In this document: in pieces, positions 1 to 33,453 of the stretch
Position numbering within the stretch: position 1 is the first letter of the stretch
How the letters are laid out: every line of letters starts with the position of its first letter
Virus record (IMG/VR): IMGVR_UViG_3300042904_000351
Location: 1-33,453 of that record
DNA length: 33,453 bases
Reading direction: 5' to 3' (one strand)
Source of the DNA: a virus
Notes under the pieces: generated by a model
Databases searched by the model: none
Told to the model about the DNA's origin: nothing
The model's input: the letters and a program-made list of their open reading frames with translations, nothing else
Program-made: the position numbers and the translations under genes

Positions 1-111
1 ATGTTCAGGTGATCCACAGTGGGGAAAAACCGCAGGTCAGAGGCTTGTCCACTGTGGACACTTGATCGACTGTGTTTCCGCAGGTCAGAGCGTTGCAGCG
101 ACGTGATCATG
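1..111. repeat. Left-edge noncoding segment with inverted and direct repeats
   Basis: No gene is seen here. A perfect 10-bp inverted repeat (TCCACAGTGG at 13-22, CCACTGTGGA at 49-58) flanks an A-rich stretch. A perfect 13-bp direct repeat (CCGCAGGTCAGAG) lies at 30-42 and 78-90, 48 bp apart. The segment follows the stop codon of the collagen-like tail gene, so the inverted repeat could be a terminator, but no T-run follows it. It could also belong to the packaging (cos) region if the genome end is nearby. The repeats are seen directly; the role is inferred. Confidence 0.5.
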
Positions 112-1089
112 TCAGGCACCCCCACCAGGGCCCAGGTTCACCACTGCCACCTGACCAGGCAGCGTGCCATGACCCATGGTGTTACCCGTGCCGTTGTCCC
201 TGTACCTGAAGGCCAACGTCACCTGACCTGCGATGATGTCCTCTGCCGCCACTACCCAGTCCAGCGCACGCAGGGTACGAGGGCCCACGCCTTCGAGGTA
301 CAGACCTCCGTGCCCCACACCCAGCGGGATGACCGTGCCGCTGCTCAGGTGCCGGATGGGCTCACCACCAGCGTCCAGTGATGCCAGGTCACCCACTGAA
401 TCCGCGTCACCCCTGTGGTAGATGGCCATGTGCCAGCGCAGGACGTCGCCCACAGCGGCAGGGCAGGGCGCACTGCGGTAGGCCGCCGGGCATGTGGTCC
501 AGGTGCCTCCGTCGCCGGCAGGCCCGAAGACCCCCGTGATCCCGTTCTTCGCCGCGTAGGCCTTCAGCGTGCCATCCCGCCCGTCGGTGCCGTCAACACC
601 AGGGGCCCCGTCCTGCCCGTCCAGACCGTCACTGCCGGACGTTCCGGGGGTGCCTGGTGTCCCGGGCTCGCCATCGGCTCCGGGGCTGCCGGGAAGGCCC
701 TGAAGCCCTCGGGGCCCGCGAACCTGCATCACGCCGGGTGCGAGCTCGTTGATGATCGGGCTCAGGAACGGGAGCTGGAACGGCCCGGTCTCGTCCTCGG
801 GGATCACCACGGGGTACGGCGCGGCCTTCCACGCGTCGGTGTCAACCTCGACCAGCGGGGCCCAGTACCGCGGGCTGATCGAGTCGGATCGCGGATCGGG
901 GATCTCGACGGACCCGAAGCCGACGCCGTTGAGGATCACCCACTCCTGCGGCACGGGATCGCCGTACACCACCCCGTCGTCCTCCGAGCTGATGACCGCG
1001 GGCAGCCAGACCCGGAACTTGCCGACGGCGGCCGGAGCGTCTTCGGCCATGCCGCGCTTCAGCGTGAGCTCGATCGTGACCATGTCCAC
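112..1089 (-). CDS. Collagen-like minor tail protein
   Basis: A 325-residue protein whose middle (about residues 125-172) is sixteen uninterrupted Gly-X-Y triplets rich in Pro and Asp, the signature of phage collagen-like fibres. The N-terminal part (about 1-120) looks like a tail-attachment domain and the C-terminal part (about 175-325) like a Gly-rich globular head, as in trimeric tail fibres that contact the host surface. The start is GTG at 1089, with GGGG seven bases upstream; an in-frame ATG at 1083 is the alternative. It follows the HNH gene by 1 bp. It is far from the other tail genes (all above 18.6 kb) unless the window ends are joined, when it would lie just upstream of the terminase operon. 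Confidence 0.8.
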   Translation of the reverse strand: MDMVTIELTLKRGMAEDAPAAVGKFRVWLPAVISSEDDGVVYGDPVPQEWVILNGVGFGSVEIPDPRSDSISPRYWAPLVEVDTDAWKAAPYPVVIPEDETGPFQLPFLSPIINELAPGVMQVRGPRGLQGLPGSPGADGEPGTPGTPGTSGSDGLDGQDGAPGVDGTDGRDGTLKAYAAKNGITGVFGPAGDGGTWTTCPAAYRSAPCPAAVGDVLRWHMAIYHRGDADSVGDLASLDAGGEPIRHLSSGTVIPLGVGHGGLYLEGVGPRTLRALDWVVAAEDIIAGQVTLAFRYRDNGTGNTMGHGTLPGQVAVVNLGPGGGA

Positions 1090-1090
1090 G

Positions 1091-1420
1091 TCAGTTCCCC
1101 CAGTTCGTTACTTGCTTGGGCTTCGGGTCCACACGATTCGGTCCCCACGTGATGTGACGACATAGCGTGCATGAGATGGGATGCTTCTGTGGGTCTCCAA
1201 TATGAAGGTTACATTCTGCGCATACTGCGACAATATATCGAGGGTCGTCCCCCGTGACATTACGACCGAGGGTGTGATGCGCACTAGTCGCAACAATCGT
1301 GCAAACGCCTTCACATCCGGCACGGCACCGTCCCCCGTTCTTGATTCGATTCTCTTCGAGGATCAACGCGCGCAGCTTCCGCCATGCCCGGGAGCTTCCA
1401 CCCTTCCACGCCGTGCTCAC
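1091..1420 (-). CDS. HNH endonuclease-like protein
   Basis: A 109-residue protein with the layout of small phage HNH nucleases: Cys32/Cys36/Cys40, the SAHHTLGR motif (His48, His49), then CAECN at 67-71 with the Asn, and a further CTLC at 84-87. The Cys pairs would hold zinc and the His-Asn-His set would hold the catalytic metal. HNH proteins next to terminase genes assist cos cleavage in HK97-type phages (known for the family). Here the gene lies about 2 kb from the terminase only if the window ends are joined. Its ATG overlaps the stop of the HTH gene by 4 bp (ATGA), so the two are translationally coupled. A homing nuclease is the alternative. Confidence 0.75.
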   Translation of the reverse strand: MSTAWKGGSSRAWRKLRALILEENRIKNGGRCRAGCEGVCTIVATSAHHTLGRNVTGDDPRYIVAVCAECNLHIGDPQKHPISCTLCRHITWGPNRVDPKPKQVTNWGN

Positions 1421-1767
1421 GAGTCACCGGCCTCACGGCGCCGCACCTCGGCGGCCAGCGAAGCCGAGCAGATGAGCGCGTGACCCGTCTCGTCCCGAAT
1501 CGCCACGAGACGGCCCTGCTCCCGGAGGTAGTCGACCTGGCGCTTCGAGACCCCGAGGCGCTCGGCAGCGTCGGCCTTCGACACCCAGCCCGCATGGGTC
1601 TCGCGAATCCGGGCGGCGGCACGCCGGGCCTCAGGAGCCGAATACGGACCCTCATCGAGCACCACGGCGACGGCGTACGACCCACGGGCACCGTTCCGAT
1701 GCAGAACCACCCTCGACTCACGGCCGAGGCGGTACCCGGCCGGTCTCGTCGTCTCGTCGTTCGTCAT
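1417..1767 (-). CDS. Helix-turn-helix DNA-binding protein (excisionase/MerR-like)
   Basis: A 116-residue protein. Residues 61-86 read as a winged-helix/HTH of the excisionase/MerR type (WVSKADAAERLGVSKRQVDY), followed by a short wing. The N-terminal 58 residues are basic and not recognised. ATG at 1767 is chosen because the longer upstream frame runs through the repeat-rich noncoding region and has atypical composition. Upstream there is a -10-like TAAGGT only 7 bp from the ATG, so the mRNA may be leaderless, although AAGG at 8 bp could act as a weak ribosome site. The adjacent GTGCCG repeats are plausible binding sites. No integrase is present, so a regulatory or replication role is more likely than excision. 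Confidence 0.7.
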   Translation of the reverse strand: MTNDETTRPAGYRLGRESRVVLHRNGARGSYAVAVVLDEGPYSAPEARRAAARIRETHAGWVSKADAAERLGVSKRQVDYLREQGRLVAIRDETGHALICSASLAAEVRRREAGDS

Positions 1768-1774
1768 GTGCAAG

Positions 1775-1802
1775 ACCTTACGTGCTGAAGGGCCGAAGTC
1801 AT
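1775..1802 (-). promoter_or_regulatory. Candidate promoter for the HTH gene
   Basis: On the minus strand ATGACT (1797-1802), a 16-bp spacer and TAAGGT (1775-1780) resemble actinobacterial sigma-A elements (TTGACN, TANNNT). The -10 ends 7 bp before the ATG, so transcription would begin at or beside the start codon. Seen by eye only. Confidence 0.35.
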
Positions 1803-1821
1803 CGTCGTTTCGAAGGCCAAA

Positions 1822-2031
1822 GTGCCGATGGTCCTGGGGCGTGCCGACCTTAAGCTTCGCGTAAGGGTCTCCGGCACACCGTCCCATGGGTCTCCCGGAG
1901 AGTGTTGTGTGCCGAAGTGTGCCGAGTCTCTGACCTGCGTGCCGTCGTGTGCCGGGGGTGTGCCGACGATCATGGGGCACGCGTGCCGGAAAGTGTGCCG
2001 ACGATCTTGGTTCCGGCACGCTTCCGGCACG
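1822..2031. repeat. GTGCCG iteron-like repeat cluster (candidate origin or operator)
   Basis: This 280-bp gap between the primase-helicase stop and the HTH gene is packed with one hexamer. GTGCCG is direct at 1822, 1841, 1909, 1919, 1939, 1949, 1960, 1983 and 1995, and inverted (CGGCAC) at 1872, 2014 and 2025. Larger units are GTGTGCCGACGATC at 1958-1971 and 1993-2006 (35 bp apart); TTCCGGCACG in tandem at 2011-2020 and 2022-2031 (11-bp period), with its inverse CGTGCCGGAA at 1982-1991; and the 12-bp palindrome GGCACGCGTGCC at 1976-1987. The spacing suggests binding sites for a replication initiator or the neighbouring HTH protein. The repeats are seen directly; the role is inferred. Confidence 0.7.
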
Positions 2032-2047
2032 TTTGCTGATTGACGAA

Positions 2048-4033
2048 CTAGCCCTCATTGTCAAGCACCGCCACGTGCACTCCGACGGAGGCCACATACC
2101 GCCGTGCGGCATCCCTCAGGTCCTCGTTCGAGCCCTTGATCCCGATCTCCTCACGGAGCACGCGGGTCAGCGCCCGGACGGTCACCTTGCTCTGGCCGCC
2201 GGTCTCGAACCACTTCTCGATCTCCCGCACGTACTGAGTGGCCCTGCTCTCGGCCTCGGCCTGATCGGACCCGCTGAAGAACCCGCCGGCGCCCTGAAGC
2301 CCGCTCCTCGGGGGTGTGAGCACCAAACCGCTTGCCGACGGCTCCAAGCGCATCCTGAGCGGCTTGCCCTCCTCGATGTACTTCTGTTTCGTCGTCTTCA
2401 GCTCCAGGCCGCGCCGGACGTCTCCCGACAGCATCAGCTCGGTGTCCAGACCGCCGAACATCGCCGACGCGCCGCGCGCCCGGCCGGTCTCCTCGTGCCC
2501 GGTGTGGTGCACGAGCAACAGGCACGCGCCCGTGAGCCTGCGTACGAACTCCAATCGCTGAAGGACGATGTTGGCGTCTTTGTTGCTGTTCTCCTCATAG
2601 CCGACGGTGATAGAACCCTGAGTGTCGAATACGATGAGCCCGTAAGGAGTCACCGACATTTCCTCACAGAATGAGCGCCACTGCTCATCGTCACCTATCT
2701 GTGGTGCCTCTGGGATGATGTCGACGTTCGCCGTCTGATTGTGCTTCGCCTCCCATGCCGAAATACGTGAGTCGAAAGACGGCGCGCCCTCACCAGCGAC
2801 ATAAAGGACGCGGGTCTGCGTGACGTCGTGCCCCTGCCACGCCATGCCGGCGGCCACGTGCGCGGCGAGGTCGAGCACCACCCACGTCTTACCGGTGCGC
2901 GACGGCCCGGAGATGCGCGCCTTCGTGCTGGAGAGCAACAGCCCGTCAACGAGAGGGGCGGGGGCCACGATCGACGCGGCCTCCGCACGGCTCATCGGCT
3001 GGAAGCGCCGACGGCCTACCTCACCGCCCACCGGGGCAGCCTGGGAGGTGAGTCCACCCGGCAGGACCCCAGCACCCAGCGATGCAGGTAGAGAGCCGCC
3101 CGGCGAGGGCGTGGCACCACCCCCCGAGAAGAACAGCTCGGCCGCACTGAGCTCGGAGTCCGGCACCACGACGTCCGGCACGGCCTTCTCGATCGCGCTG
3201 TGCAGTTTCGCGAGGTCGTCGGCGTCCGGCGCGGCACCCGCCGCGGCAAACGCGTCGAGGAACCCCTGCTCGGCGGTCTCGGGGCTCAGGCGCGCGAGGC
3301 GCGTCGTGACGGCGAGGATCGAGCTGTGCGCCTCACCACCCCACCCGACGCGCGTCCACCTGCGCACGGAGTCCGTCAGCCCCGACACCGCGGCGTCCCA
3401 CTCCCGCCGGGCCTGTGACATCGACACCCGCCGCGGCGTCTCGCTGACCGCCGTGCGCCGGATCTCCAGCACGCGGGCACGCAGCAACCCGCCCGAACCG
3501 TCCTGCGCGAGCTGATCGGGCGAGGGCAGCACCGGACCCTTCGGCCCGACTATCCACCGGTACTCCCGCGGCACCCCGTCGACCTTCGACGCCCTGACCG
3601 TCGGCGCGATGAACGCGAACCCGCGGCCCTCACCGGCCATCGTGCCGCTCTTCACGTCGATGCCGGCAGCCACCTTGCCGTCCAGCGACGGCACGCCGAG
3701 CGTCTTGACGAAGTGGTGCCGCCCGCCGGAGGGTGTCTCGGCGGTCAGGTAGCTGTGCGGCATCGCGGCCCCGAGGTCGGCCTCCGACCCTCCGGACCGG
3801 GGATCGACGTCCACCAGGTCGAACGTGTGCCCCGTGACGGCGCACAACGCCATGCCGGGCCGCCACGCGTCCACGATCGAGACGTCGGGCTCGTTGGTCT
3901 CCCACCCGAAGGGCAGATCCCAGCCGGTGCGCTTCTCCGGATTCGGGTGCGCGAGGAACATCGGTACCCCGGCCTTCACGAGCATCCGGGCGATGTCGAG
4001 CGCCTGCTCCTGTTGCATGCTGATCTCATCCAC
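2048..4033 (-). CDS. Primase-polymerase / RepA-like helicase fusion
   Basis: A 661-residue replication protein with two modules. Residues about 10-190 are an archaeo-eukaryotic primase (prim-pol) domain: the metal-binding DVD at 75-77, the nucleotide-binding SGGRHHFV at 102-109 and GIDVKSG near 124-130. Residues about 345-600 are a RecA-fold helicase of the RepA/AAA_25 type: Walker A GPSRTGKT at 376-383, Walker B LIVFD at 466-470 and the LLLVHHTGH motif at 505-513. It would unwind DNA and lay primers for the phage polymerase encoded just upstream. The start is GTG at 4033, with GGGAG eight bases upstream, overlapping the previous gene by 8 bp; an in-frame ATG at 4018 lacks a good ribosome site. 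The 3' end abuts the GTGCCG repeat cluster. Confidence 0.9.
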   Translation of the reverse strand: MDEISMQQEQALDIARMLVKAGVPMFLAHPNPEKRTGWDLPFGWETNEPDVSIVDAWRPGMALCAVTGHTFDLVDVDPRSGGSEADLGAAMPHSYLTAETPSGGRHHFVKTLGVPSLDGKVAAGIDVKSGTMAGEGRGFAFIAPTVRASKVDGVPREYRWIVGPKGPVLPSPDQLAQDGSGGLLRARVLEIRRTAVSETPRRVSMSQARREWDAAVSGLTDSVRRWTRVGWGGEAHSSILAVTTRLARLSPETAEQGFLDAFAAAGAAPDADDLAKLHSAIEKAVPDVVVPDSELSAAELFFSGGGATPSPGGSLPASLGAGVLPGGLTSQAAPVGGEVGRRRFQPMSRAEAASIVAPAPLVDGLLLSSTKARISGPSRTGKTWVVLDLAAHVAAGMAWQGHDVTQTRVLYVAGEGAPSFDSRISAWEAKHNQTANVDIIPEAPQIGDDEQWRSFCEEMSVTPYGLIVFDTQGSITVGYEENSNKDANIVLQRLEFVRRLTGACLLLVHHTGHEETGRARGASAMFGGLDTELMLSGDVRRGLELKTTKQKYIEEGKPLRMRLEPSASGLVLTPPRSGLQGAGGFFSGSDQAEAESRATQYVREIEKWFETGGQSKVTVRALTRVLREEIGIKGSNEDLRDAARRYVASVGVHVAVLDNEG

Positions 4034-4382
4034 GAGACAGGCTCCCTAGGTCGGGTGTGGGCGGCTCGACCAGCGTACGTCCCGCCGGCGCGAGCCACAT
4101 CGCCCTGAGCATGGCCGCGTGCTCGGCCCCCCAGTCGGCGCACACCACATCAGGCCAGTGATGCAGAGGGCAGGTGCGCGTCCCCGCGTCCCAGATCCAC
4201 TCAAGTTTTGTCGGCTCAAAGATCGGAAACCGGTCGTAGAGGTCAAGCGCCTTGTCTAGACAACCCAGACACATCGGCGTCGCCTCCGCACTGAACCGCG
4301 TCGAGAGCGTTACTCGTACAACGGCGTTCGCTGAACAAGACAGCGGCGCTTGAAAGCACAGAACGTAGTGGGCTTGACTCAT
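4026..4382 (-). CDS. Cys/His-containing hypothetical protein
   Basis: A 118-residue protein that I do not recognise. Its potential metal ligands are CLGC at 38-41, CPLHH at 71-75 and Cys81, a spacing compatible with one zinc site. Tryptophans are frequent in the second half. The ATG overlaps the stop of the upstream zinc-finger gene (ATGA) and the 3' end overlaps the primase-helicase start by 8 bp, so it is co-translated with the replication genes. A replication-accessory role is only a guess from position. Confidence 0.7.
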   Translation of the reverse strand: MSQAHYVLCFQAPLSCSANAVVRVTLSTRFSAEATPMCLGCLDKALDLYDRFPIFEPTKLEWIWDAGTRTCPLHHWPDVVCADWGAEHAAMLRAMWLAPAGRTLVEPPTPDLGSLSRG

Positions 4383-4885
4383 GACGTCACCGTTCTCTGG
4401 TTCCGGTCGAAATTCGCCTGCCGACACGGCGACCCGCAGAACTTCTTCGTGGTCACGTTGCGCGGCGCCGTCGTCATCGGCCTCCCGCAGTTCTGGCACG
4501 GCCCGGCCGACACCTCCGGCGCCTTCGGGCGGCCTTGCTTCGTCTCGCCGGGGCACCCCTCGGCGTGAGGAGTCCTCACGTACGGCAGGGTCATCGTGCC
4601 GCCGTTGCTGTCGCCGACCTCGCGCGTGACCACGTTGCCGTCCTCGTCGAGTACTTCCGCCGGCACAGCGCCGCAGTGCACGCACTTGACGAGCTCACGC
4701 AACCTGCGCAACTGCTCGGGGGTGTAGCGCTCCGACGTCCGGCCGCGCTGAATCTCCGCTGCCTCGGCCGAGTACCCCGAGCAGTCACGGCACGACCTCT
4801 TGCCTGCCGGGCTGACGTAGGTGTTCTCCGGCGTCCGGGGATGCTGATTCCGGCAGTATTCCTGTGCCGCAAGGGTTGCAGTCAT
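4379..4885 (-). CDS. Multi-zinc-finger protein
   Basis: A 168-residue protein with three apparent zinc sites: Cys11/His15 with Cys32/Cys35 (the NTYVSPAGKRSCRDC pattern recurs in actinophage zinc proteins), Cys68/Cys71 with His107/Cys111, and Cys130/Cys133 with Cys150/Cys154. The last site resembles a treble-clef or ribbon motif (CQNCGRPM, then KKFCGSPC) seen in nucleic-acid-binding proteins. No catalytic His-Asn-His set is visible, so a nuclease is not claimed. ATG at 4885 has AAAGGAG ten bases upstream. It lies between polymerase and primase-helicase and probably binds DNA or RNA (inference). Confidence 0.75.
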   Translation of the reverse strand: MTATLAAQEYCRNQHPRTPENTYVSPAGKRSCRDCSGYSAEAAEIQRGRTSERYTPEQLRRLRELVKCVHCGAVPAEVLDEDGNVVTREVGDSNGGTMTLPYVRTPHAEGCPGETKQGRPKAPEVSAGPCQNCGRPMTTAPRNVTTKKFCGSPCRQANFDRNQRTVTS

Positions 4886-4900
4886 CTCGTTCAGTCTCCT

Positions 4901-5161
4901 TTACCAGATGTGGGCGCACAGGGAGCAGCCGCTCTGCATGCCCCCGCACGATGTGGTGTCGTGTGATGCCTGCCAATCGGCGTAGCTCTGCTCTGAGCAC
5001 GCCTCCTCCGACTCGCAGTCCTCGTGTTTCCAGCAAACCCGCTCGGCCGTCTCCTCCGGCGCCGACAGCTCGGCCGCTCCCTTGTCCAGCCCCATCACCT
5101 CGCAGACACACCCAGACCCAGTCCAGTTGACACACAGCTCTGCGTTACACGGTCCGTACAT
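4901..5161 (-). CDS. Cysteine-rich small protein
   Basis: An 86-residue acidic protein with about ten cysteines spread along its length (for example GCVC near the N-terminus and SGCSLC near the C-terminus). I do not recognise it. The cysteine content suggests metal binding; no signal peptide is visible, so disulfide-rich secretion is less likely. ATG at 5161 has GAAGGA about ten bases upstream, and the preceding 30-residue gene stops inside that ribosome site. It is part of the polymerase-to-primase gene string. Confidence 0.65.
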   Translation of the reverse strand: MYGPCNAELCVNWTGSGCVCEVMGLDKGAAELSAPEETAERVCWKHEDCESEEACSEQSYADWQASHDTTSCGGMQSGCSLCAHIW

Positions 5162-5272
5162 TGTGGTCAGTCCTTCCAGAACGCGAGGATCACGACACCG
5201 GCCCAGAAGAGCACGGCAGAGAGGTACATCATTCGCCAGAACCAGCGGTAGTCGTCCATTGTGGTCAGTCCT
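5159..5272 (-). repeat. Duplicated 16-bp stop/ribosome-site/start junction
   Basis: The plus-strand sequence CATTGTGGTCAGTCCT occurs at 5159-5174 and 5257-5272. Read on the minus strand, each copy contains AGGA, the TGA stop of the upstream gene, CCACA and the ATG of the next gene. The two copies flank the 30-residue gene exactly, which suggests that this tiny gene or its junction arose by duplication. A similar junction (GGGATGACCACAGGTG) precedes the gene starting at 17447. Confidence 0.75.
5167..5259 (-). CDS. 30-residue single-span membrane microprotein
   Basis: A short frame from ATG at 5259 encodes 30 residues. An aromatic N-terminus (MDDYRWFWRMM) leads into a hydrophobic stretch (YLSAVLFWAGVVILAF) ending in WKD, a single membrane segment. 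The start has GAGGA about ten bases upstream and the polymerase-side and Cys-rich genes abut it on both sides, so there is no room for another gene. The function is unknown; small membrane proteins in early phage operons may act on the host envelope or on exclusion, but nothing here proves it. Confidence 0.6.
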   Translation of the reverse strand: MDDYRWFWRMMYLSAVLFWAGVVILAFWKD

Positions 5273-7349
5273 CGTCTTCTAGTTCGTCGGGAAGGCCGTC
5301 GGCGCTGAACTCCGTCGGCTGTTGCATCCACGTCTTGCCCTCGATCACCGCGTCACACCTGAGCGTGACGCCGCGGTACGTGATCGTCATCGCCTCTTCG
5401 AGCGCGAGCCGTGCCGCCTCGGCCATCCACCACGGCACTTCCAGCATCAGCTCATCGTGCAACGGGAACCGAAACGCCCACGTCCAGCCGCCGTGGTTCA
5501 GCCGATGCATTGCGAGCTTGAGCAGGTCGGCCTGCGTCCCCTGCGTCTTGCCGTTGAGCCCCTTGCGGGACGGTCGGTTGCGCAGGAACAGCGAGCCGTC
5601 GGCCGATACCCCGAAGCGATCCCACAGCGGGACCTTGTGGCCGGAGTCGAGGTCCAACACCGCAACCTGGTTGTATTCGTCGGCCGCTTTCCAGAAGACC
5701 GGGTAGGCGCCGTGCCACGTGGCTAGGGTCTGCTGAGCATCCACACCGGACTTGATCTCCGAGGGGAGATCCTTTTGCAGCGTCCACTCCAGCGTCTCCG
5801 CGCCACCGCCGTAGCAACACAGCAGCCAACCGGCCTTCGCGTTCTGTCGCATCAGGTAGTGCACGGTGCCGTTGGCCTTGCCCTGCCTCGGGTCGTACAG
5901 ATCGCCATAGACGAGCTGCGCGATGCGGGAGTTGATGTCCGGCTTGCCGAGCTCCGGCAGTGGCTCAGTGAGGTCCCGCAGGTAGTCGAGGTCGCCGGTC
6001 AGGGCGGCCATCGTGAACGGTTCACCCTGCTCGAAGTCCGCCGTCACCAGCACCCAGCCCCGGCGGCTTCGCACGGCGGCGCGCACCCTCGGGTCCTTCT
6101 TCGGCAACTGCTGTACGGGTCCGGAGCTCGGCGTCTTCTGCGCTGACATCCTGGTGGTCACCGTGCCGTTCGCGCGCACCGACGTGTGCATGGCGCCGTC
6201 ACCGAACGCACAGGCGTTGACCATCGGATCGACGTACGCCGTCTTGAACTTACCGGCGCGGCGCGTGGTGCTGATCGTCTGCGCGAGCTCGCGTACCTTC
6301 GCGTTTTCGTGCTGTGACAACGCCTTCAGCGCGTCCTTGTCCCAGGACTCCTTACGTACCACCGAACCGTCATCCTGGCGCACCTCTTTGACGACCGGCG
6401 AGTCGATGCCGCGCGACTTGAACGCGTGCCCGACAGCCGGGCCGGAGGCCTTCTCGCCGATGCCGTACGTGGCCAGCAATCCGGCGTTGCGCTCCAGCAG
6501 ATCGGCGAACTGAGCCTGAAGCCACAGGGCGTACGGAGCATCGATCTGCATCCCCGGAATCCGTGCCTGATCGAGCATCCACTGTTCGACGAGCGCCGCC
6601 TTCGCCCGCGGCCACTGGCCTCGGTTCGTGAGGTGCGCGCGGCACAGGTTGAAGTACCGAAGGCCGTAGATCGCGTCAAGCCCCGCGTAGACCGCGTAGA
6701 TCTCGTGCGTCGGGTCGGCGTGCTCGAACCCCCACGTCTTCGGCAGTTGCTTACCCGCACGGTGACCTACCGGAGCCTGCTCCTTGAACCACTCCTCAAG
6801 CCGCTGCTCCGCGTTGCGCAGCGCCGGCCCGAAGTACAGCTCCGTGTTGGGCTTCAGGCCCCGAAGCCGCGGGATGCGAGGGTCGATGCCCTTGCGGCTG
6901 CTGACCGTGCGGGGGTCGAACATCGCGCCGACCACCTGCGAGTCCATCACATGCGGGGTCTCTTGCCCGAGTCGGATGGGGCTCACGAACGGGTCGTCAC
7001 CACGCGACCACCGCGGCAGACCCCGGTGCGCGAAGGCGATGTCATTCTCGCTGAAGTGCGCCACCCACGATTCATGTAGGTGGATTGCCTCCGAGGCCAG
7101 CGCCCCGAGGTGTTCATCAGCGAACGCCGGATCGGTGACGATCACGAAGGCCTGTGTCTCGTCACCGAACTGCGCCGTACGCGAGAAGAAGCCCGCATGC
7201 CACGGATCCCGTGCGTTGGTCTCCAGGTCGAGGCCGTTCACCTGCCCCTGCCGGGAGTCGAGCCACGGGAACACGTGGCGCTCCATGTCCGCGAGCGTCG
7301 TCACGACGTGCACGAACGCGTCGGCCTCGGGAACTTCGATCGTCCTCAT
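5265..7349 (-). CDS. Family A (PolI-type) DNA polymerase
   Basis: A 694-residue replicative polymerase without the 5' nuclease domain. The 3'-5' proofreading domain occupies about residues 30-240: Exo I DLET at 41-44, an Exo II-like SENDIAFAHR and an Exo III-like YAGLDAIYGLRYF. In the polymerase domain, motif A is ADFEQGEPF (catalytic Asp438), motif B is RQNAKAGWLLCCYGGG and motif C is HDE at 631-633. Motif A has EQGEP where cellular PolA has SQIEL, as in other actinophage enzymes. It copies phage DNA in the cytoplasm, primed by the prim-pol protein encoded downstream. ATG at 7349 has AGGAG five bases upstream and overlaps the previous stop (ATGA). Confidence 0.95.
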   Translation of the reverse strand: MRTIEVPEADAFVHVVTTLADMERHVFPWLDSRQGQVNGLDLETNARDPWHAGFFSRTAQFGDETQAFVIVTDPAFADEHLGALASEAIHLHESWVAHFSENDIAFAHRGLPRWSRGDDPFVSPIRLGQETPHVMDSQVVGAMFDPRTVSSRKGIDPRIPRLRGLKPNTELYFGPALRNAEQRLEEWFKEQAPVGHRAGKQLPKTWGFEHADPTHEIYAVYAGLDAIYGLRYFNLCRAHLTNRGQWPRAKAALVEQWMLDQARIPGMQIDAPYALWLQAQFADLLERNAGLLATYGIGEKASGPAVGHAFKSRGIDSPVVKEVRQDDGSVVRKESWDKDALKALSQHENAKVRELAQTISTTRRAGKFKTAYVDPMVNACAFGDGAMHTSVRANGTVTTRMSAQKTPSSGPVQQLPKKDPRVRAAVRSRRGWVLVTADFEQGEPFTMAALTGDLDYLRDLTEPLPELGKPDINSRIAQLVYGDLYDPRQGKANGTVHYLMRQNAKAGWLLCCYGGGAETLEWTLQKDLPSEIKSGVDAQQTLATWHGAYPVFWKAADEYNQVAVLDLDSGHKVPLWDRFGVSADGSLFLRNRPSRKGLNGKTQGTQADLLKLAMHRLNHGGWTWAFRFPLHDELMLEVPWWMAEAARLALEEAMTITYRGVTLRCDAVIEGKTWMQQPTEFSADGLPDELEDED

Positions 7350-7462
7350 GATCGCTCCTCACACCGGCGACGAGATTCGCCGCAGATGCGGCACGGCGGA
7401 TCAGAACTCATAGGCGGCGGGGGTGCGTCCTGATCGGGCTCGTAATCGTGCCGCGGTGTCAC
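7346..7462 (-). CDS. 38-residue Cys-containing microprotein
   Basis: A GTG start at 7460-7462 overlaps the upstream TGA (GTGA) and has GGGGAG four to five bases upstream. The 38-residue product has an acidic, Pro-rich N-terminus and a Cys cluster (CRICGESRRRC) before the end. Its stop overlaps the polymerase ATG by 4 bp. The tight coupling on both sides supports translation. The function is unknown; CxxC may bind zinc. A shorter 21-residue version from the internal ATG is possible. Confidence 0.55.
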   Translation of the reverse strand: MTPRHDYEPDQDAPPPPMSSDPPCRICGESRRRCEERS

Positions 7463-7638
7463 AGACGCTCCCCGTTCACGTGCGTGACCGTGATTCCCGG
7501 GATGTCGTGCCACTGGCCATCGAGCTCGATCTGCACACGCCAGTTCTTCCGCCGGCGCACCCGAGCTCGGTAGGCCTTCTTCTCGGCGGCCGTGAAGCGG
7601 CGCCACGTCGTCACCTGCGTGTTTCGTCCTGTGCTCAT
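7459..7638 (-). CDS. Small basic protein, first gene of the leftward operon
   Basis: A 59-residue protein. The N-terminal half is very basic (RRFTAAEKKAYRARVRRRKNW) and the C-terminal half looks like a short beta-rich segment. I do not recognise it; nucleic-acid binding is plausible from charge. ATG at 7638 lacks a ribosome site but lies 6 bp after an extended -10-like TGCTACGGT on the minus strand, so a leaderless mRNA is likely. A longer frame from TTG at 7665 is less likely. It is the first gene of the polymerase/primase operon, divergent from the 7734 gene. Confidence 0.65.
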   Translation of the reverse strand: MSTGRNTQVTTWRRFTAAEKKAYRARVRRRKNWRVQIELDGQWHDIPGITVTHVNGERL

Positions 7639-7644
7639 GGCGCC

Positions 7645-7653
7645 ACCGTAGCA
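7645..7653 (-). promoter_or_regulatory. Candidate extended -10 promoter, leftward operon
   Basis: The minus strand carries TGCTACGGT (7645-7653), an extended -10 element with TG, ending 6 bp before the ATG at 7638. No strong -35 is seen. The geometry predicts transcription starting at the ATG. Confidence 0.4.
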
Positions 7654-7682
7654 CGGTGTTTGCAATCATCGGAAGGGTGTGG

Positions 7683-7711
7683 TTGACTGCGTCGGCACCA
7701 CAACGAAGGAC
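7683..7711 (+). promoter_or_regulatory. Candidate promoter, rightward operon
   Basis: TTGACT at 7683-7688 is a good -35. The -10 expected 17 bp on (7706-7711, AAGGAC) is poor, so the exact promoter is uncertain. The 95-bp region 7639-7733 is the only divergent intergenic space in the window and must hold promoters for both early operons. Confidence 0.4.
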
Positions 7712-7733
7712 CACAGGACCGAAGGGGTACGAC

Positions 7734-8543
7734 ATGAGCCACACCCGCACCGAGCTCGGAGGCCTCACCGCGAAGGCACTCCGCCCGATCGCCGCCGACC
7801 TCGGCATCACCGGGGCCTCGCGCCTGCGGAAGGATGATCTCATTTCCGCAATTCTGCTCGCCGCGGTCAACGCCAACCTGGCCGCCGACATGTCGACGGA
7901 GTCGTTCGCGGCTGACGTGGCAGCGGATCATGCCGAGGCACTGATGATCAACAACGCGGTGAGCACGCACGACGAGTTCGCTGCGCAGGACGACGCAAAG
8001 ATCAGCGGGCAGACGGTCCTGCCAACGGCTGAGAGCATCGTGAGCAAGCTGGTCGCAGGCCTTCACGCGCTCGCCGACGAGAGCGAGCGCAGCAACGTCC
8101 CCTCCGAGCTGTGCACGCACGGCATCGACGCGACGCGTACGTGCTCGATCTGCAAGGCGACGGTGCGTGAGCTCGGCCGTCTCGCCGCCGACGTCGAGGA
8201 GGCGCACGCGGAGGCCCTGAAGCTGGACTCCGTGTGGGAGTTCAACGCACGTGCGAAGGCATTCGCTGACGAGATCACGGCTACGCAGGCCATCGCAGAC
8301 GTACCCCGTCAGCAGACGCCGAAGACGGACAACACCGCCGTGCGCGCTGCGCTCACGCCGCCCCCTGCCGAGTACTTCGCCCGGCCGACGCGCAGGGGCG
8401 TCGAAACGGTGGTCGTCGAGCGCGAGAACGACGGTCGCGTTGCCTACCGGATCATCGACCCGAGGACCGGCCACCGTAGCCCTTGCTCGTACTCCCTGAA
8501 GGCACACCGCTTCGCGTCGCGGTACGACCGGGTGCCTTCGTGA
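7734..8543 (+). CDS. Rho N-terminal-domain-like protein
   Basis: A 269-residue protein. Residues about 6-45 match the Rho_N/SAP-like helical fold (LTAKALRPIAADLGITGASR, then LRKDDLISAIL), which binds nucleic acid in Rho and in many phage proteins. A possible zinc site follows: Cys127/His129 and Cys137/Cys140 (CSIC). The C-terminal part has a short beta-rich domain with DPRTGHRS. ATG at 7734 has GAAGGGG seven bases upstream. As first gene of the rightward operon it may regulate transcription or aid DNA metabolism; this is an inference, since Rho-N domains have diverse partners. Confidence 0.7.
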   Translation: MSHTRTELGGLTAKALRPIAADLGITGASRLRKDDLISAILLAAVNANLAADMSTESFAADVAADHAEALMINNAVSTHDEFAAQDDAKISGQTVLPTAESIVSKLVAGLHALADESERSNVPSELCTHGIDATRTCSICKATVRELGRLAADVEEAHAEALKLDSVWEFNARAKAFADEITATQAIADVPRQQTPKTDNTAVRAALTPPPAEYFARPTRRGVETVVVERENDGRVAYRIIDPRTGHRSPCSYSLKAHRFASRYDRVPS

Positions 8544-8740
8544 GCGACACCCACAACCCGACGGTGGCCCTGTGGGGAGGGCCGCTGGACGGCACGATGT
8601 TCGAGGGTACCGAGGCGAGTAGGTTCCTCATGCCACCGGACTGGCATCGTGGTTACAAGCGGCACATGATCGGTTGGCACCCCGACAAGTCGGTCTGTGT
8701 GGTCAAGTACGTCTGGCGCGAGGTCTGGGAGGACCAGTGA
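8540..8740 (+). CDS. Small GGPLDG-motif actinophage protein
   Basis: A 66-residue protein with the N-terminal motif VALWGGPLDG and a C-terminal beta-like end (VVKYVWREV). The GGPLDG motif is common in small actinophage proteins of unknown function. The GTG start at 8540 overlaps the upstream TGA (GTGA), and its own stop overlaps the helicase GTG in the same way, so the three genes are translationally coupled. Confidence 0.7.
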   Translation: MSDTHNPTVALWGGPLDGTMFEGTEASRFLMPPDWHRGYKRHMIGWHPDKSVCVVKYVWREVWEDQ

Positions 8741-10392
8741 GCCTGAGGGGCTACCAGCAGGAAGCCGTTACGGCGCTGGAGAAGGACTTCGCCGCCGAGC
8801 TCGCGTGCCTCGGGATCAGCCTGCCGACGGGCACCGGTAAGACGCACATCATGACCGAGCTCGGGAAGCGTGGTGCCGACAACGTGGCGCCGTTCGACGG
8901 GCCGGGGCGCGTGCTGTACCTGTTGCACCGTGACACGCTGATCGAGCAGACCGCGGCGAAGCTCCGGCAGTACTGCACTCCCGGCACGTCGATCGGCATC
9001 CTGAAGGCAGCACGGAACGAGACCGGCGCGAAGATCATCGTTGCCTCGATTCACAGTCTGCGCAACGAGAGCCGACGCGCGAAGCTCCCGCCGATCAAAC
9101 TCGTGATCGTCGATGAGGCGCACGTCTCGGTGTCGGCAACCTACCGCGCGGTGTTCGATCAGCTCGGCGTCGGCAAGCCCGGCGGCCCGAAGATGGTGGG
9201 TTTCAGCGCGACGTGGACGCGGTCCGATGACACCGGCCTCGGGGACGTCTGGCAGAAGATCAGCTTCTCGCGCACGATCAAGTGGGCGGTACAGAACAGG
9301 CACCTCGTCCCACCGCGGGCGATTCAGATCGGTCAGGGTGTCGACCTCTCGGAGGTGCGCGTCTCGCGCTCGACGGGCGACTACCGGGAGGACGACCTCG
9401 GCAAGGCCGTCATGCTCGAAGAGCTGCGCGACTCCGTGGTTGCGGCGATGCAGCGGCACGGCGCCGGACGACCCGCGGCGCTCTTCGCCCCGACGGTCGA
9501 GGCGGCCGACTACTTCGGCGAAGCGCTCAACGGCGCCGGAATCAGGGCTGAGGGGCTCTACGGCGAGACATCACCAGCCGTCCGGCGCCAGCGCTTCGCC
9601 GCACACCGCGAAGGCACCACGCGCGTTCTGACGACGTGCACGGCCCTTGCGGAAGGGTGGGACTGCCCGCCGTGCTCGCTGATCCTGCTCGTGAGGCCCA
9701 TCCGACACGAAGGCCTGTTCGTCCAGATCTTCGGCCGTGCGCTCCGGCCGTGGCCCGGTAAGTCCGACGCCTTGCTGCTCGACTTCGTGCGGGCGACGGA
9801 CGATCTGAAGCTGCGCAACGCCGTCAGCCTGTCGGAGACGTCGTATCGCGAGATCGACGACGGTCTTCAGGAGATGCTGGACGACGTCGAGCGCGAGCCG
9901 AAGGAGCGCAACGGCAAGCCGATCCGTCAGCGGAAGTCGTCCTACGAAGTCGAGCTGTTCGCCGGCACGTCGGTCCAGTGGCTCATGGGGCCGAGCGGGA
10001 TTCCCTTCGTACCGTTGGGAAAGTCGGGCCTGTGTTTCATCGTCGAGCGGCTCGAAGGCTGGTGTGTCGTCGAGTGCGACGGCACGTGGGCACCGGTAGG
10101 CAGGCCCGTCGGGAAGTTCATCTACGAAGACCTGCCGACGCAGGACGACGCGCTGGAGCTCGCCTCGGAATATGCGGAGGAGCACGGGCAGTACGTCGCG
10201 CAGCGCGGTGCAACCTGGCGTGCCGGCACACCGTCGGAGGCACAGAAGGAGTACGCACGCGAGGTGTTCGGCCTTGACCCCGACCTGTTCTCCCGCGGCG
10301 CCCTGAGTGACGAGATCTCGGTACGCCGTGCAGCCTCGATCCTGAACTACTTCGCGCAATGGTCGCGAAGCCAACTGATGATCGGAGTCTGA
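8737..10392 (+). CDS. SF2 DNA helicase (DEAH, ResIII/SSL2-like)
   Basis: A 551-residue superfamily 2 helicase: LRGYQQEAV near the N-terminus, Walker A PTGTGKT at 30-36, DEAH at 126-129, the motif III region FSATWTRSDDTG and motif VI QIFGRALRPW from residue 330. About 180 C-terminal residues beyond the helicase core are not recognised. Such enzymes unwind or remodel DNA in phage replication and recombination. The start is GTG at 8737 in a GTGA overlap. No nuclease or methylase partner is nearby, so a restriction role is unlikely. Confidence 0.9.
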   Translation: MSLRGYQQEAVTALEKDFAAELACLGISLPTGTGKTHIMTELGKRGADNVAPFDGPGRVLYLLHRDTLIEQTAAKLRQYCTPGTSIGILKAARNETGAKIIVASIHSLRNESRRAKLPPIKLVIVDEAHVSVSATYRAVFDQLGVGKPGGPKMVGFSATWTRSDDTGLGDVWQKISFSRTIKWAVQNRHLVPPRAIQIGQGVDLSEVRVSRSTGDYREDDLGKAVMLEELRDSVVAAMQRHGAGRPAALFAPTVEAADYFGEALNGAGIRAEGLYGETSPAVRRQRFAAHREGTTRVLTTCTALAEGWDCPPCSLILLVRPIRHEGLFVQIFGRALRPWPGKSDALLLDFVRATDDLKLRNAVSLSETSYREIDDGLQEMLDDVEREPKERNGKPIRQRKSSYEVELFAGTSVQWLMGPSGIPFVPLGKSGLCFIVERLEGWCVVECDGTWAPVGRPVGKFIYEDLPTQDDALELASEYAEEHGQYVAQRGATWRAGTPSEAQKEYAREVFGLDPDLFSRGALSDEISVRRAASILNYFAQWSRSQLMIGV

Positions 10393-10394
10393 CC

Positions 10395-10556
10395 GTGGAC
10401 GTTGATTTCACGGCACCGCTGTACAAGAGCCGTATCAACAAAGGAGATCCGTTCGCGGACCTCTCTCACGCGAGCACCTGCCGACTGTGTGGTGCGCTCG
10501 TGTTCGCCGACCTGATCCCGCTACACACCGAGTGGCACAAGAAGATCGGAGCCTGA
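10395..10556 (+). CDS. Zinc-finger microprotein (CxxC...HxxxH)
   Basis: A 53-residue protein with one C2H2-like finger: Cys29, Cys32, His44 and His48 (CRLCGALV, then HTEWH). Similar short proteins occur widely in actinophages; the function is unknown but nucleic-acid or protein binding is likely. GTG at 10395 has GGAG seven bases upstream, inside the end of the helicase gene. Confidence 0.7.
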   Translation: MDVDFTAPLYKSRINKGDPFADLSHASTCRLCGALVFADLIPLHTEWHKKIGA

Positions 10557-10558
10557 TC

Positions 10559-10645
10559 GTGAACTTCCAGCCGCCGATCTGCGGCATGCCGACACCCAAC
10601 GGGCCGTGCGGGAAGCCCCGCGGGCACACCGGCAAGTGCGGATGA
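10559..10645 (+). CDS. 28-residue Cys/His microprotein
   Basis: A short frame starting with GTG at 10559, with GGAG seven bases upstream; the junction CGGAGCCTGATCGTG nearly repeats the one before the previous gene (CGGAGTCTGACCGTG). The peptide has Cys8, Cys17, a GHT motif and Cys27 (PCGKPRGHTGKCG), a compact possible zinc knuckle. The function is unknown. The preserved ribosome site and junction support translation. Confidence 0.55.
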   Translation: MNFQPPICGMPTPNGPCGKPRGHTGKCG

Positions 10646-10646
10646 T

Positions 10647-10676
10647 TTGACATAGCTCGAAGGTCTGTGGGACGCT
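10647..10676 (+). promoter_or_regulatory. Candidate internal promoter before the membrane protein gene
   Basis: A perfect -35 TTGACA at 10647-10652 is followed after 18 bp by GACGCT (10671-10676), a weak -10. It lies in a 63-bp gap after the 28-residue gene and before the ATG at 10709, where GAAGGGACGAAGGATC provides the ribosome site. It would let the second half of the rightward operon be transcribed separately. Confidence 0.5.
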
Positions 10677-10708
10677 GAGGACTCGAAGCCACGAAGGGAC
10701 GAAGGATC

Positions 10709-11170
10709 ATGGGCGAGTCGAACGACGAACGCATCGCGAGAAAGAAGCGTGAGCGCGCCGAGTTCCTGAGGCAGAAGGAGCAGGACGACGCGCTTGAAGC
10801 CGCGATCAACAACGACCCTCAGCTGAAGGACTACCTCGACTGGGATTTCGACCGCCAGATCAAACAGATGACGGGCGTCTCGATATCCGACGTGAAGAAG
10901 CTGAAGCCCGGCGAAGGTGTGTCCGAAAAGGACGTCGCCGAGGCAATGGAAGTCATCGCTCGTGCCAAGAAGAAGGCCGAGGGCGGGTGGCTCTCGTCCG
11001 GTGACCCGCAGGCCGCACAGGAGATGCTGGACAACAGCCCGGCACTCAAGAAGATTGCCAAGCGTTCGAAAGGGTGCGTCGTCGTGGCGCTGCTCTTCCT
11101 CGGCTCCAGCGCGACGGCCGTCGGCACGTTGTGGGCGGCAGCCGAAGTGATCGTGCGGGCGCTGTCGTGA
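10709..11170 (+). CDS. Tail-anchored membrane protein
   Basis: A 153-residue protein. Residues 1-120 are charged and helical (for example KKRERAEFLRQKEQDDALEA), and residues about 122-147 form one hydrophobic segment (CVVVALLFLGSSATAVGTLW), so the protein is probably anchored at its C-terminus with the bulk in the cytoplasm. The family is not recognised. It follows its own candidate promoter and precedes a lipoprotein gene by about 400 bp, suggesting a small envelope-directed set (inference). Confidence 0.7.
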   Translation: MGESNDERIARKKRERAEFLRQKEQDDALEAAINNDPQLKDYLDWDFDRQIKQMTGVSISDVKKLKPGEGVSEKDVAEAMEVIARAKKKAEGGWLSSGDPQAAQEMLDNSPALKKIAKRSKGCVVVALLFLGSSATAVGTLWAAAEVIVRALS

Positions 11171-11343
11171 CCGGGCACGAGCTGAGGCGAATCGACAGCG
11201 AACGGCTCCTGAGCGGCGAATACCGCTGGCGCTGGGTGTGTTCGTGCGCCTACAGCAGCAAGGGTCAGTGGAACTACCAGAGCGAGAACGTGGCTCGTGT
11301 CGCACACCAGCGGCACGCCGATCGATATTCCACAAAGGACTGA
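11167..11343 (+). CDS. Zinc-binding microprotein (CxC...HxxH)
   Basis: A 58-residue protein with Cys25, Cys27, His47 and His50 (WVCSCAYSS, then AHQRH), a pattern repeated in many short actinophage proteins. The GTG at 11167 overlaps the previous stop (GTGA). The function is unknown. Confidence 0.65.
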   Translation: MTGHELRRIDSERLLSGEYRWRWVCSCAYSSKGQWNYQSENVARVAHQRHADRYSTKD

Positions 11344-11344
11344 T

Positions 11345-11467
11345 ATGGCGAAGCACGAAGACCCGACGACCGCTCCGAAGTCCGGCGACCTCATGTCCGG
11401 ACGTGACCTGTTCGAGCCGGTCATCGAACCCGGACCGAAACCCCACCCCGCACCGCCGAAGAAGTAA
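11345..11467 (+). CDS. 40-residue Pro-rich microprotein
   Basis: An ATG at 11345, with AAAGGA six bases upstream (overlapping the previous gene end), opens a 40-residue frame ending at TAA 11465-11467. The peptide has a mixed N-terminal half (GDLMSGRDLFEPVIEPG) and a Pro/Lys-rich tail (PKPHPAPPKK). No domain is visible. The ribosome site and tight spacing support translation; the function is unknown. Confidence 0.5.
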   Translation: MAKHEDPTTAPKSGDLMSGRDLFEPVIEPGPKPHPAPPKK

Positions 11468-11475
11468 CCTCGACT

Positions 11476-11546
11476 CGAAGTGCGGGGACCCGTCACTACC
11501 CCCGCCTAGGCAGGCTCGTCAACGCGACGCGAGTTCCCGCACTTCG
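11476..11546. repeat. Long-range 11-bp inverted repeat in the lipoprotein leader
   Basis: CGAAGTGCGGG (11476-11486) and CCCGCACTTCG (11536-11546) are perfect complements, enclosing 49 bases that include the 8-bp palindrome GCCTAGGC (11504-11511). There is no T-run, so a simple terminator is unlikely; it could be a regulatory RNA structure or a processing site before the lipoprotein gene. A tRNA was considered and excluded for lack of a T-arm consensus. Confidence 0.5.
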
Positions 11547-11581
11547 CCCACAACCGTTACGACCAAAGGAAAGAAGGACCG

Positions 11582-11866
11582 ATGAAACGCAAGCTCGCAG
11601 CCCTCGGCGTGGCAGTGTTCGCACTGCTGGTGTTGGCAGGGTGCAAAGAGATCGACGTCAGCAAGACCGGCGCAAAGCAGGTTCAGGGCACCGATGACCT
11701 GTGGTGGTTCTGCGACGGAACCACGCTGATCTACGTCGAGAAGTACAACGGTGACGACTCCTACGAAGCCTTCTTCGCATGGGGCTGCAACCCGGACGGC
11801 TCCCGCACGACCGGCTTTCCTGACCTCACGTCCGAGGGTCAGGGCAACCAAGAGGAGGGCAAGTGA
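11582..11866 (+). CDS. Phage lipoprotein
   Basis: A 94-residue protein with a classical lipoprotein signal: MKRK, a hydrophobic core and the lipobox LAGC with lipidated Cys21. The mature part is short, acidic and aromatic (DLWWFCDG), with two more cysteines that could form a disulfide outside the membrane. Phage lipoproteins often block superinfection by acting on receptors or DNA entry (known for several families), so exclusion is a reasonable guess here. ATG at 11582 has AGAAGGA four bases upstream. It is coupled to the nuclease gene by a GTGA overlap, odd company for a surface protein. Confidence 0.8.
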   Translation: MKRKLAALGVAVFALLVLAGCKEIDVSKTGAKQVQGTDDLWWFCDGTTLIYVEKYNGDDSYEAFFAWGCNPDGSRTTGFPDLTSEGQGNQEEGK

Positions 11867-13623
11867 CGAGCGCAGGAACGTTCTTCAGCAAGCCGGAGTA
11901 CCCCGACCGGGAGCCGTCGAGGCCGAGGGCCGTCAACCCCCGGACCGGCAAGGAGCAGAGCTGGACGCGAGCGAGCAACTTCGCGGCGTCGCTCGACAAC
12001 CCGCACGCCCTGATCAAGTGGAGCAACCGCAATGCGATCATGGGTGCGTCGCGCCGTCCGGACCTCGGGCGGATGATCCTCTCCGGCGCGCTCGTGGACG
12101 ACGTGGCGAAGACCGATGAGCTGATCTCCTCGGCCCACGCGGTGATGGCCACCGACGCGAAGGCGAACGAGGGCACGGCGGCGCACGCGGCGATCACCCG
12201 TGCGTGGCAGCACCCCGAGGCCGAGGTGCCGGAGGAGTTCGTCCCGATCGTGAAGGCCTTCGCGTCGGCGCTGCGAGAGCACGGCCTCACGATCAAGGCC
12301 GCCGCGCAGAAGGTCATGAACGTGGCCTACGACAGCATCGGTGAGTTCGACTTCGTGTTTGAGGAGAGCAACGGCGATCTCGTGATTGGCGACGCGAAAT
12401 CCGGCAAGCTGGAGCACGCCAAGCGGAAGTTCTCCGTCCAGCTCGCGATGTACGACGGCGCGGAGTACCTCGTGCAGCCGGACAACTCCGTCGTGCCGTT
12501 GCCGTGGGCGCTCACGCACTCACATGGCGTCGTGGTGCACCTCGACCTGGAGCACAACACCGTCAGCCTGTACCGGATCGACCTGCGCATCGGCCGCTAC
12601 GGCGCCGGACTCGCCGAGCAGATCCGCCAGTGGCACACGCTTGACCCCCTGTCGCCCTATGTTCAGCCGGTCTACCGATCGGACCGCTCGAACGCTGTCG
12701 GCCCGCCTCCGCCGATGCACCACGCGCAGGTGGACGAGACGGCGGCTGTCGCAAAGCAACTCGCCGAGCACGGCGTGGATTACACCGTGCACCAGGACGG
12801 CTCTGTCGAGCGGCACAACCCCAACTTGCCGGAGATCGACCTCGATCAGAACATGCCGGGGGACCCCGGTCCGGACGAAGCCGAGCTGATCAATCAGGCG
12901 ATCGAGGCCGCAGGCGGAGCGCCGGAGCAGTCGGCGGCCGAGCGGTTCGACGAGCTGATGAAGCTCGACAAGGCCGCGCTTCAGATGCTGCTGAAGAAGA
13001 CCTTCGGCTGGACGGACCTCAGCCACAACCGGCGTTGGCTGGCACGGGCCGTCGTCGCGATCGAGGCAGGCAAGGAGGCAGGGGGTGAGCTCGACTCCCG
13101 TCAGATCGTGAAGTACGCTGCGGCGAAGGACGACGGCCCTCCGATCACGAAGGACCTCGCGCAGGTGGCCGAAGTGCTTCAGGAGCACGTGCCGATGACC
13201 GTCCCCGAGGCAGCGCAGGCGGTCGCCGCAGCTGACGCGGAACGCGCGGCGGGGCCGAGCACGGCGACGCTGCTCGAAGCGATCGCCGGCGCACACTCCG
13301 AGGGTGCGATCAACGCACTCCGGCAGGATGTCGTCGAGCGCCGCGGGGATCAGGCGTGGACGGACGAGCTCGTGACGGCCGCTCGCGCTCGGGTGCTGGA
13401 ACTCCTCGGCGCGGAGAACAACGCCGTCGGGACGGAGGAGCGAGCGCTCGCGCAGATCGCGTCGGCGAACTCGCAGGCCGAGCTCAAAGAGATCTGGGAC
13501 CGGATGACCCTCGGGAACACCGTGCCGGAGCAGTGGACGCAGAAGCTCACCGACGCCGGGCTCGCGCGGCTCGAAGAGATCAAGCGTGCCACGCCCCCGC
13601 CTCCCGCGAATCCGTTCGCATGA
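11863..13623 (+). CDS. Cas4/RecB-like PD-(D/E)XK exonuclease
   Basis: A 586-residue protein. The nuclease core lies at about residues 95-215: EGTAAHAAI with His in motif I, GEFD at 160-163, GDAKSGK with Asp177 and Lys179, and QLAMY from Gln193, the order seen in RecB/Cas4-type nucleases. Residues about 350-420 form a helical segment with a DLSHNRRWLARAV motif, and the remainder is Ala/Glu-rich helix. It ends in PPPPANPFA, sharing NPFA with the ssDNA-binding-like protein two genes on. Role: DNA end processing in recombination or degradation (family knowledge). GTG at 11863 overlaps the lipoprotein stop. Confidence 0.85.
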   Translation: MTSAGTFFSKPEYPDREPSRPRAVNPRTGKEQSWTRASNFAASLDNPHALIKWSNRNAIMGASRRPDLGRMILSGALVDDVAKTDELISSAHAVMATDAKANEGTAAHAAITRAWQHPEAEVPEEFVPIVKAFASALREHGLTIKAAAQKVMNVAYDSIGEFDFVFEESNGDLVIGDAKSGKLEHAKRKFSVQLAMYDGAEYLVQPDNSVVPLPWALTHSHGVVVHLDLEHNTVSLYRIDLRIGRYGAGLAEQIRQWHTLDPLSPYVQPVYRSDRSNAVGPPPPMHHAQVDETAAVAKQLAEHGVDYTVHQDGSVERHNPNLPEIDLDQNMPGDPGPDEAELINQAIEAAGGAPEQSAAERFDELMKLDKAALQMLLKKTFGWTDLSHNRRWLARAVVAIEAGKEAGGELDSRQIVKYAAAKDDGPPITKDLAQVAEVLQEHVPMTVPEAAQAVAAADAERAAGPSTATLLEAIAGAHSEGAINALRQDVVERRGDQAWTDELVTAARARVLELLGAENNAVGTEERALAQIASANSQAELKEIWDRMTLGNTVPEQWTQKLTDAGLARLEEIKRATPPPPANPFA

Positions 13624-13826
13624 GGCACGTGCGACAGTACGAGACGATGGATGACAGCGAGCTGACACGGCTGCTGGAGCTGTTGGACTCCAACGGTTTC
13701 GACGTCCAGGATTACGACGCGCACGGGTATGCCGGAGAGCTCACGTGCATCAAGCTCACGGTGTACCCTCGCACCAAAGACCAGCAGGACAACGCAACGA
13801 AGGACGAAGGGACGACGGGATCATGA
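13620..13826 (+). CDS. Small acidic hypothetical protein
   Basis: A 68-residue protein starting at ATG 13620 inside an ATGA overlap, and ending in another ATGA overlap with the next gene. It has an acidic helical N-terminus (DDSELTRLLELLDSNG) and a short beta-like centre. Not recognised. Its position between the nuclease and the ssDNA-binding-like protein suggests a recombination accessory role (inference). Confidence 0.65.
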   Translation: MRHVRQYETMDDSELTRLLELLDSNGFDVQDYDAHGYAGELTCIKLTVYPRTKDQQDNATKDEGTTGS

Positions 13827-14581
13827 CCGGAGCACATGGCGGGTTCTTCTCGGGTGGTGGCGGCGCGAAGTCGCTCAACTACGGGAAGACGCACGACACC
13901 ACGTACCTGAACAAGGTGCGCGGCGGGAAGATCACCAACATCGGGGCCGAGCGCCAACAGACGCACATCACGACCGGCGCCCCGCAGTTCCAGAAGGACG
14001 GCGTCACGCCGAAGAACGAGCTCCCCGTGACGATGCTGTGTGACGGCGGAGGCCCGCAGTTGCGCGCCGCGTTCGCCGCGGGAGACCCGAAGGTGGTCGC
14101 CTTCTTGCACAAGTACGGCGGCCCGTTGAAGGAGTTCAGCGGCGACCCGACGGACGACATGCGGCGCACGATGTACGTCAAGGGCACGGCAACGTGGGCC
14201 ATCGGCGAGTACCTGCGCGAGAACCAGATCGACCCCTCGCTCTTCGCCGTCGGCGCCGAGCTCTACATGGTGTGGACCGCCATGCGGAAGATCCCGAACA
14301 CGGAGTTCGACGGCCGCGACTGGGAAGTGCTGTTCTTCCCGCCGGTTCCCGGCTCGCAGGCCGGAGGCTTCTTCGCCGAGGCTCCGGCGCCCGCCGCTCC
14401 GCAGGCTCAGCAGCCCGCTGCGCCGTCGGCCCCTCCTGCTCCGCTCGCTGACCCCTTCGGTGGCGGCTTGGCACCTCAGCAGGGCACTCAGGCCCCCGCA
14501 CAGGGGTCTCCGTTCGGAGGGACTCCGGCTGCTCCCCCGGCCCCGGTCCCTGCGCAGGCGACGAACAACCCGTTCGCCTGA
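13823..14581 (+). CDS. Putative ssDNA-binding protein
   Basis: A 252-residue protein. The N-terminus is Gly-rich (HGGFFSGGGGAKSLNYGK), followed by a compact domain (about 20-175) ending in DWEVLFFPPVP, and a long Ala/Pro/Gln-rich disordered tail ending in NNPFA. A folded domain with a disordered tail and a conserved tip is the architecture of single-stranded DNA-binding proteins, and actinophage homologues of this type are commonly so annotated; I cannot confirm an OB-fold by eye. It probably coats DNA for the nuclease and polymerase. The ATG overlaps the upstream stop, with GAAGGGACGACGGGATC as ribosome region. Confidence 0.65.
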   Translation: MTGAHGGFFSGGGGAKSLNYGKTHDTTYLNKVRGGKITNIGAERQQTHITTGAPQFQKDGVTPKNELPVTMLCDGGGPQLRAAFAAGDPKVVAFLHKYGGPLKEFSGDPTDDMRRTMYVKGTATWAIGEYLRENQIDPSLFAVGAELYMVWTAMRKIPNTEFDGRDWEVLFFPPVPGSQAGGFFAEAPAPAAPQAQQPAAPSAPPAPLADPFGGGLAPQQGTQAPAQGSPFGGTPAAPPAPVPAQATNNPFA

Positions 14582-14589
14582 TGTGATGA

Positions 14590-14620
14590 GGGGCGCCGTC
14601 GATTCCCCCGGCGGCGCTCC
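14590..14620. terminator. 12-bp hairpin after the ssDNA-binding-like gene
   Basis: GGGGCGCCGTCG (14590-14601) pairs with CGGCGGCGCTCC (14609-14620) along 12 bp with two G-U pairs, around a 7-base loop. It lies 9 bp after the stop codon and 2 bp before the tRNA-like element. There is no T-run, so it may be an RNA processing or stability element rather than a terminator. Confidence 0.5.
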
Positions 14621-14622
14621 GA

Positions 14623-14698
14623 GGTCCCGAAGTGCAAGGCGCACCCGCCGATGTGGCGGCCGTATGACGGGCAGCAGGTTCGAATCCTGTCGGGACCA
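14623..14698 (+). tRNA. tRNA-like element, non-canonical anticodon region
   Basis: A 76-nt element with a perfect 7-bp acceptor stem (GGTCCCG 14623-14629, CGGGACC 14691-14697), a T arm with the exact consensus loop (GCAGG-TTCGAAT-CCTGT, 14674-14690) and a minimal D arm (GTGC-AAGGC-GCAC) keeping A14 and GG. The middle does not fold normally: CCGCC/GGCGG (14645-14649, 14655-14659) makes a tight stem with only a 5-base loop, and the variable region is 14 bases with its own CCGT-ATG-ACGG hairpin. Forcing U33 gives anticodon GTG (His) with a 3/5-paired stem. No CCA is encoded (ACG follows). It may be a degenerate tRNA or a tRNA mimic. Confidence 0.5.
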
Positions 14699-14729
14699 CG
14701 AACACCGCCGACCGAAGGAGTGAAGGATC

Positions 14730-15263
14730 ATGAGCGACGAAGTCGACGTCGTGACACAGCTTCGAAACCGAATTTCGGTGCACGGCACCCGTTGGAGCGA
14801 CACCACTCGGCACCTGGTGACGCAGGCGCTCGATGAGTTGGAACGCCTGCGCGAAGTGACGGTGCTCGGTACGCACGACAACGCTCTGGCGGACGCGCCG
14901 CGAACCACTTACTTCGCGTCGCTCTCCCAGCCTGAGCTTGCAAGGAAGCACCTGAAGAGTGCCCTTGACGGAGGCTATTGGCTCCGCGTGCCGAACATGG
15001 AGCGCGCAGTCACCACGGTGCTCGACGAGCTCGACCGCCTGCGTAGCACGCCTCAGTCCGTCAGCCTGCGTGAGGCCGTCACGCCGGAACCGGGTCTGGT
15101 CTACGCCGACCCGCAGGGCAACTTCGAGTGCACGCCTGCCGACTCGGCATGGACGGGTGAGTACCTGAGCCTGCTGGAGTTGCGCGTCATGCGCGCTCAC
15201 CTGCTGACAGCCCTCGACAACACCAACAAGGCCCTGCGTGAGAAAGGTTCGGTGACCCAGTGA
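14730..15263 (+). CDS. Hypothetical helical protein with repeated segments
   Basis: A 177-residue protein I do not recognise. It contains two similar helical stretches, TTRHLVTQALDELERLREV and MERAVTTVLDELDRLRST, suggesting an internal repeat, and a further helix near the C-terminus (LLELRVMRAHLLTALDN). ATG at 14730 has AAGGAG 11 bases and GAAGGA 3 bases upstream. The GTG of the next gene overlaps its stop. Confidence 0.65.
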   Translation: MSDEVDVVTQLRNRISVHGTRWSDTTRHLVTQALDELERLREVTVLGTHDNALADAPRTTYFASLSQPELARKHLKSALDGGYWLRVPNMERAVTTVLDELDRLRSTPQSVSLREAVTPEPGLVYADPQGNFECTPADSAWTGEYLSLLELRVMRAHLLTALDNTNKALREKGSVTQ

Positions 15264-15532
15264 ATCTCGACAGGATCAACACGCCGATCCCCGTGGCGAC
15301 GGAACCGCCGACCGAACCGGCGACACCCCCGCACCCGATGGACAAGGTACGGGAGCAGCGAGATAACGCGCGTCGTGACGAGCTCGTGAAGGACCGACGC
15401 GCGAAGGCCTTGGAGCTCGCCGCGGCGCTGTACTCGGTACCCGCATCCGAGGGTTTGATTCTGCCGGTCAACGTCTTCGACCTGTCGGACGAGCTCCTGA
15501 CCTACATCGAGACCGGGGAGCGTCCGGCATGA
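15260..15532 (+). CDS. Hypothetical protein with Pro-rich N-terminus
   Basis: A 90-residue protein. The first 27 residues are Pro/Thr-rich (TEPPTEPATPPHP), followed by a charged helix (DKVREQRDNARRDELVKDRR) and a short C-terminal domain. No family is recognised. GTG at 15260 overlaps the previous stop (GTGA). Confidence 0.6.
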   Translation: MNLDRINTPIPVATEPPTEPATPPHPMDKVREQRDNARRDELVKDRRAKALELAAALYSVPASEGLILPVNVFDLSDELLTYIETGERPA

Positions 15533-15714
15533 CGAACCGACAGCCCGCGGCGAACATCGCCGAGATCTTCGAGGGCTCCGACGACTGGGACACGGGAGCC
15601 TGGACCACGCCGGCACTCGTCACGTCGCGCGCAGCCCTCCGGCACATGCTGAAGATGGTGGAGAACGAGCTCGGCCGACGCGGCGAGATGTCGACGACGA
15701 GGGCCACCCGATGA
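15529..15714 (+). CDS. Small hypothetical protein
   Basis: A 61-residue protein with an acidic N-terminal part (EIFEGSDDWDTGAW) and a basic helical C-terminal part. Not recognised. It overlaps both neighbours through ATGA junctions, so it is translated with the RusA-like gene that follows. Confidence 0.6.
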   Translation: MTNRQPAANIAEIFEGSDDWDTGAWTTPALVTSRAALRHMLKMVENELGRRGEMSTTRATR

Positions 15715-16382
15715 CCCCCGACGCCGAGGGCTTCACGTTCGTCGTGCTCGGCCGCGCGGCGCCGCAGGGCTCGAAGACGCTGCGCGAGAAGGCCGATGGC
15801 TCGCAGTACATGAAAGAAGCGAGTGACCGTGTCAAGCCATGGCGCAAGAAGATCGAGCGCGCGGCGATGGGGTCCGACGGCCGTCCACTTGCGACATTCA
15901 AGGGCCCGGTCGAGATTCACATCGAGTTCGAGTTCCGCCGGGCGAAGTCCAACACGGACGACTTCCCGACGGGGCAGAACATCGGCGACGGCGACAAGCT
16001 CACCCGAGCGGTGTGGGACGCGCTCACGCAGGCGAAGGTGATCGAGGACGACGCCTACTGCGTCGACTGGTCGGGCTCGAAGCGATGGGCCGAAGAGGAC
16101 CGCGCGTACATCACGGTCCGGAGCCCTCGGGGCTACAGCCCGGACGTCTTCCCGAACCCCGAGCTGAAAGAACGCAGGCCGATGAGCTCGGGGTCCATCG
16201 TGGACTTCGCCCAGCAGATCGGCGTGACGCTGGAGCCGTGGCAGACGTTCATCGCTGATGAACGGTTGGCCGACAAGCCGAAGCGCGTTCTCGGAACGTC
16301 GTGCTGCAACACCGTCGACCACAAGGCGTGCCAGATGTTCACCTCGGAGCACTGCCCGTGCCCTGACCACTGTACGGCCTGA
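15711..16382 (+). CDS. RusA-like Holliday junction resolvase with Cys-rich extension
   Basis: A 223-residue protein. Residues about 8-140 match the RusA fold: an early GRAAPQGSK, then the acidic active-site segment NIGDGDKLTRAVWDAL (Asp95) and VIEDDAYCVDW (Asp113, Asp114), which in RusA chelate magnesium to cut four-way junctions. RusA proteins are usually about 120-140 residues, so the last 80 are extra: a GVTLEPWQTFIAD segment and then six cysteines (198, 199, 207, 215, 217, 221) with His204, His214 and His220, a likely zinc-binding tail. It would resolve replication or recombination intermediates before packaging. The start is ATG in an ATGA overlap. Confidence 0.8.
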   Translation: MTPDAEGFTFVVLGRAAPQGSKTLREKADGSQYMKEASDRVKPWRKKIERAAMGSDGRPLATFKGPVEIHIEFEFRRAKSNTDDFPTGQNIGDGDKLTRAVWDALTQAKVIEDDAYCVDWSGSKRWAEEDRAYITVRSPRGYSPDVFPNPELKERRPMSSGSIVDFAQQIGVTLEPWQTFIADERLADKPKRVLGTSCCNTVDHKACQMFTSEHCPCPDHCTA

Positions 16383-16395
16383 CGAAAGGATGACC

Positions 16396-16680
16396 ATGAC
16401 GGAGCAGTACCCGAGGGAAGACCGGTTCGCTGAGCTGAAGAAGGACCGGATCGACGACCCGCAGAAGTACGCGCGCACGCTGGTGCGGGAGATCCATTAC
16501 CCCGATCTCGCAAACCTCGGTGAGGTCTACGTGGTGTGGTTCAGCTACACGCTCGGGAACTGGAAGACGTTGGTGTCGGCCAACGTGAAGGACAACCGGT
16601 ACTACGAGGTCACGCACAACGCAGCCGAGAACGAGACCTACGTGGACGCGTACACGAAGGTGATGCACACCGTCGTCTGA
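16396..16680 (+). CDS. Hypothetical protein, last gene of the rightward operon
   Basis: A 94-residue mixed alpha/beta protein (VYVVWFSYTLGNWKTLVSAN in the centre), not recognised. ATG at 16396 is preferred over ATG at 16390 because AAAGGA lies five bases upstream of it. It is followed 20 bp later by a strong terminator hairpin. Confidence 0.65.
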   Translation: MTEQYPREDRFAELKKDRIDDPQKYARTLVREIHYPDLANLGEVYVVWFSYTLGNWKTLVSANVKDNRYYEVTHNAAENETYVDAYTKVMHTVV

Positions 16681-16700
16681 GTCCCAGGGACTTGACGCAA

Positions 16701-16747
16701 CGAAGCCCCCTCCGACTACCGGGCATCCGGTAAGGGAGGGGGCTTCG
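16701..16747. terminator. Bidirectional intrinsic terminator between convergent operons
   Basis: A perfect 13-bp stem (CGAAGCCCCCTCC 16701-16713 with GGAGGGGGCTTCG 16735-16747) encloses a second perfect 6-bp hairpin (TACCGG-GCAT-CCGGTA, 16717-16732). It lies between the end of the rightward operon (16680) and the end of the leftward late operon (16780), so it would serve both. There is no long T-run; actinobacterial terminators often lack one. Confidence 0.85.
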
Positions 16748-16779
16748 CGTTACGCCCGACCAAAGGCGAGATCAGGTTA

Positions 16780-17097
16780 TCAGGCCGCGCGGTTGCCGGG
16801 CACGAGCGTGTTGCCCTGGTTGTCCCGCGGGTCGGCGACCGGCGTCACGTCGGGCTTCGCGATGTCGCGCACGCGGAACGCAGCGAGCACACCGCCGGCG
16901 AGCGCCACTAGACCGGGCGCCGCGCCGAGGAGCGCCGTCACGGCGTTCGCCTGATCGACCGTGATCAGGGCGATACCCGCACCGGAGACGGCCGTCAGCA
17001 GCGCGCTCAGCGTGCCGACGACCTTCGCCACTCTGGACGCCGCGTCGTCGAGCGGGGTCGGACGCAGACGGCTGAAACCGTCATCTCTGAGGTTCAT
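16780..17097 (-). CDS. Holin-like two-span membrane protein
   Basis: A 105-residue protein with two hydrophobic segments (about residues 24-47, TLSALLTAVSGAGIALITV, and 52-74, AVTALLGAAPGLVALAGGVL) and a hydrophilic C-terminal tail with DVTPVADPRDNQG, a tail style common in actinophage holins. It would form membrane lesions that release the endolysin. ATG at 17097. Last gene of the late operon, two genes after another membrane protein. Which of the three is the true holin cannot be settled from sequence. Confidence 0.7.
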   Translation of the reverse strand: MNLRDDGFSRLRPTPLDDAASRVAKVVGTLSALLTAVSGAGIALITVDQANAVTALLGAAPGLVALAGGVLAAFRVRDIAKPDVTPVADPRDNQGNTLVPGNRAA

Positions 17098-17099
17098 GA

Positions 17100-17447
17100 T
17101 CAGTTGCCTTTCATCGGTTCGTCGTAAAGGAAAAGCGCTGGCGGGTCTTCGACCTCGATCCCGAGGTCGGTCAACGCGCGGACCTGCCGCCAGTCCCAGC
17201 GCAAGTGCTGTCTGGCGAGTTCGTCGCGTCTGTTCTCTCTGTCTTCCAACGCGTTGATGCGCTTGAACGCGTCATCGAGTCGGCTCATCGCCCGGTCGGC
17301 GCGCTCGTCTGCGTCCTTCGCGACCTTCGTCGCGTCGGCCACCACGACGGAGTGCACGTCGGCCTTCGTCTTGCGCCGACCGATCACACCGCCGAGCATG
17401 AGGCCTGCGATCGGCCCGCCTACGTTTAGTGCCGCAACCCAGTCCAC
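17100..17447 (-). CDS. Membrane-anchored coiled-coil protein of the lysis cassette
   Basis: A 115-residue protein: one N-terminal hydrophobic segment (VGGPIAGLMLGGVIG) then a heptad-like charged helix (about 40-90, KDADERADRAMSRLDDAFKR). It is probably anchored in the membrane with the coil inside or outside, and may regulate the holin (antiholin or pinholin role is inference). The start is GTG at 17447 with AAGGGA about ten bases upstream; the previous stop lies within this junction (TGACCACAG). Confidence 0.65.
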   Translation of the reverse strand: MDWVAALNVGGPIAGLMLGGVIGRRKTKADVHSVVVADATKVAKDADERADRAMSRLDDAFKRINALEDRENRRDELARQHLRWDWRQVRALTDLGIEVEDPPALFLYDEPMKGN

Positions 17448-17453
17448 CTGTGG

Positions 17454-17855
17454 TCATCCCTTCGGATTGAGCGCGGCCTTTAGTCTGCGCGCCTGCCAGA
17501 ATGATGCGGCAGAAATGACCAAAAGGAGAGACCAGATCACGAACGGACGCACGAAGCCGAGAGCCTGAATCGCCCACCCCGCGTAGATCAGGCACAGCGA
17601 GCCGAGGGCGACGTTCGCGCCACGCTTGATCCGCAGGCCCCGCACGCTCCGGAGCCACATGCCGTACAGCAGCGCGAGGCCGGAGAAGACCAGGCCGCCG
17701 AAGAGCACGTAGACCCCGAAGGCCGGAATACCGCCTGTCGTCGCCTGTGGTGAGACGGAGTAGATGGCCGCGCCGACGACACCCCACAGCACACACCAGG
17801 CCGGTATGAGGACCGTCAGGGGGTCAGGTCGAGGGATGATGATCGGCGCGGCCAT
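17454..17855 (-). CDS. Four-span membrane protein of the lysis cassette
   Basis: A 133-residue protein with four hydrophobic segments (about 14-33, 43-66, 82-98 and 102-118) separated by short, basic loops. It follows the endolysin by 3 bp, with GGAG nine bases before ATG 17855, so a holin or holin-accessory role is likely from position. No family is recognised. Confidence 0.65.
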   Translation of the reverse strand: MAAPIIIPRPDPLTVLIPAWCVLWGVVGAAIYSVSPQATTGGIPAFGVYVLFGGLVFSGLALLYGMWLRSVRGLRIKRGANVALGSLCLIYAGWAIQALGFVRPFVIWSLLLVISAASFWQARRLKAALNPKG

Positions 17856-17858
17856 GGC

Positions 17859-18638
17859 TCAGGACTCCAAGCGCTTCGCGAGCTCGAACAAGGGCGCGAG
17901 GTCAGCGAGGAGACCGACCTTGACCTTGCTGGCGATGGCGTCGCGGTCCGCTTCGGTCATCGTGACGGAGGTCGGACGCGTCGCCGCAGTCTTCGCGAGC
18001 GACTCGATCTCCTCCAAGATGTCCATGACCGGAAGTCCGCGCGGGGTGCTCTCGCCACCGACGTAGAACCCGTCGTAGATGGCGTTCAGCTTGTTGTTCT
18101 GGTCAGCGTCCATGTCTTCGTCTGCTCCGATCGGCGCCCCGGAGGACGCGAGTTGGTTGATGCTCGGGAGTGCGGCCTGAGCGTAGCGACCAGGGCAGGC
18201 CGTCGCGTAGACGGCGCTGTGCGGTCCGTCGATCGTCGCGCCGAGCTCACGCAGCAACAGCGCCGCGGAGTTCTGCATCCGCTGAGGCAGCGCCCTGATG
18301 TCGTAGTTACCCGCAAGGCAGATCGCTCGGCTTCGGTTGTTGCGCTGGTAGGTGTGCGACCCCTGCCGGTCGATCGAGTGACCCTCGAACACTCGGCCCG
18401 ACGGCATGATCACCCACGTGTAGGAGATGCCGCCGCCGAAGCGGTTCTGCCCGATGGCCTCGAAGTCTCGCATGTGCTGGCAGTCCTGTGCCAGCGTGGC
18501 ATCGGGTCCGAAGGGGTTCGTCACCGAGTGGTGAAGCCAGATCTCTTTGCCGGCGGCCAGCCATTCGCCAGTGCCGATGACGGCGAAACCGTTGGCGTAC
18601 CGAGGCTCCCACACTGCGCGTGGAATCACGATGCTCAC
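17859..18638 (-). CDS. Endolysin, N-acetylmuramoyl-L-alanine amidase
   Basis: A 259-residue lysin of the Amidase_2/PGRP type. The zinc ligands expected of the family are visible: His36 or His37 in WLHHSVT, His140 in GPHSAV and Cys148 in TACPGRY. It cleaves the amide bond between MurNAc and the peptide stem. The last 90 residues are a helical linker with no recognised wall-binding repeat. The start is GTG at 18638, with AAGGAAGG about ten bases upstream; the longer upstream frame runs into the noncoding gap. No signal peptide is seen, so it depends on a holin. No LysB-like esterase accompanies it. Confidence 0.9.
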   Translation of the reverse strand: MSIVIPRAVWEPRYANGFAVIGTGEWLAAGKEIWLHHSVTNPFGPDATLAQDCQHMRDFEAIGQNRFGGGISYTWVIMPSGRVFEGHSIDRQGSHTYQRNNRSRAICLAGNYDIRALPQRMQNSAALLLRELGATIDGPHSAVYATACPGRYAQAALPSINQLASSGAPIGADEDMDADQNNKLNAIYDGFYVGGESTPRGLPVMDILEEIESLAKTAATRPTSVTMTEADRDAIASKVKVGLLADLAPLFELAKRLES

Positions 18639-18691
18639 ATTGAGCCACCCTTCCTTTGGTCGTCGGGGTAACAGCCCTCCGAGCGTACCCG

Positions 18692-19234
18692 CTACGGCGC
18701 GAGAACGAAGAGCTGACGGTCCAGGAACGTTCCCGTTCCGCCGGTCACGCGGTACTGGAGCTTGTAGGTGTGCAGCCCTGGGGTGATGGTCATGAATGCC
18801 CAGCCGACCGACGTGCGGTTGCCGTCGTTCACGAGGAGGCCGTTGGCGTCGGCCGCGGGAATCCACGTGGCGCCGTTCACGTCGACCGCCGAGACGGCGA
18901 TACCTGCCGTGGAGTACTGAACCAGGCGCCACAACGCGAGTGCTCGTGTTCCGGCGCTCGTGAGATTCACCGTCGGACCGGGGGTCGGGAGGTCGGTGTA
19001 TGTCGTGCTCGCCGTGCTCTGACTCGTCGCGACGCTGGAGAACCCAGCCTTGCTGGACAACAGAGTTGCGATTGCCAGATCGGCGATTGCCTGTGCCGAG
19101 GCGTCACGCGTCGTCGCGTAGCCTCCGGCGAGCAGCGCTTCCGCGGCCTCGGCGAGATCCTGTCCGAGGTCTGGGCCGTTCGGGGAATCGTTGATCCCCT
19201 GATATGGCAGCCCGTAAATGGGTGTTGCCCCCAT
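18692..19234 (-). CDS. Minor tail protein
   Basis: A 180-residue protein. The N-terminus (GATPIYGLPYQGINDSPNGP) is a form often seen at the start of actinophage minor tail/fibre proteins, followed by a short helical linker and a beta-rich C-terminal domain (about 75-180) resembling a small fibre or lectin-like head. ATG at 19234 has AAAGGGG eight bases upstream; an upstream in-frame start at 19282 would overlap the previous gene without need. Last of the tail genes before the endolysin. Host binding is inferred. Confidence 0.75.
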   Translation of the reverse strand: MGATPIYGLPYQGINDSPNGPDLGQDLAEAAEALLAGGYATTRDASAQAIADLAIATLLSSKAGFSSVATSQSTASTTYTDLPTPGPTVNLTSAGTRALALWRLVQYSTAGIAVSAVDVNGATWIPAADANGLLVNDGNRTSVGWAFMTITPGLHTYKLQYRVTGGTGTFLDRQLFVLAP

Positions 19235-19247
19235 CGGATTCCCCTTT

Positions 19248-19907
19248 CTAGAACGGCTGTACGGTGATCTGAACTTCGCCAACCAACGGCAGGCTGGACA
19301 GATGATTACCTGTCTTCGCCATGACCTGAAACCTAGTTAACCCTTCGTTGAGGGTGAGTCCGTTCTCCGGGCCGAACATCAGCACGCGCGAAGCTTGCAT
19401 CTCCAAGTCATCGACGGACCCAACTGTCAAGGCCCGCCAATCCATCGGGCCGATGAGGCTAGGCCCGGACACGAAGACGCCAAGCCGCTGCACGTTGTTC
19501 GTTATGGAGATCTCCATGCTCAGCGTCACCATGCATCGACCAGACGATCCAATGTGGACGTCAACGAATGGAGCGTTACGCGCCTCGAAGCCGTTCGTCG
19601 TCGGGTTGTCGAGCATCGAGACCTCGGCCGACACAAGGCCGAGTGCGCGCGCCGGAACACCCTGCGGCTCCAGCCTGCCCAAAACCGCGTAGGTGTTGTT
19701 CAGCTTACCGACGACGACTGAGTCTCCCGTCCTCATCATTCCTGATTCGGAGCCGATCATCGATTGCAGGTTCTCAAGTTCCCTACCACGAACACGAACG
19801 ACGTTCGTGCCTGCCAGCGAGTCCCAGGCAACCACGATGCCCTGAAGGAACGGGGACTCACCGGAGCCGGGGCGTGGCCCGTACGACGGAGCGAAGATGT
19901 CCGGCAT
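19248..19907 (-). CDS. Minor tail protein
   Basis: A 219-residue beta-rich protein. Residues about 18-78 (ESPFLQGIVVAWD, then GDSVVVGKLNNTYAVLGRL) look like an OB-fold common in actinophage tail-tip proteins, and the rest is a beta sandwich. ATG at 19905-19907 shares a base with the previous stop (TGATG). It is probably part of the tail tip or baseplate. Confidence 0.75.
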   Translation of the reverse strand: MPDIFAPSYGPRPGSGESPFLQGIVVAWDSLAGTNVVRVRGRELENLQSMIGSESGMMRTGDSVVVGKLNNTYAVLGRLEPQGVPARALGLVSAEVSMLDNPTTNGFEARNAPFVDVHIGSSGRCMVTLSMEISITNNVQRLGVFVSGPSLIGPMDWRALTVGSVDDLEMQASRVLMFGPENGLTLNEGLTRFQVMAKTGNHLSSLPLVGEVQITVQPF

Positions 19908-21046
19908 CAGATCAGCCTCCTCGGCTGCATGCGCGTCGTCGCTCGCATCGCTCGGCGTGCGGTGAGCGGAATGGTCAGCGTGTCGAGGACGTGCGGCTCC
20001 CAGGCCCCGACCTCCGCGACTTCAACGCCGATGAAATCCATCGGCTCCAGTGCCGGATTCGGGACCAGGTTGAAGTCCACTGTGTACGGAAGGCCAATGC
20101 TCCGAGACAGCATCGCCTGAGCGGCCGAGAGCGCTTGAGCATCGGTGCTCAGGAACGATGAATCGTAGTACCGCGGCACCTGACCGAAGGGCCCGCTCCA
20201 CCGCGTGATGCTGTTCGGGTCGAGGTCGTAGGCGATGCCGATCGCGGGCGTCGTGTCGCCGACCTGCTCCCCGTTCGCTACGACGGCGTTGAAGACGCTC
20301 TCCCGGCTCAGCTTCCGGGCGGCCGAGATCAGCACGCCACCGGCTCCGCGCTTGACCATCCAATCCGGACGGCCCTCGGGGATCGGAACCGGCTCCATGA
20401 CGAAGCTTCCGTCGTAGGCGAAGAACATCGCGCACCCGTGCGACTTCGCGATGTCGTTCAGGAACGTGTATCGCTCCTTCTCGCAGATCTGGTCAGCGGT
20501 GATCGCGGCGTCGGCGCTGAAGCCCGTAAGCGTGATCGTGGCCTCCGGGTAGATCTCCAGAACAAGATCCTCGATCATCTGGCGCCACGTCGTGCCAGCG
20601 GTGTACTGCCGTGGTGTCACAAGGCGTGCGTCGATGATCGCAGCCATGCGGTCGGAAGCGTCGAGGCTGATCGCTCCAAGAGGTGCGTTGTCCTGCTCGA
20701 CGACATCGAGCCTGAAGTAGCCGAGGCTGCACCACTCACGCGTGCCAGAGCCGTAGACCAGCCCTCGCTCCAGAAAGAGGTCCGCGGCGCCGTAGGGGTT
20801 GAGCATGTCGAACACTGAGCCGGGCCAGTCGGCGATCACGGCGGCCTGTGCCGTCGAGCGGATCTCCGCCGAGGCACTGGAGATCACGTCTCCGTCCACG
20901 ATGGCCAGCGGGTACAACGGCTCTCCGTTGTCGGCCAGCGGGCCAGGGTTCGTGCCTTCCTGCCCAGGGGTGCAAAGGCGTGCACGCGAGACCATCCGGT
21001 GCGGATGGTTGATCGCCTCGCGCCACGTGGCGCTCACGGGCCTCAT
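19907..21046 (-). CDS. Minor tail protein, DUF5047-like
   Basis: A 379-residue protein opening with MRPVSATWREAINHPHR and containing IVDGDVISSASAEIRSTAQ, both typical of the DUF5047 family of actinophage tail proteins. It is mainly beta-structured, with a central helical segment (TTWRQMIEDLVLEIYPEATI). Its place after the 464-residue tail protein matches the usual position of tail-hub proteins. ATG at 21044-21046 overlaps the previous stop (TGATG). Confidence 0.8.
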   Translation of the reverse strand: MRPVSATWREAINHPHRMVSRARLCTPGQEGTNPGPLADNGEPLYPLAIVDGDVISSASAEIRSTAQAAVIADWPGSVFDMLNPYGAADLFLERGLVYGSGTREWCSLGYFRLDVVEQDNAPLGAISLDASDRMAAIIDARLVTPRQYTAGTTWRQMIEDLVLEIYPEATITLTGFSADAAITADQICEKERYTFLNDIAKSHGCAMFFAYDGSFVMEPVPIPEGRPDWMVKRGAGGVLISAARKLSRESVFNAVVANGEQVGDTTPAIGIAYDLDPNSITRWSGPFGQVPRYYDSSFLSTDAQALSAAQAMLSRSIGLPYTVDFNLVPNPALEPMDFIGVEVAEVGAWEPHVLDTLTIPLTARRAMRATTRMQPRRLI

Positions 21047-22440
21047 CAGGGCACCACCACATCGGACGGCGTGCCGATGCGGTTCATGACGTCGGACCAC
21101 GTGGGGTTGGCCGCGATGAGATCGGCCCACGTGGCATAGGTGTTGATGATTCCCTGCCACGTCACCGTGTTGCCGACCAGGACGGAGCTCGGGGCCGAGG
21201 TCTCTTCGAGCTCAAGATCGAAGTACCGGCGAGACCCGAACACCGCGGCGGCCATCCGGATGCTCACATCGCGGATCAAGTAGTACCCGCCGGGGAAGAC
21301 TCGGCAGTCGTGCGGGAGCTGGAGCAGCACGACGCCACCCGACGCCAGCACGGCTTCGAGGTCTTCGCGCTCCGAGTCGGTCTCCGTCTTGATCGTGAGC
21401 GTGTAGCTGTTGCCCCCGCGGACCTCGGTCACAGCGAAGGAGTTCCGGCGACCAGCGACCACGAAGGACCCCGAGCGCGACGGCTGCACACGATCGGACA
21501 ACGGGCCGACGACCGTCACGATCCGGTTCAGGAACGGCTGCTGAATGTTCTTCAACCACACGGCGGTGATCGTCGGAGTGACGCTCGCCGTCTCCTGCGA
21601 GATGTACGGCCGGCGGGTGAAGCGCAGCATCGCGCCTTCGGACAAGGCCGAGGCCCCGCCGGTCATCGTCACGCTCGACGCCGCAACGCCAGCGCTGGAG
21701 AGACGCGTCAGCACGAAGATCGTCTCATCGTCTCCGGCGGTCGCTGCGCTCAGGAACGACGTAGCCCAGTCCGCGTGTGTCGCCGCAACCGAGTTGCTTT
21801 GCTTCCACCCGAGGTAGACAAACAGGTTGGGGGACAACGGAGCCGAGGCCATCGCGGGGTAGGCAACGTTCTGTGCGGCAACGTTGGCCTGGAACAGCGC
21901 GCTGATCGAGTAGTCGGAGTTCCGGACGGCGATGATGCGCGCCGCGGTGTCAGCGTTCGCCACACCTCCGGAGAACGTCACCGTCGGTGCTGCCTGCGCG
22001 CCCGACACGACCTTGACGAACACACGGACGTTCCCGCCGTCGGCCCACAGGCTCCAGCCCGCCGGGGTGTTGACGCTGCCCGCGGTGTTCCGGATACCAG
22101 CGATCATGACCAGCACGTCACCATCGGCGATGCCGGCAGGGATGCCCGGCGTCACGGAAGCGTTGTTCGCCGTCGACACGGTGCCGGCGCTGGACGCACT
22201 CGGGTCCGCCGTGTCGACGTACCGGGCACGGAAGTAGTTGATCTGGCCGGGCACGAACTCGTAATCGTCGAGCTGACACGCGCCGGACACCAGCGGTACG
22301 GCCGCGCCTCCGCGCACCGTCACCCACGTGATCTGGTCTACCGAGCGCTCGATGACTGCATGGTCAGCGAGAGCCGGTGCCGCCGAGCACGAGATCCGGA
22401 CGCGAGAGAGATCGCTCGCGTACACCGCTCCGATGGTCAC
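21046..22440 (-). CDS. Minor tail protein with Ig/FnIII-like N-terminus
   Basis: A 464-residue protein directly after the tape measure gene, where the distal tail protein or tail hub normally lies. It is beta-rich: an N-terminal Ig-like segment (residues 1-80), a lectin-like middle (about 90-280) and a C-terminal domain with IINTYATWADLIAANPTW. GTG at 22440 overlaps the tape measure stop (GTGA). The function is assigned from position and fold impression. Confidence 0.75.
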   Translation of the reverse strand: MTIGAVYASDLSRVRISCSAAPALADHAVIERSVDQITWVTVRGGAAVPLVSGACQLDDYEFVPGQINYFRARYVDTADPSASSAGTVSTANNASVTPGIPAGIADGDVLVMIAGIRNTAGSVNTPAGWSLWADGGNVRVFVKVVSGAQAAPTVTFSGGVANADTAARIIAVRNSDYSISALFQANVAAQNVAYPAMASAPLSPNLFVYLGWKQSNSVAATHADWATSFLSAATAGDDETIFVLTRLSSAGVAASSVTMTGGASALSEGAMLRFTRRPYISQETASVTPTITAVWLKNIQQPFLNRIVTVVGPLSDRVQPSRSGSFVVAGRRNSFAVTEVRGGNSYTLTIKTETDSEREDLEAVLASGGVVLLQLPHDCRVFPGGYYLIRDVSIRMAAAVFGSRRYFDLELEETSAPSSVLVGNTVTWQGIINTYATWADLIAANPTWSDVMNRIGTPSDVVVP

Positions 22441-24947
22441 AGCGCTCCCCCTCCGCTACGGGCCCTGCGCTTCTGCTCGCGCCGGTCGTTGTCGATGGCC
22501 GTCTTCACGATGCCTCGGAACTCCTGCCCATCGACGTACACGGCAACGGTGGTGTTGGGCGCCGCCACGCTGACCCGCGGCGCCGCACTCGGTGCGGGGA
22601 TGGACGTCGTGAGGTAAGCCGGCGTGCCGCCATCGGAGAACCCCCTCAGGCGCCCCTGACGGGCCAGAGCACGCAATCGGTACATCGCGTCATGGCCTCC
22701 TGCTCCGGCTACGTCAGCAGCCGACCAGACGTGTTCCTCGTCGGACAGCGCGAAGAGGCCTGCTGTGTCGGAAGTTCGCGTGCCGGGGCCGGAGACACGG
22801 CCGTTGAAGAACGGGCGGCCACCGGACGCGAGCCGACCGGCCGACGCGATGCCGCCGGCGTCCCCACGCGCGTTGACGAAGATGTCGATCTGTCGTCCGT
22901 TGTTCATGGTAACGAAACGGTTCACGACGCCCTGCGCGGCCGAAGCGTCGGCGTCGACGCTCATCGTGGCGCGAGACCCGCTGACCGTCCTCAGCAGACC
23001 GAAGAGCACCTGTCCGGCGGGCACCGGGTTACCGTCCACGATCACCGTGCCGGAGCTCCGGTTGACCAGGTTGATCAGGTCTTCAAGAGCACGCTGGGAA
23101 TCGATCGTGTTCCCGTTGACATTCACCGTGCCTTCGCCGGCGTCGATCGCGGAGATGACGTCGGACAACGCCTGATCGGCGGAGCGCCGGTTGCCGTTGA
23201 TCGTGACGTACTCCTCAGAGCGGCGCACCTGATCCTTCAGGTCTTCCAAATTCCGCTCGGCCTGCGAGGTGTCGGAGGAGATCGTCAAGATGATCTCGCC
23301 CTGCTGTGCCCCCTCGATGATCTTCCCGACGCCGCCGACGACAGCATCGTTGTACTTCGTCAGCAGGCCGAGGGCGCCGAACTCGGCGATCTTGCCGAGG
23401 GCTCCCAGGATGCTGTCAAGGTTGATCTTGAAGTCGTTGGCCTTGGCAATCTCGCTGTCGTTGATGATGTCGATGGCGATGCCACCGCCGACGATCGCGG
23501 CGATTCCGGCGAGACTGCCGATGAGCCCCGTGCCGCCGCTCTTCCCGCCCTTGCCGACAGCGCCTTCGAGGTCCTTCGCCTTCTTGCTGTTGGTGTCGAA
23601 AGCGGCAGACAACCCGCCGATCCATCCGGCCGCGTCCTTCGCGACGCTGAGTCCCTTGTACGCCACCGCGGCGCCGAGGAGTAGCGGCACGAGGTCGCCT
23701 AGCGTCTCCTTGTTCTCGCTGAGGAAGCGCGCCGTGTCCTGAAGCAACGGGCCTGCGACTTCCAGCGCGTCAACAAGGAAGCTGCCGACGGAGCGCGCAA
23801 TCTCCTCGAAGGCCGGACCGATCTCCGTGACGATGGGGCCGAGCTCGCGCATGGCCGTCGTGAAGACGTTGCGCGCCACATCGGCCGTGGTCTGGAGTGC
23901 GCTGGCCAGAGTTTCAATGATCTCCTGACCCTCGGCCGATTCCAGGAAGTCTTCGAGCGCCTGAGTCGTGTCAACCAGTCCGTCCAAAAAGGACCGCTCA
24001 CCGGAGGTCAGCGTGCGCCACACCGCGGAGCCGCTGGCCCCCAGGTTGCTGAACACGGTGCCGAACTTCTTCGCCGACTCGATCCCATCGTCGATCATGT
24101 CGTTGATGCGGCCGGACTTGATCCCCGCTTCTACCCAGTCCTCGAAGTCCTGAGTCAGGTTGTTCACCGCGCGGCCGAGCGCCGGCAACTTCGTCGAGCC
24201 GACGGAGCTGAGCCCGAGGAATCCGGACAGCACGTTACCGAGCGAGGGCCGAAGCTCCTTCAGGCCGTCGCGTGTGTCCCCGAGGACGGAGTTGACGCGG
24301 GCGACGGAGCGAGGGTCGAGGAGAGCCTTCGAGGCCTCGCGTCCCATCTTGTTCCACTCACCGGCGATCGCGCCGCTTTGCTTGTTCAAGATCGGGAAGT
24401 ACTTGTCGGCGAGCTGTCGAATGTCCTTGTCGAAGCCCTCGAAGAAGTTGCCCTGGACTGTCTTCTTCAGCTCTTTGAACCGGCCGCCCTGATCGCGTAC
24501 CGCCTGCGCGAGCTTGACGGCGTTCGGCGCCATCTCCTTCGTGATCTTGTTGAACTCTTCGAGATCTTCGGCCGCGATGGCATCGCCAATGCCCGACATC
24601 GCGAGGGCGAAGACGCCACCGGCCGCCGCACCACCGGCCAGAATCCCCGGTAGCGCGAGCGCAGTCCCCGCCAGAGTGGCTACCGCGGCCGTCGCGCCAA
24701 CGAGTCCCTGAGCGCTTCCAGCGGCCGAACCGACGGCAAGGATTCCCTTCGTGATGGTGCTGAAGGACGAGACGACCTTGTCGGCCGCACGCGTGGTGGA
24801 CGCGGCGAAAGAGGCCTGAGCCTTGGCGTGCTCGCGCTCCATGCGCTTGAGCTCGCGCTCCATCGCGCGGGTGGCCCGGATGCCGTCGGATGCGTCACCG
24901 TCGAACTTCGTCTTGACGGTGCGCTCCGTCGTCGATTTCATCGCCAT
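22437..24947 (-). CDS. Tape measure protein
   Basis: An 836-residue protein, mostly helical, with hydrophobic stretches at about residues 62-119 and 474-492, typical of tape measure proteins that set tail length and enter the host membrane; at about 1.5 angstrom per residue it predicts a tail near 125 nm. Residues about 578-690 hold four consecutive 27-residue repeats (VTINGN..., VNVNGN..., VIVDGN..., MSVDAD...), each a short strand plus helix. It starts with ATG at 24947 in a TAATG overlap; a GTG at 24959 is less likely. It is the longest tail gene and follows the chaperone pair and a gp10-like gene. Confidence 0.93.
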   Translation of the reverse strand: MAMKSTTERTVKTKFDGDASDGIRATRAMERELKRMEREHAKAQASFAASTTRAADKVVSSFSTITKGILAVGSAAGSAQGLVGATAAVATLAGTALALPGILAGGAAAGGVFALAMSGIGDAIAAEDLEEFNKITKEMAPNAVKLAQAVRDQGGRFKELKKTVQGNFFEGFDKDIRQLADKYFPILNKQSGAIAGEWNKMGREASKALLDPRSVARVNSVLGDTRDGLKELRPSLGNVLSGFLGLSSVGSTKLPALGRAVNNLTQDFEDWVEAGIKSGRINDMIDDGIESAKKFGTVFSNLGASGSAVWRTLTSGERSFLDGLVDTTQALEDFLESAEGQEIIETLASALQTTADVARNVFTTAMRELGPIVTEIGPAFEEIARSVGSFLVDALEVAGPLLQDTARFLSENKETLGDLVPLLLGAAVAYKGLSVAKDAAGWIGGLSAAFDTNSKKAKDLEGAVGKGGKSGGTGLIGSLAGIAAIVGGGIAIDIINDSEIAKANDFKINLDSILGALGKIAEFGALGLLTKYNDAVVGGVGKIIEGAQQGEIILTISSDTSQAERNLEDLKDQVRRSEEYVTINGNRRSADQALSDVISAIDAGEGTVNVNGNTIDSQRALEDLINLVNRSSGTVIVDGNPVPAGQVLFGLLRTVSGSRATMSVDADASAAQGVVNRFVTMNNGRQIDIFVNARGDAGGIASAGRLASGGRPFFNGRVSGPGTRTSDTAGLFALSDEEHVWSAADVAGAGGHDAMYRLRALARQGRLRGFSDGGTPAYLTTSIPAPSAAPRVSVAAPNTTVAVYVDGQEFRGIVKTAIDNDRREQKRRARSGGGAL

Positions 24948-25387
24948 TAGAGCGCCCACTTCCGGTTGATCTCATCCACCGCACTCAGGTACTCACTGCC
25001 GATGTAGTCACTCTCGGCGTCCACGGTGACGAAGAAGAAGTAGCCCCCTGACTGGAAAGCCCGGAACTGCGCGAGTGTGACAGCGCCGAACTCCGCGCCG
25101 AAGAGCACCTTGTAGGCAGGCACCCGGTTGCGGCCGACGCGCCGAGCGCCGCCGGCGACGATGACCGGAAGCCGGTCCTTCTGCGCGCGCACCGTCGGCG
25201 CGATGAGTGCTGACTGCGCGTTCAGTCGGGCTGACGCCCGGATCTTCGTCGCGACGTAGCCCGCGATGCTGAAGCCTGCGGCACGGATCTCGGTGATCGC
25301 GTCATCCGGCCACTTCTTGAACGCGCGGATCGTCTCGCGAAGGCCGGAGATCCGGATGGTAACGGTCAGCGTGCGCTTGTCGCCCAT
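24947..25387 (-). CDS. HK97 gp10-like tail component
   Basis: A 146-residue protein. Helical N-terminus (RETIRAFKKWPDDAITEIR), then a beta segment with KVLFGAEFGAVTLAQFRAF and YFFFVTV, the pattern of HK97 gp10-like tail or neck proteins, which end in a FGA(E)FG motif. ATG at 25387 has an excellent ribosome site (GGAGGTGA, five bases away). It lies between the chaperone pair and the tape measure, a position seen in some actinophages. Confidence 0.75.
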   Translation of the reverse strand: MGDKRTLTVTIRISGLRETIRAFKKWPDDAITEIRAAGFSIAGYVATKIRASARLNAQSALIAPTVRAQKDRLPVIVAGGARRVGRNRVPAYKVLFGAEFGAVTLAQFRAFQSGGYFFFVTVDAESDYIGSEYLSAVDEINRKWAL

Positions 25388-25400
25388 CCGGATCACCTCC

Positions 25401-25511
25401 CTAGACGTTGTCCTTTTTGGACAGAAGATCAATCAGCGTGGCCCACCCTCGGGGGCCGAGGGCTTCGACCTCACTGACTGGCTGCCCGGTCCTCATGGCC
25501 AGCTCGATCAC
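25401..25511 (-). CDS. Second tail assembly chaperone segment (gpT-like)
   Basis: A 36-residue frame in the -1 phase after the first chaperone gene (ELAMRTGQPVSEVEALG, then ending LLSKKDNV), the position and length of a short gpT-like extension. In most siphoviruses this segment is joined by programmed -1 frameshift. Here I see no clear XXXYYYZ slippery site in the overlap; instead a GTG (25511) overlaps the first gene's TGA as GTGA, the junction used throughout this phage. It may be a separate peptide or a frameshift tail. Confidence 0.55.
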   Translation of the reverse strand: MIELAMRTGQPVSEVEALGPRGWATLIDLLSKKDNV

Positions 25512-25855
25512 TCGCCGATGGAGTGACCCGACTGGGTAGGAGGGTCCGGGTCCTCGTCGGCTTCGCGCTCTTCGTCCTCTTTGGACACGGCCGCGTGCCC
25601 GAGGTCGAACACCGACCAGTCTCGGAGCTCCTGCTCCTTACCACCCCACAGGCCTTGACGGCGCATGGTCGCGAAGGCAAGGGCGTACATGTCGTCGGCC
25701 CGGAAACCGGACAGATTGAGGACCTGAGCCGCGGCGCGCCCTGGACCGGCCTTCTCCCACGCGAGGATGTCGCGCGTGTCGCACGTGAGCTCGAACACTT
25801 CGCCGGCGTTGGTCGGAGCCTTCTGGTCGAACGTAACAGTCAAACGGATTTTCAT
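25508..25855 (-). CDS. Tail assembly chaperone (gpG-like)
   Basis: A 115-residue protein: an N-terminal beta segment (KIRLTVTFDQKAPTNAGEVF) and a helical segment (AWEKAGPGRAAAQVLNLSG, then ADDMYALAFATMRRQGLW), ending in an acidic Pro-rich tail. This form and its place between the major tail protein and the tape measure gene fit the gpG-type tail assembly chaperone, which coats the tape measure during assembly. ATG at 25855. Confidence 0.8.
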   Translation of the reverse strand: MKIRLTVTFDQKAPTNAGEVFELTCDTRDILAWEKAGPGRAAAQVLNLSGFRADDMYALAFATMRRQGLWGGKEQELRDWSVFDLGHAAVSKEDEEREADEDPDPPTQSGHSIGE

Positions 25856-25857
25856 GC

Positions 25858-26214
25858 TCAGAGCCTCGCGATCCCGCGCGTCACCGTAGTGACGGCCGAG
25901 TAGTTGACCAGGACCTTGCCGCCGACGTCCACGCCGACGTCCTCGGTGCCGAGATCCTGCCGGAAGCTGGACGGAAGCGGGATGTGCCGCGTGACGCCGG
26001 CAGCAACGGCAATGACCCTGTCGGCCACGTCGTCGCCGTAGAGCGTCTTCGGGTTGACCAGCGTGACGTTGATCGATCCGCCGGAGCCGTTCGCAACCAC
26101 CACGTGCGTCGCGTCGGAGGTGACGATGTCGCCGTCGGCCGGGGCCGCGGTGAGCGCGACGACCACCCCTGTACGCGCGTCGGAGGTCTGCGTTGCTGGA
26201 GTCGCTCGTGCCAT
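25858..26214 (-). CDS. Beta-rich structural protein
   Basis: A 118-residue protein that is beta-rich (GDIVTSDATHVVVANGSGG, then VVVNPKTLYG-like strands and VGVDVGGKVLVNYSAV). It looks like a small decoration or tail-tube-associated protein; the common actinophage form of about 120 residues after the major tail gene has no agreed function. ATG at 26214 has AAAGGA eight bases upstream. Confidence 0.65.
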   Translation of the reverse strand: MARATPATQTSDARTGVVVALTAAPADGDIVTSDATHVVVANGSGGSINVTLVNPKTLYGDDVADRVIAVAAGVTRHIPLPSSFRQDLGTEDVGVDVGGKVLVNYSAVTTVTRGIARL

Positions 26215-26253
26215 GATCCATATCCTTTCAGGTGATCGTCCCAAGAGGGCGGA

Positions 26254-26670
26254 CTACGGGCGGGTGTAGGTCGGCTTCTCCAGCAGCTGGAACGTCTGCT
26301 CCTGTCGCTCGGTCACCTTGACGTCGCCGCCGACGTTCGGAGCCTTGATCCGCATGGTGCCCTCCCACACGGTGTGCTCCTCCGGGATGTCGGGGTGGTG
26401 CTCCAGCGTGACCGCAGCGTTCTGTCCGTCGTTCAGCATGAGGAAGTCGGACAGACCGCCGGAGCGCCAGTCAGCGAACCACCGCAGGGAGAGCGCCCAG
26501 TCCTCGTCGGTCTCTTCGAGGTCCACTCCGTTGGGGCACATGGAGTAGATCTTCTCGCCGTCCGGCGTGTTGTTGATGAAGTTGAAGTTCTCAATCTGGC
26601 ACTGGTAGGTCGTGCCGCCGATGTCGAGAACGATAGTCTTGATCTTGCGGTGGTGCAGAGGGGACGACAT
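26254..26670 (-). CDS. Major tail protein
   Basis: A 138-residue protein: IVLDIGGTTYQCQIENF at the N-terminus, then a central WALSLRWFADW segment and NDGQNAAVTLEHHPD. Its length and position, after the connectors and before the chaperone pair, fit a short tail-tube subunit; it would polymerise around the tape measure. ATG at 26670 has AGGAGAG eight bases upstream, a strong site, as expected for an abundant protein. Confidence 0.7.
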   Translation of the reverse strand: MSSPLHHRKIKTIVLDIGGTTYQCQIENFNFINNTPDGEKIYSMCPNGVDLEETDEDWALSLRWFADWRSGGLSDFLMLNDGQNAAVTLEHHPDIPEEHTVWEGTMRIKAPNVGGDVKVTERQEQTFQLLEKPTYTRP

Positions 26671-26693
26671 GGTTGTCTCTCCTAAGTAGACGG

Positions 26694-27068
26694 TCAGACC
26701 TCGACGAGGATCATGTAGGCGGGGAGCTGTGTTCCCCCGATCTCGATGATCGCGGGGAAGATGTCACCGGGAATCTCTGCGTCCTCGACGAGTTCCCGGA
26801 TCGCCGTCGCGACCAGCGGCACGAGCTTCAGGAGCTTGTTTGCCGCAGACTGGTTCTGCGGAACCATGACCGCCACAGGGAACCGGGCCGCCGTCGGCTC
26901 CGAGCTGATGCCTTCGAGCTGGAGTTCCGGCAAGCCGACGATCGCGCACGGCGGATTCACGTCGGCCGCCGGATCGTCGTACACCTTCAGCTTCGAGCCG
27001 TCGGGCAACTCGACCGTCCGGACAGCGTCACGAATCCGTTCCGCCGTGGTGAAGGCGTCTTCCATCAT
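26694..27068 (-). CDS. Head-tail connector / tail terminator-like protein
   Basis: A 124-residue protein with an N-terminal helix (EDAFTTAERIRDAVRTVELP), beta segments, and PVAVMVPQNQSAANKLLKLV. Size and place, just before the major tail gene, fit a tail terminator or head-closure protein. ATG at 27068 (ATGATG) has GGGGTGA eight bases upstream, and the stop of the preceding gene lies inside this site. Confidence 0.65.
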   Translation of the reverse strand: MMEDAFTTAERIRDAVRTVELPDGSKLKVYDDPAADVNPPCAIVGLPELQLEGISSEPTAARFPVAVMVPQNQSAANKLLKLVPLVATAIRELVEDAEIPGDIFPAIIEIGGTQLPAYMILVEV

Positions 27069-27074
27069 GGCCGA

Positions 27075-27440
27075 TCACCCCACTTCCGGAACAGCGTGCT
27101 TACCGAGGCGCAAGAGTCGGTTGATGTCCTCGTCGGACCACGGCACCCGTGCCGCTCCCATATCGGCGGCCGACACGAGCATCTGCGGTGAGCGCCGGCG
27201 GGTGTGCCAGCGCCGCGCGAGCATGACCGTCCCGAGCTTGAGCGTGTAGCCGGGCACCGGGAGCGTGGACGGCTGACCGGTGAAGTTGAACCTACCCAGG
27301 TGGATGCGCTCGACGAACTCGACGGCCGCGTCAAAGACACGCGCGAGGCGCGCGGCCTCGGCGTCGCTGAGTTCCGACGCGTCCTCCGCGTCCTCGTTCA
27401 GCTCGTTGACGAACTCGTCGAGCGTCACCCACCCCGGCAT
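27075..27440 (-). CDS. Head-tail adaptor-like protein
   Basis: A 121-residue mostly helical protein (LSDAEAARLARVFDAAVEFV, then LARRWHTRRRSP and WSDEDINRLLRLG). Small helical proteins of this form after the capsid gene are usually gp6-like adaptors that join the portal to the tail. ATG at 27440. The family assignment is by shape and position. Confidence 0.65.
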   Translation of the reverse strand: MPGWVTLDEFVNELNEDAEDASELSDAEAARLARVFDAAVEFVERIHLGRFNFTGQPSTLPVPGYTLKLGTVMLARRWHTRRRSPQMLVSAADMGAARVPWSDEDINRLLRLGKHAVPEVG

Positions 27441-27443
27441 GGC

Positions 27444-27863
27444 TCAGCCTCGCCGCTTCAACTGCGCGACGGCCTCTTCGTGCCGCTTCGCGACGCGCGC
27501 GCGCTCCTGCTCGCGCTCCGCGCGCACGAGGTCGTCCTCGGGGACGTAACCGCCCTCGACCGGAACAACCCACTGTGGACCGTTCGGTCCTTCGGCGCGC
27601 GGCGGCCGGATGCGGCCCTCCGCGTCCTCGTCAGCGTCGAGCACGTCGACACCCTCCGGCGCCTTGCGTACCTCCGGCTTCGCAACAGCCTGATCGACGA
27701 GTGCGATCAGCTCGTGCCGCTCGGTGATCTTCTCCAGATCACCTTCGATCGAGCGACCCGTCTCCTGCGCGGCGAAGGCCCGCCAGGCTTCCTTGTCGGA
27801 GCCCGGACCACTCACCGGAGGACGGCTCAGCGGCTTGTTCTGAGTGGACAGTGCGTCAGTCAT
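27444..27863 (-). CDS. Hypothetical protein after the capsid gene
   Basis: A 139-residue charged protein with a C-terminal coiled helix (DDLVRAEREQERARVAKRHE) and a central VQ/PQWVVPVEGGYVPED segment. It is not recognised; capsid-proximal small proteins may be connector or scaffold related. ATG at 27863 has GGGAG ten bases upstream and lies 15 bp after the capsid stop. Confidence 0.6.
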   Translation of the reverse strand: MTDALSTQNKPLSRPPVSGPGSDKEAWRAFAAQETGRSIEGDLEKITERHELIALVDQAVAKPEVRKAPEGVDVLDADEDAEGRIRPPRAEGPNGPQWVVPVEGGYVPEDDLVRAEREQERARVAKRHEEAVAQLKRRG

Positions 27864-27877
27864 CTGCTCCAGCTCCC

Positions 27878-30800
27878 TTACGCAGCGTTGTCGTCGTACG
27901 CGAACTTGCGGACACCGTCGGTGCGCGTGCACGCGAAGGCCTTGTAGCCCCAGATCGCGATGTCGACGAACGCCACGCGGTACTCGAAGTCGAGACGCTG
28001 AGGCGCCGACGCCCAGCCGTGGACGTCCTCCCGGTTGAAGATGTAGGAGTCGCTCTCGACGTTCGTGGTGTAGGGCAGCGCCCACGCGGGGCGTCCGGCC
28101 AGACCGGCGACGTTCAGCGAGGCCATAAGCGGACCGGCCGAGCCGTCGGCGTTCTGCGGGCCGAGGATCGGCAGGAGCTTGCGCCCGTCCGCGTCCTTCG
28201 CCTGCGACAGCTTCTTGTAGAGGCCCTTCTCCAGGAAGAAGTCCTGGAAGCGGAAGCCGCCACGGATGAAGTGGAGATCCACGATCGCGCCCGTGACCTC
28301 GTCCACCAGGACGTCATCCTCGGCGCCGTCGGTCAGCGTGATCGTGGTGACCGTGAGGCCTTCGAGGAGCGACGCGGCACCCTGCTCCAGGGCCTCGTCC
28401 CACGCCCGGACCATCTGACGCCACAGGATCGTGGAGAGCTGCGGGTTACCACCCTGGTCCCACGCCTCACGCGTGATCTCGACCTTGCCGGAGACGGCCG
28501 ACGGGGTGATCGTCTGCGACGTGGTGGTCAGCGCGCCCGGCGTCGGCTCAGTGCCCTGAACGTGGTCACCCACCAGGCCCGAGCTCGTGTTGAACTTCGG
28601 CAGGACAAAGGGCGTGTTGTCGGCGATCGAGCCCTTCTTGATCGCGTCCCAGATCGGCGTCGGGTACTGGAGCTGATCGACGTACATGTCCGGCCGGTTG
28701 ATGTTCGGGTTGAGTGACGCGACGTTCGACGTGGTGACGGCGAACTCCGCAACCCGGCGGTTGTACTCCCGGTCGGAGAAGTACTCGCCCAAGAACTTCT
28801 GTGCGCGGTTCAGCGCTTCGTAGTCCTTGTTCTTGTGGGCGGCGACCAGGTCCGAGCTGAAGTCGTGGTCACCCCGAATACCATCGAAGCGGTAGCAAGG
28901 GGCTTCCTTCACCTCGAACTGAGCGATGCGCTTGCCGGTCGCCGGATCGACAGCCTCCGGGCGCTGCTGGGCCTCGATCAGGTCCTTCAGCGAGTCCTGG
29001 AAGGCCTCGAACTGAGCGCCCATCGCCTCCGTCGCAGCGGTCACACCCGCCGTCACAGCGGTGCTGAAGGCCGCGGCAGCCGTGTCACTCAGTTCGAGCG
29101 TGCCGACGCCCCCGCCCTTGTTCTTGTCCTCGTCGGCCATCGGCCCAGTCCTTTCGTTTCGTGAAGCGCGCACGGACGTCAGCCGCGCATCGTCGAACGA
29201 CGGTGCCGCGGTAAGCGCACACCCAGTCAGTTGTCCGTTGTGGACGTCGCGCACGAAGTCGTCTCCGGCTTCGGTGACCGACCACGACTCGGCGCCGGCG
29301 GGGAACGAGACCTCGATCGAGAACCCGTCCTTCACCTTGTCCTCGGCGTTGATCAACGCCTTGTCGCCGTCGTCGCCTCGGCCGATCTTGAACGTGCCCA
29401 TTAGCCCGCGCGACGTTGACCACACCTTCTGGGCGTAGCCGACGGCGTTGCGCCGGTCGTGGTCGAGGTTCAGCTTGATGCGCGTGGTGTCGGTCCACTT
29501 CAGCGAGTCCTTGCCGAAGCGCCACTTCGCGAAGGTGCCGGAGTTGACCTTGTTCCACGGCACCATGAGCCCGGTGATCGTGCGCTTGTCCAGGTCGGCG
29601 CTGAAGAGCTCGGCGTCATCGTCGTCGACCGCGAACGTCAGCGTGACGTCGTCGGTCTCCGCCTCCGTGCCGTTGACCCGGCTGAACGCCGCACTGACAG
29701 GCGCCGTGGCTGCGACCTTGGCACGACGTGGGGCCAGTTCATCCGGCGCCGCAGGCGGCTTCTGAGCGGCCGTCCGCTGCTCCTTGGCCCGACGCTCCAG
29801 CTCCGGATTCGGGTCGAGTCCTTCCACTTCGCGCACCTCCGCGATGTCCATTGCGCCGATCTCGACCGCGATCTTGTGGCACGCCCAACGCGTTGCCGGA
29901 TCGGCCTTCAGGTAGTTGTTCAGGAAGAACGAGACAGTGTGCCCGCGGCGCGTCACGTCGTTCATCGAGAGCCGGTCGGTGATCGCGCTCATGTACATGG
30001 AGAACACGTCGTTGATTCGGTCCTGCCGGCGGTCCACACCGTTCTGGTAGGTGCGCGAGGTCGTCGAGACGTTGAGATCTTCCGCGTCGAGACCCATCGC
30101 GTTCGCTACGCCGATGATCGCGTTCTTCAGGATGTCGATCAGCTGGAGTTCGACGGGAGACAGCACGTCGACCTGCTTGAGCTCCATCGAGCCGGGAACG
30201 TAGCCGGTGGTGTTCGTCTTGCGCGCCTTGTGCCAGTTGTCCAGCAACTCGATGATGTCCGTCTTGCCGAGGGGATCAGCGTTCGGGTCCGGCGTGAAGT
30301 ACTCCTGCGCTCGCGTGTTGTCGGCATACCGGACGCCGGAGTTCTGGAGCAGGAGTAGGTGCCGGATCGAGCGCGCCGCAGCACGGAGCACACCAGGATT
30401 CGGTGAGTCGAACCGGATCAACACCGGGCGGCCGAGGGAGTCGCGCACGGGCGTCGGAACGCCTTCGACGTACACCGTGCCCACCGGGAGCTTCTGCTCC
30501 GAGGGCAGCGTACGAAGACCCTTCGCGTGGTCGCTCGGCGGATTCATGCTGACGGTGTTCGCATCGAGCTTCTCGGCCGACGTGGGGAACCCGGCCGAGT
30601 CCCAGTCCGTACAACGCCACCAGGCGTAACCCTCGAAAACGAGGTCCTCGACCGTACCGGCCATCGTCACGACGTTCGGTGTGTTCGGGTCGATTTGCTT
30701 CAGCAGGTTGTTCTCGACGCGCTTCCCTTTGCCGTCCCGCACGTGCATGGGGAGCGTCGAGAACGAGCACAGCAGGTTCCGGCCGCGTAGAACGACGTCT

Positions 30801-30985
30801 GCGGAAAGGGCCATGCGCTTCGTGACGGGCTGCTCGAACTGGTATTCCGGCCGCTGCGTTGCGGCGATCGCGGAGTCGATCGGCGTCGGGATGTCGGTAG
30901 AGAATTTGATGGAAGGCTCCGGCGCATCGGCGGACGCGCCAGGAGCCCTACCCATCCACCCGAACCAGTCACCAAGGATGCCCAC
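27878..30985 (-). CDS. Portal-prohead protease-major capsid fusion protein
   Basis: A single open frame of 1035 residues contains three usually separate head proteins. Residues about 1-430 are an HK97-type portal (GILGDWFGW at the start). About 435-610 are a U35-type prohead protease: RTITGLMVPWNKV, His509 in LDHD and Ser556 in DGFSIEV as catalytic residues. From 616 (MADEDKNKGGG) is the HK97-fold major capsid protein with its N-terminal scaffold-like delta region (about 630-690). The capsid part has its own ribosome site and ATG, so it can also be made free. The portal start is uncertain: GTG 30985 gives the family-like MGILGDWFG, but no clear ribosome site exists; GTG 31003 adds six residues. 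Confidence 0.85.
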   Translation of the reverse strand: MGILGDWFGWMGRAPGASADAPEPSIKFSTDIPTPIDSAIAATQRPEYQFEQPVTKRMALSADVVLRGRNLLCSFSTLPMHVRDGKGKRVENNLLKQIDPNTPNVVTMAGTVEDLVFEGYAWWRCTDWDSAGFPTSAEKLDANTVSMNPPSDHAKGLRTLPSEQKLPVGTVYVEGVPTPVRDSLGRPVLIRFDSPNPGVLRAAARSIRHLLLLQNSGVRYADNTRAQEYFTPDPNADPLGKTDIIELLDNWHKARKTNTTGYVPGSMELKQVDVLSPVELQLIDILKNAIIGVANAMGLDAEDLNVSTTSRTYQNGVDRRQDRINDVFSMYMSAITDRLSMNDVTRRGHTVSFFLNNYLKADPATRWACHKIAVEIGAMDIAEVREVEGLDPNPELERRAKEQRTAAQKPPAAPDELAPRRAKVAATAPVSAAFSRVNGTEAETDDVTLTFAVDDDDAELFSADLDKRTITGLMVPWNKVNSGTFAKWRFGKDSLKWTDTTRIKLNLDHDRRNAVGYAQKVWSTSRGLMGTFKIGRGDDGDKALINAEDKVKDGFSIEVSFPAGAESWSVTEAGDDFVRDVHNGQLTGCALTAAPSFDDARLTSVRASRNERTGPMADEDKNKGGGVGTLELSDTAAAAFSTAVTAGVTAATEAMGAQFEAFQDSLKDLIEAQQRPEAVDPATGKRIAQFEVKEAPCYRFDGIRGDHDFSSDLVAAHKNKDYEALNRAQKFLGEYFSDREYNRRVAEFAVTTSNVASLNPNINRPDMYVDQLQYPTPIWDAIKKGSIADNTPFVLPKFNTSSGLVGDHVQGTEPTPGALTTTSQTITPSAVSGKVEITREAWDQGGNPQLSTILWRQMVRAWDEALEQGAASLLEGLTVTTITLTDGAEDDVLVDEVTGAIVDLHFIRGGFRFQDFFLEKGLYKKLSQAKDADGRKLLPILGPQNADGSAGPLMASLNVAGLAGRPAWALPYTTNVESDSYIFNREDVHGWASAPQRLDFEYRVAFVDIAIWGYKAFACTRTDGVRKFAYDDNAA
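29138..29154 (-). promoter_or_regulatory. Internal ribosome site and ATG for free major capsid protein
   Basis: Inside the fusion frame the minus strand reads AAAGGA (29149-29154), 8 bases, then ATG (29138-29140), in frame. It would give a 420-residue capsid protein (27878-29140), the normal HK97-type size. No similar internal start is visible at the protease boundary. The site is seen; its use is inferred. Confidence 0.7.
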
Positions 30986-31044
30986 GCCGAGAACGATACG
31001 CACGAGATCACGAAAACGGCCAAAATTGCAAGGTAATGCAAATT

Positions 31045-32673
31045 CTAGGAAATGTGCGACGGAAGCACGATTCCCGTAGGAGTGCTGGTCACAGGCATGG
31101 TGCGTGCAAGATACGACGCGCCGGCGGCAGCGTAGTAGCCGTCACAGTGCCCGTCGTCCTGCCGGGCGACGACCCATCGAGCACCGACCATGAGCTTGTC
31201 GGCCCCCGGCACATGCACGTTCAGCAACGGGTCGTCCGGGTGCGCGATCAGCTTGTCGCGCACGTCCTTCGCGAAGCCCATGCACACCGACGACGTCTCA
31301 CCGCGCAGCGGCTCGACGACCGTGCGCCGCGGGAGCCACGCCGGCCGCTTGCCGACCATCTTGAACTCGCCCGTGCTCTCGTCGACCTCGGCGCCGAGGA
31401 GTGTGGCGGCCTGCGATGCCGCCGGACCGCCGGGGAACCACCCGATAGCCCGCGGGTTGATCAGCTTGACCTGCGCGCGGAAGCCCCGGGCGAAGTCGCG
31501 GATCTCGCTCGCGTCCCACGAGCGTACGACCTCGACCCGCACCCGGTCGTCCGGGAGGACCGCCGCGGCGACGAGCGTCGCGTGCTGTTCATCGGCCGAG
31601 AAATCGAAGCAAAGAACGATACGATTCCTGAAAGCCGAAAGATCACCGATATCCTTGCATGCAAGCCAATCTTCCACCAGCACGGCCGGGTCTGCCGCCT
31701 CGACCTTGATACACATCTTCTCGGTCTTGAACCCGACGAGTTTCTGACCGCCGAGGCGAATAGCCGTCTCCGCTTCAGCAAGCAAGTCGTCGCTGTCGTT
31801 GCCTCGGCGATTCATGTTCGGATTCGCCTGCGCGAGCGCCATAATGTCATTCGGTTTGGCATCGGGGTTCGCGCTGTACTCGATGAGTCCGACGCGCGGG
31901 TCTCCTACGCCCTCTTCAATGAACTTGATCGCTTCGTCTCGCCAATCGTTCAGCACGACGGACTTCGCGCTACCCGCATTGCTCAATCCCACGATCATCG
32001 AGGACCACGGCACGGTGGTCGTCGGCTCGGAGGCATCCCACGCGCTGTAGTCATGGTGGTGCCGGAGCTCGTCGAGCACGAGACGTTCGTTCGTCTGCGA
32101 TCGGCCGCCCTTCTCGTTCGCCGGGGCGATCTTGTACTTGCTGCCCGTCTCCAGGCGCCGCTCTTCCTCGTCAGCACGCCAGAGCACCACACCGCCGTTC
32201 ACCGTCTTGACGGCGCCACGGTGCGCGATCTCGGCGTACATCTCCGGCCGACGCTTGGCGAGGATCTTCGCCTTCTCCCACGCGTCCTTCGCGTACTCCA
32301 GCTTCGTACTGGTGCCGAGAATCTGCGACACCCGCTGAACGAACATCCAATAGAGCGTGAGCACAACACACAGATGTGTCTTGCCGTTCTGCCGAGCGAC
32401 AAGAATGAGCAACTTCTTGTAGCGCGTGCGCCCGTCGGGCAGGAGCTCGAACCCGTGAATGACCGTCCATTCCTGCCACGGGTCCAATGGCGCGTCGAGA
32501 TCCTCCCTCGCGAAATCGATGATGTCGAATCCGAGGGAGGTCTCCGGTGTGAGCTCTCTAAGCGGAGGGGTCCACAGTCGAGGAACCGTAAGCCCGAGCA
32601 CTTTGCTCTCTGGCGGCAGATGCAGCCCTCCGCCGTTCAAGGCTAGTGGGCTCTGGTTTTCCTGAACTAGCAT
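31045..32673 (-). CDS. Terminase large subunit
   Basis: A 542-residue packaging motor. ATPase: the TPPLRELTPETSLGF leader, an adenine-motif-like DPWQEW, Walker A-like VARQNGKT at 92-99 and Walker B LVLDE at 198-202. Nuclease: CFDFSADEQHA with Asp357, and a C-terminal DGY segment. It cuts concatemers and drives DNA through the portal. ATG at 32673 overlaps the small-subunit gene by 116 bp, longer than usual; GTG at 32601, with GAGAG upstream, is a possible later start that would shorten the overlap. Confidence 0.93.
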   Translation of the reverse strand: MLVQENQSPLALNGGGLHLPPESKVLGLTVPRLWTPPLRELTPETSLGFDIIDFAREDLDAPLDPWQEWTVIHGFELLPDGRTRYKKLLILVARQNGKTHLCVVLTLYWMFVQRVSQILGTSTKLEYAKDAWEKAKILAKRRPEMYAEIAHRGAVKTVNGGVVLWRADEEERRLETGSKYKIAPANEKGGRSQTNERLVLDELRHHHDYSAWDASEPTTTVPWSSMIVGLSNAGSAKSVVLNDWRDEAIKFIEEGVGDPRVGLIEYSANPDAKPNDIMALAQANPNMNRRGNDSDDLLAEAETAIRLGGQKLVGFKTEKMCIKVEAADPAVLVEDWLACKDIGDLSAFRNRIVLCFDFSADEQHATLVAAAVLPDDRVRVEVVRSWDASEIRDFARGFRAQVKLINPRAIGWFPGGPAASQAATLLGAEVDESTGEFKMVGKRPAWLPRRTVVEPLRGETSSVCMGFAKDVRDKLIAHPDDPLLNVHVPGADKLMVGARWVVARQDDGHCDGYYAAAGASYLARTMPVTSTPTGIVLPSHIS

Positions 32674-33055
32674 CGGGCTTCGAGCCCCCTCCCGGTTTCT
32701 TGGGTGTCATCGCGGCACGGGCCTTCGGAGAAGCACCCAATGCTTCGAGCGCCGATTGCAGCTTCGGGCCGAGCTGTTCGAGCACGGCCGTCGAGTCGGA
32801 GAACTTCACCAGGGCGTTCAGCAGCCGCTTGGGGACGTCCAGCGGGTCGTCCGGGTCCTCCGCCTTCGCGACGAGCTTCCGCGCGTCTACGGCCTGCTCG
32901 ACGGCCTCGTCGATCGCCGTCGCGTAGACCTCGACCAGCCTGCGCAGGCCTGCGTCCTTCTCGGCGTCGGCCGCCGGGAGCTGGGTGAGGGACTGCCGGG
33001 CCGAGGGCAACAGCTTGTGCCCGTCGGCGACGGTGAGCCGTTTACGTGGTGGCAT
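32558..33055 (-). CDS. Terminase small subunit
   Basis: A 165-residue protein with a helical core (LRRLVEVYATAIDEAVEQAV, then PKRLLNALVKFSDS) and a Lys/Pro/Ser-rich C-terminal tail. Position, size and helix content fit a DNA-recognition small terminase. It binds the packaging site and recruits the large subunit. ATG at 33055; the C-terminal end overlaps the large subunit. Assignment depends mainly on position. Confidence 0.75.
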   Translation of the reverse strand: MPPRKRLTVADGHKLLPSARQSLTQLPAADAEKDAGLRRLVEVYATAIDEAVEQAVDARKLVAKAEDPDDPLDVPKRLLNALVKFSDSTAVLEQLGPKLQSALEALGASPKARAAMTPKKPGGGSKPDASSGKPEPTSLERRRAASAAREQSARAYGSSTVDPSA

Positions 33056-33239
33056 CGGGCACCGCCGTGAACGCCGTCGTGCGCGCCGACCAGCCCGTGC
33101 CCGCGGCGCTGTGCCTGCCGCACCCGAGAGCCGAGTAGGCGCCGCTCACCGTGCGCTGGAACCACACCCATCGGCACCCGCACGCCGTGCTGGTGGGCAA
33201 CAACCGCCGGGCGCCGGCGCGTGTGCTCGCAGACCTCAT
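33042..33239 (-). CDS. Small Cys-containing protein before the terminase
   Basis: A 65-residue basic protein with CGC and CGRH clusters (TACGCRWVWF, then ALGCGRH), perhaps a zinc site. ATG at 33239 overlaps the preceding stop (ATGA) and its own end overlaps the terminase small subunit start. The function is unknown. The overlapping junctions on both sides support it. Confidence 0.55.
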   Translation of the reverse strand: MRSASTRAGARRLLPTSTACGCRWVWFQRTVSGAYSALGCGRHSAAGTGWSARTTAFTAVPDATT

Positions 33240-33385
33240 GGCTTGATCACCGCCTGCCCGACGAGCCCTGAAGCGCAGGCCAGAGCAATACCCACATCCC
33301 ACCGGCCGACGACCCCGCAGTACACCGCGGCGACGGCCAGCAGGAGTGCCGCGCCGACGTGTTTGATCTTGTTGGCCGTCGTCAT
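33236..33385 (-). CDS. 49-residue membrane protein
   Basis: A small frame with ATG at 33385, AGGTGG about seven bases upstream, and a hydrophobic centre (VGAALLLAVAAVYCGVVG) followed by a second short hydrophobic stretch (VGIALACASGLVGQAV), so one or two membrane segments. It couples to the next gene by ATGA. The function is unknown; it may be an accessory membrane protein at the head of the late operon. Confidence 0.6.
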   Translation of the reverse strand: MTTANKIKHVGAALLLAVAAVYCGVVGRWDVGIALACASGLVGQAVIKP

Positions 33386-33453
33386 GACCTGCCACCTTTC
33401 CGCATCGTGAAATTGTGCGTGCGCGCAGAAATTTGCGGGGAGAGAGAGGCCAT
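33382..33453 (-). CDS. Short or truncated ORF at the right edge
   Basis: A frame of 23 residues begins with ATG exactly at the window edge (33451-33453) and ends in TGA overlapping the next ATG. No ribosome site can be seen because sequence stops there, so it may be a fragment of a longer gene. The peptide (MASLSPQISARTHNF...) shows no recognisable feature. Confidence 0.3.
   Translation of the reverse strand: MASLSPQISARTHNFTMRKGGRS

Follow-up and report, generated by a model that had tools for sequence, protein, structure and literature searches.

The window analysed here, a virus record of 33,453 bases (IMGVR_UViG_3300042904_000351), carries on its minus strand a single head gene (positions 27878-30985, stop included; 1035 amino acids) in which an HK97-type portal, a predicted prohead protease, a scaffold-like region and a major capsid domain follow one another in one frame. 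Comparison of the sequence with its relatives supports a nested organization with two predicted products: a full-length chain whose translation starts poorly and a capsid protein whose translation starts well. The fused gene is the head gene of tailed phages of soil actinobacteria that form a large and mostly uncultured clade. Protease-capsid and portal-MuF fusions were known already, and the feature that seems new is that portal, protease and capsid share a single frame across a clade; our literature search, which covered open-licence papers, found no published account of a single gene for these three proteins, and an earlier report is possible.

The frame is free of stops over positions 27878-31003, which corresponds to 1041 residues counted from the first GTG (31003) and to 1035 counted from the GTG at 30985. 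The N terminus encoded from the latter codon, VGILGDWFG, resembles the start of an HK97-type portal, and the residue numbers of the family alignment (56 sequences) are counted from it. Directly upstream, on the same strand, is the gene for the terminase large subunit (31045-32673; PHROG 9, E = 4e-60), which was also found just upstream in 81 of the 95 fused loci with room for it, and downstream, again on the minus strand, is a head-tail connector gene (27075-27440; PHROG 5938, E = 5e-15). The rest of the window comprises terminase, connector, tail, tape-measure, lysis and replication genes, and none of the other open reading frames on the searched strand of the window was matched as a second portal, protease or capsid gene by the same profiles. 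No terminal repeat of at least 10 bases is present in the window. The window is probably the whole genome, in a circular or permuted form, because the sister contig L018 reads straight through from the end of the window to its beginning (85% identity across the 33453/1 junction). The predicted tail fibre protein, encoded on the minus strand, contains a collagen-like Gly-X-Y repeat (positions 112-1089 of the window).

The initial annotation, which gave no strand, described an HK97-type portal, a U35 protease (His509, Ser556) and a complete capsid domain in one uninterrupted frame, and this description is borne out by Pfam and PHROG profiles, residue conservation, AlphaFold2 and Foldseek. The portal domain occupies approximately residues 44-407 (29765-30856, minus strand); it matches Pfam Phage_portal PF04860 above the gathering cut-off (E = 4e-17, residues 81-395) and PHROG 12, "portal protein" (E = 2e-15), and the best PDB match to its fold in Foldseek is the HK97-family portal 3KDR (E = 3e-16). 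It is followed by a linker predicted to be disordered (residues 413-459, 29609-29749, minus strand; pLDDT <50) and by a U35/HK97-type prohead protease domain at approximately residues 460-603 (29177-29608, minus strand), the fold of which matches Proheadase_HK97 in BFVD. The putative catalytic pair comprises His509 (29459-29461, minus strand), conserved in 54 of 56 rows of the alignment, and Ser556 (29318-29320, minus strand), invariant in all 56, in agreement with a predicted Ser/His prohead protease of the U35 type. Residues 464-1036 match PHROG 2263, "major head protein" (E = 2e-31), a family that covers both protease and capsid.

A second linker modelled as disordered (residues 604-645) leads to a long helix, residues 637-673 (28967-29077, minus strand), assigned by AlphaFold2 secondary structure, which by its position would be a scaffold (delta-domain)-like element. 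The HK97-fold major capsid domain then extends over approximately residues 692-1035 (27881-28912, minus strand); it matches Pfam Phage_capsid_4 PF25209 above the gathering cut-off (E = 1e-7, residues 758-1022), and its best PDB matches in Foldseek are HK97 heads (1OHG and 2FT1). Structure prediction, which had been proposed as a check on the domain assignments, thus modelled the portal, protease and capsid modules alike. The AlphaFold2 model from the 56-row alignment consists of three folded modules joined by disordered linkers, with a mean pLDDT of 74.8 and a pTM of 0.44, and the relative placement of the domains in this model carries no meaning.

An assembly or sequencing error that fuses separate genes had been named as a finding that would overturn the assignment, and it is conceivable in principle since the two genes of the relatives overlap in different frames and a single-base error could merge them. 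However, the same open frame is present, with no indels, in contig L002, which comes from another assembly and has approximately 90% DNA identity to the window, as well as in approximately 100 distinct relatives from independent assemblies that include cultured genomes, and all the close relatives found are likewise open. An error of this kind can be dismissed as having a negligible chance. Between L002 and the window there are 141 synonymous codon differences and 21 that change an amino acid; a chance open frame is ruled out by the domain matches, the conservation and these codon changes.

The fusion was regarded in the initial annotation as unusual, but it is not an oddity of this genome: the census and the tree indicate that it is the normal arrangement of a large clade. 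The fusion recurs in each of the nine terminase relatives at 44-50% identity. An alignment of eight fused proteins retrieved 365 relatives among viral contigs, the 80 highest-scoring of which were retained, and gave 22 loci in bacterial genomes assigned to Amycolatopsis, Prauserella, Saccharomonospora, Micromonospora, Salinispora, Asanoa, Kribbella, Jiangella, Streptomyces and an Aurantimicrobium bin. The resulting census, the viral part of which is the best 80 of 365, holds 108 entries in which a single open frame encodes all three of portal, protease and capsid. Some entries are overlapping pieces of one contig (e.g. L002, L005, L007 and L018), and the number of distinct fused loci, in viral contigs and prophages, is therefore approximately 100; for the analysis of start sites a non-redundant set of 89 fused genes was used. 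The only census loci that are not fused are distant comparison loci and two contig-end fragments from one Prauserella genome. Retention of the 80 best scorers may have left loci with a separate portal under-represented, and the search was therefore widened outward. Among the loci reached from known two-gene portals, the portal is separate in every one in which both parts are visible, and 151 Micromonosporaceae genomes contain approximately seven fused loci and two with two genes. A phylum-wide search matched one of 396 genomes, namely the centre genome, and a first genome scan with a single fused protein as the query gave no match. Among 50,697 phage records there was no place that covered 80% of any of three fused queries, and isolated members of the fused clade thus seem to be absent from this collection. 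Two genomes in the set contain more than one locus: Micromonospora mirobrigensis has two different fused-gene loci (L098 and L115), and Kribbella jiaozuonensis has two (L107 and L111) with identical match statistics on two scaffolds. Cultured lysogens in which the copy is intact include M. mirobrigensis DSM 44830, with both of its loci, Salinispora vitiensis and K. jiaozuonensis.

A first tree, built from the portal and protease domains, places the fused loci in one group (SH-aLRT 100) that requires one change. When two Micromonosporaceae two-gene loci, L165 and L166, are added, they are sisters of the fused group and the best tree still has one change, with support of 71/94 and with one change in 67% of the bootstrap trees. 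The fusion is thus most simply explained by a single origin, for which support is only moderate once L165 and L166 are included. The nearest unfused relative found, L165 (G442:C18:12300-16800, from a Micromonosporaceae genome), has two genes, and an ATGA read in two frames supplies both the stop of its portal gene and the start of its protease gene; an overlap in another frame is likewise seen in phages of Arthrobacter, Curtobacterium and Microbacterium. The starting state was most simply a portal gene that overlapped a protease-capsid gene in another frame, and a small indel at an ATGA-type overlap would have sufficed to produce the fused frame.

The predicted nested product begins at an ATG at position 29140 and comprises the scaffold region and the major capsid domain (27878-29140, minus strand; 420 residues). 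It is preceded by the Shine-Dalgarno sequence AAAGGA (29149-29154, minus strand) with a duplex energy of -10.9 kcal/mol, whereas the candidate first starts of the full-length frame have energies of -2.4 and -1.7 kcal/mol; all ribosome-site energies given here are predictions. The best ribosome site and start codon between protease and capsid lie 9-16 codons past the end of the protease profile in 87 of the 89 non-redundant fused genes, and the predicted internal product has a median length of 421 residues, with approximately 76 residues ahead of the capsid profile. This plan is close to that of HK97 gp5. The first start is weak in the family too (the median of the best candidate is -5.6); its real strength could exceed what the predicted energy implies if translation is leaderless or coupled.

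With strong sites defined as those with an energy of -8 or lower and an ATG or GTG, their density is 7.1 per 100 codons in the post-protease zone and 0.2-0.8 elsewhere. Pooled over the family, 82 strong sites were observed in this zone as compared with 35.7 +/- 4.1 in synonymous shuffles that preserve protein and codon usage. Elsewhere the numbers are below the shuffle expectation, at 91 vs 127 in the portal, 50 vs 67.5 in the protease, 14 vs 25 in the rest of the second linker and 55 vs 110 in the capsid. This depletion of ribosome-site and start pairs in the portal, protease and capsid coding regions looks as if spurious internal starts had been selected against. Gene by gene, 23 of the 89 reach p <= 0.05; the individual test is weak because the protein is held constant, and the family-pooled test is the decisive one. 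The ribosome site occupies all three codon phases (55/27/7), and therefore no common protein motif accounts for it. Between the window and L002 there are no synonymous changes in codons 610-628, the total number of changes being too small for significance. The proposal of an internal start for the capsid protein is therefore strongly backed by the comparison, with its conserved position (87/89), its pooled excess (82 vs 35.7 +/- 4.1) and a first start that is nearly devoid of a ribosome site. Six of the eight known two-gene phages examined, and approximately half of the two-gene loci, also have this internal start, which for this reason probably predates the portal fusion. In 42 of the 89 internal capsid products a CxxC occurs within the first 12 residues, often as CxxCGxxHxxGxxC (e.g. 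MDPCATCGQVHAAGVAC; L008, L015, L023, L026 and L045 are examples), possibly a zinc knuckle right at the N-terminal end of the scaffold region; the protein of the window itself has no CxxC motif.

A candidate second internal start, which would give a protease-capsid product, is found at 29825-29840 (minus strand), where the GTG at 29825-29827 is preceded by the near-perfect ribosome site GGAGGTG (29834-29840) with a predicted energy of -13.1. At almost the same place, L020 and L094 have an ATG with a strong site. In the family, enrichment near the portal-protease junction is moderate with a cut-off of -8 (60 of 89 loci vs 39.1 +/- 3.5) and absent with a cut-off of -10 (18 vs 21.0), and the positions are scattered. 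Production of a protease-capsid protein from such a further start is possible in some members and maybe, from GTG 29827, in the window too; two-gene relatives have a protease-capsid protein of this kind.

We think it probable that this is a nested head-assembly gene, in which a few full-length chains would build the portal ring and serve as a tethered seed, the bulk of the capsid would come from the internal start, and the parts would be released by self-cleavage. The weak first start would provide a small number of full-length chains, and their portal parts would form a 12-fold ring in which each subunit brings a single copy of the protease, scaffold and capsid domains. In portals the C-terminal end faces the head interior, which is also where the protease and scaffold are located, and because of this the order of the fused domains suits the seed model; the ring would place the tethered domains at the portal vertex, inside the growing prohead. 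The internal start would supply the bulk scaffold-capsid protein of 420 residues, similar to HK97 gp5, which would assemble around the seed, and the tethered proteases would then cleave the scaffold region off the capsid domain and probably cut the linkers as well, thereby freeing the portal. The HK97 portal is an assembly hub that is contacted by 30 capsid N-domains (PMC10275583), and nucleation at the vertex by full-length chains would, by analogy, be compatible with such portal-capsid contacts. A more specific proposal, which we hold tentatively and at somewhat less than even confidence, is that a covalent seed nucleates each head, with the portal ring, 12 tethered proteases and 12 capsid subunits entering as a unit and being freed by self-cleavage in maturation. 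The twelve tethered capsid domains may be a steric misfit and may perhaps be cut off before assembly.

A simple polyprotein, in which the full-length chain yields everything by self-cleavage and the internal start is idle, would agree with an unbroken frame that includes its own protease and with linkers that, being disordered in the model, would be accessible; natural protease-capsid fusions proposed to be self-cutting are also known (Nocturne116/PAJU2, PMC8306868). However, portal and capsid would then be made in a 1:1 ratio and the conserved internal ribosome site would be left unexplained, and we regard this scheme as improbable. A virus head requires 12 portals and hundreds of capsid subunits. 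It is also conceivable, if rather unlikely, that the nesting serves expression only, the fusion doing no more than reducing the output of portal and protease from a chain that is cleaved before assembly and has no role at the vertex. The weak first start and the strong internal start are what this would predict, and a fusion of single origin may persist without a new role, but the two overlapping genes of the relatives, with their different ribosome sites, already provide such control, and in the close relatives found the fusion has never been lost through a stop. The analogy with the relatives would lead one to expect a free portal ring, and programmed frameshifting is frequent in phage tail chaperones; nevertheless, the sequence contains nothing that requires the portal to be made alone in addition, by a programmed frameshift or premature termination close to the first linker, and this has a very small probability.

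How exactly one portal becomes incorporated is a long-standing question (PMC10275583), on which a clade with a single chain, and with capsid predicted to come mostly from an internal start, constitutes a natural experiment; a block of the internal start or of the protease would be expected to trap defined intermediates. If the nested head-assembly reading with its covalent seed is true, the single portal, the dose of protease and the capsid subunits that begin the shell would be delivered together as one unit. The fused genes match portal, protease and capsid families together, and their annotation is affected because one label on such a gene conceals the other domains.

The closest known parallels are found in small actinophages, for which protease-scaffold-capsid fusions have been reported and tied to small genomes, in a set that includes Arthrobacter clusters AN, AX and FE, Gordonia clusters CW and DM, Microbacterium cluster EE and Rhodococcus phage RRH1 (PMC7302621, PMC5513430). 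These phages share with the window the gene order, a homologous portal and protease, and the presence of protease, scaffold and capsid in one frame, and the post-protease ribosome site and start are found in Adaia, Arielagos, Decurro, Penoan, BurtonThePup and RRH1. Unlike the window, they have a separate portal gene, either with a 4-8-base overlap in another frame or with lysis genes in between, and their genomes are approximately 14-18 kb as compared with 33.4 kb; similarity between their capsids and that of the window was not detectable by tblastn. Protease-capsid fusions, perhaps self-cutting, have been discussed for other phages as well (PMC8306868). In the portal-MuF fusions reported for Microbacterium clusters EA and EB and Arthrobacter cluster AK (PMC7302621, PMC5513430), the portal is likewise joined to the next head gene, but the partner is MuF and there is no protease or capsid domain.

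The HK97 head module has the same three folds and a scaffold-like region at the N terminus of its capsid protein, but portal, protease and capsid are three separate genes. In lambda C/Nu3, an in-frame internal start within the head protease gene gives a shorter assembly protein, an arrangement that resembles the nesting predicted from sequence in the window, except that portal and capsid domains are absent and Nu3 is scaffold only. The Amycolatopsis plasmid pAmyYIM10 (L006) has distant homologues of all three proteins, likewise in the order portal, protease, capsid, but each is encoded by a gene of its own and a small gene separates the first two. This plasmid (NZ_CP045481.1, 40 kb) looks like a phage-plasmid, and two Corynebacterium plasmids of 14-17 kb (NZ_CP047356.1 and NZ_CP063192.1) carry phage head genes and look like small phage genomes. 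The record OR067381.1 (H1), labelled Pseudomonas phage Hadban with P. aeruginosa as the host, has the layout of a small actinophage and query match coordinates that are those of Arthrobacter phage Adaia; its host label looks odd.
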